Positions 1 through 64,000 of a stretch of 64,000 bases of DNA are shown here, piece after piece (within the stretch, counting starts at the first letter, position 1; each line of letters starts with the position of its first letter). Below the pieces are notes generated by a model. It was not told the origin of the DNA. It made no database searches and saw only the letters and a list, made by a program, of their open reading frames with translations. This DNA is from Actinotalea caeni (lineage in GTDB: Bacteria > Actinomycetota > Actinomycetes > Actinomycetales > Beutenbergiaceae). The stretch spans positions 1-64,000 of the forward strand of contig NZ_WNXX01000003.1 in NCBI RefSeq assembly GCF_009733795.1. Reading direction: 5' to 3'. The translations under genes were made by a program, and so were the position numbers.

Positions 1-510
1 GGCGAGGACGGCCACCGGGCCCAGCGCGGCGCCCGCCGCGGCCGCGGGCGCCGCGGCGCTGCCGCCGCCGAGCGTGGCGACCAGCGCACCGAGGCCTGCC
101 CCGACGGCGACCGACACGACCACGAGCAGCAGCAGCCGCGGCCGCAGCAGACCGCGTCGGTCCGCCGGCGTCGGCAGCCACCAGGCGGCCTGCCCGCCCC
201 CGACCCCGAGCGGTCCGAGCCTGCCCGCGAGGCCGATCCCGACCCCGAGCGCGACCACACCGGCGGCGAGCGCGAGCCACGCCGGGTCCAGCGTCGTCGC
301 GGCCGTGCTCGGCCGCAGCTTGGTGTTGAGGGTCGCGGTCGCCCCGAACGCCACCGCGACCGCGACCGCGACGCTGAACACGACCGTGTAGACCTCCTCG
401 AGGAGGTCGCCGAACGACCCGCCGCCGTGGGCCTCGGTCGCCAGCTTCGTCAGCCGGCGCAGCTCGCGACCGCTCGGCCAGGCGCTCTCGTCGACCTCGA
501 GGGTGCTCAC
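1..510 (-). CDS. DUF6297-like integral membrane protein (5' part; runs off the left edge)
   Basis: The open frame begins at a GTG overlapping the stop of the upstream ATPase gene by four bases (GTGA) and stays open to the window edge, giving 170 codons. The visible part has a polar N-terminus of about 40 residues, then a very hydrophobic segment (VVFSVAVAVAVAFGATA), a second one (AWLALAAGVVALGVGIGLAG) and a third near the edge. A PxDR-type motif (PTPADRRGLLRPRLLL) lies between the second and third segments. Placement directly after a lone ABC ATPase, with translational coupling, suggests it is the membrane partner of that ATPase, as for actinobacterial DUF6297 proteins. The family name is from memory of this architecture; no substrate can be inferred. 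Confidence 0.6.
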   Translation of the reverse strand, partial: MSTLEVDESAWPSGRELRRLTKLATEAHGGGSFGDLLEEVYTVVFSVAVAVAVAFGATATLNTKLRPSTAATTLDPAWLALAAGVVALGVGIGLAGRLGPLGVGGGQAAWWLPTPADRRGLLRPRLLLLVVVSVAVGAGLGALVATLGGGSAAAPAAAAGAALGPVAVLA

Positions 511-1226
511 AGCGCCTCGATCGCCGATGCCGCCTGCTCGGGGCCGACCACGCGCACCGCGTCCTCGGCGATGACGAGCGCGGACGTCGCGACGGTGCGC
601 ACGAGGACCGGGTCGTGCGTCGCGAGCACGACGCCGCCCCCGCCTGCCCGCTCCGCGACGAGGCGCTGCGCCAGCCGGTCCCGCATGCCCGCGTCGAGGC
701 GCTGCTCGGGCTCGTCGAGCACGAGCAGCGTGCGGGGACGCACGAACGCCGAGGCCAGCAGCAGCCGGCGGCGCTGCCCGGACGACAGCGCGGTCGGCAG
801 CGCGTGCTGGCGCGCCGCGAGTCCGAACTCCTCGACGACCTCGGTGACGAGGTCGCTGACCGCGGTGGCGCCGTGGCCGCGCGCCGTCAGCAGCAGGTGC
901 TCCCGCAGCGTCAGCGCGGGCAGGTAGGAGTCCTCGTCGAGGACGGTCGCCACCTCCGCGCGGAACCGCCGGGCGCGCTCGTCGACCGGGGCACCGAGCA
1001 CCTCGATCGAGCCGGCGAGCGGCTCCAGCAGCCCGGCGACCGCGCGCAGGAACGTCGACTTGCCGGTGCCGTTGGCCCCGACGACGGCGAGCGCCTGGCC
1101 CGGTGCGACCTGCACGGAGATCGGTGGGCAGACGGCGGACTCGACCGTGCTGCCGTAGCCGACGAGGACGTCGGTGGCGCGGACGAGCGTCGGCCGCTTG
1201 CGGGCGGTGCGCTTGCGGTCAGGCAC
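507..1226 (-). CDS. ABC transporter ATP-binding protein
   Basis: A 239-residue single ABC ATPase. Walker A is GANGTGKST (about residues 50-58), the signature is LSSGQ (147-151), Walker B ends in LLVLDEP (about 167-173) and the switch histidine sits in LATHDP (about 204). The GTG start overlaps the recG stop by eight bases and its own stop overlaps the next gene by four, so recG, ATPase and membrane protein look like one translationally coupled unit. The signature is LSSGQ rather than LSGGQ, but all catalytic elements are present. It should power the DUF6297-like membrane protein that follows. The transported substrate is unknown. Confidence 0.85.
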   Translation of the reverse strand: MPDRKRTARKRPTLVRATDVLVGYGSTVESAVCPPISVQVAPGQALAVVGANGTGKSTFLRAVAGLLEPLAGSIEVLGAPVDERARRFRAEVATVLDEDSYLPALTLREHLLLTARGHGATAVSDLVTEVVEEFGLAARQHALPTALSSGQRRRLLLASAFVRPRTLLVLDEPEQRLDAGMRDRLAQRLVAERAGGGGVVLATHDPVLVRTVATSALVIAEDAVRVVGPEQAASAIEAL

Positions 1227-3489
1227 GGTCGAGGAACTCCTCGTGGTCGGGGTCGACGAGCTGGGTGATGGCGCCGAGCAGCTCGGGGTGCTGCTCGAGG
1301 GTGGGGTCCTCGGCGACGACGGCGCGGGCGTCCTCGCGAGCCTGCGCGATGAGGTCGGCGTCGGCGATGACGCGCAGCAGCCGCAGCGAGCTGGACCGCC
1401 CCGACTGCGCGGCGCCGAGGATGTCGCCCTCGCGCCGCTGCTCCAGGTCGGCCTCGGCGAGCGCGAAGCCGTCGAGGGTGTCGGCGAGCACGCTGAGCCG
1501 CTCGTGCGAGCCCGAGCCGGGCTCGGCCCACGTGACGACGAGGCAGGTGCCGGGCTTGCTGCCGCGGCCGACCCGCCCACGCAGCTGGTGCAGCTGCGAC
1601 AGCCCGAACCGGTCGGCGTCGAGGACGACCATGACCGTCGCCTCCGGGACGTCGACGCCGACCTCGATGACCGTCGTCGTGACGAGCACAGGCACCTCGC
1701 CCGAGGCGAACGCCGCCATCGCGGCGTCCTTCTCCTCGGTGCTCAGCCGGCCGTGCATGACCCCGATCGCACCCTCGGGGAGCCCGGAGTGCCGCCGCAG
1801 CCAGGCGGCGACGTCCTCGACGTTCGCGGTGCCGTCGGGGCCGCCGTCGACCATCTCGGGGGTGCCGGGCGGCCGCTTGCGCTCACCGGGCTCGGCGAAC
1901 AAGTCGTAGACGTCGGCGCCCTCCTCCTCCTGGGAGGAGGAGATCCGGGGGGCGACGACGTAGGCCCGCCCGCCGCCGTCGACCTCCTCGGCGATCTTGG
2001 CCCAGACCCGCTCCATCCAGCGCGGGTTGCCGGCCGGCACGACGTGGGTGGCGATCGGCGAGCGGCCGGCGGGGACCTCGCGCAGCGTCGAGACCTCGAC
2101 GTCGCCGAAGAACGTCATCGCGACCGACCGCGGGATCGGGGTCGCCGTCATGAACAGCTGGTGGGGCATGACCGCACCCTTGGCGCGCAGCGCGTCGCGC
2201 TGCTCGACGCCGAATCGGTGCTGCTCGTCGACGACGACGAGACCGAGGTCGGCGAAGCTCACCTGCTCGCCGAGCAGCGCGTGGGTGCCGATGACGATGC
2301 CCGCCTCGCCCGACGCCGCCTCGAGCAGCGCCTTCTTGCGTGCGGCCGCCGGCAGCGAGCCGGTGAGCAGCGTGACCCGGGTCCCCTCGGCCGCGCCCCC
2401 GAGCATGCCCGCCTCCCCCAGCGGGCCGAGCAGCCGCGTGATCGTGCGGGCGTGCTGCTGCGCGAGCACCTCGGTGGGCGCGAGCAGGGCGGCCTGCCCA
2501 CCGGCGTCGACGACCTGCAGCATCGCGCGGAGCGCGACGACGGTCTTGCCGGAGCCGACCTCGCCCTGCAGCAGCCGTTGCATCGGGCTGCCGGCCGCGA
2601 GGTCGGCGGAGATCTCCTCGGCGACGGCGCGCTGGCCGTCGGTGAGCGTGAACGGGAGCTGGGCGTCGAAGGCGTCGACGAGACCACCGCTGCGCGCGGG
2701 CCGCGGCCGCGCGTCGGTGGCCGCGACGTCCGCACGACGGCGCGCGAGGGCCGCCTGCAGCACGAACGCCTCGTCGTAGCGCAGCCGCTGCCGCGCCCGC
2801 TTCCAGGCCGCGGCGTCGTCGGGCGCGTGGATGGCACGCAGCGCCTCGAGCTCGGTGAGCAGGCCGCGGCGCCGGACGACGTCGGCGGGGACCGGGTCGA
2901 CGACGTCGTCCTCGGTCAGCGGGTCCAGCAGCGTGCGGATCGAGGTGCGCAGCTGCCAGCTCTGGATGCCCGCCCCGGCGGGGTAGATCGGCACCGGCTT
3001 GGCCGCCTCGCGGATCGCCGTCTCCTCGTCGTCCCAGCTCTCCAGGGGCTCGTACTCGGGGTGGGTGAGCTCGAGCCGACCCTGGTAGCCCTGCTTGAGG
3101 GTGCCGGCGAACATCGCGACGGTGCCGACCGCGAGCTGGCGCTCGATGTGCTGCGCGAGGTAGCTCTGCCGCGCGAAGAAGGTGAGGTCGAGGCTCGCGC
3201 GGCCGTCGGAGATCGTCACCGAGATGATCTGCATCTTGCGGTCGCGCGAGAACCGCTTGCTCAGCTGCACGACCTCGGCGACGTAGGTGGCGCTCTCCCC
3301 CGGCCGGCCGGCGTCCAGCGGTGTGAACGCGCCGCGCTCGACGTAGCGGCGCGGGTAGTGCCGCAGCAGGTCCTCCTCGGTCTCCAGACCGAGCTTGAGC
3401 ATGGCGACGCCGGCCTTCTTGCCGAACCGGCGCCCCAGCGGCGTGCGTGCACCGGCAGCCTCGGCCGCCTGCCCGCTCACCCGTGCCAC
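1219..3489 (-). CDS. recG: ATP-dependent DNA helicase RecG
   Basis: RecG unwinds and regresses stalled replication forks and branch-migrates Holliday junctions. The 756-residue product has the N-terminal wedge/OB region (about 1-280), helicase motif I GEVGSGKT (309-316), motif II DEQH (421-424) and a C-terminal helicase domain with GRVGRG. Several upstream in-frame starts exist, including an ATG at 3519. I chose the GTG at 3489 because a TAGCAT hexamer lies exactly seven bases before it and no Shine-Dalgarno is visible, the leaderless arrangement used repeatedly in this window; the resulting length also suits actinobacterial RecG. It is divergent from rpmB and heads the ABC genes. Confidence 0.93.
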
Positions 3490-3496
3490 GGCTGCG

Positions 3497-3502
3497 ATGC
3501 TA
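3497..3502 (-). promoter_or_regulatory. -10 element (TAGCAT) of a leaderless recG promoter
   Basis: TAGCAT matches TANNNT and ends seven bases before the recG GTG. No good -35 hexamer is visible. It decides the recG start. Confidence 0.45.
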
Positions 3503-3643
3503 TCCGCGTGACCCCACATCGCCTGCCCGGCGGTCCCGGTGGACGCGCGCGACGCCCGGCGAACGGGTCGGGGCGCAGTGTGCTGGTAGCGCAGATCACG
3601 GGTGCGCAGGCATCCGGGTGACCGAGCGGGTCCGTGCGGCGTG

Positions 3644-3649
3644 TAGACT
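3644..3649 (+). promoter_or_regulatory. Candidate -10 element (TAGACT) of the rpmB promoter
   Basis: TAGACT matches TANNNT about 104 bases before the rpmB start. A GTGACC at 3618-3623 is the best -35, but the spacing (20) is long. The 5' leader contains a strong GAGGAGA ribosome-binding site at 3741-3747. Confidence 0.35.
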
Positions 3650-3752
3650 GCTGTGGTTGCCCGATGCGGTTGCACCTCTTGCTGCTGCCCGGCGACCCGA
3701 CTTCCAGCCAGATCCCGCCGCGCCCGCGGCGCGAACGACCGAGGAGACACCC

Positions 3753-3944
3753 GTGGCCTCTACGTGTGACGTGTGCGCCAAGTCGCCGAGCTTCGGCCAC
3801 AGCATCTCGCACTCCCACCGCCGCACGAAGCGGCGTTGGAACCCCAACATCCAGACCGTCCGCGCGATGGTCGGCGGCACCAAGAAGAAGCTCAACGTCT
3901 GCACCAGCTGCCTCAAGGCCGGCAAGGTCCAGCGGGCTCTCTGA
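3753..3944 (+). CDS. rpmB: 50S ribosomal protein L28 (zinc-ribbon form)
   Basis: A 63-residue basic protein of the large ribosomal subunit. It carries the L28 signature [13 protein letters not shown] and two CxxC pairs, CDVC (5-8) and CTSC (50-53), so it is the zinc-binding (C+) form. The GTG start is preceded by a GAGGAGA Shine-Dalgarno six bases away. It stands alone, divergent from recG, and is followed by a 13-bp perfect hairpin. In zinc-limited actinobacteria the C+ form is often replaced by a cysteine-free paralog encoded elsewhere; no such paralog is in the window. Confidence 0.98.
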
Positions 3945-3964
3945 CACAGCCGAAGCACCCGCAT

Positions 3965-3995
3965 CGAGCCGCTCACCGTGCAGGTGGGCGGCTCG
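3965..3995 (+). terminator. Hairpin terminator after rpmB
   Basis: Stem of 13 bp (one G-U pair) with loop GTGCA: left arm 3965-3977, right arm 3983-3995, 20 bases after the rpmB stop. There is no T-tract, as is common for actinobacterial terminators. The following GNAT gene starts only 20 bases later with its own GGAGG. Confidence 0.65.
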
Positions 3996-4015
3996 TCGCA
4001 CATCCGGAGGCGATC

Positions 4016-4537
4016 GTGCGCTGGTCCCTCAGGTCCCCGACCGTCGACGACGTCGACGCGATCGTGGCGATCAACATCCGCGCCTGGCGGCACGCCTACG
4101 CCGACCTGATGCCGGCCGAGGTGCTCGCCGGCCTGGAGCCCGGGCCGCGCGCCGCCCGGCTGCGCGAGCGGCTGCGCACCGGCTCCTCGACCGAGGGCCT
4201 GGTCGCCGTGGACGACGACGGCGAGGTGGCCGGCTACTGCTGGTTCGGCGACTACCGGCCCGACGACGACGTCGCCTCCCCCGACGGCCCCGGGTGGGCC
4301 GAGGTGTACGCGATGTACGTCGACCCGAGGCGGCACCGCGCGGGCGCCGGGTCGGCGCTCATGACGGCGGCGCTGGCGGCGCTCGCGCCGCGCCCGGTCG
4401 CGCTGTGGGTGCTCGAGGGCAACACGCCCGCGCGCGGGTTCTACGAGCGGCACGGCTTCCGGCCCGACGGCGCCGCCGCGAGCTTCGGCGTCGGTGGTCT
4501 CGCGGTGCCCGAGGTCCGCTACGTGCTGATGCGCTGA
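4016..4537 (+). CDS. GNAT family N-acetyltransferase
   Basis: A 173-residue acetyl-CoA-dependent N-acyltransferase. The acetyl-CoA-binding P-loop is visible as VDPRRHRAGAGSALM (about 102-116), preceded by the strand EVYAMYVDP and followed by the typical NTPARGFYERHGFRP near the C-terminus. The GTG start is chosen because GGAGG lies five bases upstream. It follows rpmB but is separated from it by a strong hairpin, and it converges on the CBS-domain gene with three bases between the stops. The acceptor substrate cannot be told from sequence. Confidence 0.85.
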   Translation: MRWSLRSPTVDDVDAIVAINIRAWRHAYADLMPAEVLAGLEPGPRAARLRERLRTGSSTEGLVAVDDDGEVAGYCWFGDYRPDDDVASPDGPGWAEVYAMYVDPRRHRAGAGSALMTAALAALAPRPVALWVLEGNTPARGFYERHGFRPDGAAASFGVGGLAVPEVRYVLMR

Positions 4538-4540
4538 GTC

Positions 4541-4972
4541 TCAGCCCTGGACGTAGGTGACGAGCTGGTCGCGCTCGTCCTGCAGCTCGTCCAGGCGGTT
4601 CTTGACGACGTCCCCGATCGAGACGATCGCGTGCAGCCGCCCGTCGACGACGACCGGCAGGTGCCGCACCCGCAGGTCGGTCATGCGGCGGGCGAGCGAC
4701 TCCAGCTCGTCCTCCGGCACGCAGGTCTCGACCTCGGCGGTCATGATCTCCCGGACCGTGCGCTGCAGCACGTCCGCACCGTCGGTGTGGAGGCGCCGCA
4801 CGACGTCCCGCTCGGAGGCGATGCCCTCGACCGTCCTGCCGCCGTCGGCGGAGACGACGAGGGCTCCGATCTTGTGCTCGGCCAGCAGTGCGACCAGCTC
4901 GGCCACGGTGGCCTCCGGAGCCACCGTGACCACGTCCGCACCCTTGCGTCGGATCACTTCGGCGATACGCAT
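4541..4972 (-). CDS. CBS-domain pair protein
   Basis: A 143-residue stand-alone pair of CBS domains, the adenosyl-ligand sensing module. Each half shows the expected pattern: the first has IGALVVSADGGRTVEGIAS followed by ERDVVR, the second has RHLPVVVDGRLHAIVSIGDV. The C-terminus is a short charged helix. Such small proteins in actinobacteria bind AMP, ATP or SAM, or act as regulatory partners of other enzymes. Nothing adjacent reveals the partner. The ATG start is supported by a TAGCCT five bases upstream (4978-4983) and a GAGG run directly before it. Confidence 0.88.
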   Translation of the reverse strand: MRIAEVIRRKGADVVTVAPEATVAELVALLAEHKIGALVVSADGGRTVEGIASERDVVRRLHTDGADVLQRTVREIMTAEVETCVPEDELESLARRMTDLRVRHLPVVVDGRLHAIVSIGDVVKNRLDELQDERDQLVTYVQG

Positions 4973-5097
4973 GCCTCAGGCTAGGCCGGACCGCGCCGCT
5001 CCGTGGCGGAAACCGGGCGCCCGACGCCGCCGCAACCGGTTGCCCCGCCGGGACGGACGACGAGCGACGGGTTCTCGCCGCTCAGCGCTGCCCGAGG

Positions 5098-6051
5098 TCA
5101 GGGGCGGAAGTGGTCCCAGCCCACGCCGGAGACGGGCGGTGGGGCGCCATCGACGGTGACGCCAGGGGCGTCGAGGACGCGGCCGACGGCCCGGAAGCCG
5201 CCCGGCAGCGGCGCGCCGGGCGGGAACGTCGCGAGCAGACCGTGGTCCTCGCCGCCGGTGAGGGCGAGCGCGAGCGGGTCGAGGCCGAGCGTGTCGGCGG
5301 CCCGGCGCAGCACCGGGTCGACCAGCACGCCGCCCTCCAGGTCCACGCCGACGCCCGACGCGCGCGCGACGCGACCGGCGTCGCGCAGCAGGCCGTCGGA
5401 GACGTCGATGAGCGACGTCGCACCCCCGGTCGCCGCCCCGGGGCCGTCGGCGAGCGGCGGCTCGGGCCGCAGGAAGCCCTGCACCACGGCGGCGAGGCCC
5501 GCGTCCTCCGCGCGTCCGGCCTCGAGCGCCGCGTACCCCGCCGCGGCCCACCCGATGCGACCCGCGTGCGCGAGGACGTCGCCGGGGCGGGCGCCGTCGC
5601 GGCGCACCGGGTCGGCACCGTCGAGGCTGCCGAACGCCGTCACGGCCACCACCACCCGGTCACCGGAGGACAGGTCGCCCCCGACCACGCCGACGTCGGG
5701 CCCGCACGCGGCGGCCAGGCCCTCGGCGAGGCCGAGCACCCAGGACACCTCGGTCGCGGGCGGCAGCACGAGCGCCACCACCAGCCCGGTCGGCCTCGCG
5801 CCCATCGCGGCGACGTCGGCGAGGTTCTGCGCGGCCGCGCGGTGACCGAGGTCGACGGCGGTCCCCCAGACGTGCCGGAAGTGCCGGTCCTCGACGAGCA
5901 CGTCGGTCGTCACGACCACGCGCGCGTCCGGTGCGGCCACCACCGCGGCGTCGTCGCCGGGGCCGAGCACGGTCGCGGCGCCGACCGGCAGCAACGGTGC
6001 GAAGCGTGCGATCAGCTCGGTCTCGTCGAGATCGCCGACCCGCTCGCTCAC
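5098..6051 (-). CDS. thiL: Thiamine-monophosphate kinase
   Basis: ThiL phosphorylates thiamine monophosphate to thiamine pyrophosphate, the last step of cofactor synthesis. The 317-residue protein has the family landmarks of the PurM/ThiL fold: LGPGDDAAVV near residue 29, TTDVLVEDRHF about 20 residues on, GDLSSGD in the middle and ISDGL-type VSDGLLRDAG plus LTGGEDHGLL toward the C-terminus. Its GTG start overlaps the stop of the preceding ABC ATPase by four bases, so the two are coupled. In many actinobacteria thiL sits near ddl, rpmB and recG, as it does here. Confidence 0.95.
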   Translation of the reverse strand: MSERVGDLDETELIARFAPLLPVGAATVLGPGDDAAVVAAPDARVVVTTDVLVEDRHFRHVWGTAVDLGHRAAAQNLADVAAMGARPTGLVVALVLPPATEVSWVLGLAEGLAAACGPDVGVVGGDLSSGDRVVVAVTAFGSLDGADPVRRDGARPGDVLAHAGRIGWAAAGYAALEAGRAEDAGLAAVVQGFLRPEPPLADGPGAATGGATSLIDVSDGLLRDAGRVARASGVGVDLEGGVLVDPVLRRAADTLGLDPLALALTGGEDHGLLATFPPGAPLPGGFRAVGRVLDAPGVTVDGAPPPVSGVGWDHFRP

Positions 6052-7529
6052 GACCCGACCGCGGCCCGTCGCCGGCGACGCCGCACGGGTGCGGGCGCGG
6101 GCGCGGCACCGGTCTCGACGTAGCTCATGACCTCGTCGGGGTCGGTCCGTGCCGCCACCAGGTCGGCGACGGCCCGGCCGTCGTGGACCACGACCACACG
6201 GTGCGACAGCTCGAGCAGCTCGGTGAGGTCGTTGGTGACGAGCAGCACCGCCTTGCCGCCGTCGACGAAGGTGTCCACGATCTCGTGCACGCGTCGGCGG
6301 GCGCCGACGTCGACGCTGCGCGTCGGCTGGCTGAGCACGATGACCGGCTGCTCGACGCGGCTGGCCGACGCGACCGTCACCTTCTGCCGGTCGCCGCCGG
6401 ACAGCGTCGCGACCGGTCCGTGCACGTCTTCGGTCGCGATGCTCAGGTGCCGCACGAGCGACGCCGCGTCCCGCAGCCGCCCGGCCGCCGTCTGGGCCGT
6501 CGAGGCCTGGCCGAGGGTCTCCGCGATCGTCTGGGTGTCGTACTCGAACCGCCCGCCGAGCGCCGCGACCCGCTCGCGCGCCTGCGTGGGCGAGTCGAAC
6601 CGCTCGTGACGGACGGCGAAGAGGTCGACCTCGCTGGTCCGCTCCCCCGCGATCGCCTGCGCCACCTCGGTGGCGCCCGAGGCGCGCGTCCCGACCAGCC
6701 CCACGACCTCGCCGGCGTCGATGTCGAGGTCGAGGTCCACGACGTTCTCGGTGCGTAGCCCGCGCACCCGCAGCGTCGCCTCACCGCGCTCGCGCGCGGG
6801 CCGCGGCGGGCGCTCCTCCACCTCGTGCCGCAGCAGCGCGAACGCGAGGTCGGCCGGGGTGCTGCCGCGCGTGGGGATCGAGTCGGCGGCGACGCCGTCG
6901 CGCACCACCGCCACCCGGTCGGCGATCGCGTGCAGCTCGTCGAGCCGGTGCGCGATGTAGACGACGCCGCAACCGCGCTCGCGCAGCACCCGCACACCTG
7001 CGTGGACGTGGGCGATCTCGCGGTCGTCGAGCGAGACGCTCGCCTCGTCGACGACGACGAGGCGAGGCTGCTCGGCGACGACGCGGGCGACCTCGACCAG
7101 CGCCTGCTCCGCCGGGTCCAGCGACCCGACGAGCGTGCCGAGGTCGAGCTCGACGCCGACCGCCTCGAGCGCCTCCCGCACGAGTGCGCGGCGCTCCTCC
7201 TCGCCGCGCTCGCCGTCGAGGCGACGCAGCACGGCCTGCTCGACCGTCAGGTCGACCGGCGGCTCGAACTCCTGCTCGATGACGCTGACGCCCGCGGCGC
7301 GCGCCGCCTCCGGGGACTGCGGCCGGTAGTCGTGCTCGCCGAGCACCATGACCCCGGCGTCCGGGCGCAGCCGACCGGTCACGACGTCGACGAGCGTCGA
7401 CTTGCCCGCGCCGTTGCGGCCGAGCAGCCCGAGCACCTCACCGCTGCCGAGGGTCAGGTCGAGGCCCTTGAGCACTTGCCGGGGGCCTCGCGACGTGCGG
7501 AGGCCATGGATCTGGAGGAGAGCGTCCAC
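6048..7529 (-). CDS. Tandem-domain ABC ATPase of the sugar (RbsA/MglA) type, partly degenerate
   Basis: A 493-residue protein with two fused ABC ATPase domains, as in ribose and galactose importers. The first domain has an intact Walker A GRNGAGKST (37-45) and Walker B VVVDEAS (158-164), but its signature is SLDPAEQ instead of LSGGQ. The second lacks the P-loop lysine (GTRASGATE, 280-288), as is usual for RbsA, but also has VIVLSQPT (396-403) where LLDEPT is expected, so the Walker B acid and catalytic glutamate are lost. No permease or binding protein adjoins it; it is coupled to thiL instead. The start is the second of two adjacent GTGs, five bases after GAAAGAG. TACAGT at 7569-7574 may be its -10. 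Confidence 0.8.
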   Translation of the reverse strand: MDALLQIHGLRTSRGPRQVLKGLDLTLGSGEVLGLLGRNGAGKSTLVDVVTGRLRPDAGVMVLGEHDYRPQSPEAARAAGVSVIEQEFEPPVDLTVEQAVLRRLDGERGEEERRALVREALEAVGVELDLGTLVGSLDPAEQALVEVARVVAEQPRLVVVDEASVSLDDREIAHVHAGVRVLRERGCGVVYIAHRLDELHAIADRVAVVRDGVAADSIPTRGSTPADLAFALLRHEVEERPPRPARERGEATLRVRGLRTENVVDLDLDIDAGEVVGLVGTRASGATEVAQAIAGERTSEVDLFAVRHERFDSPTQARERVAALGGRFEYDTQTIAETLGQASTAQTAAGRLRDAASLVRHLSIATEDVHGPVATLSGGDRQKVTVASASRVEQPVIVLSQPTRSVDVGARRRVHEIVDTFVDGGKAVLLVTNDLTELLELSHRVVVVHDGRAVADLVAARTDPDEVMSYVETGAAPAPAPVRRRRRRAAVGS

Positions 7530-7613
7530 CACGACTCTTTCGGGTTTGCCGTGCACACGAACTGCCACACTGTAGGCGACGCGGACCCGAGACGAAGAAG
7601 GCGAGGGGGGCCG

Positions 7614-8756
7614 GTGCGGATCCTGGTCAGCGGTGGTACGGGGATGATCGGCACGGCGCTGCGGGAGGCGGCGGAGCGCGCCGGGCACGAGACCGGCCTG
7701 CTCGTGCGCGGCGAGCCCGAGGGGCCGCGGCAGTGGCGGTGGGCACCCGCCGACGGCCAGGTGCCGGACGCCGCGATCGCCTGGGCGGACGCCGTCGTCA
7801 ACCTCTCCGGGGCCTCGATCGGGCGGCTGCCGTGGACGCGCTCGTACCGGCGCGAGCTCGTGCTCAGCCGCGTGACGGCGACCCGGACGCTCGTCGAGGC
7901 GATCCACCGCGCGGTCGAGCCGCCCGCGGTGCTCGTCAACGCGTCGGGCGTGGGCTTCTACGGCGACCGACCGGGCGAGCGGCTCGACGAGCACAGCGGC
8001 CCCGGGCGCGGTTTCCTTGCCTACGTCTGCCGTCGCTGGGAGGCCGAGGCGCAGGAGGCGCAGGACATCACGCGCGTCGCCACGGTGCGCACCGGGCTGG
8101 TGCTCGGCGACGGCGGAGCCCTCGCGCCGCTGGTGCTGGCGACGCGGTTCGGCCTCGGGGCGCGGGTCGGCCAGGGCACGCAGGTGTGGCCGTGGGTCGC
8201 GCTCGACGACGTCGCGGGAGGGATCCTGCACGTCGTCGCCTCCTCGGTGTCGGGCCCGGTCAACCTGGTCGCACCGGCGCACGCCACCAGCGAGGACGTC
8301 ACGCGGGCCCTGGCCGAGGTGATGCACCGGCCGCACCGGCTCGTGCTGCCGGGCCCGCTGCTGCGGGTGCCGCTCGGCCCGGCCGCCGACGAGCTGCTGC
8401 TGCTCAGCCAGGACGTCGAGCCCGCCGCGCTGCTCAGGTCCGGCTACCGGTTCCGGCTGCCCGACCTGCGCGCGGCGCTCGAGGTCGCCCTGCGCGGGGG
8501 CTCCTCGGGTGGTTCGATCTACCCGGGGCACCCGACCACCCCGCCGGGGGCCGCTCCCGCGGCCGAGAAGGTCGCGGAGCACCGCGAGGAGGAGCGCGAG
8601 CCTCGGCACGGGTCGCCGTCGACCCCGCAGAGCTCGTCGGAGGACCTCGCGGCACTGACGGTCGCGGAGCTCCGGCAGCGGGCCAGGGCACGCGGGCTCA
8701 CCGGCTACTCGCGCAGGACGAAGGCGGAGCTGATCGAGATGCTGGAGTCGTCCTGA
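7614..8756 (+). CDS. TIGR01777-family sugar-nucleotide epimerase with a C-terminal Rho_N-like domain
   Basis: The first 300 residues are an extended SDR of the TIGR01777 family: the NAD(P) loop GGTGMIG is at 7-13, followed by AVVNLSGASI, LVNASGVGFYG, VRTGLVLG and WPWVALDD in the usual order. About 40 disordered residues follow. The last 41 residues (340-380) read as a Rho N-terminal/SAP-like fold: LTVAELRQRARARGL then RRTKAELIEMLE. TIGR01777 proteins normally end near residue 300, so this is a fusion; the frame is open throughout. The GTG start follows GAGGGGG. The TIGR01777 reaction is not established, and the tail suggests nucleic-acid binding (inference). Confidence 0.8.
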   Translation: MRILVSGGTGMIGTALREAAERAGHETGLLVRGEPEGPRQWRWAPADGQVPDAAIAWADAVVNLSGASIGRLPWTRSYRRELVLSRVTATRTLVEAIHRAVEPPAVLVNASGVGFYGDRPGERLDEHSGPGRGFLAYVCRRWEAEAQEAQDITRVATVRTGLVLGDGGALAPLVLATRFGLGARVGQGTQVWPWVALDDVAGGILHVVASSVSGPVNLVAPAHATSEDVTRALAEVMHRPHRLVLPGPLLRVPLGPAADELLLLSQDVEPAALLRSGYRFRLPDLRAALEVALRGGSSGGSIYPGHPTTPPGAAPAAEKVAEHREEEREPRHGSPSTPQSSSEDLAALTVAELRQRARARGLTGYSRRTKAELIEMLESS

Positions 8757-9232
8757 GCTCCGACGACGACGGGCTGTACCGCGGCCGGCCCGAGACCGAG
8801 AACCAGCGACTCGACCGGAACTGGGCCGAGATCCTGCAGGAGCTGCGGGTGGCGCTGACGGGCACGCAGCTCGTCAGCGGCTTCCTGCTGGCCGTCGCCT
8901 TCCAGCAGCGCTTCGGCGAGCTCGACCGCTACGAGCTGGTCGTCTACCTGTCGCTCGTGGCGCTCGCCGCGCTCGCGACCGCGGTCGGCCTGGCCCCGGT
9001 CGTGCTGCACCGCGCGCTGTTCCGCAAGCTCGAGAAGGAGCGGGTGGTGCGGCTCGGCAACCGCTACCTGACGGCGACCGCGATCCTCGTGGCGGTCCTC
9101 GCCGTCGGCGTCAGCCACCTCATCTTCGACTTCGTCGTCGGCCGCGGCGCCGGCGTCGTCGCCGCCGTGCTCACCCTGGTCGCCGTGCTCGCGCTGTGGG
9201 TGCTGCCGCTGACCCTGCGGGCGCGGCGCTAG
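8753..9232 (+). CDS. DUF6328-like membrane protein, apparent CTG start
   Basis: A 159-residue protein with a polar N-terminus (ETENQRLDRNWAEILQELRV) and four hydrophobic segments (about residues 40-60, 65-85, 105-125 and 135-155). It matches the DUF6328 layout of actinobacterial membrane proteins of unknown function. No ATG, GTG or TTG precedes the conserved N-terminal region in frame. The best start is CTG at 8753, five bases after GGAG and overlapping the previous stop as CTGA, mimicking the ATGA/GTGA coupling used elsewhere here. Starting at the later GTG would cut into the conserved region. Its stop TAG is part of the next gene's -10 hexamer. Confidence 0.7.
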   Translation: MSSDDDGLYRGRPETENQRLDRNWAEILQELRVALTGTQLVSGFLLAVAFQQRFGELDRYELVVYLSLVALAALATAVGLAPVVLHRALFRKLEKERVVRLGNRYLTATAILVAVLAVGVSHLIFDFVVGRGAGVVAAVLTLVAVLALWVLPLTLRARR

Positions 9233-9235
9233 CCT
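9230..9235 (+). promoter_or_regulatory. -10 element (TAGCCT) before the DUF3515 lipoprotein gene
   Basis: TAGCCT ends seven bases before a GTG start with no Shine-Dalgarno. The TAG is also the stop codon of the upstream gene. Confidence 0.4.
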
Positions 9236-9242
9236 CGACGTC

Positions 9243-9716
9243 GTGTCCGAGGCATGGGTGCGGCCGCTGGCCGCGACGATCGTCGGTGCCCTGGCGCTGG
9301 GGCTCGCCTCCTGCGCGCGGCCGGTCGGCGTGGAGCCGGCGCCGAGCGCGAGCGACCCGGTGTGCGCGGAGCTGCTGCAGCGGCTGCCCGAGGAGCTGGT
9401 CGACGAGCCGCGCCGGTCGACGACGAGCCAGTCCTCGCGCGCCTGGGGCGGCGAGGAGCCGATCGTGCTGCGCTGCGGGGTGACGCCGCCCGGCCCGACC
9501 ACCGACCCCTGCGTGACGATCCCGGACACCTCCGGCGAGAACCCCGTCGACTGGGTGGCGAACCCCGACACGAGCAACGGGCTGCGGGTCTTCACCAGCT
9601 ACGGGCGCACCCCGGCCGTCGAGGTCGTGGTGCCGGCCCGCTACCCGGGCGACGCGGTGCTCGCCGAGCTGGCCGGCGCCGTCGCACCGCTCCCGCAGGA
9701 CGGGGAGTGCCTCTAG
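9243..9716 (+). CDS. DUF3515-family lipoprotein
   Basis: A 157-residue secreted lipoprotein. A short signal peptide (AATIVGALALGLASC) ends in a lipobox with Cys24. The mature part has cysteines near PVCAEL, VLRCGVTP, TDPCVTIP and GECL, consistent with disulfides, and the DUF3515 trait of a conserved RxYGRTPAVEVVVP-like stretch. DUF3515 genes are commonly found beside ddl and thiL in actinobacteria, as here, and a link to peptidoglycan precursor metabolism has been inferred from this context only. It converges on ddl with a four-base overlap of the stop codons. Confidence 0.75.
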   Translation: MSEAWVRPLAATIVGALALGLASCARPVGVEPAPSASDPVCAELLQRLPEELVDEPRRSTTSQSSRAWGGEEPIVLRCGVTPPGPTTDPCVTIPDTSGENPVDWVANPDTSNGLRVFTSYGRTPAVEVVVPARYPGDAVLAELAGAVAPLPQDGECL

Positions 9717-10819
9717 CGCAGCCCCACGGGACGCTCGCGCGCGAGCTCGATCAGCTCGGTGAGGAGGTCGGTGTAGCTGAGCCCCTCGGCCTGCCAGAGC
9801 ATCGGGTACATCGAGTACGGCGTGAAGCCGGGCATCGTGTTGATCTCGTTGACGACGACGTCGCCGTCGGTCGTGTAGAAGAAGTCGACGCGGCCGAGGC
9901 CCTCGCACCCGAGCGCCTCGAACGTCGCCGCTGCCAGGTGCCGCATGCGACGCGCGACCTCCGGCGGCACGTCGGCGGGGATCCGGATGTCGAGGTGCTC
10001 GGCGTCGAAGTACTTGGCCTCGTAGTCGTAGAACGGGTGCTCGCTGCCGACGACGATCTCGCCGAGGCCGCTGGTGCGGGGCGGCTCGTCGCCGCGACCT
10101 GCGAGCACGGCGCACTCGATCTCCCGGCCGGCGATGCCGGCCTCGACGAGCACCTTGGGGTCGTGGCGCTGCGCCTCCTCGACTGCGGCCGGCAGGTCCG
10201 CGAGGTCGTCCACGCGGACGATCCCGATCGACGACCCGGCCCGTGCCGGCTTGACGAAGACCGGCAGGCCGAGCTCGGCGACGGCCGCGATCGCGCCGTC
10301 GCGGTCGGTGCGCCAGCGGCGCGGGGTGATCGGCACGTACGGCCCGACGGGGATGCCGGCCTCTGCGAGCACGACCTTCATGAAGTGCTTGTCCATGCCC
10401 ACCGCCGAGGCGAGCACGCCCGAGCCGACGTAGGTGACGCCGGCGAGCTCGAGCAGGCCCTGGATCGTGCCGTCCTCGCCGAACGGCCCGTGCAGCAGCG
10501 GCAGCACGACGTCGACGTCGCCCAGCTCGGTGGGCGGCTGCGCGGGGTCGGTGACGGCGAGCGCACCCGCGGCGCCCATCGGCAGCACGACCTCCTGGCC
10601 GTCGGCGGCGGTCACCTCGGGCAGCCGGCCGGGCGTGATCGACCAGCGGTCGGGGTCGTCGGCGGCGACCACCCAGCGCCCCTCCTGCGTGACCCCGACC
10701 GGCACCACGTCGTAACGGTCGCGGTCGATCGCGGCCAGCACGCCCGCGGCGGTCGCGCAGCTGATGGCGTGCTCGGAGCTCTTCCCGCCGAACACGACGG
10801 CAACCCTGGTCCTGGTCAT
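9713..10819 (-). CDS. ddl: D-alanine--D-alanine ligase
   Basis: Ddl joins two D-alanines with ATP for the peptidoglycan stem peptide. The 368-residue ATP-grasp protein starts with VVFGGKSSEH (about 8-17), the N-terminal substrate motif. It continues with GMDKHFMKVVL, FVKPARAGSSIGI (ATP-grasp lysine) and ends with DFFYT, VVNEINTMPGFTPYSMYP, the metal- and substrate-binding region. All key elements are intact. A TACCCT lies eight bases before the ATG, with no clear Shine-Dalgarno, so the mRNA may be leaderless. It converges on the DUF3515 gene. Confidence 0.96.
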   Translation of the reverse strand: MTRTRVAVVFGGKSSEHAISCATAAGVLAAIDRDRYDVVPVGVTQEGRWVVAADDPDRWSITPGRLPEVTAADGQEVVLPMGAAGALAVTDPAQPPTELGDVDVVLPLLHGPFGEDGTIQGLLELAGVTYVGSGVLASAVGMDKHFMKVVLAEAGIPVGPYVPITPRRWRTDRDGAIAAVAELGLPVFVKPARAGSSIGIVRVDDLADLPAAVEEAQRHDPKVLVEAGIAGREIECAVLAGRGDEPPRTSGLGEIVVGSEHPFYDYEAKYFDAEHLDIRIPADVPPEVARRMRHLAAATFEALGCEGLGRVDFFYTTDGDVVVNEINTMPGFTPYSMYPMLWQAEGLSYTDLLTELIELARERPVGLR

Positions 10820-10827
10820 CGTCGGTC

Positions 10828-10833
10828 AGGGTA
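10828..10833 (-). promoter_or_regulatory. -10 element (TACCCT) before ddl
   Basis: TACCCT matches TANNNT and ends eight bases before the ddl ATG. No -35 is evident. Confidence 0.35.
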
Positions 10834-10869
10834 CCCGCGGCGACCGGTTCCTCCCGGGACGTGCGCCGG

Positions 10870-11710
10870 CTAGCGCCGCCAGAGGTCCTCGGGACGGGCG
10901 CCGGGACGGAAACCGGCGGCCTCGACCATGGCGACCGCCTCGCCGGAGCGCACGCCGAGGGCGTCGGGCACGTGGGCGTCGCTCGCGAACGACACCGCGC
11001 GGCCACCCTCCTCGGCCCACCAGCGCGGCATCCACGGCTGCAGGAGCGCGGCGCTCATCTCCAGCGCGCGACCGCTGCGCGCGATCGCGCGCATCGCCTG
11101 CCGGAAGCCGTCCTCGAACCGTGTCACGTCGAACGCCCCGGCACGCGCCGTGGGCCAGCTGCGCACCGCGTAGTCGAGGTGGGCGACGACGTCGAAGCGC
11201 GTGCCGCTGCCCGCCATCACGACCATCTCCTCGAGATAGGCGTGGACGACGTCGGCGGGGTCGTGGTCCTCGTACAGCCCCCGCGGCTCGGCGCGCTCCT
11301 CGCCGACCGGGAGCGTGTGCAGCGACCCGACCACGCGGTCGAGGGTGCGGAGGTCGACGGTGCCGGCGACGTCGCCGACGAGGTGCGGCTGCCCGAGCTC
11401 GACACCGGTGAGGACCCGCAGCTGCGGGTACGCCGCCCGGCACCGGTCGACGGCGGCGAGATAGCCGTCGATCTCGAGCGGCGGTGGCCGCAGCCGCCCG
11501 TCGTGCACGAGCGCGGGGAACCGTCGCGCGTCCTCCGAGCCCGCGAGCCAGCCCCTCGACGTCGAGGTGGTCGGTGACGGCGAGCGCGGGCAGGCCGATC
11601 TCGACGGCACGGGCGCAGGTGCGCGCCATCGTGCCCGCGGCCGCCGACCGCGGGCCGCCGGTGTCCCAGGACCACTCGCTGTGCACGTGGCTGTCGCTCG
11701 GCATCGCCAT
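10870..11710 (-). pseudogene. PHP-domain phosphoesterase (histidinol-phosphatase-like), frameshifted
   Basis: The two halves lie in different frames. From the ATG at 11710 the N-terminal part reads PSDSHVHSEWSWDTGG and LAVTDHLDVEG, the first PHP metal motifs (HxH, TDH). From about 11555 the other frame continues GWLAGSEDARRFPALVHDGR, then GSLHTLP, VVAHLDY and FASDAHVPDALG. Removing one base from the CCCC run at 11552-11555 restores a single product of about 279 residues with every metal ligand present. The reading frame therefore carries one extra base, by mutation or sequencing error; decay beyond it is absent. An intact form would be a metal-dependent phosphoesterase, perhaps histidinol phosphatase. 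Confidence 0.75.
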
Positions 11711-11819
11711 CCCGCCATCGTGCCGCGCGGGACCGAGGCCCGTCAGGGCCCCGGGCACCGCGCCGTCTCAGGTCCGCCGCCGACCCGCTCCGGTGGCCGT
11801 GGCAGGCGTACCGCGGTCG

Positions 11820-11825
11820 TACCCT
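11820..11825 (+). promoter_or_regulatory. -10 element (TACCCT) before the PLP enzyme gene
   Basis: TACCCT ends seven bases before the GTG start at 11833. No Shine-Dalgarno is present, so a leaderless transcript is likely. Confidence 0.4.
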
Positions 11826-11832
11826 CGTCTGC

Positions 11833-12993
11833 GTGACCGACGCGACGCACCTCAGGCCGGACTCCCTCGTCGTCGCCGCGGGGCGTCCGCCGCGCGTGCC
11901 CGGTGCACCGGTCAACCCGCCCGTCGTGCTGTCGTCGACCTACGTCGGGGTCGACACCCCCGGCCCGGACGACCTCCTGTACGCGCGCTACGACACCGAG
12001 ACGTGGCGGCCGCTGGAGGACGCGATCGGCGCGCTCGAGGGGTCCCACCGGCGCGCCCTGGCGTTCGCCTCGGGCATGGCCGCGATCAGCGCGACGCTCG
12101 CCGTCGTGCCGCAGGGCGGCACGCTCGTGCTGCCGCGCCACTCCTACAACGTGACCCTCGTCGCCGCCCGGGCGCACGCCGAGCAGCGCGGGCTGCGGCT
12201 CGTCGAGGTGGACATCGCCGACACCGACGCGGTGCTGGCAGCGCTCGCCGACGCCGGGCAGACCCCGGTGCTGTGGCTGGAGTCCCCCACCAACCCCATG
12301 CTCGAGATCGCGGACATCCCCGCGCTGGTGGCGGCCGCGCACGAGCGCGGCGGACTGGTCGTCGCCGACAACACCTTCGCCACGCCGCTGGCGCAGCGAC
12401 CGCTGGCGCTGGGCGCGGACGTCGTCGTGCACTCGGTCACCAAGTACCTCGCCGGGCACTCTGACGTCGTGCTCGGCGCCGTCGTGGCCGACGACGAGCG
12501 GCTCTGGACGACGATCAAGACCCAGCGCGATGTGCACGGCGGCATCCCGGGCCCGTGGGAGTCCTGGCTCGCGCTGCGCGGGCTGCGCACCCTCGCGCTG
12601 CGGGTGCAGCGCTCGCAGGCCAGCGCGCTCGAGCTCGCACGCCGGCTGGAGGGCCACGAGCACGTGCTCGAGGTGCGCCACCCGGGACTGCCCAGCCACC
12701 CGCAGCACGAGCGCGCACGTGACCAGATGAGCGGGTTCGGGTCGATCCTCACGCTGCGTCCGCACGGCGGGCCGGCGGCAGCCGCGGCCGTCGCGGCGAA
12801 CGTGCGGCTGTGGGTCCCCGGCACCAGCCTCGGCGGCGTCGAGTCGCTGATCGAGCGCCGTCGCCGGCTGCCCGCCGAGCCGGCGACCGTCCCCGAGGAC
12901 CTGCTGCGCCTGTCGGTCGGCATCGAGGACGTCGAGGACCTGGCGGCGGACCTGCTCGCCGCGCTCGAGGCCGCGGCCCGGGCGACGGCGTGA
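11833..12993 (+). CDS. Cys/Met metabolism PLP-dependent enzyme (cystathionine gamma-synthase-like)
   Basis: A 386-residue fold-type I PLP enzyme of the transsulfuration family, which makes or breaks C-S bonds of cystathionine, homocysteine or methionine. Visible landmarks are FASGMAAISA, LWLESPTNPML, VVADNTFATP and the PLP lysine in SVTKYLAGHSD (Lys204). The C-terminus has WVPGTSLGGVESLIE, as in the family. The loop that usually reads YxRxxNPT is YARYDTETW here, so the NP pair is missing and the exact reaction is uncertain. Its stop overlaps the start of the methyltransferase-like gene (GTGA). Confidence 0.85.
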   Translation: MTDATHLRPDSLVVAAGRPPRVPGAPVNPPVVLSSTYVGVDTPGPDDLLYARYDTETWRPLEDAIGALEGSHRRALAFASGMAAISATLAVVPQGGTLVLPRHSYNVTLVAARAHAEQRGLRLVEVDIADTDAVLAALADAGQTPVLWLESPTNPMLEIADIPALVAAAHERGGLVVADNTFATPLAQRPLALGADVVVHSVTKYLAGHSDVVLGAVVADDERLWTTIKTQRDVHGGIPGPWESWLALRGLRTLALRVQRSQASALELARRLEGHEHVLEVRHPGLPSHPQHERARDQMSGFGSILTLRPHGGPAAAAAVAANVRLWVPGTSLGGVESLIERRRRLPAEPATVPEDLLRLSVGIEDVEDLAADLLAALEAAARATA

Positions 12994-13667
12994 CGCTGCC
13001 GGACCGCATCGAGGCGACGCTCGCCGAGCTGGCGCGCGAGCGGCACCCGGACGCCGACGAGGACGTCCACTTCACCGAGGGTCTCGCGCGCACCGCGATC
13101 GAGGCGCTCACCGAGCCCGGCGAGGTGGTGCTGGACCCGTTCGCCGGCTACGGCACCACGCTGGCGGTCGCGTCCCGCCTCGGGCGACGCGCGGTCGGCG
13201 TCGAGCTGCTGCCCGAGCGGGTCGCGGCGATCCGCGACCGGGTGCCTGACGCCGTCGTCGTCGAGGGCGACGCGCGCGGCCTGGGCTCGCTGACGACCGC
13301 CGACGGCGAGCCCCTCGCCGCCCCCGGCACGGTCGCGCTGGTGCTCACCTCGCCGCCGTACATGACCGCGAACGACCACCCTGCGAACCCGCTGACGGCC
13401 TACGAGACCGACGACGGCGACTACCGCACCTACCTGCGCGAGCTCGCGCTCGTCGTCGCCCAGGTCCGCGCGCTGCTGCGCCCGGGAGGCCACCTGGCGC
13501 TGTCGGTGGCCGACATCGAGCACGACGGCCACCGCACCCGGCTCGTCGACGACGTCACCGCGGCGGCGGCCCGGGTGCTGGAGCCGGTCGCCTCGGTGCC
13601 GGTGACCTGGGACGCGATGCCGCACGACCTGGTCGACGACCGTCTCGTCGTGTTGCGCCGGGCCTGA
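12990..13667 (+). CDS. SAM-dependent methyltransferase with DNA-methylase-like motifs
   Basis: A 225-residue Rossmann methyltransferase. Motif I is LDPFAGYGTT (48-57), motif II GVEL (70-73) and the catalytic motif IV is TSPPY (120-124), which marks amino-group methylation of DNA or RNA bases. The motifs run I then IV, opposite to the beta-class DNA methylases that DPFAGxGTT otherwise recalls, and there is no room for a target-recognition domain. Neighbours include no endonuclease. It could be an RNA (TRM11-like) or orphan DNA methylase. It is translationally coupled to the PLP enzyme by a GTGA overlap. Confidence 0.7.
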   Translation: MTLPDRIEATLAELARERHPDADEDVHFTEGLARTAIEALTEPGEVVLDPFAGYGTTLAVASRLGRRAVGVELLPERVAAIRDRVPDAVVVEGDARGLGSLTTADGEPLAAPGTVALVLTSPPYMTANDHPANPLTAYETDDGDYRTYLRELALVVAQVRALLRPGGHLALSVADIEHDGHRTRLVDDVTAAAARVLEPVASVPVTWDAMPHDLVDDRLVVLRRA

Positions 13668-13682
13668 GCGCACCCGGCGACC

Positions 13683-13688
13683 TACCCT
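13683..13688 (+). promoter_or_regulatory. Candidate -10 element (TACCCT) for the AMIN-like lipoprotein gene
   Basis: TANNNT match 25 bases before the ATG; the leader would carry the AGGAGG ribosome-binding site at 13704-13709. Confidence 0.3.
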
Positions 13689-13713
13689 GGGTGGACCGAC
13701 CCCAGGAGGAGTC

Positions 13714-14361
13714 ATGCGACGCACGACCGCCCTGATCTCGCTGGCCGCGGCGGCTGCGCTGCTCGCGGGCTGCGCCGACGGGGCCGGTGACGACCCCACG
13801 TCGGAGGAGCCGACGAGCGAGGCACCGACCACGGAGCCCGCCACCGAGGAGCCGACGGAGGAGCCGAGCACCGAGGAGCCCACCGCGGAGACGCCGTCCG
13901 ACGAGGCGGTGGACGGTCCGGCGTTCCCCGACTCCACCGCGGAGCAGACCTCCGACCAGACCGCCGCCGCGCTGCTGCTCGTCGACGTCCGGGTGGCCGC
14001 GCACCCCGGCTACGACCGGCTGGTGCTGGAGTTCGAGGGCGAGGGCGAGCCGGGCTGGCGCGTCGGCTACGTCGAGGAGGCCAGCACCCAGGGCCAGGGC
14101 GACCCGATCCAGGTCGAGGGCGACGCGCTGCTGGCGGTGACCGCGCTGCACACGATGCCCGACGACATGACGGGCTACTACGACGGTCCACGCGAGATCG
14201 ACCCCGACACCGAGGTCGTCGAGGAGGTCTTCGTCGACGGCACCTTCGAGGGCGAGACGGTCGTGGTGCTCGGCATCGACGACGGCGAGCAGCCGTTCCG
14301 CGTGTTCACGCTGACCGACCCCACCCGCCTCGTCGTCGACGTGCAGGACCCGGAGGACTGA
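13714..14361 (+). CDS. AMIN-like-domain lipoprotein
   Basis: A 215-residue surface lipoprotein. The signal peptide ends in LLAGC (Cys20). Residues 25-70 are a Thr/Glu/Pro-rich linker of EEPT-like repeats, typical of a cell-wall spacer. The C-terminal 140 residues form a beta-rich domain (YDRLVLEFEGEGEPGW, then a VVVLGIDD and FRVFTLTDPTRLVVDV ending) that fits the actinobacterial AMIN-like domain. AMIN domains bind cell-wall or envelope components; no enzymatic motif is present. The ATG is four bases after AGGAGG. The stop codon lies at the foot of a terminator hairpin. Confidence 0.75.
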   Translation: MRRTTALISLAAAAALLAGCADGAGDDPTSEEPTSEAPTTEPATEEPTEEPSTEEPTAETPSDEAVDGPAFPDSTAEQTSDQTAAALLLVDVRVAAHPGYDRLVLEFEGEGEPGWRVGYVEEASTQGQGDPIQVEGDALLAVTALHTMPDDMTGYYDGPREIDPDTEVVEEVFVDGTFEGETVVVLGIDDGEQPFRVFTLTDPTRLVVDVQDPED

Positions 14362-14377
14362 GCCCGGGCACCGGGCT
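14361..14377 (+). terminator. Hairpin at the end of the AMIN-like lipoprotein gene
   Basis: Perfect inverted repeat AGCCCGG-GCA-CCGGGCT starting on the last base of the stop codon. Confidence 0.5.
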
Positions 14378-14395
14378 ACCTCGACACCCTCGCAC

Positions 14396-14421
14396 CGCGT
14401 CCGGCCGACCGACCGGACGCG
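14396..14421 (+). terminator. Second hairpin between the lipoprotein gene and the IclR operon
   Basis: Perfect 9-bp stem (CGCGTCCGG / CCGGACGCG) with an 8-base loop. No T-tract. Confidence 0.5.
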
Positions 14422-14440
14422 CGTACTGGCACGGCCGTCC

Positions 14441-14464
14441 CGCCGGCGCCGTCTCCGGCCGGCG
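14441..14464. repeat. Third inverted repeat in the same gap
   Basis: CGCCGGC / GCCGGCG, perfect 7-bp arms with a 10-base loop, 44 bases before the -35 of the next promoter. With the two preceding hairpins it insulates the IclR operon. Confidence 0.4.
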
Positions 14465-14507
14465 ACGCACGAGCTCCGGCACCCCTCTGCTGGGAGAACC
14501 CGACCCG

Positions 14508-14536
14508 TTGACGTGCCGGCGACCCTGCCCTAGGCT
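14508..14536 (+). promoter_or_regulatory. Housekeeping-type promoter of the IclR-ABC operon
   Basis: TTGACG (14508-14513), 17-base spacer, TAGGCT (14531-14536). This is the best -35/-10 match in the window. Transcription should start near 14543, so the palindrome at 14554-14570 lies just inside the transcribed region. Confidence 0.75.
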
Positions 14537-14553
14537 CGATGTTCTCGAAGACG

Positions 14554-14570
14554 ATTCGACATTGTCGAAT
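14554..14570. promoter_or_regulatory. Perfect palindrome, likely operator for the IclR regulator
   Basis: ATTCGAC-ATT-GTCGAAT, 7-bp arms with a 3-base centre, about 11-27 bases after the predicted transcription start and 25 bases before the IclR ATG. AT-rich in a GC-rich setting. Binding here would block transcription, consistent with autorepression. Confidence 0.6.
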
Positions 14571-14595
14571 TCATCCCGATCGCGACGAGGCATCG

Positions 14596-15420
14596 ATGGC
14601 AGAGACCGGCACAGGCGCACCCGAGCGCGCGCCTTCCCCCCGCACCGCGATCCAGGCGATCGATCGTGCGATCGCGCTGCTGGACGGCGTGGCCGAGGGC
14701 GGACCGCACGGGATCTCGCTCGGTGACCTCGCCGAGCTCACGGGACTCGCGCCGTCGACGGCCCGGACGATCCTGTCCTCCCTGGTCGCGCACGGCCTGG
14801 TGGCCCAGCACGGCAGCGGCGGCCGCTACCTGCTCGGGTCGCGCTTCTTCGAGATCAACCGGCGCTTCGTCATGCACGCCGATCTCTCCTCGGTCGCCGC
14901 GCCGGTGCTCCGAGACCTCTGGGAGCGCACGAGCGAGACCGTGCACCTCGCGGTGCTGCAGGGCACCCGACGGGTCGACCTCGCGGTGCTGGTGAGCCCG
15001 CAGCTGCTGCGCGTGGACCCCACCTCGGCGGGGCACCTCGACGCCTCCGCGTCGCCGCTGTACAAGACCGCCGCGGGCAAGGTGCTCTTCGCCGGGATGT
15101 CACGGTCCGACCGCCTCGCGATGCTGCGCACGGCCGCCTGGCGCGACGACGACGCGCCGGACCCCGACGACCTGATGACCCGCATGGACGCCGTCGAGGC
15201 AGCGGGGTACGCGACCAACCTCGAGGAGGAGGCCGTCGGCGTCTGCGGCGTCGCGGCACCCGTGCGCGACCAGTCCGGACGCACGGCCGCCGCGGTCTGC
15301 CTGGGCTACCCAGCGGTCCGCCACACGGTCGACCACGCGTCCTGGCTGCGCGCGGAGGTCGTCGCCGCTGCGGCCCAGGTGTCCCGACTGCTCGGCGGCA
15401 CCGGGACGGGGGCACCGTGA
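14596..15420 (+). CDS. IclR-family transcriptional regulator of the adjacent ABC operon
   Basis: A 274-residue regulator with an N-terminal winged HTH (about 15-80; AIQAIDRAIALLDGVAEGG, LAELTGLAPSTARTILSSL) and a C-terminal IclR effector domain (SASPLYKTAAGKVLFAGM, GVAAPVRDQSGR). The ATG is five bases after GACGAGG. It is the first gene of a six-gene run in which the next gene overlaps its stop (GTGA). A strong promoter and perfect palindrome lie directly upstream, so it probably represses itself and the operon until a small-molecule ligand, presumably a substrate or breakdown product of the transported sugar, is bound. Confidence 0.88.
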   Translation: MAETGTGAPERAPSPRTAIQAIDRAIALLDGVAEGGPHGISLGDLAELTGLAPSTARTILSSLVAHGLVAQHGSGGRYLLGSRFFEINRRFVMHADLSSVAAPVLRDLWERTSETVHLAVLQGTRRVDLAVLVSPQLLRVDPTSAGHLDASASPLYKTAAGKVLFAGMSRSDRLAMLRTAAWRDDDAPDPDDLMTRMDAVEAAGYATNLEEEAVGVCGVAAPVRDQSGRTAAAVCLGYPAVRHTVDHASWLRAEVVAAAAQVSRLLGGTGTGAP

Positions 15421-16745
15421 GGGACTCCTACGACGTCGTCGTCGTGGGCGGCGGGCCGGCCGGGTGGCCGGCGGCCACCCAGGCCGCGCGGCTCGGCGCC
15501 CGCACCCTGCTGCTGGAGAAGAACGGCGCCCTCGGCGGCACGACGACCGTGGCCGGCGTCGCGCTGCCTGGGCTCTTCCACGCTTGGGGGCAGCAGGTGA
15601 TCGCGGGCATCGGGTGGGACGTCGTGTCGCGCGCGGTCACCGAGGTCGGCGACACGCTGCCGGACTTCACGCAGTGGGAGGAGCCGCACTGGCGGCTGCA
15701 GATCCGGGTCGCCCCGGGCATCCTCGCGGCGCTCATCGACGAGGCCGTCATCGGCTCCGGCGCGGACCTGCTGCTGCACAGCATGGTCGGAGAGGTCCGC
15801 CGCGTCGACGACCGCTGGCACCTGACGGTCGCGACCAAGGAAGGGCTGCACGCCGTCACGGCCGACACGCTCGTCGACTGCACGGGCGAGGCCGACGTCG
15901 TCGCGCTCGCCGGGCTCCCCCGCCGCACCAACGCGAGGCGGCAGCCGGGGACGATCATGATGCGGCTGGAGGGCTACGACCTCGACGCCCTCGACGCCGA
16001 TGCGCTGCAGCGCGCCCACGCGGCCGCCGTCGAGCGGGGCGACCTCCAGCCGGCGGACCTCGCGCACAAGAGCGTGCGCTCCTTCCTCCGCGCGCACGGC
16101 GAGAACGCCACGCACGTCGTCGGCGTGCAGGGCGGCACCAGCGCAGACCGCACGGCCGCCGAGCTCGCCGGGCGGGCGCTGCTGCGCCGCGTGCTGCGGT
16201 TCCTGCGCTCGCAGCCCGGGCTCGAGAACATCCGGCTCGCCTGGACGGCGATGGAGACCGGGGTCCGCGAGAGCTGGTCGATCGAGGGCCACGAGACGAT
16301 CACCCTCGACGACTACGCCAGCGCTCGCGCCTGGCCCGACGCCCTGTGCTACTCGTTCTACCCGATCGACGTGCACCGGCCGGACGGCGACGGCATCGAC
16401 ATCCGGCCGCTGCCGTACGGCACGCTGCCGACGATCCCCCGCGGTGCCATGGTGCCGCGCGCCGGACGCCGCATCATCGTCGCCGGGCGAGCGATCAGCG
16501 GTGACCAGGAGGCCGCGTCCGCCTACCGCGTGCAGGCGTCCTCGATGGCGATGGGCCAGGCGGCCGGCGCCGTCGCGGCGCTCGGGGCGACGACCGGCCG
16601 GGACGTGCTCGACGTCCCGGTGCCGGAGGTCCACGAGGCGCTGCGCGCCCACGGCGCGATCGTGCCGGGCGACGTCGTCGTGCCGCCCCGGGCCGAGCAG
16701 ACCGACACGACCGATCCCGCGACGAGGCGAAGGAGAACGGCATGA
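15417..16745 (+). CDS. FAD-dependent oxidoreductase (FAD_oxidored type)
   Basis: A 442-residue flavoprotein. The FAD-binding fingerprint VVVGGGPAGWPAATQAARLG starts at residue 8 and LLLEKNGALGGTTT follows. A second FAD motif is near the C-terminus (IIVAGRAISGDQEAASAYR, ASSMAMGQAAG). This matches the FAD_oxidored group found in polysaccharide and rare-sugar loci, whose members oxidise sugar-derived substrates. It overlaps the IclR gene by GTGA and the binding-protein gene by ATGA, so it is expressed with the transporter and probably acts in the cytoplasm on the imported compound. The true substrate is unknown. Confidence 0.8.
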   Translation: MRDSYDVVVVGGGPAGWPAATQAARLGARTLLLEKNGALGGTTTVAGVALPGLFHAWGQQVIAGIGWDVVSRAVTEVGDTLPDFTQWEEPHWRLQIRVAPGILAALIDEAVIGSGADLLLHSMVGEVRRVDDRWHLTVATKEGLHAVTADTLVDCTGEADVVALAGLPRRTNARRQPGTIMMRLEGYDLDALDADALQRAHAAAVERGDLQPADLAHKSVRSFLRAHGENATHVVGVQGGTSADRTAAELAGRALLRRVLRFLRSQPGLENIRLAWTAMETGVRESWSIEGHETITLDDYASARAWPDALCYSFYPIDVHRPDGDGIDIRPLPYGTLPTIPRGAMVPRAGRRIIVAGRAISGDQEAASAYRVQASSMAMGQAAGAVAALGATTGRDVLDVPVPEVHEALRAHGAIVPGDVVVPPRAEQTDTTDPATRRRRTA

Positions 16746-18049
16746 CCACCACAGGGACGCACCTCCGGCGACGAGGCGTCGCCGCCGTGATCGCCGCGAC
16801 AGCGGCCGTCGCGCTCGCCGCGTGCAGCGGCTTCGTGAACTCCGACGACGGCGAGGAGGGTGACGGCACGGGGAGCGGCACCGTCTCGGCGTACGTCAAC
16901 ACCGAGCAGAGCGCCGGGCTGGCACCGCTGCTGGAGGGATTCGAGTCCGAGACCGGGCTGACGCTCGACGTCTCCTCGGCCAACACCGACGAGCTCAACC
17001 AGCAGCTGCGGGTGCAGCTGACCTCGGGCACGGCGGCGGACCTCATCCGGGTCTCGCCGGGCTACTCGAGCCCGGTTGCCGTCGGCGTGCTCGGCCAGGA
17101 GGGCGAGCTCGCCGACCTCTCCGACGCCGCCTGGGCCGACGACCTGACGCCGGACACGGCCTCGCTGGCGGACGTCGACGGCTCGGTCATGGCGTTCCCG
17201 GTGAGCCGCAACGCGATCGTCATGGCCTACAACCGTGAGGTCTTCGAGCAGGCCGGCGTCGAGGTGCCGACGACGTGGTCGGAGCTCCTCGCCGCGTGCG
17301 AGACGCTCGCCGCCGCGGGCGTGACCCCGATCGCCGCGCCGTTCCAGGGCGGCATCTACTTCCAGTTCTGGGTGTACGCGATGGCCTCGACGTTGGTCTA
17401 CCCGGTCGACCCCGAGATCGACGAGCGGATGCGCGCGGGCGAGACGACCTTCGTCGACAGCGCGGAGTGGAACGCCGCGTTCGCACGCATCGCGGAGCTG
17501 AACGACGCGGGCCACTTCTCCGACGGCATGCTCGGCATCCCGCCCGACCAGGGCCTGCAGGCCGTCGCGACCGGTGACGCCGCGATGGTGCTCATGGTCT
17601 CGGCCGGCCTGCCGCAGCTGTACGGCTACTCCGACGCGGGCGAGGAGGGGTTCGGCGTGTTCGCCGTGCCTGCCTCGGACGACGCCGGTGCGACGCACGT
17701 ACCCCTCGCACCCGACTTCCTCGCCGTCAACGCCGCCGCGAGCAACCCCGACGGTGCACGGCAGCTGCTGGACCACCTCGCCCAGCCAGAGAACGTCGAG
17801 GCCTACGCCAACGCGATGGGTGTCCTGCCCGGCCTCGGGGTGGAGGTGACGCTGGAGTCGACCGTCCTCGACCCGATCATGCCGCTGCTCGACGAGGGCC
17901 GCACGACCGGCTACGCGAACTACCTGTGGCCCAACGGCGACGTGCAGCAGACGATGCTGCAGTCGGGCCAGGAGTGGCTCGACGGGTCGATCACGACCGA
18001 GGAGCTCCTCGGCCAGATGGACGCCGAGTACGCCAAGGGCACGCCGTGA
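16742..18049 (+). CDS. Sugar ABC transporter substrate-binding lipoprotein
   Basis: A 435-residue family-1 solute-binding protein. The signal peptide ends in the lipobox LAACSG (Cys28). The mature region has typical ABC sugar-binder features: an early strand TVSAYVNTEQ, SANTDELNQQLRVQLTSGTA around residue 80-95, ADLIRVSPG, FPVSRNAIVMAYNREVFEQA and GVEVPTTWSEL. It captures the ligand at the membrane surface for the two permeases encoded next. The stops and starts of all neighbours overlap by four bases. Confidence 0.92.
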   Translation: MTTTGTHLRRRGVAAVIAATAAVALAACSGFVNSDDGEEGDGTGSGTVSAYVNTEQSAGLAPLLEGFESETGLTLDVSSANTDELNQQLRVQLTSGTAADLIRVSPGYSSPVAVGVLGQEGELADLSDAAWADDLTPDTASLADVDGSVMAFPVSRNAIVMAYNREVFEQAGVEVPTTWSELLAACETLAAAGVTPIAAPFQGGIYFQFWVYAMASTLVYPVDPEIDERMRAGETTFVDSAEWNAAFARIAELNDAGHFSDGMLGIPPDQGLQAVATGDAAMVLMVSAGLPQLYGYSDAGEEGFGVFAVPASDDAGATHVPLAPDFLAVNAAASNPDGARQLLDHLAQPENVEAYANAMGVLPGLGVEVTLESTVLDPIMPLLDEGRTTGYANYLWPNGDVQQTMLQSGQEWLDGSITTEELLGQMDAEYAKGTP

Positions 18050-18978
18050 CCCTTGACCCGGCTCGGCCGCAGGTCGGCCGATCCCGGGCCGCGCGCAGCC
18101 GTGGCCCCGGCCGCGGGATGCGCGTGCCCTACCTCTTCGTGGTGCCGGCGCTGCTGGCCTACGGAGCGGTGGTGCTCTACCCCACCGTGGCCGGCGGCTA
18201 CTACGCGTTCACCGACTGGGCGGGGCGGCGCGTCGCGCCCAGCGTCGTCGGGCTCGACAACTTCGTCGAGCTGCTCGGCGCGCCCGCCGCCCGCGCCGCC
18301 CTGCGCAACACGCTGGTCATCGCGGCCTCGACGACGGTGGTGCAGACCGTCGTCGGGCTCGCACTGGCCCTCGCGCTGCACTCCAGCCTTCGCTCGCGGC
18401 ACCTGCTGCGCACGCTGTTCTTCGCGCCCGCACTGCTGCCGCCGGTGATCGTTGGGTTCCTGTGGCAGTACATCCTGACGCCGGGTGGCCCGCTCAACGG
18501 GGCGCTCGCAGCCGTCGGGCTCTCCTCGCTCCAGCAGAACTGGCTGGGCGACGCCTCGATCGCGCTGGCGAGCGTCATCGGCGTCATCGTGTGGCAGAAC
18601 GCCGGACTCACGATGGTGATCTACCTCGCCGGTCTGCAGGGCGTCCCGGTCGAGCTGCTCGAGGCCGCCGAGATCGACGGCGCGAACCGGTGGCAGCGGC
18701 TGCGCCGCGTCACCGTCCCGCTGCTGATCCCGGCCACCACGATCGCGATGTCGCTGACCCTCATCGGCAGCCTCAAGCTGTTCGACCAGGTCTACGTGAT
18801 GACCGGCGGCGGCCCGGGCTACGCGACCGAGACGCTCTCGGTCGTCATGTACAAGGAGGCGTTCGTCTCCGGGCGCTACGGCTACGCCGCCGCGATCGCC
18901 CTGGTGCTGACGATGATCGTGTTCGCGTTCGCGCTGCTGCAGCTGCGCGGCCTGCGGCGCTTCCAGGTGGACGCGTGA
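18046..18978 (+). CDS. Sugar ABC transporter permease (MalF-type)
   Basis: A 310-residue inner-membrane permease. After a basic N-terminus (about 25 residues) there are six predicted membrane segments starting with PYLFVVPALLAYGAVVLYP. The cytoplasmic EAA loop that contacts the ATPase is EAAEIDGANRWQRLRRVTVP (about residues 205-224). The GTG start overlaps the binding-protein stop. It forms a heterodimer with the next permease. No ATPase gene is in the operon, so a shared MsmK/MalK-like ATPase encoded elsewhere is expected. Confidence 0.93.
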   Translation: MTLDPARPQVGRSRAARSRGPGRGMRVPYLFVVPALLAYGAVVLYPTVAGGYYAFTDWAGRRVAPSVVGLDNFVELLGAPAARAALRNTLVIAASTTVVQTVVGLALALALHSSLRSRHLLRTLFFAPALLPPVIVGFLWQYILTPGGPLNGALAAVGLSSLQQNWLGDASIALASVIGVIVWQNAGLTMVIYLAGLQGVPVELLEAAEIDGANRWQRLRRVTVPLLIPATTIAMSLTLIGSLKLFDQVYVMTGGGPGYATETLSVVMYKEAFVSGRYGYAAAIALVLTMIVFAFALLQLRGLRRFQVDA

Positions 18979-19859
18979 CCGCCGCGACCGGGGCCGCCGT
19001 GGGTCGTGGCACCGTCCGCGACGCACCGCGACGGCGGCGGGGCTCTCCGCTCCGGCGGCTCGCCGCCGAGCTGGGGATGATCGCCGTCGCGCTGGTGTTC
19101 CTGTTCCCGTTCTACGTGTTCCTCGCGGTCGCGCTGAAGACGCCGGCGGACCTGGCGGCCTCGCCCCTGGCCTTCCCGACCGACCCGGCGCTGCAGAACG
19201 TCGCCGACGCGTGGAGCCGCGGCGACCTGGGTCAGGCGCTGACCAGCTCGGCGGTGGTGACCGGTCTGAGCGTCGCGGGGCTCGTGCTCCTCGGGTCGAC
19301 CGCCGCCTACCTGCTGGCGCGGCGCGCTCAGCGGCTCTCGCTCGCTCTCTACCTGCTGTTCCTGCTCGGGCTCATGATCCCTCTGCAGCTCGGGATGGTG
19401 CCGCTCTACCAGCTGATGCGCGACGCGAACCTGCTGCAGACCTACACCTCGCTGATCATCTTCGAGGTCGGGCACCAGCTGCCGCTGGTCGTGTTCCTCT
19501 ACACGGGCTTCCTGCGCGCGCTCCCCCGCGAGTACGAGGAGGCGGCTCGGGTCGACGGCGCGGGCCCGCTGACGACGTTCCGGCGGATCGTGCTGCCGCT
19601 GCTGCGGCCGATCACCGGCACCGTGGTGATCCTATCGTCGATCAACATCTGGAACGACTTCCTGACCCCGCTGCTCTACGTCGGCGGCAGCGCGCAGCAG
19701 ACGCTGCCCGTCGCGATCTTCGCCTTCCGCGGCGAGTTCGCCAGCCAGTGGCAGATCATCTTCGCTGGCATGGGCATCGCGATCGCCCCGATCCTGCTCG
19801 TCTACTTCCTGCTCCAGAAGTACGTCATCAAGGGCTTCGCCAGCGGCATCAAGGGCTGA
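18975..19859 (+). CDS. Sugar ABC transporter permease (MalG-type)
   Basis: A 294-residue permease, partner of the preceding one. Membrane segments begin with LGMIAVALVFLFPFYVFLAV. The EAA loop is EEAARVDGAGPLTTFRRIVL, and the protein ends with the MalG-like C-terminus FLLQKYVIKGFASGIKG. The GTG start overlaps the previous stop (GTGA). The Tat-exported protein gene follows after 23 bases with its own GAGGGAGGA ribosome-binding site. Confidence 0.94.
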   Translation: MTAATGAAVGRGTVRDAPRRRRGSPLRRLAAELGMIAVALVFLFPFYVFLAVALKTPADLAASPLAFPTDPALQNVADAWSRGDLGQALTSSAVVTGLSVAGLVLLGSTAAYLLARRAQRLSLALYLLFLLGLMIPLQLGMVPLYQLMRDANLLQTYTSLIIFEVGHQLPLVVFLYTGFLRALPREYEEAARVDGAGPLTTFRRIVLPLLRPITGTVVILSSINIWNDFLTPLLYVGGSAQQTLPVAIFAFRGEFASQWQIIFAGMGIAIAPILLVYFLLQKYVIKGFASGIKG

Positions 19860-19882
19860 GCCGCAACCCGAGGGAGGACCCC

Positions 19883-21838
19883 ATGTCACCGCGCACGACT
19901 CGACGCACCCTGCTGATCGGCGGCCTGAGCGCGGCGGCTGGCGCGCTCGTCGGCCGACCACCCGCCCTGGCGGCGCCGCTGCGGCCCGGGCGCGGCCCGG
20001 CGGCGACCGGACCGTTGCCACGCGTCGCCGCGCTCCCCCACCCGCCCGACCGCACCGCGTTCGAGCCGCACGAGCAGCGGTTCGCGGCCTACCTCGTGAC
20101 GCTCGCGGCGATGGCGAACGACATCGACGACTCCGACACCGAGCTCCGCGGCTACCAGGTGGGCGGCTGGTGGCGCACCCCGAGCGAACCCTTCAACGCC
20201 CGCATCAGCGAGCACGTCGCGACCTACGCGTGGTTCCTCACGGCCGAGCGAACATGGAACCCCTATCGCGGCGACGACGCGCTCGCGGCGCGGCTGGACG
20301 CGGCGATCGACTACTACGTGCGGCTCCAGCACGACGACGGCTCGTGGCCCGAGTACGCGCCCGACGAGCACTCCCGCGCCGCCACCGCCTTCGCGCTCGG
20401 CTACCTGTCGAAGACCCTCGCACGGCTGCGAGACGCCGACCTGCTGCCTGAGCGCCGTCCGGAGATCTCGGCCGCGCTCCGTCGGGCGGCCACGTGGTTC
20501 CTCGACCCCGCCAACGAGGGCGTCTGGACCGGAGACGTGCTCGAGTTCGCCAACCAGCCGGCGGCCGGGCTGGCCGGCGCGGCCAAGGCGCTCGCGCTCG
20601 ACCCGGACCCGGGTCTGCAGGCGCTCCTCGAGGACCGGGTGCAGTACTTCGTCGCGCACGCCCAGAGCCCGGCCGGGTTCCTCTACGAGCCCCGCGGCAT
20701 GGACATCGCGTACAACCTCAACGTCACCCTCACCGAGCTGCACGAGCTGCACGTCGAGCTCGGTCGACCGGTGATGCTCCCGACCGTGCGGCGGCTCGCC
20801 GAGTGGCTGCGGTACACGGTGGCGCCCGAGCCCGACGGCGCCGGGCTGATCTGCTTCGCCTCCGGCGCTGCTCGGACGCCGATGGACGTCCTCGACGCCG
20901 TCACGCTGGACCGCCAGCAGCGTGACCTGGGCTCGGTGTTCTCGCGCCAGGTGCCGGACCTCGCCGTCTTCTACCCGGCGGCCGAGGACCGTGCAGCACA
21001 GCGGTCCGCCTGGGCGTCGGACCCGGCACCCGTGCCGCCGCTGGCACCCGGCGACACCAACCCGCGGATACCCGCGAACATCCCGTACGGCGAGCGGTAC
21101 CCGGCACGACGACAGCGCGACGCGGCGCTACGACGGCTCCCAGCGGTGCGCCGCTCCCGGTTCACGGAGCTGCGGACCGACCCGCAGGGCCAGCACTACC
21201 TGTTCGTGCGACGTCCTGGGTACTACCTGCCGGCGTTCCTCGGCACGCGTCCGAACCAGGTGGTGCGGGCAGGTCTGGGGCTCCTGTGGCACCCGGAGGT
21301 CGGGACGTTCGTGCACGGCGCGCAGAGCTCGAACGAGTGGTGCTGGGCGACCGTGCTCCCCAACGGCGGCACCGACGGTGCGGCGGACCTCGCGGTGACC
21401 TACTACGACGGCCCCGCCGACGACGGCTCCGTCGTCGAGCCGGAGGACGTCGGCGGGGTACGCGGCGACCTCGGGCTGCGGTGGACCACCGGCGGCGGCA
21501 ACGTCACGACCTCGGTGCTGCTGCGCGACGACGGTCTCGACCGGGAGGTCGCCACGACGATGGACGGCGTCGAGCAGGTCCCGCTCGTGCTGCTCGACGA
21601 CGACGTCGTCTCCTGGTCGGACGGCACCACGGCCGGACGCGGCACGACGGCGACAGCGGTGGCGTCGGGCATCTCCGTGCACCGTCGCGGCGTGACCCTG
21701 ACGATCACGTGGGACGACGCCGTCGAGGCGACGGTGGAGCCCACACCGCGCGTGCTCTTCGCCGACGGGTCCCGTCGTTGCCACGTGCTGCGGGTGCCGC
21801 ACGGTCTCGCCGGGCGGTTCCGCTACACCCTGGGCTGA
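19883..21838 (+). CDS. Tat-exported protein of unknown function, toroid plus beta-sandwich layout
   Basis: A 651-residue exported protein. The twin-arginine signal (TTRRTLLIGGLSAAAGA, RR at 7-8) ends near ALA-AP (about residue 30). Residues 50-420 are helical and rich in aromatic surface patches (AAIDYYVRLQHDDGSWPEY, GVWTGDVLEFANQPAAGLAG), recalling the (alpha/alpha) toroids of polysaccharide lyases and unsaturated-uronyl hydrolases. Residues 440-651 are beta-rich, like the C-terminal sandwich of heparinase-type lyases. I cannot assign a family or catalytic residues. Being the last gene of the IclR-ABC operon, it may trim or release the oligosaccharide that the transporter imports. Confidence 0.7.
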   Translation: MSPRTTRRTLLIGGLSAAAGALVGRPPALAAPLRPGRGPAATGPLPRVAALPHPPDRTAFEPHEQRFAAYLVTLAAMANDIDDSDTELRGYQVGGWWRTPSEPFNARISEHVATYAWFLTAERTWNPYRGDDALAARLDAAIDYYVRLQHDDGSWPEYAPDEHSRAATAFALGYLSKTLARLRDADLLPERRPEISAALRRAATWFLDPANEGVWTGDVLEFANQPAAGLAGAAKALALDPDPGLQALLEDRVQYFVAHAQSPAGFLYEPRGMDIAYNLNVTLTELHELHVELGRPVMLPTVRRLAEWLRYTVAPEPDGAGLICFASGAARTPMDVLDAVTLDRQQRDLGSVFSRQVPDLAVFYPAAEDRAAQRSAWASDPAPVPPLAPGDTNPRIPANIPYGERYPARRQRDAALRRLPAVRRSRFTELRTDPQGQHYLFVRRPGYYLPAFLGTRPNQVVRAGLGLLWHPEVGTFVHGAQSSNEWCWATVLPNGGTDGAADLAVTYYDGPADDGSVVEPEDVGGVRGDLGLRWTTGGGNVTTSVLLRDDGLDREVATTMDGVEQVPLVLLDDDVVSWSDGTTAGRGTTATAVASGISVHRRGVTLTITWDDAVEATVEPTPRVLFADGSRRCHVLRVPHGLAGRFRYTLG

Positions 21839-21854
21839 GGCTCGGGCTCAGCCC
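21832..21854. terminator. Bidirectional hairpin between convergent genes
   Basis: Perfect 8-bp inverted repeat GGGCTGAG / CTCAGCCC with a 7-base loop. It contains the stop codons of both the Tat-exported protein gene (plus) and plsC (minus), so it can end both transcripts. Confidence 0.55.
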
Positions 21855-22558
21855 CGGTGCGGCCGCCGGACGAAGGGCGTCGCGGGCGGCTGCTCGCCCC
21901 GGATCTGCGCGAGCTGCTCGGTGATGCGGCGCATGATGCGGTCGGTCGCCTCCTGCCAGGCGGCGGGGTCGTCGGCGCGGTCGAGCAGGTCGCCGAGGTC
22001 GACCGGCGGGCCGGCGACGACGTCGGAGGGTGTCGGCGGGAACGGGCGGAAGCCGGTGCCGATCGGCGGGATGACGCGGTGGGCGCCCCACTGCGCGACC
22101 GGCACCACCGTCGCGCCGGTGCGCAGCGCGAGCCGGGCGGCGCCGGTCTTGGCGGTCATCGGCCACAGGTCGGGGTCCTGCGTCGTGGTGCCCTCCGGGT
22201 AGAGCAGGACGGCGTCGCCCTCGGCGAGCGCCTGCTCGGCCGCCTCCAGCGCGGCGGCCGCACCTGCGGTCTCGCGGTGCACCGGGACCGCCCGCACCTG
22301 TCGCACCACCCAGCCGACCACAGGGAACCGCCACAGCGACTCCTTGGCGAGCACACGCGGGTAGACGCCGTTGTCGACGAGGAAGTGCACGAGCGTGAAC
22401 GGGTCGAACACCGACAGGTGGTTCGCGACGACGACGAACGGGCCGTCGGGCAGGTGCTCCGCCCCGCGCCAGCGCCGTGGTCGCGTGATCAGCGACACCA
22501 GCGGCCGCAGCAGCGCCACGACGGTGCGGTAGACCCACGGCGGTCTCGGACGGCTCAC
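21848..22558 (-). CDS. 1-acyl-sn-glycerol-3-phosphate acyltransferase family protein
   Basis: A 236-residue PlsC-type membrane acyltransferase of phospholipid synthesis. The catalytic HX4D motif is NHLSVFDPF (about residue 50), with RVLAKESLW, VPVHRE and the glycerol-phosphate motif LLYPEGTTT further on. An ATG nine bases upstream (22567) is possible, but the GTG at 22558 has TAGCAT exactly seven bases before it and no Shine-Dalgarno, the same arrangement as recG, so I prefer the GTG. The acyl donor and exact acceptor are not readable. Confidence 0.88.
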   Translation of the reverse strand: MSRPRPPWVYRTVVALLRPLVSLITRPRRWRGAEHLPDGPFVVVANHLSVFDPFTLVHFLVDNGVYPRVLAKESLWRFPVVGWVVRQVRAVPVHRETAGAAAALEAAEQALAEGDAVLLYPEGTTTQDPDLWPMTAKTGAARLALRTGATVVPVAQWGAHRVIPPIGTGFRPFPPTPSDVVAGPPVDLGDLLDRADDPAAWQEATDRIMRRITEQLAQIRGEQPPATPFVRRPHRG

Positions 22559-22565
22559 CGGCGCC

Positions 22566-22571
22566 ATGCTA
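22566..22571 (-). promoter_or_regulatory. -10 element (TAGCAT) before the plsC-like gene
   Basis: TAGCAT ends seven bases before the GTG at 22558 and overlaps the alternative ATG, which argues for the GTG start. Confidence 0.4.
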
Positions 22572-22589
22572 GGGCCGCGGGGGCGCCTC

Positions 22590-23198
22590 CTAGAGCCACC
22601 CGCGCTCGCGCGCCACCCGGACCGCCTCGTGCCGGTTGGCCACGCCGAGCTTGGCGACGGCGGCCGAGAGGTAGTTGCGCACCGTCCCGGGCGAGAGGTG
22701 GGCCCGTGCCGCGATCTCCTCGACCGGGGCGCCGTCGGCGGCGAGCTCGAGCACGTCGCTCTCGCGCGCGGTCAGCGGGCTGGCCCCGGCCGCGATCGCC
22801 TCGGCGGCCAGCTCGGGGTCGACGTAGCGGCCGCCGCGGTGCACCGTGCGCACCGCCTCGGCGAGCACCTGCGCCGACGACGTCTTCGGCAGGAAGCCGC
22901 GCACACCGGTCTCCAGCGCACGCCGCAGGTACCCCGGCCTACCGTGGCTGGTGACGATGACGCTGCCGCACGAGGGCAGCTCGGCCGCGAGCCGCTCGGC
23001 GACCTCGAGCCCGTCCAGCCCGGGCATCTGCAGGTCGAGCAGCGCGACGTCGGGCTGGTGGCGCAGCGCGGCCGCGAGCGCCTCGTCCCCGGAGCCGGCG
23101 ACCGCGACCACCTCGAGGTCGTCCTGCAGCGCGAGCAGCGCCGCGACGGCGTCGCGGATCAGCGTCTCGTCGTCGGCGAGCAGCACCCTGATCGTCAT
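22590..23198 (-). CDS. NarL/LuxR-family response regulator (DesR-like)
   Basis: A 202-residue two-component regulator. The receiver domain has the acidic pair (LLADDE, 7-11), the phosphoacceptor Asp55 in LLDLQMPG, and the lysine in FLPKTSS. The C-terminal LuxR-type HTH begins at LTARESDVLELAADG and includes LSPGTVRNYLSAAVAKLG. Its ATG overlaps the stop of the kinase gene (ATGA). With the kinase it forms a DesKR-like pair next to an ABC-2 exporter. The palindrome CATGAC-GGAT-GTCATG upstream of that exporter is a plausible target. Confidence 0.93.
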   Translation of the reverse strand: MTIRVLLADDETLIRDAVAALLALQDDLEVVAVAGSGDEALAAALRHQPDVALLDLQMPGLDGLEVAERLAAELPSCGSVIVTSHGRPGYLRRALETGVRGFLPKTSSAQVLAEAVRTVHRGGRYVDPELAAEAIAAGASPLTARESDVLELAADGAPVEEIAARAHLSPGTVRNYLSAAVAKLGVANRHEAVRVARERGWL

Positions 23199-24409
23199 GC
23201 GGGGTCGCCTCCCAGGGCGGTCATCGGCACGGTCGCCTCGACGACGAACGTCCCGTCGTCGGAGGTGGCGGTCAGCGCGCCGCCGCGCGCACCGAGCCGC
23301 TCGCGCAGGCCGCGCAGCCCGCTGCCACCGGCGGGCACGGTCGGCTCGTCGGGGGCGCCGTCGTTCACGACCCGCACCCGGCAGACGTCGCCGGCGACCC
23401 GCACGTCGATGTCGCAGCGCGTGGCGTGGGCGTGCCGGACGACGTTGGTGACGGCCTCGCGCACCACCCAGGCGACGGCCTCGGCGACCGGTGCGGGCAG
23501 CTGCAGCCCCTCCCCGGCGACGCGGCACTCGATCGCCGCCGAGCGCAGCAGCGCTCGCGCACCGGCGATCTCGGTGTCGAGGTCGGCGGAGCGGTAGCCC
23601 TGCACGAGCTCGCGCACCTCCCGCAGGGTCTCGTGCGCGATGCGCCTCACCTCGAGCATCTCCTCCGGACCCCGCGCGTCACCCCGCTCGGCGAGGGCCG
23701 CGGCCAGCTCGCTCTTGACCGCGACGGTCGACAGCGCGCGACCGAAGGTGTCGTGCAGGTCCCGCGAGAACCGCAGCCGCTCCTCCGCCACCGCGAGCCT
23801 GGCCGCCGTCCGCCGTGCGTCGTCGAGCTCCCACACGACCGCGAGCATCCAGACGCTGAGCCGGCACGAGATCGCGATGCCGCTGATGCTGAACGTCGCG
23901 ACGACGAGGGTCGGGACCACCGCGCCGGCGGGCTGCCCCACCGCGAGCTGCAGCCCCGCCGCGACCGCACCGCTGGCGAGCGCGAGGCCCACCAGCGTCC
24001 ACAGCCGCGCGGGCAGCGGCGTCACCGCCATCACAGCCCCGCCGAGCGGCACCAGGATCCCGATGCCGAGCCCCTCGGTCGGCCCCGGGAAGCCCAGCAC
24101 CGCGACGGCGACGGTGGCGACCGTCGTGACCGCGAGCCACCGCAGCCGGGTCGTCGGCCACGCCGCCCCGCCGCTGTACACCCGCATCGACGGGACGAAC
24201 ACCCGGGCCGCCAGCACCGTGTGCACCAGCACCAGCACCAGGTAGGCGGCCGGCCCGGGCCCGTCCCAGGACGTGGCGTTGGCGACGAGCGACAGCGCCG
24301 CGAACGGCAGGAGCGCGAAGACCGTGTAGATCGTCCAGCGGGTCATCACCTCGAACCGCTCGGGGTCGCTGCGACCGAGCCACCGGGCAGCCGCGGGCGT
24401 GGTCGTCAC
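23195..24409 (-). CDS. Sensor histidine kinase (HisKA_3, DesK-like)
   Basis: A 404-residue membrane kinase. Five to six membrane segments occupy residues 25-195, with no large external domain, suggesting that it senses the membrane or a transporter. The phosphorylated His219 lies in FSRDLHDTFG and is followed by the DHp helix. The ATPase domain shows VREAVTNVVRHAHA (N box) and GGSGLRGLRERLGARGG (G2). A TAGGTT six bases before the GTG start indicates its own leaderless promoter, separate from the exporter. It overlaps the response regulator by ATGA. Confidence 0.93.
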   Translation of the reverse strand: MTTTPAAARWLGRSDPERFEVMTRWTIYTVFALLPFAALSLVANATSWDGPGPAAYLVLVLVHTVLAARVFVPSMRVYSGGAAWPTTRLRWLAVTTVATVAVAVLGFPGPTEGLGIGILVPLGGAVMAVTPLPARLWTLVGLALASGAVAAGLQLAVGQPAGAVVPTLVVATFSISGIAISCRLSVWMLAVVWELDDARRTAARLAVAEERLRFSRDLHDTFGRALSTVAVKSELAAALAERGDARGPEEMLEVRRIAHETLREVRELVQGYRSADLDTEIAGARALLRSAAIECRVAGEGLQLPAPVAEAVAWVVREAVTNVVRHAHATRCDIDVRVAGDVCRVRVVNDGAPDEPTVPAGGSGLRGLRERLGARGGALTATSDDGTFVVEATVPMTALGGDPA

Positions 24410-24415
24410 GGCCTC

Positions 24416-24421
24416 AACCTA
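24416..24421 (-). promoter_or_regulatory. -10 element (TAGGTT) before the histidine kinase gene
   Basis: TANNNT match six bases before the GTG start; no Shine-Dalgarno follows. Confidence 0.4.
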
Positions 24422-24511
24422 TCGACGCCGGTCGGGCACCGCCGGGGAGGGTCGTCCGAGGCCGGCCCCGGCCCGCCCCGACGGCACGGCGGCCCGTGGT
24501 CGAGGTCGCCA

Positions 24512-25348
24512 TCAGCGGCGCGGCTCCCAGGACATGCGCTTCTGCACCAGGTAGGCGGCGAGCACCGTCCACGCGAAGAGCACCAGCGCCGGCTGCGCCC
24601 CCGCGGCGAACGACTCGCGCAGCCCGACGGCGTCGCCGTCGGGCGCGATACCGGAGAGCCCGAGCGTCATCAGCTGGTTGACCGCTGCGAGCGGGGTGCG
24701 CTCCGCGACCGCGCACATCGCGTCGGGCATGAGGTCGAGCGGGAACGTCGAGCCCGACAGCAGCATCAGCGCGCCGAGCGGCAGCAGCGTGGTGATCTGG
24801 GCGGACTCCACCGTGCGGGTGACGATCGCGGTCGCCATGCCGAGGCCGGCGAGCGCGGTGAAACCGAGCACGAGCGCGAGCACGACGAGCACGGGGTTGC
24901 GCAGCGGCGGTGCCTCGACGAGCACCGCGACCGCGACCGCGCCGAGCACGACCTGGGCGAGGATCACCGCGAAGGCGGGGACCGACATCGCGACAAGCAC
25001 CTCGCCGCGGGTGAGCTCGCCGGTGGTCAGCCGCTTGAGCATGAGCTCCTCGCGGCGCGCGACCGCCGTCGTGCAGAGGTTGTAGTAGCCGGCGAACACG
25101 AGCGCGAACACCAGCAGCGTCCCGAGGAGCGTGGCCGCGACGGCGCCGCGCCCCTCGGCCGCGTCCGGCAGCAGGAAGGAGCTGACGGCCAGCACCGTGA
25201 GCGGCGCGAGCGCGAGCGCGTTGAACAGCGCGGTCCGGTTGCGGACCAGCAGGGTGAGCTCCAGGCGCGCGAGCGCCCAGACGCGTCGGGCGGGTGAGGG
25301 GCGCTGCTCGACCAGGTCGGGCCGAGCGGGGGCGGTGGTGGCGGACAT
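24512..25348 (-). CDS. ABC-2 type transporter permease
   Basis: A 278-residue exporter permease with six membrane segments (ALFNALALAPLTVLAVSSFL, TLLGTLLVFALVFAGYYNL, and four more). A cytoplasmic motif CTTAVARREELMLKRLTTGE follows segment two, as in ABC-2 drug, peptide and lipid exporters. The ATG lies five bases after GGAGG. It follows the ATPase gene after 64 bases. With the downstream DesKR-like pair this is the common arrangement in which the kinase monitors membrane state or the exporter itself. Confidence 0.88.
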   Translation of the reverse strand: MSATTAPARPDLVEQRPSPARRVWALARLELTLLVRNRTALFNALALAPLTVLAVSSFLLPDAAEGRGAVAATLLGTLLVFALVFAGYYNLCTTAVARREELMLKRLTTGELTRGEVLVAMSVPAFAVILAQVVLGAVAVAVLVEAPPLRNPVLVVLALVLGFTALAGLGMATAIVTRTVESAQITTLLPLGALMLLSGSTFPLDLMPDAMCAVAERTPLAAVNQLMTLGLSGIAPDGDAVGLRESFAAGAQPALVLFAWTVLAAYLVQKRMSWEPRR

Positions 25349-25412
25349 GGGGACCTCCGTGTCGGTGGTCGGGGTGCGGACGGGTACGAGGGGCCGGGTA
25401 CGAGGAGGCGGG

Positions 25413-26351
25413 TCAGGCGGCGGGATCCAGGGCGGCGGCGCCGTCGGCGGCGATGCTGAGGAACGCCTGCTCGAGCGAGGCGGCGCGGGCGTCGAGGTCT
25501 CCGAGGACGACGCCGGCGTCGCGCGCCCAGGCGAGCAGCGCGAACAGGTCCTCCTGCAGCTGCGGGGTCGTGACGACGTAGCGCGTCCCGGCCACGCCGC
25601 GCTCGCGCTCGGCGCTGCCGAGCAGCGGCGGCGGCGCGGGTGCGTCGGCCGGCAGCGTGAAGGTGATCCGGGCGGGCTCCCCCGCCACGATGTCGGCCAC
25701 GGTGCCCTCGCGCACCACGCGGCCCTCGTGCATGATCGCCAGCCGGTCCGAGAGCTCCTCGGCCTCCTCGAGGTAGTGCGTGGTGAGCACGACCGTGACG
25801 CCCTCGGCGAGCCGGGAGCGCACGATGCTCCACGCGTCGCGGCGGGACTCGGGGTCGAGGCCGGTCGTCGGCTCGTCGAGGAAGAGCACGTCGGGGCGGC
25901 CGAGCAGCGCGAGCGCGAGGTCCAGACGGCGGCGCTCGCCGCCGGACAGGCTCGACACCGCGACACCGGCCCGGTGCTCGAGCCCGACGGCGGCCAGCAC
26001 GTCCTCATCGCTGCGCCGGCTGAGCGTGGCCGCCCACATCCGGACCATCTCCCCGGCCCGGACGTCGGCCGGGAAGCCGGCCTCCTGCAGCATGATCCCG
26101 GTGCGCGCACGGACCGCGGCGCGGTCGGCGTAGGGGTCCTTGCCGAACACGCGCACCTCACCCGCGGACGCGGGCGCGAGACCCTCGACGACCTCGAGCA
26201 GCGACGTCTTGCCGGCGCCATTGGTCCCGAGCAGCGCGAACAGCTCGCCCTGGCCGATCGACAGGTCGACCCCGCGCACCGCCTCGTAGGGGGCGCCGGA
26301 GCCCCGGTAGGTGCGGCGGACACCGGTCGTGGTGATCACTGGTGCGTTCAT
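25413..26351 (-). CDS. ABC transporter ATP-binding protein (ABC-2 exporter)
   Basis: A 312-residue ATPase of the DrrA/CcmA type. Walker A is GTNGAGKTS (42-50), the signature is SLSGGERRR, Walker B LFLDEPTTGLD and the H-loop TTHYLEEAEEL; a C-terminal domain of about 90 residues follows, as in exporter ATPases. I place the start at the ATG in GGAGGCATG, although the ribosome-binding site is very close; a GTG at 26375 is the alternative. It energises the adjacent permease. A 16-bp palindrome (26430-26445) lies 78 bases upstream. Confidence 0.92.
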   Translation of the reverse strand: MNAPVITTTGVRRTYRGSGAPYEAVRGVDLSIGQGELFALLGTNGAGKTSLLEVVEGLAPASAGEVRVFGKDPYADRAAVRARTGIMLQEAGFPADVRAGEMVRMWAATLSRRSDEDVLAAVGLEHRAGVAVSSLSGGERRRLDLALALLGRPDVLFLDEPTTGLDPESRRDAWSIVRSRLAEGVTVVLTTHYLEEAEELSDRLAIMHEGRVVREGTVADIVAGEPARITFTLPADAPAPPPLLGSAERERGVAGTRYVVTTPQLQEDLFALLAWARDAGVVLGDLDARAASLEQAFLSIAADGAAALDPAA

Positions 26352-26429
26352 GCCTCCAGCGTCCCCCGCGGGCACGGCCGCGACCAGTGCGTCGGCTCAC
26401 CGGTCCGCGTGGGCCGCGCACGGGTGCCG

Positions 26430-26445
26430 CATGACGGATGTCATG
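26430..26445. promoter_or_regulatory. Palindrome CATGAC-GGAT-GTCATG, candidate response-regulator site
   Basis: Perfect 6-4-6 inverted repeat in the divergent gap between the ABC exporter and mannonate dehydratase. The TGAC half-sites resemble targets of DesR-type regulators (from memory), and a DesKR-like pair is encoded three genes downstream. Confidence 0.5.
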
Positions 26446-26538
26446 GCGGGTCGCCGCAGCGCCCGGGTCGTGGCACGGCACGCTACGGGTAGGCACCGCC
26501 CCACCCCGACCGACCCAGCCCACCGACCGAGGACACCG

Positions 26539-27552
26539 ATGAAGCTGACCGAGCTCGTCCAGAGCAGGCCCGACCCGTTGTGGACCCTGATGAAGCAGTG
26601 CGGTGTCGACGACGCCGTCGCGCTCCTCGACGGCGCCGAGCAGGAGACCCGGTGGCTGCGCGCCGCGGGCGCCCCGCCGCCGACGTTCACCGACGAGCGC
26701 CCGTGGGGCGAGCCGGCGATCCGCGCGCTCCAGGACCGGCTCGCCGACCACGGCCTGCGGATGGCGGCGATCGAGGACACCCCGCCCCTGGACGCCGTCC
26801 GGCTGGGACTGCCCGGCCGCGACGAGCAGATCTCCCACGTCATCGAGCAGGTGCGCGCGATGGGTCGGCTGGGCGTGCCGGTGCTCTGCTACAACTGGAT
26901 GGCCGTCACGTCCTGGGCGCGCACCGACGTCGCGGTGCGCATCCGCGGCGGTGCGCTGTCGACGGCGTACTCCCACGAGGGCGACGAGGCGTTGCCGCCG
27001 CTCGTCGAGCCGGGCAGCGTCACCGAGGAGCAGCTCTGGGACGGCCTCGCCTACTTCCTCGACGCCGTCGTGCCGGAGGCCGAGCAGGCAGGGGTGCGCC
27101 TGGCGCTGCACCCCGACGACCCGCCGCGCACCAGCAGCCGCGGCGTACCGCGGATCATCCGGTCGGTCGACGCCTTCCGGCGGGTGCTCGACCTGCACCC
27201 CTCGCCCGCGAACGCGATCACGCTCTGCCAGGGCAACGTCGCGCTGATGACCGACGACCTGCCGGCCGTCATCCGCGAGCTCGGTCGCCGCGACGCGATC
27301 GCCTTCGTGCACTTCCGGGACGTGCGAGGGACGGTCGACGACTTCGTCGAGACGTTCCACGACGACGGCCAGACCGACCTCGACGCGTGCGTCGAGGCCT
27401 ACGCCGAGGTCGGCTTCGACGGGCCGCTGCGCCCCGACCACGTCCCCACGATGGCCGACGAGGTCAACCACCGACCCGGGTACGCGACCCTGGGCCGACT
27501 CTTCGCGCTCGGCTACATCACGGCGCTGCGGCAGGTCCACTACGGCCGCTGA
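26539..27552 (+). CDS. uxuA: Mannonate dehydratase
   Basis: UxuA dehydrates D-mannonate to 2-keto-3-deoxygluconate in D-glucuronate breakdown. The 337-residue TIM-barrel protein shows the family's landmarks: LCYNWMAVTSWARTD near residue 115, RLALHPDDPP (metal ligand region), TLCQGNVALM and VHFRDVRGT in the C-terminal third, then LRPDHVPTM. The ATG follows a GAGGA-containing stretch. It stands alone; other glucuronate genes (uxaC, uxuB) are not in the window. It may supply the pathway for sugars brought in by the IclR-linked ABC system (inference). Confidence 0.9.
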   Translation: MKLTELVQSRPDPLWTLMKQCGVDDAVALLDGAEQETRWLRAAGAPPPTFTDERPWGEPAIRALQDRLADHGLRMAAIEDTPPLDAVRLGLPGRDEQISHVIEQVRAMGRLGVPVLCYNWMAVTSWARTDVAVRIRGGALSTAYSHEGDEALPPLVEPGSVTEEQLWDGLAYFLDAVVPEAEQAGVRLALHPDDPPRTSSRGVPRIIRSVDAFRRVLDLHPSPANAITLCQGNVALMTDDLPAVIRELGRRDAIAFVHFRDVRGTVDDFVETFHDDGQTDLDACVEAYAEVGFDGPLRPDHVPTMADEVNHRPGYATLGRLFALGYITALRQVHYGR

Positions 27553-27559
27553 GCGGCCG
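27543..27559 (+). terminator. Hairpin with the uxuA stop codon in its loop
   Basis: CGGCCGC-TGA-GCGGCCG: a perfect 7-bp GC-rich stem with the stop codon as the three-base loop. Confidence 0.4.
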
Positions 27560-27596
27560 CGGCGGACCTGCCCGCACCCTTCGGGGCGCCGGTCGG

Positions 27597-28892
27597 TCAG
27601 TCCTGCTCGCGCGTGACGACGTCGGGCCGCTCCTGCAGCCCCGGCAGCAGCCGCGCCAGCAGCAGCGTCGACAGCGCCGAGGTGTCGGTGCCGCCGGACG
27701 CGGCGTCGGTGCGCACGACGACCGGCCGGGGCGCGGACTCGGCGAGCATCGCGCCGACGTCGAGCCGGCGCCGGGCCAGCTCGTAGCCGAGCACCGCACG
27801 GTTGTCCCGGTAGGCGGTGGCCAGCTGCTCGCGGGCCTTGGCCTCGCCCTGCGCGGCGACGAGGTTGGTGCGCGCCTGCGTCTCGATCTCGTAGCGGATG
27901 CGCTGCGCCTCGGTCTCGCGCTCCTCGAGCATCTGCGCGACGTCCTGGCGGGCCTTGTTGAGCGCGGCGTTGACCTCGACGATCTTGGCGTCGCGGACCT
28001 TCTTGCTTCGCTCGATCTCCATGAGCAGGGTGTCGACGCGCCGCTTGCGGGCCAGCTCCCACTCCTTCTCGTACGCCACCAGCTCCTTGGCGACCCGCTC
28101 CCGGGTGGCCAGGTGCTCGCGGTAGTCCTCGGGCAGCTGCACGTCCGGGATGTTGCAGCCGATGATCTGCACGCCGTAGGGCGTCAGCTGCCGGTTGAGC
28201 AGGTCCTGCATGTCCTTGACGTCGGAGCCGCGCAGGTCGTAGGCGCGCTCGGTGCGCACCTGGCGGGACCGCTGCCGGATCGCGTCCTGCACCGAGTTCG
28301 AGAGCACGAGGTCGAAGTTGCCCGCGCCGATCGTCTGCACGAACCGGATCGCGTCGAGGATCCGGAACCGCAGGAAGAACTCGATCGACTTCAGCGGCAC
28401 GTTCTCGTGCGTGGGCGAGCTGAGCACCGGGGCCGAGTACGGGATCTCCGTCGTCACGTCGACGACGTAGGCCACCCGCTTCCACGGGTGCCACAGGTAG
28501 TGCCGCCCGGGTGACAGCCCCGGCCCGGTGATCGCGCCGAACGTCGTCAGCACGCCGACCGTGCCCTCCTCGATCTCGACGATCGAGGAGCGCCACCACC
28601 ACAGCGCCGCCAGCAGCACCAGCGCGACGCCGAGCCACAACGCCGCGGAGCCGAGACCGCCGTAGCCGCCGCCCATGAGGAAGACGGCGCTGGCGAGCGC
28701 CCACACCCCCAGCCAGACCAGCACCAGCCAGCGGGTGCCGCGGCTGTCGCGCGGGATGACGACGGGCACGAGCGCGCCCTGGTCGCCCCCGCGCAGCAGC
28801 GCCGCGACCTCGCCCCAGCCTGCGAGCGCCTCCTTGATCGAGCTCGTGCGCGCACCGCGCGTCGACTGCACCGGCACCGTCTGCTCAGCCAC
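27597..28892 (-). CDS. SPFH/band-7 domain membrane protein (second of a pair)
   Basis: A 431-residue stomatin/prohibitin-like protein. Two hydrophobic segments (54-76 and 80-100) anchor it. The SPFH domain (about 100-270) contains HYLWHPWKRVAYVVDVTTEI and continues into a charged coiled coil (270-370; VAKELVAYEKEWELARKRR). The GTG start lies six bases after AGGAGGTG and overlaps the stop of the first SPFH gene by eight bases. The coupling and parallel architecture suggest hetero-oligomeric rings in the membrane, as in HflK/HflC. No protease gene adjoins. Confidence 0.88.
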   Translation of the reverse strand: MAEQTVPVQSTRGARTSSIKEALAGWGEVAALLRGGDQGALVPVVIPRDSRGTRWLVLVWLGVWALASAVFLMGGGYGGLGSAALWLGVALVLLAALWWWRSSIVEIEEGTVGVLTTFGAITGPGLSPGRHYLWHPWKRVAYVVDVTTEIPYSAPVLSSPTHENVPLKSIEFFLRFRILDAIRFVQTIGAGNFDLVLSNSVQDAIRQRSRQVRTERAYDLRGSDVKDMQDLLNRQLTPYGVQIIGCNIPDVQLPEDYREHLATRERVAKELVAYEKEWELARKRRVDTLLMEIERSKKVRDAKIVEVNAALNKARQDVAQMLEERETEAQRIRYEIETQARTNLVAAQGEAKAREQLATAYRDNRAVLGYELARRRLDVGAMLAESAPRPVVVRTDAASGGTDTSALSTLLLARLLPGLQERPDVVTREQD

Positions 28893-30546
28893 GGTCCACC
28901 TCCTGGTCCTCGGCGCCACGCGCCACCTCGACGGCCGGCGGGGTGTCGACGGCGACCGAGCGACGGAGCTCCTCGACGCGGTCCGCGCCCGGCACGTCGT
29001 CGCTCTCGCGCGGGGTCACGATCTCCACCTGTGTCTCCTCCGGTGGCTCGAGCAGGTGCTCGATGCGGCTCTCCCGCTCGGCGACGCGCGCGGCGATCTC
29101 CTCGCGGCGCGCGGTGATCGCCGCCATGTCCTCCTCACTGAACAGCTGCCCGTCGGCGCCGCCGACCAGCTCGCGGGCGACCGCGAGGAAGTCGACGCCC
29201 TCGCCGTCCCCGCCGACCCGCACCATCTGCGGCAGCGACCCGGCCAGCGACTCCAGCTTGTCGAGCACGTCCTGCTGGTAGGTGTACTCGAGGATCTCCG
29301 GCGCGAGCGCCGCACTCGTCGCGCGGATGTCGAGCGCCTGCGCCTCCAGCAGCGCGGCGTTGGCGCGCGCCGTCGACTCCGACTCCACGAACCGCTGCCG
29401 CGCGAGCGCCTCGGCACGGTTGGTCTCCCGCTCCAGGGCGGTGTCCATCTGCGCCTGGTAGCGCGCGATGTCGGCCTGGATCGCCGAGAGCGTCTCGTTG
29501 AGCGAGGCGAGGTCCTTGTTGAGGTCGCCCTCGTTCTGCTCCTTGCGGAGGTTCAGCTCGTACTCGTAGGTGTAGGCCTCCTTGGCGACGCGCACCATCT
29601 CGGGCGCCGCGAGGTCCATCCGGTACTCCTGGCTCGCGGGCTCCGCGTGGGTGATGTTCGCCGTCGTCAGCTGCACCGCGGGCTGGAACTGGCTGTTGAG
29701 CTGTTCGAGCAGCCGCCCGGTGCTCTCGCCGACCAGGTCGTAGATGCCGGCCGCCTCCTGCTCGTAGATGAGCGACCGGGTGGTCTCCGAGATCGCGTTG
29801 TTGAGCTTGTCCTGGAAGCCCTGCACCGCGCCGAGCACGAACACGAACTCGCGCGCGTTGGTGATCTTGAACTGCAGGAACAGGTCGACGCTGGCCTGCA
29901 CGCCCGACTTGGTGGGTGCGTGCCGGATCGGCGCGTTGTACGGGTACTCGCGCGTGGTGTTGATGATGTAGGAGACCCGCTTCCACGGGTTGAGCAGCGT
30001 CACCAGGCCCGGCCCGACCTCGGCCTCGACCTTGCCGAAGCGCGAGATGAGCGCCCGGCAGCCCTCGGGCACCATCACCATGCCCTGGCGCCAGTACCGG
30101 TACCCGGCCAGCAGCACGACGAGCGCCCAGTAGTGCGGGCCGACGACGGCCCGGGCGACCGCGCCGTCGTCGACCCAGGCCAGCGTCACCCACCCGACGA
30201 CCCCGACGACGACCGCGAGGATGACCGGCAGCAGCCCGCGCAGTCGCCGCGACCGCGGCATCACCATCGGCGTGATCACGTGCACCGGCCCGGTCGGCCC
30301 CGCCTCGTAGTGCGAGCGCGAGAGCACCTCGGCGGCCTCGTCGATCGCGCACGTCACCGCGGCGATGCGGGTGCCGGCGGCGTTGCCCTCCGGGCGGGCG
30401 CCCGGGAAGTCGGAGGGGTCGAGGCCGAAGCCGCCGCCCGTCCGTGGGCCCTCGTCGCCCCCGAGCCCGAGCGCCTGGCCGACGGCGGCCCGCACCCCTT
30501 GGTCGTTGGCCACCGCTCGGGCGGCGTTCATCACCTGCTGGGTCAC
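28885..30546 (-). CDS. SPFH/band-7 domain membrane protein (first of a pair)
   Basis: A 553-residue SPFH protein. Residues 1-95 are soluble. Two hydrophobic stretches (104-124, 139-152) are followed by the SPFH domain (about 155-330) with LLNPWKRVSYIINTTREYPY and LFLQFKITNA. A long coiled coil (330-440) carries EQNEGDLNKDLASLNETL. The tail is acidic. I chose the GTG at 30546 because AGAGGAG lies about six bases upstream; an in-frame GTG at 30552 is too close to that site. Its stop overlaps the second SPFH gene. The pair is likely to build one membrane complex; function unknown. Confidence 0.88.
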   Translation of the reverse strand: MTQQVMNAARAVANDQGVRAAVGQALGLGGDEGPRTGGGFGLDPSDFPGARPEGNAAGTRIAAVTCAIDEAAEVLSRSHYEAGPTGPVHVITPMVMPRSRRLRGLLPVILAVVVGVVGWVTLAWVDDGAVARAVVGPHYWALVVLLAGYRYWRQGMVMVPEGCRALISRFGKVEAEVGPGLVTLLNPWKRVSYIINTTREYPYNAPIRHAPTKSGVQASVDLFLQFKITNAREFVFVLGAVQGFQDKLNNAISETTRSLIYEQEAAGIYDLVGESTGRLLEQLNSQFQPAVQLTTANITHAEPASQEYRMDLAAPEMVRVAKEAYTYEYELNLRKEQNEGDLNKDLASLNETLSAIQADIARYQAQMDTALERETNRAEALARQRFVESESTARANAALLEAQALDIRATSAALAPEILEYTYQQDVLDKLESLAGSLPQMVRVGGDGEGVDFLAVARELVGGADGQLFSEEDMAAITARREEIAARVAERESRIEHLLEPPEETQVEIVTPRESDDVPGADRVEELRRSVAVDTPPAVEVARGAEDQEVDRG

Positions 30547-30636
30547 CGGCACTCCTCTGCGTGGACGCGGACTCGCGGCTGCCTCGATCCTGGCAGACGG
30601 CCGCGCCGGTCCGCGGGTCGCGCGCAGGGCAGAACT

Positions 30637-30659
30637 GCCCCGTCGGCCGGCGACGGGGC
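30637..30659 (-). terminator. Hairpin terminator after murA
   Basis: Perfect 9-bp stem GCCCCGTCG / CGACGGGGC with a 5-base loop, 17 bases after the murA stop. A second small inverted repeat (GGGCAG-AA-CTGCCC, 30627-30640) overlaps its base. Confidence 0.6.
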
Positions 30660-30676
30660 GCCGGTGCGCCGTCCTG

Positions 30677-31990
30677 CTACGCCTGCTCGACCTTGGCGCC
30701 GAGCGCCTCGAGCTTGGCGGTGAAGCTCTCGTAGCCGCGGTTGATCAGCTCGATGCCGCGCACCCGCGAGGTGCCCTCGGCCGCCAGCGCGGCGATGAGG
30801 TGGCTGAAGCCGCCCCGCAGGTCCGGCACCTCGATGTCGGCGGCGCGCAGCGGCGTCGGGCCGGAGATGATCGCCGAGTGGAAGAAGTTCTTCTGCCCGA
30901 ACCGGCACGTGAGCCCGCCGAGGCACTCGCGGTAGACCTGGATCGTCGCGCCCATCTCGGTGAGCGCCTCGGTGAACCCGAACCGGTTCTCGTAGACGGT
31001 CTCGTGGACGATCGACAGCCCGGACGCCTGCGTCAGCGCGACAACGAGCGGCTGCTGCCAGTCGGTCATGAAGCCGGGGTGGACGTCGGTCTCCAGCGCG
31101 ATCGCGTGCAGCGGCGTGCCGGGGTGCCGGAACCGGATGCCCGCGTCGTCGATCGTGAAGTCGCCGCCGACCTTGCGGTAGATGTTGAGGAACGTGACCA
31201 TGTCGGCCTGCCGCGCGCCGCGCACGTAGATGTCGCCGCGGGTCGCCAGCGCCGCCGACGCCCACGACGCCGCCTCGATGCGGTCCGGCAGCGCGGTGAA
31301 CGTGTAGCCCTCGAGGCGATCGACGCCCTCGACGCGGATCACGCGGTCGGTGTCGACCGAGATGATCGCGCCCATCCGCTGCAGCACGGCGACGAGGTCC
31401 ATGATCTCGGGCTCGATCGCCGCGTTGCGCAGCTCGGTCTTGCCGCGCGCCTGCACCGCGGTGAGGAGCAGCTGCTCGGTCGCGCCGACGCTGGGGTACG
31501 GCAGCGACACCTGGGTGCCCACCAGCCCGCGCGGCGCCGTGATCCGGATGCCGGAGGCGAGCTTGTCGACCTTCGCGCCGAACTCGCGCAGGATCGTCAG
31601 GTGGTAGTCGATCGGCCGGTCGCCGATGTGGCAGCCGCCCAGGTCGGGGATGAACGCCTCGCCGAGCCGGTGCAGCAGCGGCCCGCACAGCAGGATCGGG
31701 ATGCGCGAGGACCCGGCGTGGGCGTCGATGTCGGCGCGGTGCGCCGTCTCGACGTTGCTGGGGTCCATGTCGACCACACCGGTCTCGGGGTCCCAGGACA
31801 CGTTGACGCCGTGCAGCCGCAGCAGCTCGGAGACGACGTGCACGTCCTTGATCTGCGGCACGTTGCGCAGCTGGCTCGGGCTGTGTCCCAGGACCGCCGC
31901 GACCATCGCCTTGGAGACGAAGTTCTTCGCGCCCCGCACGGTGATCTCACCGGTCAGCGGGGTGCCGCCGTGCACCACCAGCTCAGCCAT
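30677..31990 (-). CDS. murA: UDP-N-acetylglucosamine 1-carboxyvinyltransferase
   Basis: MurA transfers enolpyruvate from PEP to UDP-GlcNAc, the first committed step of peptidoglycan synthesis and the fosfomycin target. The 437-residue protein begins TPLTGEITVRGAKNFVSKAM and carries the catalytic loop GGCHIGDRPIDYH with the active-site cysteine present (aspartate in naturally resistant species). Later motifs include LTAVQARGKTELRNAAIEPE and TDWQQPLVVALTQA. The ATG is chosen because homology-like sequence begins there. TAGGCT at 32050-32055 is a good -10 candidate. Confidence 0.96.
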   Translation of the reverse strand: MAELVVHGGTPLTGEITVRGAKNFVSKAMVAAVLGHSPSQLRNVPQIKDVHVVSELLRLHGVNVSWDPETGVVDMDPSNVETAHRADIDAHAGSSRIPILLCGPLLHRLGEAFIPDLGGCHIGDRPIDYHLTILREFGAKVDKLASGIRITAPRGLVGTQVSLPYPSVGATEQLLLTAVQARGKTELRNAAIEPEIMDLVAVLQRMGAIISVDTDRVIRVEGVDRLEGYTFTALPDRIEAASWASAALATRGDIYVRGARQADMVTFLNIYRKVGGDFTIDDAGIRFRHPGTPLHAIALETDVHPGFMTDWQQPLVVALTQASGLSIVHETVYENRFGFTEALTEMGATIQVYRECLGGLTCRFGQKNFFHSAIISGPTPLRAADIEVPDLRGGFSHLIAALAAEGTSRVRGIELINRGYESFTAKLEALGAKVEQA

Positions 31991-32049
31991 GGGCAGTCGT
32001 CCGTTCGTCCGTGGTCCGGGTCGACCCTGCACGCGGCACGGGTCGGCTC

Positions 32050-32055
32050 AGCCTA
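32050..32055 (-). promoter_or_regulatory. Candidate -10 element (TAGGCT) for murA
   Basis: TANNNT match 59 bases before the murA ATG, just after the leuD stop. No convincing -35. Confidence 0.3.
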
Positions 32056-32067
32056 CGTCGTCGGACG

Positions 32068-32730
32068 TCAGCGCGAGACGGGCTGGATGGGCAGCGCGAT
32101 CGGGCGCGCCGCCCTCACCTCCACGGTCGGCAGGTGCTTGGCGGGCAGCGTCGTCGGCTTGTAGCTCGGCCGGGACCGCTCGAACTCCGCGATGTCCTCC
32201 TCGTGGCCGAGGGTGAGCCCGATGTCGTCGAGGCCCTCCATGAGGCGCCAGCGGGTGTAGTCGTCCACCTGGAACGGCGCGACGACGTCACCGCAGGTGA
32301 CGGTCCGGCTCTCGAGGTCGACGGTCACCTCGGTGCCCGGCGCGCTCTCCAGCACCTTCCAGATCAGCTCGATGTCCTCCTGGGCGAGCTGGGCGGCGAG
32401 CAGACCCTGCTTGCCGGAGTTGCCGCGGAAGATGTCGGCGAACCGGGCGGACAGCACGGCGCGGAAGCCGTAGTCCTTGAGCGCCCACACCGCGTGCTCG
32501 CGCGAGGAGCCGGTGCCGAAGTCCGGGCCGGCGACCAGCACCGAGCCGGAGCGGTAGGCGTCCTGGTTGAGGACGAAGTCCGGGTCGCCGCGCCAGGCGG
32601 CGAACAGCGCGTCCTCGAACCCGGTGCGGGTGACCCGCTTGAGGTAGACGGCGGGGATGATCTGGTCGGTGTCGACGTTGCTGCGGCGCAGCGGGACCCC
32701 GACGCCGGTGTGGGTGGTGAACTTCTCCAT
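32068..32730 (-). CDS. leuD: 3-isopropylmalate dehydratase small subunit
   Basis: LeuD pairs with LeuC to isomerise 2-isopropylmalate to 3-isopropylmalate in leucine synthesis. The 220-residue protein has [17 protein letters not shown] near residue 15-30, [16 protein letters not shown] and [20 protein letters not shown], the swivel-domain residues that bind the substrate. The ATG is seven bases after AGGAGA. It lies 28 bases after leuC. Confidence 0.97.
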
Positions 32731-32758
32731 GGTGGTTCTCCTGCGTGGCTTCGGGGGC

Positions 32759-34252
32759 TCAGACCTGCATCGGGACGCGCGGGTCCAGCGGGACCAGCGG
32801 GGAGCCGTCGAGCTCCGCCACGTCGAGGTCGGCGAACGAGGGGTCGTCGGCGGCGAGGTCGGCGACCGAGGACAGGGTGCCCCGGATCGCGGTCGCGGCG
32901 GCGACGAGCGGGGACACCAGGTGGGTGCGGCCACCCTTGCCCTGGCGACCCTCGAAGTTGCGGTTCGACGTCGAGGCGGCCCGCTCCCCCGGCGCCAGCT
33001 GGTCGGGGTTCATGCCCAGGCACATCGAGCAGCCGGCGTTGCGCCACTCCGCGCCGAACTCGAGGAAGATCCGGTCGAGCCCCTCGGCCTCGGCCTGCAG
33101 CCGCACGCGCGCCGAGGCGGGCACGACCAGGACCCTCACGTTGTCGGCCTTGCGGCGGCCCTGGAAGACCTTCGCGACCGAGCGCAGGTCCTCGATGCGG
33201 CCGTTGGTGCAGGAGCCGATGAACACGGTGTCGACCGGGATCTCCTTGAGCGGGGTGCCCGGCACGAGGCCCATGTACTCGATGGCGCGCTCGGCGGCGA
33301 CCCGCTCGTTCTCGTCGGCGATCTCCTCCGGCACCGGCACCGACGCCGAGATCGGCAGCCCCTGACCCGGGTTCGTACCCCAGGTGACGAAGGGCTCCAG
33401 GTCGCTCGCGCGCAGCGTCACCTCGGCGTCGAAGACCGCGTCGTCGTCGGTGCGCAGCGTGCGCCAGTGCTCGACGGCGGCGTCCCAGTCGGCGCCCTCG
33501 GGCGCGTGCGGGCGGCCCTTGAGGTAGGCGAACGTCGTCTCGTCGGGCGCGATCATGCCGGCGCGGGCGCCGGCCTCGATCGACATGTTGCAGATCGTCA
33601 TGCGCGCCTCCATCGAGAGCGCACGGATCGCCTCGCCGCGGTACTCGAGCACGTAGCCCTGCCCGCCGCCGGTGCCGATCTTGGCGATGATCGCCAGGAT
33701 GATGTCCTTGCTGGTCGTGCCGGGCGGCAGCTGGCCCTCGACGTTGATCGCCATCGTCTTGAACGGCGCGAGCGGCAGCGTCTGGGTGGCGAGCACGTGC
33801 TCGACCTCCGAGGTGCCGATGCCGAACGCCAGCGCGCCGAACGCTCCGTGCGTCGAGGTGTGGGAGTCGCCGCACACCACGGTCATGCCGGGCTGCGTGA
33901 GCCCGAGCTGCGGGCCGACCTGGTGCACGATGCCCTGGTCGGCGTCGCCGAGGGAGTGGATGCGCACGCCGAACTCGGCCGCGTTGCGGCGCAGCGTCTC
34001 GATCTGCGTGCGCGACGTCACGTCGGCGATCGGCAGGTCGATGTCGAGCGTCGGGGTGTTGTGATCCTCGGTCGCGATCGTCAGGTCGGGCCGGCGCACC
34101 TTCCGACCGGCCAGCCGCAGCCCCTCGAAGGCCTGCGGGCTCGTCACCTCGTGCACGAGGTGGAGGTCGATGTAGAGGAGGTCCGGGGCCCCGTCGTCAC
34201 CGCGTCGCACGACGTGCTCCGCCCACACCTTCTCCGCCAGGGTCTTGCCCAT
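32759..34252 (-). CDS. leuC: 3-isopropylmalate dehydratase large subunit
   Basis: The catalytic aconitase-family subunit. Its 497 residues include the three [4Fe-4S] cysteines, in GSCTNGR and in [11 protein letters not shown]. Other landmarks are [29 protein letters not shown] and [10 protein letters not shown]. The ATG follows GAGGAG by three bases. The gene is divergent from an IclR regulator and ends 28 bases before leuD. The palindrome at 34314-34332 in the divergent gap is a likely control site for both directions. Confidence 0.98.
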
Positions 34253-34310
34253 ACGCTCCTCGACCACCTTTCCGTCCGTCCAGTCTGCGGGGGTCTTCCC
34301 GCGTGTGGAC

Positions 34311-34339
34311 TTGCGTCTCATCCTCCGAGACGGCAATAT
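34311..34339 (+). promoter_or_regulatory. Promoter of the leu-linked IclR gene (leaderless)
   Basis: TTGCGT (34311-34316), 17-base spacer, CAATAT (34334-34339). The ATG follows six bases after the -10, and no Shine-Dalgarno is present, so the mRNA probably starts at the start codon. Confidence 0.55.
34314..34332. promoter_or_regulatory. Inverted repeat in the leuC-IclR gap, candidate operator
   Basis: CGTCTC-ATCCTCC-GAGACG, perfect 6-bp arms with a 7-base centre. It fills the promoter spacer of the IclR gene, so binding would shut that gene off, and it lies 62 bases upstream of leuC. Confidence 0.5.
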
Positions 34340-34345
34340 CGTCCT

Positions 34346-35068
34346 ATGGACAAGTCTAGCGGAGTCGGCGTGCTGGACAAGGCCGCCGTCGTCCTCAGTG
34401 CTCTGGAAGCCGGACCGGCGACGCTGGCACAGCTCGTCGCAGCCACCCACCTCGCTCGTCCGACGGCGCACCGGCTCGCCGTCGCGCTCGAGCACCACCG
34501 CCTGGTCTCGCGCGACATGCAGGGCCGGTTCGTGCTCGGCCCGCGGCTCGCCGAGCTCGCCGCCGCAGCGGGCGAGGACCGCCTGCTGGCCGCGGCCGGG
34601 CCCGTGCTGGGCGCGCTGCGCGACCACACCGGCGAGAGCGCGCAGCTCTACCGCCGCCAGGGCGACCAGCGCATCTGCGTCGCCGCCGCCGAGAAGCAGA
34701 TGGGGCTGCGCGACTCGATCCCGGTCGGCGCCACGCTGACGATGCTCGCGGGCTCGGCCGCGCAGATCCTGCTCGCGTGGGAGGAGCCCGACCGGCTGCA
34801 CCGCGGCCTGCAGGGCGCCAAGTTCACCGCGACGATCCTCTCCGGCGTCCGGCGCCGCGGCTGGGCGCAGAGCGTCAGCGAGCGCGAGGTCGGCGTGGCC
34901 TCGGTCAGCGCACCGGTGCGCGGTCCGAGCGGGCGCGTCATCGCGGCCGTGTCGGTCTCCGGTCCCGTCGAGCGCATGAGCCGGCAGCCGGGCCGGCTGC
35001 ACGCCGCGTCGGTCGTGGCTGCGGCGAACCGGCTCTCCGACGTCCTCAAGAAGGCCGAGGAGTCCTGA
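34346..35068 (+). CDS. IclR-family regulator of leucine genes (NdgR/LtbR-like)
   Basis: A 240-residue regulator with an HTH in residues 5-65 ([34 protein letters not shown]) and an IclR effector domain ([38 protein letters not shown]). Divergent IclR genes at leuCD in Streptomyces and Corynebacterium (NdgR, LtbR) control leuCD and other amino-acid genes. The position and divergent layout here match. The start is supported by the leaderless promoter described for 34311-34339. The recurring trait of this group is autoregulation. Confidence 0.9.
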
Positions 35069-35085
35069 GGGTCGCCGAGCCTCGC

Positions 35086-35116
35086 TTGACCCTGACACCG
35101 TGTGAGGGGCTGGGCT
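35086..35116 (+). promoter_or_regulatory. MerR-type promoter/operator of the MerR gene
   Basis: TTGACC (35086-35091) is followed by a 19-base spacer and TGGGCT (35111-35116). The near-perfect palindrome CCCTGACAC-C-GTGTGAGGG (35090-35108, one mismatch) fills the spacer. The long 19-base spacing with a spacer palindrome is the hallmark of MerR-controlled promoters. Confidence 0.55.
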
Positions 35117-35126
35117 GGGTCGCACC

Positions 35127-35921
35127 ATGCTGACCATCGGAGACGTCGCCGACCGCACCGGGGTGTCGCGGCGCATGCTGCGGCACTGGGAGGCGGAGGG
35201 CCTGCTGGTGCCGGCGGAGGTGGACGCGGCGACGGGCTACCGGCGCTACGCCTCCAGCCAGGTCGGGCGCGTGCACGCCGTCGCGGCGCTGCGCGCGCTC
35301 GGCTTCGGGCTGGCGGCGATCCGCGACCTCCTCGACCCCGCGCTCACGACGCCTCGGCTGCTCGAGGTGCTGCGGACCCGCGAGCGGGAGCTGAGCGTCC
35401 AGATCGAGGCCGACCGGCACCGCCTCGGTGAGGTGCGGCGGCGTCTCCGGTCCATCGAGGAGGGACTCCAGATGATCACCCAGACGCTCCAGCTCCACCC
35501 GCTGCCCGCGCTGCGCCTCGCCGGGCTCGGCACCGAGGTGCGCGACGAGACCGAGATCGGTCACGCCGTCGTCGCGCTCGACGCCCGGGTCCGCGCGCAC
35601 CTCGCTGCCGACGGCCGACCGTGGGACGGCACGGTCGTCCGCACCTACGACGCCGCACCGCAGGGTGGCCCGATCCGGGTCGCGGTGGGCGTCGAGATCG
35701 ACGCGGACGCGCCCCCGGTCGGCCTCGACCTCGTCGAGCTGCCCGTCGAGCCGAGGGCGGCCTCGATCAGCGTCGACGGCGCTCTCACGGGCGAGGCGGA
35801 CGCGTGGCGCACGCTGGACACCGCCCTCGAGCCGTACGGGCTGACCACCGCCAGCACCTACCGCGTCAGCGTCACCGACACCTCGGTGACGCTGCAGGCG
35901 CGGGTCGAGACGCGCTGCTGA
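35127..35921 (+). CDS. MerR-family regulator with effector-binding C-terminus
   Basis: A 264-residue regulator. The winged HTH (1-70) reads [20 protein letters not shown] then [20 protein letters not shown] dimerisation coiled coil (75-115) follows and a GyrI-like effector domain occupies residues about 125-264. The promoter carries the MerR-type 19-base spacer with palindrome, so autoregulation is very likely. No transporter or enzyme gene is attached, so the ligand and targets are unknown. It reads into a bidirectional terminator shared with tRNA-Glu. Confidence 0.88.
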
Positions 35922-35939
35922 TCGCCCCGAGGAACGACG

Positions 35940-35968
35940 AAGGCCCCCGCTCGCTGAGCGGGGGCCTT
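35940..35968. terminator. Bidirectional terminator between the MerR gene and tRNA-Glu
   Basis: Perfect 13-bp stem AAGGCCCCCGCTC / GAGCGGGGGCCTT with loop GCT. On the plus strand it is followed by CTTCTTCC and ends the MerR transcript; on the minus strand it ends the tRNA transcript seven bases after the tRNA. Confidence 0.85.
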
Positions 35969-35974
35969 CTTCCG

Positions 35975-36047
35975 TAGCCCCGACCGGATTCGAACCGGCG
36001 CTACCGCCTTGAGAGGGCGGCGTCCTAGGCCACTAGACGACGGGGCC
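35975..36047 (-). tRNA. tRNA-Glu (anticodon CTC)
   Basis: 73-base cloverleaf. The anticodon stem-loop is CCGCC-CTCTCAA-GGCGG with anticodon CTC, the T-arm has GGTTCGAATCC. The acceptor stem is GGCCCCG paired with CGGGGCT (a G-U closes position 1-72), and discriminator A follows. CCA is not encoded. Confidence 0.96.
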
Positions 36048-36061
36048 GGGCAACGGTGGAC

Positions 36062-36090
36062 CAGCATACCTGAGGAATCAGGCTCTGCTG
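36062..36090 (-). other. Stem-loop between the two tRNAs
   Basis: CCTGA-GGAA-TCAGG hairpin inside a further CAGCA / TGCTG pairing. It lies in the spacer of the tRNA-Gln/tRNA-Glu transcript and may guide processing or act as an attenuator. Confidence 0.35.
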
Positions 36091-36094
36091 ACCG

Positions 36095-36166
36095 CTGGGG
36101 TACCAGGACTCGAACCTAGACTAACTGAACCAGAATCAGTCGTGCTGCCAATTACACCATACCCCA
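36095..36166 (-). tRNA. tRNA-Gln (anticodon CTG)
   Basis: 72-base cloverleaf. Acceptor stem TGGGGTA / TACCCCA, anticodon loop TTCTGGT with anticodon CTG, T-loop GGTTCGAGTCC, discriminator G. The U1-A72 pair is typical of bacterial tRNA-Gln. It precedes tRNA-Glu in the same direction. Confidence 0.97.
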
Positions 36167-36231
36167 TGGGGGTATAACCGCCCTGGTGGCGAGCCCGTGG
36201 GCCCGATCCCGTGCGGTCGTACCGGCAGGCC

Positions 36232-36261
36232 ACGATACCCGAGCCGGGCCGCTGCGCCCAA
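36232..36261 (-). promoter_or_regulatory. Promoter of the tRNA-Gln/tRNA-Glu transcript
   Basis: On the minus strand TTGGGC (36261-36256), 18-base spacer, TATCGT (36237-36232). The transcript would have a leader of about 60 bases before tRNA-Gln. Confidence 0.5.
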
Positions 36262-36281
36262 TCGGCGGCGGGTGACGCATC

Positions 36282-37076
36282 TCACGTCCGCGCCGAGCCC
36301 CACACCTCCGGCAGCTCGCGCAGCGACGCGATCACGGCCACACCCGCCGCACGGGCCTCGGCGAGCCGTTCGTCGCTGACCGCGTGCGGACCGCCGCGGC
36401 GCCGCCCGGGGCGGTCGAGCCACACGCCGCGCAGCCCGGCCTCGACGGCGGCCAGCGCGTCGACGTCGAGCTCGTCGCCGACGTACACCGTGGCCGAGGG
36501 CTCGGTACCGATGAGGCGGCAGCCCTCGTGGAAGACCCGCGGGTCGGGCTTGCCCACGCCGAGGGTGTCGACGGCCACGAGCGAGCCCAGCACGTCGGCG
36601 AGCCCGACGGCGGCGATCTTGGCGCGCTGCATCTCCCCCGGTGCGTTGGTGACCGCCCCGACCGCCAGGCCGGCGTCGACCGCGGCCGCGACGCACGCGT
36701 GGGCGTCGTCGAACAGCGCCCAGGAGGCGGCGAAGGCGGCGCGGTAGGCCTCGTCCCAGGCGGCGAAGCCGTCGTCGTCCAGGTCGTCCAGCCCGAGGTG
36801 CCGCGTGATCTCGAGGACGCGCGCCCGCCGCTGCTCGACGATGCCGACCTCGCCCGCGACGTAGCGGCGGTAGTGCCCGCCGGCGTCGGCGCGCCAGATC
36901 CGCACGGCGTCGGCCTGCGCCTGCGGGGTGAGCTCGGTGAGGGTGCCGAACGCCTCCGCCAGACCCGCCGCGAACGCGCGCGCGGTGTCGACGAGGGTGT
37001 CGTCGATGTCGAACAGCACGCCGCGCACGGTCCCGTCGGTCGTACTGGTGCCGTTGCTGCCGGTCACCCCGCTCAC
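36282..37076 (-). CDS. HAD-superfamily hydrolase
   Basis: A 264-residue phosphatase-like protein. The four HAD motifs are clear: DIDDTL with the nucleophile aspartate (about residues 24-29), VTNAPGE, GKPDPRVF and VGDELDVDAL. A helical cap lies between motifs one and two, so it is the C1-capped class that acts on small phosphorylated metabolites. The GTG start overlaps the MOSC stop (GTGA). The substrate is not readable. Confidence 0.88.
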   Translation of the reverse strand: MSGVTGSNGTSTTDGTVRGVLFDIDDTLVDTARAFAAGLAEAFGTLTELTPQAQADAVRIWRADAGGHYRRYVAGEVGIVEQRRARVLEITRHLGLDDLDDDGFAAWDEAYRAAFAASWALFDDAHACVAAAVDAGLAVGAVTNAPGEMQRAKIAAVGLADVLGSLVAVDTLGVGKPDPRVFHEGCRLIGTEPSATVYVGDELDVDALAAVEAGLRGVWLDRPGRRRGGPHAVSDERLAEARAAGVAVIASLRELPEVWGSART

Positions 37077-37741
37077 GACCCCGGCTCCTCGCGCAGCACG
37101 AACCCGATCCGGTCCAGCACCGGCTGCGCGAGCCGCACCTCGCCGGCCTCCCCGGCGCGCCGCAGCGCGAGCATCGCCTCGGGCTGCGGGTCGAGGAAGG
37201 TCGCGCCGATCGTGACGCCGTGCGCCGGGCGGTCGGTCACCCGCACCGTGTCGCCCGCCGCGACCGGGCCGGGCCGCAGCACCCGCAGGTAGGCGCCCGA
37301 CCGCCCCGCGGCCGTGAACCGCTTGATCCAGCGCGGCTCCCCCATCCGGTGCGCGAACTTGTAGCAGGGCGTGCGCGGCATCGTCACCTCCAGCAGCAGG
37401 TGCTCGCCGACGGCCCACCGCTCGCCGATGACCGCGCCCGTGACGTCGACGCCGGTGGTCGTGAGGTTCTCGCCGAACAGACCCGGCGCCAGGTCACGAC
37501 CGAGCTCGGCCGCCCACCACGCGAGGTCCTCCTGCGCGTAGGCGTAGACCGCCTTGTCGGGACCGCCGTGGTGCTCGCGGTCGACCTGCCGGTCGCCCTC
37601 GACGCCGAGCTCTCCGACGGGGACCGGGCCGTCGACGGGGCGCTTGTCGATGCCTGTGAGGTAGCCGGGCCGGTCGGTCTCGCGCACCTGGAACAGGCGC
37701 GAGACCGCCACGACGCGACCGCCGCCGTCGGACCCTGTCAC
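37073..37741 (-). CDS. MOSC-domain protein (YiiM-like)
   Basis: A 222-residue MOSC protein, the fold of the molybdenum-cofactor sulfurase C-terminus. Its landmarks are GVEGDRQVDREHHGGPDKA, LFGENLTTTG and the conserved cysteine in MPRTPCYKFAHRMG, the expected molybdenum ligand. YiiM-like proteins reduce N-hydroxylated compounds with molybdenum cofactor. The gene lies seven bases after gltX and overlaps the HAD gene. The start is GTG at 37741. Confidence 0.88.
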   Translation of the reverse strand: MTGSDGGGRVVAVSRLFQVRETDRPGYLTGIDKRPVDGPVPVGELGVEGDRQVDREHHGGPDKAVYAYAQEDLAWWAAELGRDLAPGLFGENLTTTGVDVTGAVIGERWAVGEHLLLEVTMPRTPCYKFAHRMGEPRWIKRFTAAGRSGAYLRVLRPGPVAAGDTVRVTDRPAHGVTIGATFLDPQPEAMLALRRAGEAGEVRLAQPVLDRIGFVLREEPGS

Positions 37742-37748
37742 GACGCCG

Positions 37749-39257
37749 TCAGAGGGTGGCGCGCAGGGCGCGCAGCCGCGCGAGCGAGGAGTCCTTGCCG
37801 AGGATCTCCATCGACTCGAACAGCGGCGGCGACACCCGGCGTCCCGTGACGGCGGTGCGCAGCGGCGCGAACGCGAACCTCGCCTTGATGCCGAGGCCGT
37901 CGACCAGCGCGGCGCGCAGCGCGTCCTGCTGCGCCTGCGGCGAGAAGTCGTCCAGACCCTCCAGCACCTCGATCGCGGTGTCGAGCACCTGCGGTGCCTC
38001 CTCGCGCAGCGCGGCGCGGGCCTCCTCCTCCACGACGACGGCGTCGTCGGCCACGAGCAGGAACCCGAGCATGCCGGGCGCCTCGCCCAGCAGCGTCATC
38101 CGCTCCTGCACCAGCGGGGCCGCCTGCGTGAGCAGCTGCTGCTGCTCGGGCGCCAGGTCGGCGAAGGTGTCGACCGGCACCAGCCCGGCCGCGTGCAGGT
38201 ACGGCACGAGCCGGTCGCGGAAGTCCTCGGGCGCCAGCAGCCGCAGGTGGGCGGCGTTGATCGCCTCGGCCTTGGCGAGGTCGAACCGGGCGGGGTTCGG
38301 GTTGACGTCGGCGACGTCGAACGCCGCGACCATCTCGTCCTTGCTGAAGATGTCGTTGTCGGGCGAGATCGACCAGCCGAGCAGCCCGAGGTAGTTGAGC
38401 AGACCCTCGGGCACGAAGCCGCGCTCGCGGTGCAGGAACAGGTTGGACTCGGGGTCGCGCTTGGACAGCTTCTTGTTGCCCTCGCCCATGACGTACGGGA
38501 GGTGGCCGAACACCGGCATGACGTCGGCGACACCGATGTCGAGCAGCGCCCGGTAGAGCACGATCTGGCGCGGTGTCGAGGACAGCAGGTCCTCGCCGCG
38601 CAGCACGTGGGTGATGCCCATGAGGGCGTCGTCGACCGGGTTCACCAGGGTGTACAGCGGCGCACCGTTGGCGCGCACGATGACGAAGTCCGGCACCGAG
38701 CCGGCCTTGAACGTGATCTCGCCGCGCACGAGGTCGGTGAAGGTGACGTCCTCCTCCGGCATCCGGATCCGCAGCACCGGCTCGCGGCCCTCGGCGCGGA
38801 ACGCGGCCTTCTGCTCCTCGGTGAGGTCGCGGTCGAAGCCGTCGTAGCCGAGCTTCGGGTCGCGACCGGCCGCCCGGTGCCGTGCCTCGATCTCCTCGGG
38901 CGTCGAGAACGACTCGTAGGCGTGGCCGGCCTCCAGCAGGCGGCGCGCGACGTCGGCGTAGAGGTCCATGCGCTGGCTCTGCCGGTACGGCTCGTGCGGG
39001 CCGCCGACCTCGACGCCCTCGTCCCAGTCCAGGCCCAGCCAGCGCAGCGCCTCCAGCAGCTGCTGGTAGGACTCCTCGCTGTCGCGCGCCGGGTCGGTGT
39101 CCTCGATGCGGAAGACGAACGTGCCGCCGACGTGCCGGGCGTAGGCCCAGTTGAACAGCGCGGTGCGGATGAGGCCGACGTGCGGCGTGCCGGTCGGCGA
39201 GGGGCAGAAGCGGACCCGGACGTCGGACCCGGTCGGTGCGGAGGAGGCTGCGGTCAC
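37749..39257 (-). CDS. gltX: Glutamate--tRNA ligase
   Basis: A 502-residue class I synthetase. The HIGH equivalent is PTGTPHVGL (about 21-29) and KMSKS is KKLSKRD near residue 265. The anticodon-binding helical domain fills the C-terminus. In actinobacteria GluRS is generally non-discriminating, charging both tRNA-Glu and tRNA-Gln, with GatCAB converting Glu-tRNA-Gln; the two tRNA genes lie a few genes downstream. TAGGCT eight bases before the GTG suggests a leaderless transcript. Confidence 0.97.
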
Positions 39258-39265
39258 GGTGACCC

Positions 39266-39271
39266 AGCCTA
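39266..39271 (-). promoter_or_regulatory. -10 element (TAGGCT) before gltX
   Basis: TANNNT match ending eight bases before the GTG start. Confidence 0.4.
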
Positions 39272-39318
39272 GGCGCTGCCCGCCGGTGCCGAGCCGGCCG
39301 GCGGCCGAGCAGCTCGGG

Positions 39319-40089
39319 TCAGCGCCGCATCACCGGGTTGGAGAAGGCGCCGATCCCCTCGATCTCGACCGTGACCCGCTGTCCGGGCTCGACCCGCCCG
39401 ACGCCGGCGGGCGTGCCGGTGAGGATGACGTCACCGGGCAGCAGCGTGAAGATCCGCGAGACGTAGGCCACGAGCTCGGGCACGCCGACGATCATCTGGG
39501 CGGTCGAGCCGTCCTGGCGCAGCTCGTCGTCGACCCAGCAGCGCACCTGCAGGTCGGAGACGTCGAGGTCCATGACGAGGTAGGGGCCCAGCGGGCACGA
39601 GGAGTCCCACGCCTTGCCGCGGGTCCAGGTGACGTCGGAACGCTGCACGTCGCGCGCCGTCATGTCGTTGGCGGCCGTGTAGCCGAGGATGACGTCCTTC
39701 GCGCGCTCGACCGGCACGTCCTTGCAGATCCGGGAGATCACGACCGCGAGCTCGGCCTCGTGCTCGAGGTGGCTCGTGTAGGGCGGCGGCACGACCGGGT
39801 CGTCCGGGCCCACGACGGCGGTGTTCGGCTTGAGGAACACGATCGGCTCCGCGGGCACCTCGTTGCCCAGCTCCGCGGCGTGCTCGGCGTAGTTGCGGCC
39901 GATGCCGATCACCTTGCTGCGCGGGATCACCGGCGCGAGCAGGCGTGCGGAGTCCAGCGGCACCCGCTGCCCGGTGGGCTCCAGCGGGCTGTAGAGCGGG
40001 TCGCCGGAGAGCACGACGAGATCGTCGCTGCCCTCCTCGACGACGGCGTAGCGAGGGTCGTCACCGGTGGTGAAGCGAGCGATGCGCAT
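39319..40089 (-). CDS. Fumarylacetoacetate hydrolase family protein
   Basis: A 256-residue FAH-fold metal enzyme that cleaves or isomerises acyl-pyruvate-type compounds. Visible motifs are [32 protein letters not shown], the metal ligands in [11 protein letters not shown] and NDMTARDVQ, then [10 protein letters not shown] at the C-terminus. The gene precedes gltX in many actinobacteria. TACGCT lies six bases before the ATG. The exact substrate (for example fumarylpyruvate or oxaloacetate) is not assignable. Confidence 0.93.
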
Positions 40090-40095
40090 GTCGTG

Positions 40096-40101
40096 AGCGT
40101 A
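40096..40101 (-). promoter_or_regulatory. -10 element (TACGCT) before the FAH-family gene
   Basis: TANNNT match six bases before the ATG; no Shine-Dalgarno follows. Confidence 0.4.
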
Positions 40102-40136
40102 TCGGCGGCGGCGCCGACGGATCGCTCAGGAGCCGG

Positions 40137-40937
40137 TCAGGGGCGGGCGAGCAGCTCGCCGTGCACGACGACGAACCAGGCGTCGTCGAGGCTGGCCCAG
40201 TCCCGCCACGCGCGGGCGACGTCGGCGAGCTCGTCGGGCGTGGCGTGACCGCCGTCGACCGCGTGGGTCGCGAAGCTCGAGTGCTCGACGCGCTCGGCCC
40301 AGGTGCCCGCCCACCAGGACCGCGACTCGGCGTCGGCGAAGCACCACACGCTCGCCGACGGCGTGACGGTCCGGAACCCGGCCTCCAGCCCCCACGAGAG
40401 CAGCTTGCGGCCCGCGTCCGGGTGGTGGTGGGAGGTGAGCGCGAGGTAGAGGTCGCGCCACCGCTCGAGGCCCTCGTCGTCGGGGAACCAGCGCATGCCG
40501 CCGTAGTCGGCGTCGCGCACCGCGAGGATGCCGCCGGGTCGCAGCACCCGTCGCATCTCGCGCAGCGCGGCGACCGGGTCGCTCAGGTGCTGCAGCAGCT
40601 GGTGCGCGTGCACCACGTCGAAGGACTCCGCCGAGTACGGGAGCGCCGTCGCGTCCGCCTGCTCGAGCTCGACGTTGTCGACGCCCTGCGCGACCGCGAG
40701 GTCCGCCGCGCGCGACAGCACCTCGGCCGAGGTGTCGACGCCCATGACGCGACCGCCCGGCACCCGGCTCGCGAGGTCGACCGTGATCGTGCCCGGCCCG
40801 CATCCGACGTCGAGCACGTCCATCTCGGGGCGCAGGTGCGGCAGCAGGTAGGCGGCGGAGTTCTCGGCGGTGCGCCACGCGTGGCTGCGCAGCACGCTCT
40901 GGTGGTGCCCGTGCACGTACTCCGATGCCGTGCTCAT
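40137..40937 (-). CDS. Class I SAM-dependent methyltransferase (UbiE-like)
   Basis: A 266-residue methyltransferase. Motif I is VLDVGCGPGTITVDLASRVP (about 41-60), with VMGVDTSAEVL, FDVVHAHQLLQHLSDP and MRRVLRPGGILAVRDADYGG following in the order of the ubiquinone/menaquinone and small-molecule methylases. It has a C-terminal extension of about 80 residues. It stands alone, with TACCGT six bases before the ATG. The acceptor is unknown. Confidence 0.88.
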   Translation of the reverse strand: MSTASEYVHGHHQSVLRSHAWRTAENSAAYLLPHLRPEMDVLDVGCGPGTITVDLASRVPGGRVMGVDTSAEVLSRAADLAVAQGVDNVELEQADATALPYSAESFDVVHAHQLLQHLSDPVAALREMRRVLRPGGILAVRDADYGGMRWFPDDEGLERWRDLYLALTSHHHPDAGRKLLSWGLEAGFRTVTPSASVWCFADAESRSWWAGTWAERVEHSSFATHAVDGGHATPDELADVARAWRDWASLDDAWFVVVHGELLARP

Positions 40938-40943
40938 CTGCTC

Positions 40944-40949
40944 ACGGTA
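40944..40949 (-). promoter_or_regulatory. -10 element (TACCGT) before the methyltransferase gene
   Basis: TANNNT match six bases before the ATG. Confidence 0.4.
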
Positions 40950-41053
40950 GCGCCGAGACGTCGTTCGCGTGGGGCCTCCGGGGGCCTCTCCCGCGCGACC
41001 CTGCGCGACCCGGCGCGCCCGCTCGGTGACGGCCGGGGGTGGGCTCGCGCGCC

Positions 41054-41437
41054 TCAGCCGCCCTGCTCGTGCTGCGCCACGAGCGCGGCGGGCGCCCGGG
41101 CCCGCCAGGCGTCGACCACCAGCTCCTCGACCTGCTGCACTCTCGCCTCGTCCAGCCGCACGAGCACGGAGGCGTACCCGTCGAAGTGGGAGACCGTGAA
41201 CCACGGTCCCGGGGTCGCCAGGATCGCCTCCTTCTCCCCCAGGTCCTCGACGCTGACGGCGAGGACCTCGCCCTCGGGCGCGTCCTCGCCCAGCTCGGCG
41301 CGCTCCGTGGCGCGCAGCGGGCGCGCCCATGCGAACGTCTTCCCGCGCACCTTCCAGCAGCGGTTGCCCCAGGTGGTGCTCTCCTCGACACCGGGCAGCG
41401 CTGTGGCCACCCGCTCGACGTCGTCCCAGCCGGCCAC
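41054..41437 (-). CDS. MmcQ/YjbR-family protein
   Basis: A 127-residue small protein of the YjbR fold. It has the usual N-terminal helix with LPGVEESTTWGNRCWKV, GKTFAWARPL and the C-terminal LVVDAWRARAPAALV. YjbR proteins are small CyaY-like folds proposed to bind DNA; the function is unsettled. TAGCGT lies six bases before the GTG start. It is divergent from the membrane acyltransferase-like gene. Confidence 0.85.
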   Translation of the reverse strand: MAGWDDVERVATALPGVEESTTWGNRCWKVRGKTFAWARPLRATERAELGEDAPEGEVLAVSVEDLGEKEAILATPGPWFTVSHFDGYASVLVRLDEARVQQVEELVVDAWRARAPAALVAQHEQGG

Positions 41438-41443
41438 ACGGCC

Positions 41444-41449
41444 ACGCTA
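41444..41449 (-). promoter_or_regulatory. -10 element (TAGCGT) before the YjbR-family gene
   Basis: TANNNT match six bases before the GTG. Confidence 0.4.
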
Positions 41450-41506
41450 CGCCGCACGGGGTCCTCCTGCCCATCCCTCGGGCTCGGCCGGGCGCCCTCG
41501 CCTCGT

Positions 41507-41512
41507 TAGCCT
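41507..41512 (+). promoter_or_regulatory. -10 element (TAGCCT) before the membrane acyltransferase-like gene
   Basis: TANNNT match seven bases before the ATG at 41520. Confidence 0.4.
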
Positions 41513-41519
41513 GTCCGCC

Positions 41520-42926
41520 ATGGCCACCCCGCCCGCGGCGCCGTCCGCAGCCGCGTCCGCACCGTCGTCGGGCCCAGGCACGGCCCCCCGACCCCGCACG
41601 CCCCGCGTCGTCGGCGTCGACACCGCCCGCGGCCTCGCGATCCTCGGCATGTTCGTCGCCCACCTCGGGCTGGAGCGGCACACCGGCTTCCTCACCCCGA
41701 CCGGCTGGTTCTGGCTCGCGGACGGCCGCCCCTCGGCGCTGTTCGCCACGCTCGCGGGCACCGGGCTCGCGTTCATGACGAAGAAGGCGTACGCGACCGG
41801 CGACGCCGCCGAGCTCGCGGTGCAGCGCGTCCGGCTGCTCAAGCGGTCAGCGATCCTGCTGGTCCTCGGCTGGGTGCTCACCGCGCTCGGCACGCCGGTC
41901 GCCGTCATCCTGGGCGCCTATGCGGTGCTGTTCGTGCTCGCGATGCCGTTCCTGCGGATGCGGCCGGCGGCGCTGCTGCTCTCCGCGGGCGTCGTGGCGC
42001 TCGTGATGCCGAGCCTCGTGCTCCTCAGCCGCTACGCCCTGCTCGGCGCGACGTCGCCGCACGCCTACGCCTGGGAGCCGGCGGGGCAGGTGGCGATCGT
42101 GCTGCCGGTGATCGCGGACCTGTGGTCGGGCTACTACCCGGCGCTGTCCTGGTTGCTCTACGTCCTCGTCGGTCTCGCCGTCGGCCGGATGGCGATGCAG
42201 CGCTGGCAGACCCAGCTCGCGCTGCTGCTCGGCGGTGCCGCCGTCGCCGCGGTCGCGTACCTGTCGGGTGCGGCGCTCGAGCGCAGCACCACCGGGCTGG
42301 TGCAGGACGTGGTGACGATCGAGCCGCACGCCGACACGACGTTCGAGATGGTCGGCAACGTCGGGTTCGCCGTCGCGGTGCTGGGTCTGTGCCTGCTGCT
42401 GACCACGGCGGTCGCGCCGCTGCGCGTGCTGCTCACGCCGGTCTCGGCGATGGGCGCGATGTCGCTGACGGTGTACTCCGCGCACATCGTCTACATCGCG
42501 GTCCTGGGCACCGACGCGGTGTGGAACCCGGTGTCCAACCAGCCGCTGATCTGGCTGGTCGTCGGCTCGATGGTGCTCGCCACGGTCTGGCAGGTCACCC
42601 TGGGCCAGGGTCCGATGGAGCGCCTGATCCACCGGATGATCCGGCCGCCGGCACCGCCGGCACCGCCGGCCCAGCAGACCTGGCCGCCCGCGCAGCCCTG
42701 GCCGGCGCAGCCCGGGTACCAGGGGCCGCAGCCGCCCTCGGGCACGCCGTACCGGCCCACCCCGGGGTACCCCGTCCAGCAGCACCCGGTCGGGTCTCCC
42801 CCCGCGCAGCCGGGGCAGCCGGTGCCGCCCGGCTGGCCTGGCGCGGGCCAGCAGCCCGGCCCCGCCGCGCCGCCCCGGCAGACCCCGCCGGCACCGGCGT
42901 ACCCGCCCTCGCCGCCGCCGCGCTGA
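41520..42926 (+). CDS. DUF418/HGSNAT-like membrane protein with a proline-rich tail
   Basis: A 468-residue polytopic membrane protein. After a Pro/Ala-rich cytoplasmic start the conserved VVGVDTARGLAILGMFVAHL (about 29-48) marks the heparan-alpha-glucosaminide acetyltransferase/DUF418 superfamily, followed by about ten membrane segments to residue 380. The last 90 residues are a Pro/Gln/Gly-rich disordered tail (PAQQTWPPAQPWPAQPGYQG and similar). Family members acetylate or otherwise transfer acyl groups across the membrane; the substrate is unknown. It starts without a Shine-Dalgarno, seven bases after TAGCCT. Confidence 0.8.
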   Translation: MATPPAAPSAAASAPSSGPGTAPRPRTPRVVGVDTARGLAILGMFVAHLGLERHTGFLTPTGWFWLADGRPSALFATLAGTGLAFMTKKAYATGDAAELAVQRVRLLKRSAILLVLGWVLTALGTPVAVILGAYAVLFVLAMPFLRMRPAALLLSAGVVALVMPSLVLLSRYALLGATSPHAYAWEPAGQVAIVLPVIADLWSGYYPALSWLLYVLVGLAVGRMAMQRWQTQLALLLGGAAVAAVAYLSGAALERSTTGLVQDVVTIEPHADTTFEMVGNVGFAVAVLGLCLLLTTAVAPLRVLLTPVSAMGAMSLTVYSAHIVYIAVLGTDAVWNPVSNQPLIWLVVGSMVLATVWQVTLGQGPMERLIHRMIRPPAPPAPPAQQTWPPAQPWPAQPGYQGPQPPSGTPYRPTPGYPVQQHPVGSPPAQPGQPVPPGWPGAGQQPGPAAPPRQTPPAPAYPPSPPPR

Positions 42927-43004
42927 GCAGCCCGCACCCGGGCGGTCCGTCGCGGTCCTCACCACACACCAGAGGTGGTGCGGCACGACGACAGGTGTCT
43001 TGGC

Positions 43005-43010
43005 TACCGT
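43005..43010 (+). promoter_or_regulatory. Candidate -10 element (TACCGT) of the exporter operon
   Basis: TANNNT match 27 bases before the GTG start. Unlike the leaderless genes, this leader carries GAGGAGGG (43025-43032). Confidence 0.35.
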
Positions 43011-43037
43011 GGGCACCCGACGACGAGGAGGGCCTGG

Positions 43038-46000
43038 GTGCGCACAGGGGGCTACACGTGGCGCCGGGCGCGCGCGCACGTGGGGCTGGTCGGGCTGCTG
43101 CTCGCGATGGCGGCGCTCGTCGTCGCGACGCTGGCGGGCACGCTGGCCTACCTCGGTGTGGCCTCGGCCGCGGGGCTGCGCGACGCCGTCGCCGCCGCCC
43201 CCGCCGCCGCGCAGGTGCTGGAGGTGCAGACGCGGCTCGCCCCCGACGCCGACGCCCAGCGCGAGGGTGCCGACCGCGTGCTCACCGGGGTGCTGCCCGC
43301 CGGTGCCGACACGTGGTCGACGCTGCGCACGCCGCCGGTGCCGCTCGACGGCACCGAGAGCCGCGCGATCCTCCTCGTCGACGATGCCGCCGCCGAGCAC
43401 GCCTCCCTCGCCGAGGGCGCGTGGCCGGACGGGCCGGACGAGACGGCCGTGCACGCGCTGGCCGCCGAGACGCTCGGGCTCGCGGTCGGTGACACCGTCG
43501 GCGTCACGGTCGAGGACGGCACCGGCGAGCTGACGGTCACCGGTCTGTGGCTGCCCGCCGACGCCGACGACCCGCACTGGGCGGGCGACCTGCTCGTCGC
43601 GGCCGGCACCGACCCCTACGAGGTCGACGCGCACGGCCCGCTGCTGGTCGCCGAGGAGGCCCTCGCGCCGCTCGACGTCGCGCCGTTCGTGCGGTGGACC
43701 GTCACCCCCTCGGCGCTCTCCCCCGACGCGCTCGGCGACTGGCTCGCCGCGCTCCCACGGCTGGCGCCCGCGCTCGAGGAGGCGGACCTGACGCTGCGGG
43801 GCGTGACCACCGCGGGCTCGCTGCCGACGACGCTCGCCGACGCGCAGGAGAGCCTCGCCTCGGTGCGCGCCTCCTCCGCGATCCCGCTGCTCGTCGTCGC
43901 GCTCGTGTCGCTGGTCGCGCTCTGGCAGATCACCCGGCTGCTCGCGGCGACCCGCGAGCGGGAGACCCTCGTGCTGCTCTCGCGCGGGGCTGCGCCGCGC
44001 CAGCTCGTCGCGATCGGCGCGGTCGAGGCGGCGGTGGTCGCCTGCGGCGCGCTGCTCGGCGGTGCAGCCGTCGCCGTGGCGTTCGCCGGCCGCCCCGGCT
44101 TCGCGCTCGGCAGCACGCTGCTGGTCACGGCCGGGACGGCCGTCGCCGTCGTGGCGATCATGGTCGCCGCGGTCGCACGCGCCGCCGCCAACGGGCTGCA
44201 CCCGCGCGACGAGAGCGGACGGGTGGGCAGCGCCGTCACGGGCGCCGCGCTGGTGCTGGTCGCGGGGCTGGCCGCCTTCAGCCTGTGGCGCTTCCTGCGC
44301 AACGGCACCCCGCTGGTCCCGGGGACGCAGCGGGTCGACGTCGTCGCGGTCGGAGCCCCCGCCCTGGGCCTCGTGGCGGTCGCGCTCGCCGCCGTCGCCG
44401 TGGCCGGACCGGTCAACCGCGCGCTCGCCGCCGTCGCGGCCCGTCGCCCGGGGTTCTCGCCCGTCACCGAGCTGCGCCAGTCCTCGCGCCGGATCTCGGT
44501 CAACGCGGTGCCGGTCGTGCTCGTGGTGCTCGCGGCGGCCATCGCGACCGTCGCCAGCGGCTACGCCGGCACGTGGCAGACGCTGCGCGCGACCTCGGAG
44601 CAGGTCTCGGTGGGGGCGGACGCCCGGGTCGACGCCGACGGCGGCATCGTCACCGGGCGCACGCACCGCGTCCTCGACGTCACGTCCGCGGTCGAGGACG
44701 TCACGGCCACCGGTGTCCTCCAGTCGGCCATGCGCCTCGGCGAGCGCGTCGGTCAGCTGACGGCGTTCCCGATCGCCGACGCCGGCGTCTCCTCGGCCCC
44801 GGAGTCCGTCCTCGGCCCGGTGCTGCCGCTGCTCGCACCGGCCGCCGACCCGCTGCCCGGGGTCGCCCTGCCGCCCGGTGCCGAGGAGCTGGCGCTGGAC
44901 GTCACCGCCGCCGCCGAGGGATCGCTGGACGACGGCTGGGCGCACCGCGAGGTCTCCTTCCGGGCATGGCTCGCGCAGGGCGCCGACCTCATCCGTGTCG
45001 ACATGGGCGGCACGGTCCTCGTCGCGTCCGACCGGACGAGGTTCGACCGGGAGAGCCAGGAGATGGTCGTGGTCCCGGACCCGGACAAGGGGAAGCCGGT
45101 CACGGCGCGGCTGGCGGCGGCGCTGCCGGGCGGCCAGTGGCGCCTGGTCGCGATCGACACCGTGATGTCGGCGACCTTCCAGCCCACGGACTGGCGCGTG
45201 AGCGTCTCCTCGGTCGAGGCCGACGGCGCCGCGCTCCCCGTCGCCGACCTCGACTGGGACCCCGCGGTGCTGCCGATGCCGGGCGGCGAGGCCTACAGCG
45301 GGGGCGACGGGCCGCTGTCGTTCACCGGCACGTTCCAGGGCGACCTGGTCGGCGCCGCCCAGACCCTCGTGGGCTCGACGGTGCAGCGCTTCATGCCGGC
45401 GTCGGGCGCGGGCACCGAGGTGCCGGTCGTGACGACGCCGGGCTGGCGCGGCGAGATCCGTCCGACCGGTACCGACGTCACGCTCGGCGCGACGACGCTG
45501 CGGCTCACCCAGGTGGGCACGATCCCGGTGGTGCCGGGCAACCCCGACCCGGTGGCGGCGCTCGCCGACCTTCCGACGCTGCAGAACGCGCTGCTGCGCA
45601 CCTCCCCCGAGATCCCGTCGGCCACCCAGGTGTGGGTCGACGGCGGCGACCGCTCCCCCGCGGAGACCGCCGAGGCGCTGCGGGTGGGCCTGGGGCCGCG
45701 CGCCCAGGTGGTCGCGACCGGCGAGGGCGTCACCGACGCGGTCGCGGCCCCCGCCCGGGTCGTGTACTGGGTGGCGGCCGTGTGCGCGCTGCTGCTCGCG
45801 CTGCCGGCCGTGGCCGCCGTCGCGCTCACGCAGGCCGCGGCGCGACGCGGCGAGGTGGTCGTGCTGCGCGCGGTCGGGGTCGGCGCCGCGCAGCAGGGCA
45901 GGTCGCGCGCACGGGAGCTGCTCGGGCTGGAGATCGGCGCGGTCGGGGTCGGTGTGCTCGCCGGCTGGGGCCTGTGCGCGCTGCTCATGGTCACCCTGGT

Positions 46001-46178
46001 ACGCGCCACGACACCGCAGGTCTCGCGCGCCGTGCCGGTCCGGCTGACGTTCGACGTCGCCCCGGGCGCGGCGCTGCTCGCGCTCGTGCTGGCCGCCGTC
46101 GCCGCGGTCGCGCTCTGGTACGGCGCGCGCGTCCGCGCCCAGGCCCGTGACACGACCTGGCGGGAGGAGATCCGGTGA
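43038..46178 (+). CDS. FtsX/MacB-type ABC transporter permease, large (first)
   Basis: A 1046-residue permease. A membrane segment near the N-terminus (GLVGLLLAMAALVVATLAGT) precedes an extracytoplasmic domain, then the first FtsX core (about 285-440; IPLLVVALVSLVALWQITRL), a second segment group with a large outer domain (about 500-900) and the last FtsX core (about 905-1040). The GTG follows GAGGAGGG by six bases. It belongs to the four-gene exporter 43038-50599. Such permeases transmit conformational change to outer domains and move lipids, peptides or lipoproteins; this substrate is unknown. Confidence 0.88.
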   Translation: MRTGGYTWRRARAHVGLVGLLLAMAALVVATLAGTLAYLGVASAAGLRDAVAAAPAAAQVLEVQTRLAPDADAQREGADRVLTGVLPAGADTWSTLRTPPVPLDGTESRAILLVDDAAAEHASLAEGAWPDGPDETAVHALAAETLGLAVGDTVGVTVEDGTGELTVTGLWLPADADDPHWAGDLLVAAGTDPYEVDAHGPLLVAEEALAPLDVAPFVRWTVTPSALSPDALGDWLAALPRLAPALEEADLTLRGVTTAGSLPTTLADAQESLASVRASSAIPLLVVALVSLVALWQITRLLAATRERETLVLLSRGAAPRQLVAIGAVEAAVVACGALLGGAAVAVAFAGRPGFALGSTLLVTAGTAVAVVAIMVAAVARAAANGLHPRDESGRVGSAVTGAALVLVAGLAAFSLWRFLRNGTPLVPGTQRVDVVAVGAPALGLVAVALAAVAVAGPVNRALAAVAARRPGFSPVTELRQSSRRISVNAVPVVLVVLAAAIATVASGYAGTWQTLRATSEQVSVGADARVDADGGIVTGRTHRVLDVTSAVEDVTATGVLQSAMRLGERVGQLTAFPIADAGVSSAPESVLGPVLPLLAPAADPLPGVALPPGAEELALDVTAAAEGSLDDGWAHREVSFRAWLAQGADLIRVDMGGTVLVASDRTRFDRESQEMVVVPDPDKGKPVTARLAAALPGGQWRLVAIDTVMSATFQPTDWRVSVSSVEADGAALPVADLDWDPAVLPMPGGEAYSGGDGPLSFTGTFQGDLVGAAQTLVGSTVQRFMPASGAGTEVPVVTTPGWRGEIRPTGTDVTLGATTLRLTQVGTIPVVPGNPDPVAALADLPTLQNALLRTSPEIPSATQVWVDGGDRSPAETAEALRVGLGPRAQVVATGEGVTDAVAAPARVVYWVAAVCALLLALPAVAAVALTQAAARRGEVVVLRAVGVGAAQQGRSRARELLGLEIGAVGVGVLAGWGLCALLMVTLVRATTPQVSRAVPVRLTFDVAPGAALLALVLAAVAAVALWYGARVRAQARDTTWREEIR

Positions 46179-46218
46179 CGCGCCCGGTCCCACCCGTCCC
46201 CGCACCGGCGGTGCCGCG

Positions 46219-48942
46219 ATGAGGGCGCGGCTGCTCGTCCGGCAGGCCACGAGCTCGCCCGGCGCCTCGGTCGCGATCGCGGTCGTCGTGGCGATCGCGG
46301 CGGCGCTGTTCGCGGCCTGGCCGCAGCTGTCGCGCGCGGTGTTCGCCGACGAGATCGGCTACCGCAGCGGCGAGACGTCGGACACCGCCCGGGCGCTCAC
46401 GGGCCGCCAGGTCGGTGGCTGGCCCGTCCACGCGCTCGACGGCTCCCTCGCCGAGGCGCGCGACGACCTCGACGCGGTCGTCGACTCGGCCGGGCCGTTG
46501 CTGCGGCCGCTGCTGGGGCGGCCGGAGCTGCTGCTGTCGGTCGACCTCGCGAGCGCCGACGCCCTCACCGTCACGGGCGACACGGTCGACCCGCCCGGCC
46601 TCACCGGGCGCGAGCTGCGGTTCCGGGCGATCCCGGGGCTCGAGGAGCACGTCCGGCTCGTGGAGGGCGCCGCACCGGAGCCGTGGCCGGGGCCCTCGTG
46701 GTTCGGCACCGGCGGTGGCCGGGAGGTGCCGCCGGTCCCGGTGATGCTCTCGGTCGCCACGGCCGAGCGGCTCGGGGTCGTGGTCGGCGACGTGCTCGTG
46801 CTCGAGGACGCACGGCTGGTCTCGCCCGAGGGCGGGACGCTGCCGCTGAGCGCCGTCGTCAGCGGTGTGTTCGAGGCGACCGATCCCTCCGACTCCTACT
46901 GGCAGCACCAGCTGAGCGGCCTGGAGCCGCTCGTCCGCACCGACCCGCAGGCCGGCGACTTCGCGATCGGCGCCGCATACACGAACCCCGAGTCGGTCGG
47001 CCTGCTGCAGGTCAGCACCAACCTGCGGCCCCGCACCGACGTCTGGATCCCGCTGGCCGCCGGCGACGACGACCCGGCCGCGCTGCTCGACGAGCTGATC
47101 GAGGTGACCTCGCGGCAGGTGCCGCTCGGCGACCAGGAGTTCGGCGGTGTCCGCGTCGAGCTCGAGACGGCGCTCGTCGACGTGCTGCGGTCGGCGATCA
47201 CCTCCCAGCGCGGCGCGGCGGCCGTGCTCGCCCTGGTGGCCGCCGGGCCGGTCGGGGTGATGTTCGCGCTCCTCGCGCTCGCCTGCCGGCTCTCGGTCGT
47301 GCGCCGCCGCGACACGCTCGCGCTCGCGAGCGCCCGCGGGGGTGCGCCGGTGCAGATCCGCGGCGCGCTGGGCCTGGAGGGCCTGGTGATCGGGCTGCCG
47401 TCGGCCGCGCTGGGCGCCGCGGTCGCGAGCCTGCTCACGCCGGGCCCAGCCGCGCTCGGTGACCTGCTGCTGCCGCTGCTCGCCGGCGTCGCACCCGGGG
47501 TGTTCCTCGCCGGCGCGGCGCTGCCGAGCCTGCGCACCCAGCGGCACGACCTGGGCGCGCCGTCGCGCGGCGGGTGGCGCTGGGTCGTGGAGGTGCTGGT
47601 CGTCGCCGTCGCCGCCGGCGCGGTCTACCTGCTCCTCAGCCGCGGCCTGCAGGCGACGACGAGCACGACCGTCGACCCGCTGGCCACCGCGACCCCGCTG
47701 CTGGTCTCGCTCGCCGCTGCCGTGCTCGCCACCCGGCTGTTCCCGGTGCCGATGCGCGCGGTGCACGCCGTGATGCGCCGACGCCGCGACCTCGCCGGGT
47801 TCCTCGGCTCGGCACGAGCGATCCGGGAGACCGGTGCCGGCCTCGTGCCGATGCTCGCGCTCCTGGTCGCGACCTCGATCGCGGTCTTCTCGACGACGAT
47901 GCTCACGACGCTGCAGGCCGGCGTCGCCGAGAGCACCCGCGCGAGCACCGGCGCCGACGTCCGGCTGGTCGGGCCGCCGTACGAGGACGAGACCGTCGCC
48001 GCGATCGCCGCGCTGCCGGACGTCGCCGCGACGGCGCGCGTGCTGACGCTGCCGGCCACCCGGCTCACCGAGGGCACCACGACGCGCCAGGTGACCCTGC
48101 TCGCGGTCGACACCGCGGTGCTCGGCGACGTGCAGGCGGACGTCGACGGCGCCGTCGAGCTGCCCGGGGCGATGGACACCCTCGTCGACGGGCGTGTGCC
48201 GGTGGTCGTGTCGGAGGCGCTGGGCGTCGGCGCCGGACCGATGAACGTCCAGCTCGGGTCGGTCGTCGACCTCGAGCCGGTCGCGACCGCGCCGTCGGCG
48301 GCGGGCCTCGTCGACGGCGCCCTGTGGGCCGTCGTCGACCTCGACCTGCTCCGCGAGGTCACGGGCCAGAACCTCGTGCCGCGGATGACCCTGGTCGCGC
48401 TGCGGCCGGGAGCCGACAGCGAGGCGGCGGGCGACGCGATCGCCGAGATCGTCGGCGGCGTCGGCACGATCGCGACGACGGCGGCCGTGCAGTCGGACTT
48501 CCTCGCCTCCCCCTCCGCGGTCGCCATGCAGCGCGGGTTCGTCGTGACGCTCGCGCTCAGCACGCTGCAGAGCGTGCTGGCGCTCGTCCTCACGCTGGTG
48601 CTCGCCGCGCCGGCCCGCGGGCGGCTGATCGCCGTGCTGCGGACGCTGGGCACGAGCGCGCGCGACGCCCGCCGGCTCGTGTCGTGGGAGGTCGTGCCGC
48701 TCGCGGCGACGGCGCTGGTCGCCGGCACCGTGCTCGGCCTGGCGCTCCCCCACCTCGTGGTCGCGACGGTCGACCTGTCGACCTTCGCCGGTCGCGCCTC
48801 GCCGCCGGTCGTCTACGACTGGGCGCGGCTCGGGCTCGTCCTGGCGGGGGTCGTCGCCGTCGTCGCGACGACCCTGCTGGCCGCGACCGCCGTCGCCCGG
48901 CGGCTGTCCCTGACCGTGCTGCGCATCGGAGACGCGACATGA
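46219..48942 (+). CDS. FtsX/MacB-type ABC transporter permease, large (second)
   Basis: A 907-residue relative of the preceding permease. It has an N-terminal segment (ASVAIAVVVAIAAALFAAWP), an outer domain (about 45-330), a first FtsX block (330-450), a second outer domain and the terminal FtsX block (740-905). It starts at an ATG 40 bases after the first permease and overlaps the first ATPase by ATGA. The two large permeases probably form a heterodimer. Confidence 0.88.
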   Translation: MRARLLVRQATSSPGASVAIAVVVAIAAALFAAWPQLSRAVFADEIGYRSGETSDTARALTGRQVGGWPVHALDGSLAEARDDLDAVVDSAGPLLRPLLGRPELLLSVDLASADALTVTGDTVDPPGLTGRELRFRAIPGLEEHVRLVEGAAPEPWPGPSWFGTGGGREVPPVPVMLSVATAERLGVVVGDVLVLEDARLVSPEGGTLPLSAVVSGVFEATDPSDSYWQHQLSGLEPLVRTDPQAGDFAIGAAYTNPESVGLLQVSTNLRPRTDVWIPLAAGDDDPAALLDELIEVTSRQVPLGDQEFGGVRVELETALVDVLRSAITSQRGAAAVLALVAAGPVGVMFALLALACRLSVVRRRDTLALASARGGAPVQIRGALGLEGLVIGLPSAALGAAVASLLTPGPAALGDLLLPLLAGVAPGVFLAGAALPSLRTQRHDLGAPSRGGWRWVVEVLVVAVAAGAVYLLLSRGLQATTSTTVDPLATATPLLVSLAAAVLATRLFPVPMRAVHAVMRRRRDLAGFLGSARAIRETGAGLVPMLALLVATSIAVFSTTMLTTLQAGVAESTRASTGADVRLVGPPYEDETVAAIAALPDVAATARVLTLPATRLTEGTTTRQVTLLAVDTAVLGDVQADVDGAVELPGAMDTLVDGRVPVVVSEALGVGAGPMNVQLGSVVDLEPVATAPSAAGLVDGALWAVVDLDLLREVTGQNLVPRMTLVALRPGADSEAAGDAIAEIVGGVGTIATTAAVQSDFLASPSAVAMQRGFVVTLALSTLQSVLALVLTLVLAAPARGRLIAVLRTLGTSARDARRLVSWEVVPLAATALVAGTVLGLALPHLVVATVDLSTFAGRASPPVVYDWARLGLVLAGVVAVVATTLLAATAVARRLSLTVLRIGDAT

Positions 48943-49892
48943 GCACACCCACCACCCCCACGACGGCCCGCGAGCGGGTCGCGGGCGGCGAGATCGTCTG
49001 CGAGGACCTCGTCCGGATCTACGCGGCGGAGGGCATCGAGGTGCAGGCGCTGCAGGGCCTCAACCTCCACGTCGAGGCCGGTGACCTCGTCGCGATCGTC
49101 GGCGCGTCCGGGTCGGGCAAGTCGACGCTGCTGACGATCCTGTCCGGGCTCGACACCCCGACCGCCGGCCGGGCCTCGGTGGCCGGTGTCGACCTGCTGA
49201 CGCTGCGCGGTGCGCGCCGGGTCGCCTACCAGCGCAGCACGGTCGGGTTCGTCTGGCAGCAGACCTCCCGCAACCTGCTGCCCTACCTCACCGCGCTGGA
49301 GAACGTCGCGCTGCCGATGACGCTCGCCGGCCGCCTCAAGGGCCGCGAGCTCACCGAGCGGGCCGAGGGCCTGCTCGAGATGCTCGGGGTCGAGCACTGC
49401 CGGGACAAGCGGCCGGCCGCGATGTCCGGAGGCGAGCAGCAGCGTGTCGCGATCGCCGTCGCGGTCGCGAACTCGCCGCAGGTGCTGCTGGCCGACGAGC
49501 CCACCGGCGAACTCGACGAGGCCACCAGCGCCGAGGTGCTGGAGATGATGCGCGCCGTCAACGCCGAGACCGGCGTGACCGTGCTGATCGTCACGCACGA
49601 CCCGACGGTGTCGGAGCACGTGCGCCGCACCGTGCAGATCCGCGACGGCCGCACCTCCACCGAGGTGCTGCGCCGCCGCGAGACCGACGAGCACGGCGCG
49701 GAGCGGCACGTCGCGGAGGAGTTCGCCGTGCTCGACCGCGTGGGCCGGCTGCAGCTGCCCGAGGAGTTCGTGAGCGCGCTCGACCTGCGGCACCGGGTGC
49801 GGCTCACGCTCGAGGACGACCACGCCGGCGTCTGGCGCGACACGCGCCAGGACCCGCCCCCCGCGCGCCCGGACGAGGAGGAGCAGGCATGA
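48939..49892 (+). CDS. ABC transporter ATP-binding protein with C-terminal extension
   Basis: A 317-residue MacB/LolD-type ATPase. Walker A is GASGSGKST, the signature is MSGGEQQR, Walker B LLADEPTGELD, with H-loop VTHDPTVSEH. It continues about 75 residues past the usual end. The tail (FAVLDRVGRLQLPEEFVSAL, then DLRHRVRLTLEDDHAGVW) resembles the swapped-hairpin pattern of AbrB-like folds. It overlaps both neighbours by ATGA. Confidence 0.92.
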   Translation: MSTPTTPTTARERVAGGEIVCEDLVRIYAAEGIEVQALQGLNLHVEAGDLVAIVGASGSGKSTLLTILSGLDTPTAGRASVAGVDLLTLRGARRVAYQRSTVGFVWQQTSRNLLPYLTALENVALPMTLAGRLKGRELTERAEGLLEMLGVEHCRDKRPAAMSGGEQQRVAIAVAVANSPQVLLADEPTGELDEATSAEVLEMMRAVNAETGVTVLIVTHDPTVSEHVRRTVQIRDGRTSTEVLRRRETDEHGAERHVAEEFAVLDRVGRLQLPEEFVSALDLRHRVRLTLEDDHAGVWRDTRQDPPPARPDEEEQA

Positions 49893-50599
49893 CCGAGACC
49901 AGCGCGACCCCGGCCCTCGCCGGACGGGACCTGTCCCGGGTGTTCAGGACGCCGTCGGGCGACGTGCACGCCGTCAGCGAGGTGTCGCTGGAGGTGCAGC
50001 CCGGCGAGCTGCTCGTCGTGCGCGGCCCCTCCGGGTCGGGCAAGACCACGCTGCTCAACCTCCTCGGCGGTCTCGACCGGCCGACGTCGGGCACGGTCTG
50101 GCTCGGGACGGAGGAGCTGACAGCGATGGACGAGCCGGAGCTGCTCGACGTGCGGAGGCGCCGGCTGTCCTACGTGTTCCAGTCGTTCGGCCTGATCCCC
50201 GTGCTGTCGGCGGCCGAGAACGTCGAGGTGCCGCTGCGGCTGCTGCGCACCGACCCCGACGAGCGGGAGCGACGGGTCGCCGAGGCGCTGGACGTCGTCG
50301 GGCTCTCCGGGCACGCCAACCAGCGCCCCTACGAGCTCTCCGGCGGCCAGCAGCAGCGCGTCGGCATCGCCCGCGCGCTGGTGTCGGAGCCGGAGATCCT
50401 GCTCGCGGACGAGCCGACCGGGCAGCTGGACTCCGCGACTGCGGCGACGATCATGGACCTGCTGCAGACGCTCGTGCACGACCGCGGGCTCGCAGCCGTC
50501 GTGTCGACGCACGACCCGCTGCTCATGGGGCGCGCCGACCGCGTGCTCGAGCTGCACGACGGCCGCGCCCAGCGGCGCGGCCGGCACAGCGCCGCGTGA
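49889..50599 (+). CDS. ABC transporter ATP-binding protein (second)
   Basis: A 236-residue MacB/LolD-type ATPase. Walker A GPSGSGKTT, signature LSGGQQQR, Walker B LLADEPTGQLD, H-loop STHDPL. Standard length, lacking the tail of its neighbour. It overlaps that gene by ATGA and ends the four-gene exporter operon. With the other ATPase it may form an asymmetric nucleotide-binding dimer, or each may serve one permease. Confidence 0.93.
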   Translation: MTETSATPALAGRDLSRVFRTPSGDVHAVSEVSLEVQPGELLVVRGPSGSGKTTLLNLLGGLDRPTSGTVWLGTEELTAMDEPELLDVRRRRLSYVFQSFGLIPVLSAAENVEVPLRLLRTDPDERERRVAEALDVVGLSGHANQRPYELSGGQQQRVGIARALVSEPEILLADEPTGQLDSATAATIMDLLQTLVHDRGLAAVVSTHDPLLMGRADRVLELHDGRAQRRGRHSAA

Positions 50600-50613
50600 G
50601 GTCCGGCGCCCGG

Positions 50614-50619
50614 TAGGTT
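50614..50619 (+). promoter_or_regulatory. -10 element (TAGGTT) before the SGNH hydrolase gene
   Basis: TANNNT match eight bases before the GTG at 50628. Confidence 0.4.
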
Positions 50620-50627
50620 GGGCGCTC

Positions 50628-51629
50628 GTGACCTCGACCGAGCTCCGACCGGACCTGGCCCCTGCCGCCTGGCGCGGCGCCGTCGGCTGGGAGCAGCGCG
50701 ACGACGCGGTACGCGTCTGGCGGCTGCTGCCCGACCGCATCGACCGCGCGTTCGCCCCGGACCTCGTCGAGAAGGCGCGCGAGGCCGCCGGTGTGCGCGC
50801 CGACGTCGTCACCGCGGCCGACACCCTCCACCTCGACCTCGAGCTCGGCATCGAGATCGACCGACCCACGCGCGTCGACGTCCTCGTCGACGACGAGCTC
50901 GCGCACCGCGTCGACGTCGAGATCGGCCGCTCGCGCCTCGACCTCCCGCTGCCCGCCGGCGAGCACCGGGTGCAGGTGTGGCTGCCGCAGGTCGGGCGCA
51001 CGTGGCTGAGGTCGGTCGCTCTCGACGGCGCCGCGGAGCCGGCTCCGGCCGCCTCGACCTCGTGGGTGGCCTACGGCTCGTCGATCACGCAGTGCAGCGC
51101 CGCGGCCGGCCCGTCACAGACCTGGCCGGCGATCGTCGCCCGCACGCTCGGCTGGGACCTCACGTGCCTGGGGTTCGGCGGCCAGTGCCACCTCGACCCG
51201 CTCGCCGCGCACACGATCGAGGCGCTGCCGGCCGACGTCATCAGCCTGTGCCTCGGCATCAACGTCCAGGGCGGCGCGACGCTGTCCGGCCGCACGTTCG
51301 CGCCGCTGGTGGCCGACCTGCTCGACCGGGTGCGCGACAGCCACCCGGACGCCACCGTGGTCGTCGTCAGCCCGATCACGTCGCCGCCCCGCGAGCAGAC
51401 CCCGAACGAGGTCGGGCTCACCCTGCAGGCGATGCGCGACATCCTCGCCGACGTCGTCGCCGGCACCGACGACGACCGCCTGCACCTCGTCGACGGCCCC
51501 TCGGTCATCGGCCCGGACGACGCCCACCTGCTGCCGGACGACCTGCACCCCGACGAGACCGGGTACCGGCTCATGGGCGAGCGGCTGGCCGCGGTGCTGG
51601 GCCGCCTGCACGAGCCGGTGCGCGCATGA
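50628..51629 (+). CDS. SGNH/GDSL hydrolase with N-terminal beta domain
   Basis: A 333-residue esterase-like protein. The N-terminal 140 residues are beta-rich (a jelly-roll, as in CE2-type acetylxylan esterases). The SGNH domain then shows block I AYGSSITQC with the likely nucleophile Ser152, block II GFGGQCHLDP, block III LGINVQGG and block V DDLHPDETGYRLM with the catalytic Asp-His. No signal peptide is present, so it is probably cytoplasmic. Its stop overlaps apt (ATGA). A carbohydrate or acyl ester substrate is likely. Confidence 0.85.
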   Translation: MTSTELRPDLAPAAWRGAVGWEQRDDAVRVWRLLPDRIDRAFAPDLVEKAREAAGVRADVVTAADTLHLDLELGIEIDRPTRVDVLVDDELAHRVDVEIGRSRLDLPLPAGEHRVQVWLPQVGRTWLRSVALDGAAEPAPAASTSWVAYGSSITQCSAAAGPSQTWPAIVARTLGWDLTCLGFGGQCHLDPLAAHTIEALPADVISLCLGINVQGGATLSGRTFAPLVADLLDRVRDSHPDATVVVVSPITSPPREQTPNEVGLTLQAMRDILADVVAGTDDDRLHLVDGPSVIGPDDAHLLPDDLHPDETGYRLMGERLAAVLGRLHEPVRA

Positions 51630-52192
51630 GCGCCCCCGACGCGACCGGTGACGTCGTCGCGCGCGCGGCAGCGGCGATCGTCGAGCGCACCCGGCTCACG
51701 CCCGACTTCCCCGCGCCCGGGGTGCTGTTCCGCGACCTCACGCCCGTGCTCGGGCACCCGGCCTCGCTGCTGCTGGTCGCGCAGGCCGTGGCCCGGCTCG
51801 GCGGGCAGGCGGACCTGATGGCGGCGCTGGAGGCGCGCGGCTTCCTGCTGGGCGCGGCCGCCGCGGTCGCGGCCGACGCCGGCGTGCTCCCGCTGCGCAA
51901 GCCCGGCAAGCTGCCCGGCACCGGGACGGGCACCGTCATGCGCGAGACCTACGCGCTGGAGTACGGCACGGCGGCGCTGGAGGTGCAGCCCGCCGACGTC
52001 CCCCCGGGCGCGCGGGTGCTCGTCGTCGACGACGTGCTCGCGACCGGCGGCACCGCGGCCGCCGCCGTCGAGCTGGTACGGCGTGCGGGCGGCACGGTGA
52101 CGGGCGTCGTGGTCGCGCTGGAGCTCACCGAGCTCGGCGGTCGCGACCGCATCCCGGCCGACGTGCCGGTGCACGCGGTCACCCAGGCCTGA
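51626..52192 (+). CDS. apt: Adenine phosphoribosyltransferase
   Basis: A 188-residue type I phosphoribosyltransferase that salvages adenine to AMP. The family signature FPAPGVLFRDLTPVLGHP is near residue 27, EARGFLLGAA near 72 and the PRPP-binding loop VLVVDDVLATGGTAAAA around 135-151. RKPGKLPG is the flexible hood segment. The length and motif order are those of bacterial Apt. It overlaps the SGNH gene by ATGA. Confidence 0.95.
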   Translation: MSAPDATGDVVARAAAAIVERTRLTPDFPAPGVLFRDLTPVLGHPASLLLVAQAVARLGGQADLMAALEARGFLLGAAAAVAADAGVLPLRKPGKLPGTGTGTVMRETYALEYGTAALEVQPADVPPGARVLVVDDVLATGGTAAAAVELVRRAGGTVTGVVVALELTELGGRDRIPADVPVHAVTQA

Positions 52193-52201
52193 GGGGGCTG
52201 C

Positions 52202-53365
52202 TCAGCGCAGGTCGGTGAGCTGGTCCGGGTCGACGGTCGTCCCGATCATCTCCCGCAGCGTGTCGTTGACGTCCCAGATCCCGACGTTCATGCCGGCTGT
52301 GACGGTGCGGCCGTCCTCGCCGCCCAGCCAGTAGGCGATGAACGCGTTCTGCTCGACGTCACCGCGCAGCTCCACGCGGTCGGTCGGGGAGGAGTGCCCG
52401 ACGTACTCCATCGAGAACTCGAACTGGTCGGTGAAGACGTACGGCTGCCAGTCGTAGGCGACCTCGTCGCCGAGCATCGACCGCGCCGCGGCCCGGCCCT
52501 GCCGGATCGCGTCGTCCCAGTGCTCGACGCGCAGCGGGCCGAGGGTGGAGTGGGTCGCGAGCGCGACGTCGCCCGCCACCCAGACGTCGGGGTCGCTGGT
52601 CCGCAGCCGGCTGTCGGCGACGACACCGTCGGCGGTGACCGACAGCCCCGCCGCCTCGGCGAGCTCGGTGCGCGGCGTCACGCCGACCGCGAGCAGGACC
52701 GCGTCGGCGCTGATCTCGCCGTCGCTCGTGACCACGCCGTCGGGCGTGATCGCGGTGACGTCGACCCCGGTGCGGACGTCGACGCCGTGACCGCGGTGCA
52801 GCGCGAGCAGGTGCTCGGCGAGCCGCGGGCCGAGCACGCGCGCGAGCGGGGCGTCGCTGCGCTCGAGCACCGTGACCTCGGTGCCCTGCTGCCGCGCCGA
52901 GGCCGCGACCTCGAGCCCGATCCACCCGCCGCCGACGACCACCAGCCGGGCACCGGGCCGGATCGCGGCCTGCAGGCGCTGCTCGTCCTGCCACGTGCGC
53001 AGCACGTGCGCGCGCTCGACGCCCGGGATCGACGGCACGCGCGGCCGCGCCCCGGTGGCGAGCAGCAGCGCGTCGTACCCGAGGCTCTGGCCGTCGTCGA
53101 GGACGACCGTGCGCGAGGCGAGGTCGAGCCGTTCGGCCGAGGTGTGGGTGAGCACCCGCACCTCGTGCTCGGCGTACCAGGCCGCGTCGTGCAGCACCTG
53201 GAACTCCTTGCCCTGCAGCACGTCCTTGCTCAGCTGCGGCCGCTCGTACGGCAGCAGCGGCTCGTTGCCGACGACCGTCAGCGGACCCCAGTAGCCCTCC
53301 TCCCGGAGGGTCTCGACGGCGTGCGCGGCGGCCAGCCCCGCCCCGACCACGACGATGCGTTCCAT
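52202..53365 (-). CDS. FAD-dependent NAD(P)H ferredoxin reductase-like oxidoreductase
   Basis: A 387-residue pyridine-nucleotide disulfide-type reductase of the rubredoxin/rhodocoxin/putidaredoxin-reductase group. It has an N-terminal FAD fold VVVGAGLAAAHAVETLREEG, ATGARPRVPSIPG, an NAD fold VVVGGGWIGLEVAASARQQG, and the conserved DVWVAGDVALATH with the FAD ribityl aspartate, followed by a C-terminal reductase domain. An ATG nine bases upstream (53374) is in frame; 53365 is preferred because its ribosome-binding site spacing is better. The electron acceptor is not adjacent. It lies 62 bases after hemL. Confidence 0.88.
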   Translation of the reverse strand: MERIVVVGAGLAAAHAVETLREEGYWGPLTVVGNEPLLPYERPQLSKDVLQGKEFQVLHDAAWYAEHEVRVLTHTSAERLDLASRTVVLDDGQSLGYDALLLATGARPRVPSIPGVERAHVLRTWQDEQRLQAAIRPGARLVVVGGGWIGLEVAASARQQGTEVTVLERSDAPLARVLGPRLAEHLLALHRGHGVDVRTGVDVTAITPDGVVTSDGEISADAVLLAVGVTPRTELAEAAGLSVTADGVVADSRLRTSDPDVWVAGDVALATHSTLGPLRVEHWDDAIRQGRAAARSMLGDEVAYDWQPYVFTDQFEFSMEYVGHSSPTDRVELRGDVEQNAFIAYWLGGEDGRTVTAGMNVGIWDVNDTLREMIGTTVDPDQLTDLR

Positions 53366-53427
53366 GCGTCTCATCCTGCCGCGCCGACCGGGTGCGCGGG
53401 GCGCCTCCGGCCGGTGCGGGCCGGTCC

Positions 53428-54735
53428 TCAGGCCGGGGTCGCCTCCGCGGCGGCCCGTGCGGCGCCGGGGAGCGCGGCGAGCACCTGGGCGACCGCGTCG
53501 TCGTCGTGCGCGGCGGAGACGAACCACGCCTCGAACGCCGACGGCGGCAGGCTCACCCCGGCGTCGAGCATCGCGTGGAAGAAGGCCGGGTAGCGCCAGT
53601 GCTCGGTCGCCTGCATGGCCGCGTAGTCGTGCACCGGGCTCTCGACGCCGAACGCGACCGAGAACAGGTTGCCGGCGCGCTGCACGTGGTGCGGCACGCC
53701 GACGACCGCGAGGGCCTGCCCGACCGCGGTGCTGATCTCGTGGGCGACGGCGTCCAGCCGGGCGTAGACCGCCTCGTCGGCGAGCCGCAGCGTCGCGACG
53801 CCGGCCGCGACCGCGACCGGGTTCCCGCTGAGCGTGCCCGCCTGGTAGACCGGGCCGGCGGGGGCGAGCAGGTCCATGAGCTCGGCGCGGCCGGCCAGGG
53901 CAGCGACCGGCAGCCCGCCGCCGATGACCTTGCCGAACGTGAGCAGGTCGGGCGTCCATGTGCTCCCCGCGGCACGCTCGAGGCCCCACCATCCCGACGG
54001 GCCGACACGGAACCCGGTCAGCACCTCGTCGGCGATGACGAGAGCGCCGTGCGCGTGCGCGAGCTCGGTGAGCGCGGCGTTGAAGCCGTCGTTCGGCGGC
54101 ACGACGCCCATGTTGGCCGCCGCGGCCTCGGTGATGACGGCCGCGACACGTCCGGGGTGCGCCTCGAGCGCGGTCCGGACGGCGTCGAGGTCGTTGTACG
54201 GCAGCACGACCGTCAGCGCCGCGAAGCCCTCGGGCACGCCGGCGGAGCCCGGCAGCCCCAGCGTGGCGACGCCGGAGCCGGCCGCGGCGAGCAGGCCGTC
54301 GGAGTGGCCGTGGTAGTGCCCGGCGAACTTGATGACGAGGTCTCGCCCGGTGGCGGCACGCGCCAGCCGGATCGCGGTCATCGTCGCCTCGGTGCCGGTC
54401 GAGACCAGCCGGGTCTTCTCGGCGAGCGGCACCCGCTCCCGCACGAGCGCGGCGAGCTCGGCCTCCGCCGGGGTCGACGCGCCGAAGGACAGCCCGCGGG
54501 CGGCGGCCGCCTGCACGGCCTCGACGACGTCGGGGTGGGCGTGGCCGAGGATCGCCGGGCCCCAGGACCCGACGAGGTCGACGTAGGTGCGGCCGTCGGC
54601 GTCGTGCACGCGCGGGCCGGCGGCCGACACCAGCATCAGCGGGTCGCCGCCGACCGAGCCGTGCGCCCGCACCGGCGAGCTGACGCCACCGGGCAGCAGC
54701 TCGCGCGCGCGGTCCAGCGGGGTGGTCTCGGTCAT
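53428..54735 (-). CDS. hemL: Glutamate-1-semialdehyde 2,1-aminomutase
   Basis: HemL converts glutamate-1-semialdehyde to 5-aminolevulinate, the common heme precursor. The 435-residue PLP enzyme starts with [18 protein letters not shown], has the [12 protein letters not shown] loop, [13 protein letters not shown] and the PLP lysine Lys269 in [11 protein letters not shown]. The ATG overlaps the hemB stop (ATGA). The presence of hemL implies the C5 pathway; hemA, which supplies its substrate, is not in the window. Confidence 0.97.
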
Positions 54736-55733
54736 CGGTCCTCCAGCGTCGCGGCCACCTCGGTGGCCCAGTAGGTCAGGACGGCGTCGGCGCCGGCGCG
54801 CACGATCGACGTCAGCGCCTCGGCGATCGCGGCCTCGCGCGCGATCCAGCCGTGGGCGGCCGCCGCCTCGAGCATCGCGTACTCCCCCGACACCTGGTAC
54901 GCCCACACCGGCACCGGGCTGGAGTCGGCGACCTGCCGCAGCACGTCGAGGTAGGGCAGCGCCGGCTTGACCATGACGACGTCGGCGCCCTCCTCGACGT
55001 CGAGCGCGGCCTCGCGCAGCCCCTCCCGCGCGTTGGCGGGGTCGAGCTGGTAGGTGCGCCGGTCGCCGGTCAGCTGGGAGTCCACGGCCTCGCGGAACGG
55101 CCCGTAGTACGCCGAGGCGTACTTGGCGGCGTAGGCGAGCGTGGCCACGTCGGTGCGGCCGGCGGCGTCGAGCGCGTCCCGCACCGCCGCCACCTGGCCG
55201 TCCATCATCCCCGACAGCCCCAGCAGCACCGAGCCCGCCTCCGCCTGCGCGAGCGCCATCTCGGCGTAACGCTCCAGGGTCGCGTCGTTGTCGACGCGGC
55301 CGGCGTCGTCGAGGACGCCGCAGTGGCCGTGGTCGGTGAACTCGTCCAGGCACAGGTCGGTCGAGACGACGACGGCGTCCCCGACCTCGGCGACGACGGC
55401 CGCCGTCGCCCGGTTGAGGATGCCGTCCGGGTCGGTCGCCTCGGTACCGGTGGCGTCTCGGCGCGCGGGTACACCGAACAGCATGACGCCGCCGACGCCG
55501 GCCTCGGCGGCCTCGACGGCGGCGCGCCGCAGCGTGCCGATGCTGTGCTGCTGCACGCCGGGCATCGACCCGATCGGTCGCGGCTCCGGGCCGGCGTGGA
55601 CGAACATCGGCAGCACCAGCTGCGCGGCGTGCACCCGGGTCTCACGGACCACGCGGCGCATCGCGGTCGACTGCCGCAGCCGCCGCGGGCGCACCCGCCC
55701 GACCCGACCTGCCACGCTGCCTGCTCCGCTCAT
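54732..55733 (-). CDS. hemB: Porphobilinogen synthase
   Basis: HemB condenses two 5-aminolevulinates. The 333-residue protein has the two Schiff-base lysines in [15 protein letters not shown] (Lys204) and [13 protein letters not shown] (Lys256). Its metal loop, [14 protein letters not shown], keeps Cys128 and Cys138 but has Asp130 where zinc-type enzymes have a second Cys, a form known in actinobacteria. The ATG follows GGGAGGT. A TACCGT at 55784-55789 gives it a probable promoter of its own in the 91-base gap after hemD. Confidence 0.97.
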
Positions 55734-55783
55734 CGGACCTCCCACGTCCCTCGGTCTCGTGCCACGACGACGTCCACGCACGC

Positions 55784-55789
55784 ACGGTA
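55784..55789 (-). promoter_or_regulatory. Candidate -10 element (TACCGT) for hemB-hemL
   Basis: TANNNT match 50 bases before the hemB ATG; the leader carries GGGAGGT. Confidence 0.35.
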
Positions 55790-55824
55790 CGGGGGCGCTG
55801 CCGCCGCCCGCCGCGCCGGTCCGG

Positions 55825-56538
55825 TCACGACGGCTCCGCGCCAAGCTCCTGGGCGGCGCGCAGCAGCTCGGCGATCGTCGGCGAGGAGGCGACCGCGGCG
55901 ACCTCGAGCCCCGCGGCCCGCACGTCCTCGGCCGTCTGGGCCCCCATCGCAACCAGCCGGGTGCTCGGCGCGACCTCGACCTCGGCGAGGTGGCGGGCGA
56001 CGCTGCCGCTCGTCACCAGCGCGACGTCGGCCCGCCCGGTCCGCAGCGCGTGCTTCTCGGTCGTGCTCAGCTCGGTCCGCAGGGTGCGGTAGGCGACGAC
56101 GGCGTCGACCTCCCAGCCCGCGCGCCGCAACCCGTCGACCAGGGTCGGGCGGGCGAGGTCGGACCGGACGGCGAGCACCGGCCCGTCGACCTGCTGCGGC
56201 CACCGCTGGAGCATCGCCAGCGCACCGCCGTCGCCCACGAGGTGCACCTCGATCCCGGCCCGCGTGAGCGCCGCGGCCGTGCCCTCACCCACGGCGGCGA
56301 CCCGCAGCGACGCCGGCAGCGCGACGTCGCGCAGGGTCGGCACCGCGGCCGCGCTCGTCACCGCGAGCCAGCGGTAGTCGCCCGCCGTCAGCCGCGCGAG
56401 GGCGGCGTCCAGCTCCGCCGAGGGCGCGGGCACGGTCTCGATGAGGGGCAGCACCCACGGCGTCAGCCCCAGGTCGGCCGCCGCGGCAGCGGCCGCGGCA
56501 CCCCAGGTGCCGCCGCGCGGGACGAGCAGGACGGTCAC
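55825..56538 (-). CDS. hemD: Uroporphyrinogen-III synthase
   Basis: HemD closes and inverts ring D of hydroxymethylbilane. The 237-residue two-lobed protein is diverged, as the family always is. Visible cues are VLLVPRGGTWGAAAAAAAAD, WLAVTSAAAVPTL, VAAVGEGTAAAL in lobe one and LVTSGSVARHLAEV, RLVAMGAQTAEDVRAAGL in lobe two. The GTG start overlaps the hemC stop (GTGA), and the position directly after hemC supports the call. Confidence 0.92.
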   Translation of the reverse strand: MTVLLVPRGGTWGAAAAAAAADLGLTPWVLPLIETVPAPSAELDAALARLTAGDYRWLAVTSAAAVPTLRDVALPASLRVAAVGEGTAAALTRAGIEVHLVGDGGALAMLQRWPQQVDGPVLAVRSDLARPTLVDGLRRAGWEVDAVVAYRTLRTELSTTEKHALRTGRADVALVTSGSVARHLAEVEVAPSTRLVAMGAQTAEDVRAAGLEVAAVASSPTIAELLRAAQELGAEPS

Positions 56539-57419
56539 GCCAACCAGTCCCGGATCCCGGCGTCGAGGAGCGCGCGGGCCGCGCGCACGCCGATCTCCGC
56601 GGGGTCGTCGAGCTTGTCGTCCACCCGGCTGCCGTGGCGGCGCTGGCCGTCGAGGCTGTAGGCCACCGCCCGCAGGCTCACCCGCTGGAACCGCACGGTC
56701 GCCGTCGCGGCCACCGGCGCGGCGCAGCCGGCCTCGAGCTCGGCGAGGAAGGCGCGCTCGATCGTCACCGCGAGGTGGGTGCGCTCGTCGTGCACGGCGG
56801 CGACGAGCTCGGCGGTCCGCTCGTCGTCGGCGCGCACCTCGACCGCGAGCGCGCCTTGCGCCGGCGCGGTTGGCCACTCGAACGTCTCGGCGACGTGCTC
56901 CTCGCGCCCGATGCGCGACAGCCCTGCCATCGCGAGCACGACGCCGTCGAGCTCGCCGTCGGTCACCATCGCCAGCCGGGTGTCGACGTTGCCGCGGATG
57001 TCGACGACCTCGAGGTCCGGTCGGGCCGCGAGCAGCTGCGCACGACGGCGCGGCGACCCGGTGCCCACGCGGGCGCCCTCGCGCAGCTCGGCGAGCGGGC
57101 TCGCGGCGCACAGCACGTCGCGGTGGTCGGCGCGCGCCGGTGTGGCGGCCACACGCAGACCCGGGTGCGGCGCGGTCGGGAGGTCCTTGTAGGAGTGCAC
57201 GACCGCGTCGCACTCGCCCGCGAGCAGCGCCTCGCGCAGGGCCGCCGCGAACACGCCGGTGCCGCCGAGGGAGGCCAGCGAGGCGCGGGTGGTGTCGCCG
57301 TGGCTGGTCATCGGCACCAGCTCGGTGGCGACGCCCGCGGCGGTCAGCGCGTCGGCGACGTCCCCGGCCTGCGTGCGGGCGAGCAGGCTCGCACGGGTCC
57401 CCAGCCGCAGCGCGGTCAC
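56535..57419 (-). CDS. hemC: Hydroxymethylbilane synthase (porphobilinogen deaminase)
   Basis: HemC polymerises four porphobilinogens. The 294-residue protein starts LRLGTRASLLARTQAGDVAD, has VHSYKDLPT, GTGSPRRRAQLLAARPD, VVDIRGNVDTRL and the dipyrromethane-cofactor cysteine Cys232 in ELEAGCAAPVAA. The start overlaps the hemH stop (GTGA) and the stop overlaps hemD, so the three are coupled. Confidence 0.97.
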   Translation of the reverse strand: MTALRLGTRASLLARTQAGDVADALTAAGVATELVPMTSHGDTTRASLASLGGTGVFAAALREALLAGECDAVVHSYKDLPTAPHPGLRVAATPARADHRDVLCAASPLAELREGARVGTGSPRRRAQLLAARPDLEVVDIRGNVDTRLAMVTDGELDGVVLAMAGLSRIGREEHVAETFEWPTAPAQGALAVEVRADDERTAELVAAVHDERTHLAVTIERAFLAELEAGCAAPVAATATVRFQRVSLRAVAYSLDGQRRHGSRVDDKLDDPAEIGVRAARALLDAGIRDWLA

Positions 57420-58657
57420 GGCGCGACGCCCGCCAGCACGGGCGAGAACGGTCGGCGAGCGTTGGCGCAGCACCCCGGGCGGCAGACGTCGTTCCAGGGC
57501 CCGAGGTCGGTGAGCGCGGCGCGCTCCTCGACGGCGCGACCCTCGACGCGCTCGCGCACGAGGTCGGCGAGGCCGGCGACGAACGTCGGGTCGACCCCGG
57601 GGGTCGGGACCCGGACGGCGTCGATGCCGTGGTCGGTCGCGGTCTCGATCGCCTCGTTGTCGAGGTCCCAGAGCACCTCGAGGTGGTCGGAGACGAAGCC
57701 GATGGGGGCGATGACGACCGCGTCGGGCCGGTCGTCGGCGGCCGCGAGCGCGGCGATCGCGTCGTTGATGTCCGGCTCCAGCCACGGCTGGCTCGGCGGG
57801 CCGGAGCGCGACTGGTAGACCAGCTGCGAGCCGACGACGAGGCCCTGCGGCACGCTCACCCGGCTCATCACGGCCTCCCCGACGGCGAGGTGCTGGGCCT
57901 CGTAGGCGCCACCCGGTCCGAGGTCGAGCTCGGGCGGGCCGGAGCGCTCGGCGTCGCCGACGGGGATCGAGTGGGTGGCGAACAGCACCTGCACCCGGGT
58001 GCGCCCCCGACCGGCGAGCTCGACGAGGGCGGCGTCGACCGCCTCGACGAACGGCGTCACGAACCCGGGGTGGTCGAAGAACACGCGGATCTTGTCGATC
58101 TCCAGGTGCTCGCCCAGCCCGGTCGCCTGCAGCGCGTCGGCGAGGTCCTCGCGGTACTGCCGGCAGGAGGAGTAGCAGGAGTAGGCGCTGGTCGCGAGCA
58201 CGAGCAGCCGCCGGTGACCGGCCTCGTGCGCCTCGTGCAGCGTGTCGGTGAGGTAGGGCGCGAAGTTGCGGTTGCCCCACAGCACCGGCAGCGCTGGTCC
58301 GGTGCGCTGGAGCTCGGCGGCGAGCGCCTCGCGCAGCGCGCGGTTCTGGGCGTTGATCGGGCTGACGCCGTCGAAGTGGTGGTAGTGCTCGGCTACCTCG
58401 GCGAGCCGCTCGTCGGGGATGCCGCGGCCCGCGGTGACGTTGCGGAGGAACGGCATGACGTCGTCGGGGCCCTCGGGGCCGCCGAAGCCGAGCAGCAGCA
58501 CGGCGTCGTAGTCCTGCGGCCGCGTGACGTGGGGCTCGCCGCCGCGCGCGGCGGGGGTCGCGGCGGGCACGACGGCGCCCGGAGCGAGCGGTGCGCTGGT
58601 CGCCTTGGGCGGCTTGCCACCGCTGCCGGCGCGGACGGTCGTGGGGTCGGCGGTCAT
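57416..58657 (-). CDS. hemH: Coproporphyrin III ferrochelatase (2Fe-2S type)
   Basis: HemH/CpfC inserts iron into coproporphyrin III. The 413-residue protein has a 45-residue N-terminal extension, then LLGFGGPEGPDDVMPFL, GNRNFAPYLTDTL, the catalytic histidine in LFATHSIPV and glutamate in PIGFVSDHLEVLWDLD. It carries SCYSSC in the middle and DVCRPGCC near the end, which suit the [2Fe-2S] cluster of actinobacterial enzymes. The ATG overlaps the hemQ stop (ATGA). Confidence 0.96.
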   Translation of the reverse strand: MTADPTTVRAGSGGKPPKATSAPLAPGAVVPAATPAARGGEPHVTRPQDYDAVLLLGFGGPEGPDDVMPFLRNVTAGRGIPDERLAEVAEHYHHFDGVSPINAQNRALREALAAELQRTGPALPVLWGNRNFAPYLTDTLHEAHEAGHRRLLVLATSAYSCYSSCRQYREDLADALQATGLGEHLEIDKIRVFFDHPGFVTPFVEAVDAALVELAGRGRTRVQVLFATHSIPVGDAERSGPPELDLGPGGAYEAQHLAVGEAVMSRVSVPQGLVVGSQLVYQSRSGPPSQPWLEPDINDAIAALAAADDRPDAVVIAPIGFVSDHLEVLWDLDNEAIETATDHGIDAVRVPTPGVDPTFVAGLADLVRERVEGRAVEERAALTDLGPWNDVCRPGCCANARRPFSPVLAGVAP

Positions 58658-59334
58658 GACAGCACCTCGACGAGCTCGGCGGCGCTGACGCGCCGACCTG
58701 TGTAGAACGGGACCTCCTCGCGCACGTGACGGCGCGCCTCGGTGTAGCGCAGGTCGCGCATGAGGTCGACGAGCTCGATCGGGTCGTCGGCCTCGAGCGG
58801 CAGCACCCACTCGTAGTCGCCGAGCGCGAACGCGGCCACGGTGTTGGTGAGCACGCCGCGGTGCGCGGCGCCCTTGCGGCCGTGCTCGGCCAGCATCGCC
58901 CGGCGCTCCTCCTCGGGCAGCAGGTACCACTCGTAGGAGCGCACGAACGGGTACACGCACAGCCACGCCTTGGGCTCCAGGCCACGCATGAAGGCGGGCA
59001 CGTGGGAGGCGTTGAACTCGGCGTCGCGGTGCACGCCGGCGACGTTCCAGACCGGCCGCATGGTGGCGAAGACCTCGGTGCGACGCAGTCGGCGCAACGC
59101 GGCCTGGACGTCGGCGAGGTCGGGACCGTGCAACCACACGAGCACGTCGGCGTCGGCCCGCAGCCCGGATACGTCGTAGAACCCGCGCGTGGTGACACCC
59201 CGCTCCGCGAGCTCCGCCGTCACCTCGTCGAGGTCGGTGGCGTCGCCCTGGACGGGCTCGGAGTGGCCCACGAACGTGGCCCACACGGTGTACTCGGTGC
59301 GCGGCGCGCTGCTGGGATCGGGAACATCGGTCAC
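58654..59334 (-). CDS. hemQ: Coproheme decarboxylase
   Basis: HemQ/ChdC oxidatively removes two propionates from coproheme to give heme, the last step of the coproporphyrin-dependent pathway. The 226-residue chlorite-dismutase-fold protein has YPFVRSYEWYLLPEEERRAM with the reactive tyrosine and the proximal histidine in MLAEHGRKG, then HRGVLTNTVAAFALGDYEW. The GTG is preceded by TAGGGT six bases upstream and by a GGAGGG that is too close to act as a normal ribosome-binding site. The order hemQ-hemH-hemC-hemD is coupled throughout. Confidence 0.96.
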   Translation of the reverse strand: MTDVPDPSSAPRTEYTVWATFVGHSEPVQGDATDLDEVTAELAERGVTTRGFYDVSGLRADADVLVWLHGPDLADVQAALRRLRRTEVFATMRPVWNVAGVHRDAEFNASHVPAFMRGLEPKAWLCVYPFVRSYEWYLLPEEERRAMLAEHGRKGAAHRGVLTNTVAAFALGDYEWVLPLEADDPIELVDLMRDLRYTEARRHVREEVPFYTGRRVSAAELVEVLS

Positions 59335-59340
59335 CCCTCC

Positions 59341-59346
59341 ACCCTA
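59341..59346 (-). promoter_or_regulatory. -10 element (TAGGGT) before hemQ
   Basis: TANNNT match six bases before the GTG. It implies hemQHCD has its own promoter, which matters because hemE-hemG lie beyond an opposite-strand gene. Confidence 0.4.
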
Positions 59347-59449
59347 GGTCGGATACGAGGTGACAGTTCGCGACGAGGCGTCAGGTACGGTCGGTGCGAC
59401 GGCGCGACGCGAGCGGCCTGGCGCCGGTTCGATCCGGCCCCCGTGCGGC

Positions 59450-59455
59450 TACCGT
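59450..59455 (+). promoter_or_regulatory. Candidate -10 element (TACCGT) of the LacI-DUF6807 gene
   Basis: TANNNT match 36 bases before the GTG; TTCGAT (59428-59433) sits 16 bases upstream as a weak -35. The leader carries GAAGGAG (59476-59482). Confidence 0.35.
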
Positions 59456-59491
59456 GAACCGCTCAGCCACGCTGCGAAGGAGTACGCACCG

Positions 59492-61438
59492 GTGCGACGC
59501 CCGCCCCACGCCGCACGGCCCGCCACGATCGACGACGTCGCCCGATCGGCCGGCGTCTCGCGTGCGACCGTCTCGCGGGTGATGAACGGCAACGCATCGG
59601 TCGACGCCGCGCTCGCGAGCCGCGTGCAGGAGGCCGCGGCGGCGCTGCGGTACCAGCCGTCCACGACCGCCCGCAGCCTGTCGCTGGGCCGCACGCACAC
59701 GGTCGCCGTCGTCGTCCCCGAGCTCTCGAACCCGATGGTCCAGGAGGTGCTGCAGGGGGTGAGCGACGCCGCGCAGGAGCGCGGCTACCGGGTGCTCGTC
59801 GCCGACACCGGCGGCGACCCGGAGACGGAGCGCGCGAGCAGCACCGACGCCCGGCGCCGCTGCGACGCGCTGGTGCTCGTGGCACCGCGGCTGCCGGAGC
59901 CGGCGCTGCGCGAGCTGCTGGGTTCGCTCGCCCCTGTCGTGGTCGTCAACCGGCTCCCCGACGGCGTGACACCGACGGTCGGCGTCGACTACGCGGCCGG
60001 CACCGACCTGCTCGTCGAGCACCTGCTCGGGCTCGGGCACCGCCACCTCGCCTACCTCGCGGGGCCCCCGCTCAGCGAGTCGAACCGCACGCGGGTCGCC
60101 ACCATGCGGCGGGCGGCGGAACGCCACGCGGACGTGCGGCTCAGCGAGATCGGGGCGGGCGCGACGATCGAGTCCGGCTACCGCGCGGGCGAGGCGGTCC
60201 TGGCGACGCGCGCGACCGCCGTCGTCGCCTACAACGACCTCGTCGCCTTCGGCCTGCTCGCACGGCTCAACGAGCTCGGGGTCGCGGTGCCGGCCGACAT
60301 CTCCGTGGCCGGGTTCGACGACGTCCCGCTCGCACGGTTCGCGGTGCCGCCGCTGACCACGGTCGGGGTCTCCCACGCCGAGCTCGGCGCGACGGCGTGG
60401 CGTCAGCTGGCCGCGCTGCTCGACGGCGCCGACCGCACCGACCCGCCGCCGCGGGTGCCCACGCTGCGGCCGCGCGCGAGCACCGGCGTCGTGCCCGCGA
60501 CCGTGCGCTCGCCCGAGCGCGACCGCCGACCCGAGCCGGCCGACCCGCCGCCCCGGCTCGCGTCGGTGTCCTGGACGGTGCGCGAGTCCTCCGACGGGGC
60601 CGAGCACGTGCTGCTGGGCGCGCTGCCGGGCGGCCGGACGGTCGACCTGTGCCACGCCGTCGACGGCGCCGCGATCCCGCCGGTGCACTCCCCGCGGCCC
60701 TACCTGCACCCGGTGCGCACGGCGGGCGGGGCGGAGCTCACGGACCGCACGCCGGCCGACCACCGGCACCACTACGGGGTCTCGATGGCGGTGGCGCTCG
60801 TCAACGGCACCTCGTTCTGGGGCGGCCGCACCTGGGTGCGCGGCGAGGGCCCGACGCTGCTCGCCAACCACGGCACCCAGGTGCTGCTGGCGAGCGAGGT
60901 CGAGGGCGAGCGGCTCCGGCAGCGCATCTCCTGGACGAGCCCCACCGGCGAGGAGCTGCTGCGCGAGGACCGCACGATCACGGTCGCGCCCGACGAGCTG
61001 GGGTGGCGACTGCGGTGGCGCTCGGACCTGCACGCGCCGCACGCGGACGCCGTCGTCGAGTCGCCCGCGACGGCGGGCCGGCGCGGCGCCGGCTACGGCG
61101 GCGTCTTCTGGCGGCTCGGCCCGGCGTCGAGGACCGCGGTCCTCGCCGCCCACGGCGAGGGCGAGGAGGCGGTGCACGGCTCGATCTCGCCGTGGGTCGC
61201 GTTCGTGCAGCACCGAGGCCCCCGGGTGAGCACGCTGCTGCTCGCGCAGCGCCCGGACCACGTCCTGCCATGGTTCCTGCGCGCGTCGGACTACGTCGGG
61301 GCCGGCCCCGCGCTGGCGTGGGACACCCCGCTGACGATCGCCCGCGGCGAGACCGCCACCACCGAGCTCGCGGCCCTCCTCACCGACACCGCCCTCACCC
61401 CCGAGCAGGCCGCCACCACCACCCCCCGCCTCTGGTAG
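59492..61438 (+). CDS. LacI-family regulator fused to a DUF6807 (PmoA-like) domain
   Basis: A 648-residue two-part protein. Residues 11-60 are the LacI HTH (TIDDVARSAGVSRATVSRVM then the hinge RYQPSTTARSLSLG). Residues 67-335 are the periplasmic-binding-protein-like sensor (VAVVVPELSNPMVQEVLQGV, ISVAGFDDVPLARF). After a Pro/Arg linker, residues about 355-645 form a second domain with SPRPYLHPVRTAGG, DHRHHYGVSMAVALVNGTSF, FWRLGPASRTAV and PWVAFVQHRG, the DUF6807 pattern often annotated as PmoA-like and found in sugar-catabolic loci. It has no associated operon and sits inside the heme cluster on the opposite strand. Confidence 0.85.
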   Translation: MRRPPHAARPATIDDVARSAGVSRATVSRVMNGNASVDAALASRVQEAAAALRYQPSTTARSLSLGRTHTVAVVVPELSNPMVQEVLQGVSDAAQERGYRVLVADTGGDPETERASSTDARRRCDALVLVAPRLPEPALRELLGSLAPVVVVNRLPDGVTPTVGVDYAAGTDLLVEHLLGLGHRHLAYLAGPPLSESNRTRVATMRRAAERHADVRLSEIGAGATIESGYRAGEAVLATRATAVVAYNDLVAFGLLARLNELGVAVPADISVAGFDDVPLARFAVPPLTTVGVSHAELGATAWRQLAALLDGADRTDPPPRVPTLRPRASTGVVPATVRSPERDRRPEPADPPPRLASVSWTVRESSDGAEHVLLGALPGGRTVDLCHAVDGAAIPPVHSPRPYLHPVRTAGGAELTDRTPADHRHHYGVSMAVALVNGTSFWGGRTWVRGEGPTLLANHGTQVLLASEVEGERLRQRISWTSPTGEELLREDRTITVAPDELGWRLRWRSDLHAPHADAVVESPATAGRRGAGYGGVFWRLGPASRTAVLAAHGEGEEAVHGSISPWVAFVQHRGPRVSTLLLAQRPDHVLPWFLRASDYVGAGPALAWDTPLTIARGETATTELAALLTDTALTPEQAATTTPRLW

Positions 61439-61444
61439 CCCCCA

Positions 61445-61584
61445 CTTTCACCGCACTTTGCAACACCCCTCGCTTTCACCGCACTTTGCAACACCCCCCG
61501 CTTTCACCGCACTTTGCAACACCGCACATACTCACCGCACTTCTTGCCACGATCCCGTTTCACCGCACTTGTTGCCGCGATGCT
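61445..61584 (+). repeat. Left array: five tandem 28-bp repeats
   Basis: Units start at 61445, 61473, 61501, 61529 and 61557, exactly 28 bases apart. All share TTTCACCGCACTT or a close variant in the same phase. Units 1-3 continue TGCAACACC (type A); units 4-5 continue with a CTTGCC or GTTGCC core (type B). The array begins six bases after the LacI-DUF6807 stop. Confidence 0.95.
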
Positions 61585-61687
61585 TCGACGATCGGCGCAT
61601 CGGGCGGGGTGCAGGGCAGCAGCCCGAGTCCGCAGGATCCGTTGCGTCTCAGCCCCAACAGCTGGGCGCTCCACTGAGCGGCGAGGC
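61585..61687. other. Unique 103-base centre between the two arrays
   Basis: I see no gene, promoter or T-tract here. Short self-complementary pieces (for example CGATGC / GCATCG spanning 61578-61602) would add to a cruciform loop. Confidence 0.4.
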
Positions 61688-61853
61688 TGCCCAGTGTTCG
61701 ACGGTGCGGTGAGAGCGGGGCGGCAAGAAGTGCGGTGAAAGTGGGCCGAGGCAGAAAGTGCGGTGAGAGTGAGAGGTGTTGCAAAGTGCGGTGAAAGCGG
61801 GGGGTGTTGCACAGTGCGGTGAAAGTGGAGGGTGTTGCACAGTGCGGTGACAG
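61688..61853 (-). repeat. Right array: six 28-bp repeats in inverted orientation
   Basis: Read on the minus strand, units end at 61853, 61825, 61797, 61769, 61741 and 61715. Spacing is 28 bases except the innermost, which overlaps its neighbour by two. The three units nearest hemG are type A (GCAACACC or a one-base variant). The next two are type B-like, and the innermost is degenerate. The array ends three bases before the hemG stop codon. Confidence 0.95.
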
Positions 61854-61856
61854 TGG

Positions 61857-63194
61857 TCAGGCGAGGAGGCGGGCGGCGGCGGCGCGGGCGTCGGCGATCG
61901 TCCACGCGAGGCCGGTGCCGGCGAGCCAGCCACCCGTGAGGGCGAGGTCGGTGCGGTCGGTGACCGCTTCGCGCATGGCGGCGCGCTGCTCCGTCATGCC
62001 GGACTCGATCGCCGAGCGCGGCATCAGCCAGCGGGTGCGGTCGGCGGCGAGGACGTCGTCGTCGGTCCAGGTGGCGCCGGTCAGCGCGGCGGCGTCGGCC
62101 AGGGCCTGCCGGGTGACGACGTCGTCCGGGTCGTCGAGCGCGTCGTAGGTGAGCCGTAGCACCTCGCGGCCGCGCGCGTCCTCCGCCAGCCAGTCCCACT
62201 TCGCGGTCGAGTAGGTGAGCGCACGCGCCCGCACCCGACCACCGCCGTCGGCGACGATCACACCCGCGCGGCGACCGCCGCCGTCGTGCGCGACGACGAG
62301 GGTGACGACGTCGACCGGTCGCGGCTGCGGCCACGCCCGCGCGATCGCGCCGATCGCCTCCGGGACACCGCTCGGCCACCACCACGGCGGGCACGCGAGC
62401 AGCAGCCCGTCGCCGTGCACCACCGCGTCGTCGGTGGTGCGCACGCGCCACCCCTGCAGGTCCGGCTCGACGGCGACCGCACCGCCCTCGACGATCTGCC
62501 CGCCCAGCGTGGTGACCTCGCCGACCAGCGCGTGCACGACCTGGAAGATGCCTCCCCGCAGCCCGGCCAGCTCGCCGTTGCCGCCGCGCAGCGCCGCGGC
62601 GAGCGAGCCCTTCTCGGCCAGCCGCGCGCGCACCCCGGGCAGCAGCACCTCCGGGTCGACGGCGTCGATGTCGAGCCGGTGCACGCCGGCCACCAGCGGC
62701 GCTGGCCACGCGCGCATCACCCCCTCACCCATCCGGGTGCGCACGAGGGTGCCGAGCGTCTGGGCGTCCGCCCCGACCGTGCCGGGCAGCGTCTCGTCCT
62801 GCCGCGCGCGGGCGGCGGCCTCCTCCCCCAGCGCGTCGAGCGCGGGGTCGTCCAGACGGGTCGGGATACCGAGGACGGCACCGTCGGGGATGCGGGTCGC
62901 GCCGTCGGGCCGGTGGACCCACGTGCCGGTCGGTCGCGGCGAGGTCACCCGGTCGGCCAGCCCCAGCTCCTCGAGCAGCGACACGACGGCGCCGCCGCGT
63001 GTGGCGAACCCCTCCGCCCCGACATCGACCGCCAGCCCGTCGAGCGTGCGGGAGCTGACCGAGCCACCGGTCGAGCCGCCCTCGAGGACGACGACCGGGT
63101 AGCCCGCGCGAGCGAGGTCGCGCGCCGCGGTGAGCCCGGCGACGCCGCCGCCGACGACGACCTTGACGCCCGAGAGCCCGGACCTGCGCACCAC
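61857..63194 (-). CDS. hemG: Coproporphyrinogen III oxidase (HemG/HemY-type flavoprotein)
   Basis: In this pathway the FAD enzyme (HemY, also called CgoX) oxidises coproporphyrinogen III to coproporphyrin III. The 445-residue protein starts with VVVGGGVAGLTAARDLARAG and LEGGSTGGSVSSRTLDG, has VDVGAEGFATRGGAVVSLL, and ends LALTGGWLAGTGLAWTIADA, the C-terminal FAD motif. The first of two adjacent GTGs is chosen; GGGAG lies nine bases upstream. It follows hemE by 13 bases. Its 3' end abuts the inverted repeat array. hemG is used as the symbol; hemY or cgoX would be equally valid. Confidence 0.93.
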   Translation of the reverse strand: MVRRSGLSGVKVVVGGGVAGLTAARDLARAGYPVVVLEGGSTGGSVSSRTLDGLAVDVGAEGFATRGGAVVSLLEELGLADRVTSPRPTGTWVHRPDGATRIPDGAVLGIPTRLDDPALDALGEEAAARARQDETLPGTVGADAQTLGTLVRTRMGEGVMRAWPAPLVAGVHRLDIDAVDPEVLLPGVRARLAEKGSLAAALRGGNGELAGLRGGIFQVVHALVGEVTTLGGQIVEGGAVAVEPDLQGWRVRTTDDAVVHGDGLLLACPPWWWPSGVPEAIGAIARAWPQPRPVDVVTLVVAHDGGGRRAGVIVADGGGRVRARALTYSTAKWDWLAEDARGREVLRLTYDALDDPDDVVTRQALADAAALTGATWTDDDVLAADRTRWLMPRSAIESGMTEQRAAMREAVTDRTDLALTGGWLAGTGLAWTIADARAAAARLLA

Positions 63195-63207
63195 GACCGA
63201 TCGCTCC

Positions 63208-64000
63208 CTAGAGCTGGTGCACCAGGTCGACGATCCTGGTGAGCACGTCGGGGTCCGCTGTCGGCGGCACGCCGTGGCCGAGGTTGACGACGTGGCCCGG
63301 TGCGGCGCGACCGCGCTCGACGACGTCGCGCACGTGCGCCTCGAGCACCGGCCAGGGTGCGCCGAGCAGCGCGGGGTCGATGTTGCCCTGCAGCGGGACG
63401 CCGGGCAGCGCAGCCGCGGCCTCGTCCAGCGGCGTGCGGTGGTCGACGCCGACCGCGTCGGCCGCACGTGCCATCGCCGGCAGCAGGTGGCCGGTGCCCG
63501 TGCCGAAGTGGATCGTGGGCACCTGGGTCCGCACGGCCGCGAGCGCCGCCGTCGACGCCGGCAGCACGGCCCGCTCGTAGTCGGCGAGCGAGAGCGCGCC
63601 CGCCCAGGAGTCGAACAGCTGCACCGCGGAGGCGCCCGCGCGCACCTGCGCCTGCAGGAACGCCGACGACAGCTGCGCCGTCCACGCCATCAGCCGCTGC
63701 CAGGCGTCGGGGTCGGCGTGCATGAGCGTGCGCGCCGCGAGCTGGTCCTTGCTCGGCCCGCCCTCGACCAGGTACGCGGCCAGTGTGAACGGTGCACCCG
63801 CGAACCCGATGAGCGGCGTGCCCTCAGGCAGCTCGGCCACCACGAGACGCACCGCCTGGGCGACGGCGTCGAACACCTCGGGACCGGCGCCGTCGGGCGC
63901 GTGCGCGACGAGGTCGTCGACGTCGGCCGCGGTGCGCACGGGCCGGCCGAGGACCGGGCCGCGACCGGGCACGATGTCGACGTCGACGCCGACGAGCCGC
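63208..64000 (-). CDS. hemE: Uroporphyrinogen decarboxylase (C-terminal part)
   Basis: HemE removes four carboxyls from uroporphyrinogen III to give coproporphyrinogen III. The gene enters from the right edge, with 263 codons before its TAG stop visible. Landmarks are IGFAGAPFTLAAYLVEGGPS, VQLFDSWAGALSLADYERAV, PTIHFGTGTGHLL and the C-terminal VPLQGNIDPALLGAPW, with NLGHGVPPTADPDVL at the end. The missing N-terminus (about 90 residues) lies outside the window. It is the first visible gene of the minus-strand heme run. Confidence 0.95.
   Translation of the reverse strand, partial: RLVGVDVDIVPGRGPVLGRPVRTAADVDDLVAHAPDGAGPEVFDAVAQAVRLVVAELPEGTPLIGFAGAPFTLAAYLVEGGPSKDQLAARTLMHADPDAWQRLMAWTAQLSSAFLQAQVRAGASAVQLFDSWAGALSLADYERAVLPASTAALAAVRTQVPTIHFGTGTGHLLPAMARAADAVGVDHRTPLDEAAAALPGVPLQGNIDPALLGAPWPVLEAHVRDVVERGRAAPGHVVNLGHGVPPTADPDVLTRIVDLVHQL

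Follow-up and report, generated by a model that had tools for sequence, protein, structure and literature searches.

Stop-codon-anchored, often mirrored 28-bp repeat arrays in Pseudactinotalea as candidate polar modules for transcription termination

Introduction

In the 64,000-nucleotide stretch of DNA analyzed here (hereafter, the window), the gap between two convergent stop codons, one ending at 61438 and the other starting at 61857, is filled by mirrored arrays of a 28-bp repeat. What are these arrays, and what might they do at the ends of the genes that they abut? The question bears on how transcription ends in high-GC actinobacteria, a subject that is poorly settled, as classical terminators composed of a hairpin and a U-run are scarce there. 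The arrays provide natural replicates, as one module is present at some 30 gene ends, a sister species shares sites that bear other unit sequences and array-free versions of the junctions exist. Two questions become open to direct test: does any bacterial factor other than Rho terminate transcription at a specific sequence, and by what route do non-coding repeats scattered over a genome come to differ in concert from one species to the next? If Rho were to explain the arrays, they would represent modular rut sites and possible bidirectional insulators in high-GC hosts.

Results

Anatomy of the arrays in the window

The locus comprises the following features:

59492..61438, + strand: upstream convergent gene, a LacI-type regulator with a fused DUF6807 domain (Pfam LacI 1e-14, Peripla_BP_3 2.5e-31, DUF6807 5.5e-56)
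61444..61583, + strand: left arm, five direct 28-bp units, type A at 61444, 61472 and 61500 and type B at 61528 and 61556; sense to the upstream gene
61584..61694, no strand: centre without units, between the left arm and the degenerate unit
61695..61720, - strand: degenerate sixth inverted unit, score 10 of about 44, 2 bp out of the 28-bp register
61721..61854, - strand: right arm, five inverted 28-bp units, type B at 61721 and 61749 and type A at 61777, 61805 and 61833; sense to the opposite gene
61857..63194, - strand: opposite convergent gene, a flavin amine-oxidoreductase, hemY-like (protoporphyrinogen oxidase; Pfam Amino_oxidase 1.5e-15)

The regulator and its DUF6807 domain lie within a single open frame (window 59360-61438), in which the start of the gene is uncertain, its call being based on codon usage. 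The opposite gene has a uroporphyrinogen decarboxylase gene as its neighbour (Pfam URO-D 1.8e-78), and the name hemY is a probable one taken from that neighbourhood.

Direct cores (TCACCGCACTT) were identified at 61448, 61476, 61504, 61532 and 61560, 28 apart, and inverted cores at 61728, 61756 and 61784 (exact) and at 61812 and 61840 (one mismatch each), with the same spacing. Allowing no more than one mismatch, there are 10 matches to TCACCGCACTT in the 64 kb versus 0.57 expected, a number that was reached by none of 100 shuffles. The two arms form an inverted repeat (61442-61578/61720-61856) that is 87% complementary over 137 nt. The first unit of the left arm begins 5 bp past the stop codon of the upstream gene, and the outermost unit of the right arm is 2 bp from that of the opposite gene. 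A comparison of masked centres and flanks produced no match between the centre of the window element and other loci.

A preliminary description of this locus had counted five direct and six inverted copies, of which the five direct and five of the inverted units are clear, whereas the sixth inverted unit is degenerate and off register. Its placement of type A units beside the genes and of type B units toward the centre held for both arms, as did its distances from the arrays to the two stop codons. Its exclusion of CRISPR was also confirmed, as there are no unique spacers and the units are contiguous at 28 bp. It had further considered that the inverted half might be an assembly artefact, which is unlikely because three separate assemblies of the genus, which constitute the evidence on this point, have one and the same architecture.

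Unit sequence and distribution

In the 4.0-Mb genome from which the window derives there are 113 copies of TCACCGCACTT (58 forward and 55 reverse), versus 0 for a reversed-word control. As read from position lists, these copies form about 33 clusters, and the number of array loci in this genome is ~30. The window and 31 further stretches, which jointly hold all 113 copies, were studied. A weight matrix identified 171 units in the window and 30 of the other stretches, with a single weak unit in L056 and none in L065. Each 28-bp unit consists of ~22 conserved bases near SNTTTCACCGCACTTTGSAACA and ~6 variable bases (the linker). The number of units per arm ranges from 1 to 7 and is usually 2 to 5. 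The pitch is nearly invariant: the spacing between neighbours is exactly 28 in 106 of 116 cases in the window's genome and in 63 of 73 and 9 of 10 in the two other genomes of the genus, for a total of 178 of 199.

Forward and reverse copies of TCACCGCACTT in the three Pseudactinotalea genomes number 58/55 (the window's genome), 34/30 and 1/2, and the 13-mer was present in 3 of 24 genomes of the family, all of them Pseudactinotalea. With the match relaxed to as many as 3 mismatches, a tandem pair was detected in three of 396 order genomes, each a Pseudactinotalea (60/52, 43/30 and 10/6 copies; backwards control 1/0), and in none of the 393 outside that genus; the exact TCACCGCACTT tandem pair was present in two of the 396. 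An exact TTTCACCGCACTT tandem pair identified 11 stretches, all from P. suaedae, in a contig collection that possibly leaves out the window's genome, and the P. suaedae-type unit was found in 0 of 394 genomes of the class, a sample without the two sister species. We also scanned 20 stretches of 20 kb from 12 family genomes of other genera, as well as 21 short hemY loci, for repeats irrespective of their unit, using only six shuffles per gap as the reference. The scan produced 19 hits among 397 junctions outside the genus, most of them only one copy above the shuffles and two with ~19-bp spacing (L190 and L120).

The units differ between species over dispersed loci, based on the sequence that accompanies the core word. 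It is followed by AACA in 98 of 123 units of the window's genome, whereas in P. suaedae AACA follows in none of 98 units and CGAC or CGGC in 71 of 98; the P. suaedae stretches were picked by the C form of the core word, so that the A form is under-sampled among them. In the third species (G002) the fifth core base is A and the word is mostly AAGTGCGTT (16 of 18 units). P. suaedae also has a variant 28-bp unit, TTTCAACACGATTC, which lies next to the ordinary TTTCAACGCACTT within one arm (L088, about 3830-3890) and is present at L139 (2899-2985) as well.

Intact units contain AAGTGCGGT, the uptake signal of the Pasteurellaceae, of which there are 8 copies in the window (the first at 61450-61458), and in both cases inverted pairs are located at gene ends (PMC1852404). 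That the arrays are themselves DNA uptake signals is nevertheless extremely improbable, and this candidate was rejected: all 8 window copies are inside the array, as against 927-1,516 genome copies in Pasteurellaceae (PMC1852404), the 113 copies of TCACCGCACTT per genome compare with the many hundred required, and the third species mostly has AAGTGCGTT instead. The identity of the 9-mer with the Pasteurellaceae signal is likely a chance resemblance.

The array sequence had no matches in viral, plasmid or phage collections, and an origin from a phage or plasmid was dropped on this account. No Rfam model matched up to E 1 within 61200-62100. Among the matches listed in a search of titles and abstract openings of the open-access literature, there was no account of such arrays.

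Placement of the arrays relative to genes

To categorize the junctions we used our own codon-usage gene calls, which are not curated, and pooled the three species. The arrays occupy 64 junctions, of which 31 are convergent, another 31 codirectional and two divergent, versus 46, 260 and 61, respectively, of 367 other junctions in the same stretches. Convergent junctions are therefore enriched at arrays (odds 6.6, p 5e-10), while the depletion of divergent relative to codirectional junctions is not significant (p 0.09). At the same time, the ~30 array loci of the window's genome are few beside the several hundred convergent junctions expected genome-wide, as extrapolated from seven in the 64-kb window.

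The stop codon is a better anchor for the arrays than the convergent junction. There is a stop codon behind 80 of 104 arms, so that the arm reads away from it, and 69 of these 80 are within 40 bp of it (median 9.5 bp). The remaining 11 start more than 40 bp away, seven of them more than 100 bp, and in several arms the first unit overlaps the stop codon itself (TGATTTCA). The other 24 of the 104 arms face a start codon, at a median of 70 bp. Both arms are present at 40 of the 64 junctions and a single arm at 24, some of the single arms being halves of pairs separated by a gene. Wherever the strand switches, the direct arm precedes the inverted arm in 46 of 48 cases, the exceptions being L054 and, with a weak unit, L079. 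The possibilities raised in the preliminary description, that copies would be confined to convergent junctions and always mirrored, were thus not upheld, as only 31 of 64 junctions are convergent and 24 are one-armed. The case that it had named as fatal to its account, copies scattered singly without mirroring or regard to gene orientation, is contradicted by the order of the arms and by their reading away from stop codons.

Predicted genes lie between the arms at L059, L061, L064, L070 and L079. In L064 (4210-5133) and L078 (3030-3920), a weak codon-usage gene is bracketed by arms in both species, 57% identical. In P. suaedae, one gene seems to run into an array and to stop inside one unit, as if its end had been replaced (L084, 3950-4050).

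Orthologous junctions in relatives

Twenty-three array loci of the window's genome were compared with their counterparts in the relatives; L057 was queried and had no clear counterpart, and L042, L054, L056, L058, L062, L067 and L070, which include most of the odd-orientation loci, were outside this comparison. An array adjoins the orthologous gene end in P. suaedae at seven loci, three of them with changed neighbours, and the units at the shared loci are species-specific:

Shared array loci, window's genome/P. suaedae: L045/L087, L047/L097, L048/L077, L049/L086, L055/L093, L064/L078, L068/L083

Both flanking genes are adjacent in P. suaedae at 13 loci, of which four have recognised units, one has a variant unit identified by eye (L139) and eight have none. 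In G002 a recognised array was present at none of 22 counterpart places (12 with both genes adjacent), although arrays exist elsewhere in that genome, and two P. suaedae arrays have G002 counterparts (L094/L099 and L098/L100). Several array-free junctions are very tight. At the window junction in G002 the stop codons overlap by 4 bp, in the P. suaedae counterparts of L050 and L051 the genes stand 3 and 2 bp apart, and in the G002 counterparts of L048 and L049 they stand 22 and 24 bp apart; at these five junctions the gap is thus -4 to 24 bp in a relative versus 308-444 bp with arrays in the window's genome. With three genomes, such differences could represent either gain here or loss there, and the flanks of the empty sites are too diverged for target-site duplications to be judged. 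At some junctions the relatives have other mirrored or alternating repeats in place of the arrays (L138, L144, L154, L156, L167 and L168).

These filled and empty sites are what would be expected of a selfish or neutral repeat family that is tolerated behind stop codons, spreads by copying, is homogenised by gene conversion or unequal exchange and has no function for the cell. Also in keeping with such a family are the greater likeness of linkers within an arm than between loci, which suggests tandem duplication, the P. suaedae gene that apparently ends inside an array (L084) and the flanks that L058 and L059 share beside their left arms. We nonetheless consider it unlikely, as a purely selfish family would account for the turnover but not for the kept places (seven loci with P. 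suaedae and two between the relatives) or the unlike linkers: linkers differ while cores agree, which is not what recent copying would leave. In addition, no shared interior was seen, L058 and L059 matching over 199 bp at 69% and 39 bp at 92% and the other matches, not each of which was inspected, spanning 20-95 bp. There were no matches in the mobile-element collections noted above, and the Y1 transposase (PF01797) was found in none of the three genomes of the genus, the control being positive in 5 of 14; on the latter basis a REP/RAYT origin was rejected. A transposon or MITE with a shared core was also rejected, given that only L058 and L059 share more than 95 bp.

Comparison of arms and linkers

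Type B units (TGCC) are concentrated toward the centre of the arrays. In the window's genome they make up 20 of 50 inner, 10 of 65 middle and two of 50 outer units (inner versus outer, p 1.7e-5), and the relatives show a similar but less marked tendency (10 of 45, one of 38 and one of 45; p 0.007). Identity between linkers within one arm is 0.57 in the window's genome and 0.60 in P. suaedae, versus 0.48 and 0.47 between loci, which argues for tandem duplication. Same-index linkers of facing arms are no more alike than those of permuted arms (p 0.495 and 0.611, respectively). Any-to-any similarity between arms is slightly raised in the window's genome (p 0.014; best pair p 0.004) and is not raised in P. 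suaedae (p 0.708; best pair p 0.287). The arms of the window mirror one another in the type and order of their units, as had been claimed, but the claim does not extend to the individual letters, the linkers over many loci mismatching index by index. Since the same-index linkers are unlike, the proposal that one arm is an inverse duplicate of the other, or is maintained by exchange between them, finds no support as a general mechanism. The arms of L046 do, by eye, resemble an inverted duplicate. In our reading, arms probably lengthen as units are duplicated in tandem, and the two arms then evolve mostly independently while selection acts on the core.

A core that is nearly invariant while linkers at different loci share so little identity would fit a protein-binding DNA array, in which a putative protein would occupy successive non-palindromic sites of 22 bp, arranged head to tail and spaced at 28 bp, and would act at gene ends as an insulator or a polar roadblock. 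The kept pitch agrees with this, as does the species-specific 3' half of the unit, which a co-evolving binder would produce, and the inner type B units would represent a second consensus. However, different unit variants occur within a single genome (as at L139) and in one case within a single arm (L088), and binding of DNA does not predict the G-poor sense strand described below. Overall, this reading is possible but somewhat doubtful.

RNA composition and folding

The predicted sense RNA of the arms differs from other 3' ends in its composition. Comparing 50 sense arms with 72 array-free 3' ends in the window's genome, the G content was 0.196 versus 0.369, C/G was 1.94 versus 1.11 and the folding energy per nt was -0.20 versus -0.51; all three differed in the same direction in P. 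suaedae (36 versus 45). The C/G skew arises because G is low and C ordinary, as the C content was not raised (0.393 versus 0.405, p 0.52, in the window's genome and 0.405 versus 0.381, p 0.08, in P. suaedae). YC dimers were not enriched either, being fewer in the window's genome (14 versus 16, p 0.002) and 18 versus 16 in P. suaedae (p 0.08).

Using our own re-coding of the RUT step of RhoTermPredict (PMC6407284), we determined the best RUT-like 78-nt segment for each gene end. C/G in this segment exceeded 2 at 71% of 59 sense-array gene ends versus 9% of 127 others (p 1.6e-13), and no qualifying segment was present at 7% versus 20%. Past the open reading frame, such gene ends thus tend to have a tract of ~78 nt in which C outweighs G and the cytosines are spaced out, without C-richness or YC enrichment. 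In composition, sense-arm RNA resembles the rut description in PMC6407284, a likeness that is not proof; the optimal rut features for Mycobacterium Rho are stated to be unknown in PMC4499133. In the region from 61200 to 62000 of the window, the only locus searched in this way, no site resembling an intrinsic terminator (GC-rich hairpin and T run) was found. At L096 a GC-rich hairpin was seen by eye between the stop codon and the array.

When the whole window element is folded as one RNA, it reaches -301 kcal/mol (z -22.9), which none of 100 shuffles equalled. In contrast, neither arm alone folds better than its own shuffles (z -0.61 and -0.88), and the weak structure of the arms is thus an effect of composition. 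The stem of about 140 bp that had been predicted from the sequence accordingly stands as 137 nt of 87% complementarity, but it needs an RNA that contains both arms. Were both arms transcribed together, they could pair as an RNA hairpin device that stabilises 3' ends, is cut by RNase III or gates the overlap of convergent mRNAs. Such a device is quite improbable: the unmatched same-index linkers indicate that, beyond the cores, pairing as such has not been kept, 24 of 64 junctions are one-armed, and predicted genes separate the arms at the five loci named above.

Other repeat families in the genus

Pseudactinotalea has a second family, of 19-bp units (CGANNTCGNACC plus 7), often with two units in each orientation within about 68 bp (L046 4275; L077 6741; L138 2340; L206 1501; L212 1501; L218 2001; L221 2001 and others). 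Across the three Pseudactinotalea genomes its tandem pairs number 11/12, 9/10 and 1/1, against 2/0 in one genome of another genus (G003); in all, 4 of 297 genomes of the order had such pairs. Like the 28-bp arrays, it has tandem units mirrored about a short centre. Unlike them, it is not anchored to stop codons, since 6 of 29 clusters examined lie in divergent gaps. A third kind of array, tandem or mirrored with a 31-bp pitch, was noted in P. suaedae and G002 (L144 2097-2230; L147 1121-1200 and 2492-2600; L162 2489-2600; L167 2889-3037; L168 2922-2970), and tandem repeats that recur every 52 bp were seen in further gaps of the genome to which the window belongs (L043 5784-6060; L056 3279-4420). 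The G002 counterpart of one array site (L154 1543-1846) has nine alternating GGTGGTGGCTCAGCG-like words in a layout closer to BIME.

Discussion

A proposed polar termination module

Our tentative reading, drawn from sequence comparisons and given a probability of roughly 0.4, is that the arms are polar termination modules, mirrored where traffic is two-way and read by Rho, a sequence-specific factor or both. Polar termination is favoured by the stop-codon anchoring, the orientation of the arms and the C-over-G skew. Each arm would serve as a 3'-end module for the gene that it abuts. Past the stop codon, with ribosomes off, polymerase would transcribe G-poor, weakly structured 28-nt units in which C is twice as abundant as G; such a tract would allow rut-like loading of Rho, and transcription would end in the gap, ahead of the opposite gene. 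Where transcription arrives from two sides, from convergent genes or from a promoter that may fire backward at codirectional junctions, facing arms would form a bidirectional terminator. Arms would grow via tandem duplication.

Rho alone would leave the near-invariant TTTCAMCGCACTT, the 28-bp pitch and the inner type B units unexplained, the core being over-conserved for a rut site. What speaks for a sequence-specific factor is the conservation of the core and of the pitch, together with units that differ by species and the presence of type B units. As the core of 22 bp hardly varies within a species yet differs between species, such a reader, on DNA or nascent RNA, is probable. It could act with Rho or by itself as a DNA roadblock. 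Points against the termination module are the ordinary C content and the lack of enrichment in YC dimers, which are what Rho contacts, the 24 arms that face a start codon, the small number of loci relative to convergent junctions, and the prospect that read-through RNA would pair the arms and mask the tract. Of the functions suggested in the preliminary description, termination device and protein-binding array both remain leading readings, whereas control by an RNA-level hairpin is weak.

Comparison with known systems

None of the known families that were tested fits the arrays in full. The uptake-signal terminators of Haemophilus and Neisseria likewise carry a short conserved word in inverted pairs at the ends of genes, with the same 9-mer AAGTGCGGT, and close inverted uptake-signal pairs sit in Pasteurellaceae terminators (PMC1852404); the present arrays, however, are tandem at fixed pitch, their word is not kept across the genus and in the window it is limited to the array. 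Rho-dependent terminators (PMC6407284) share with the arms an RNA past the stop codon that is G-poor, has C above G, is weakly structured and, at three or more units, extends for at least 70-80 nt. They differ in that the arrays consist of a near-invariant tandem unit at fixed pitch, often mirrored, in which C and YC are unenriched, and any action of Rho on them is presumed. REP/BIME elements with their RAYT transposases (PMC2817692) are also dispersed extragenic repeats with more than 100 copies per genome and proposed roles in protein binding or termination. Their orientation alternates, whereas array arms are uniform (46 of 48 switches direct-then-inverted), and no palindrome is apparent in the 28-bp unit, consistent with the fold of the single window arms. 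CRISPR arrays are similarly tandem with a 28-bp repeat pitch, but the arrays described here have no spacers, are mirrored and carry a variable linker of ~6 nt.

Among eukaryotic terminators, TTF-I binds the Sal boxes behind rRNA genes. By analogy, Sal-box arrays are polar, tandem and non-palindromic sites behind a transcription unit; they differ in being eukaryotic and restricted to rRNA genes, while the 28-bp arrays follow ordinary protein genes, are often mirrored and have a putative binder only. It is a doubtful but attractive extension of this analogy that in Pseudactinotalea a dedicated factor, co-evolving with its tandem 28-bp sites, may end transcription at chosen gene ends, as a counterpart of the polar terminator arrays of eukaryotic rRNA genes that would have been built where the genes of relatives overlap or touch, and mirrored for two-way traffic.
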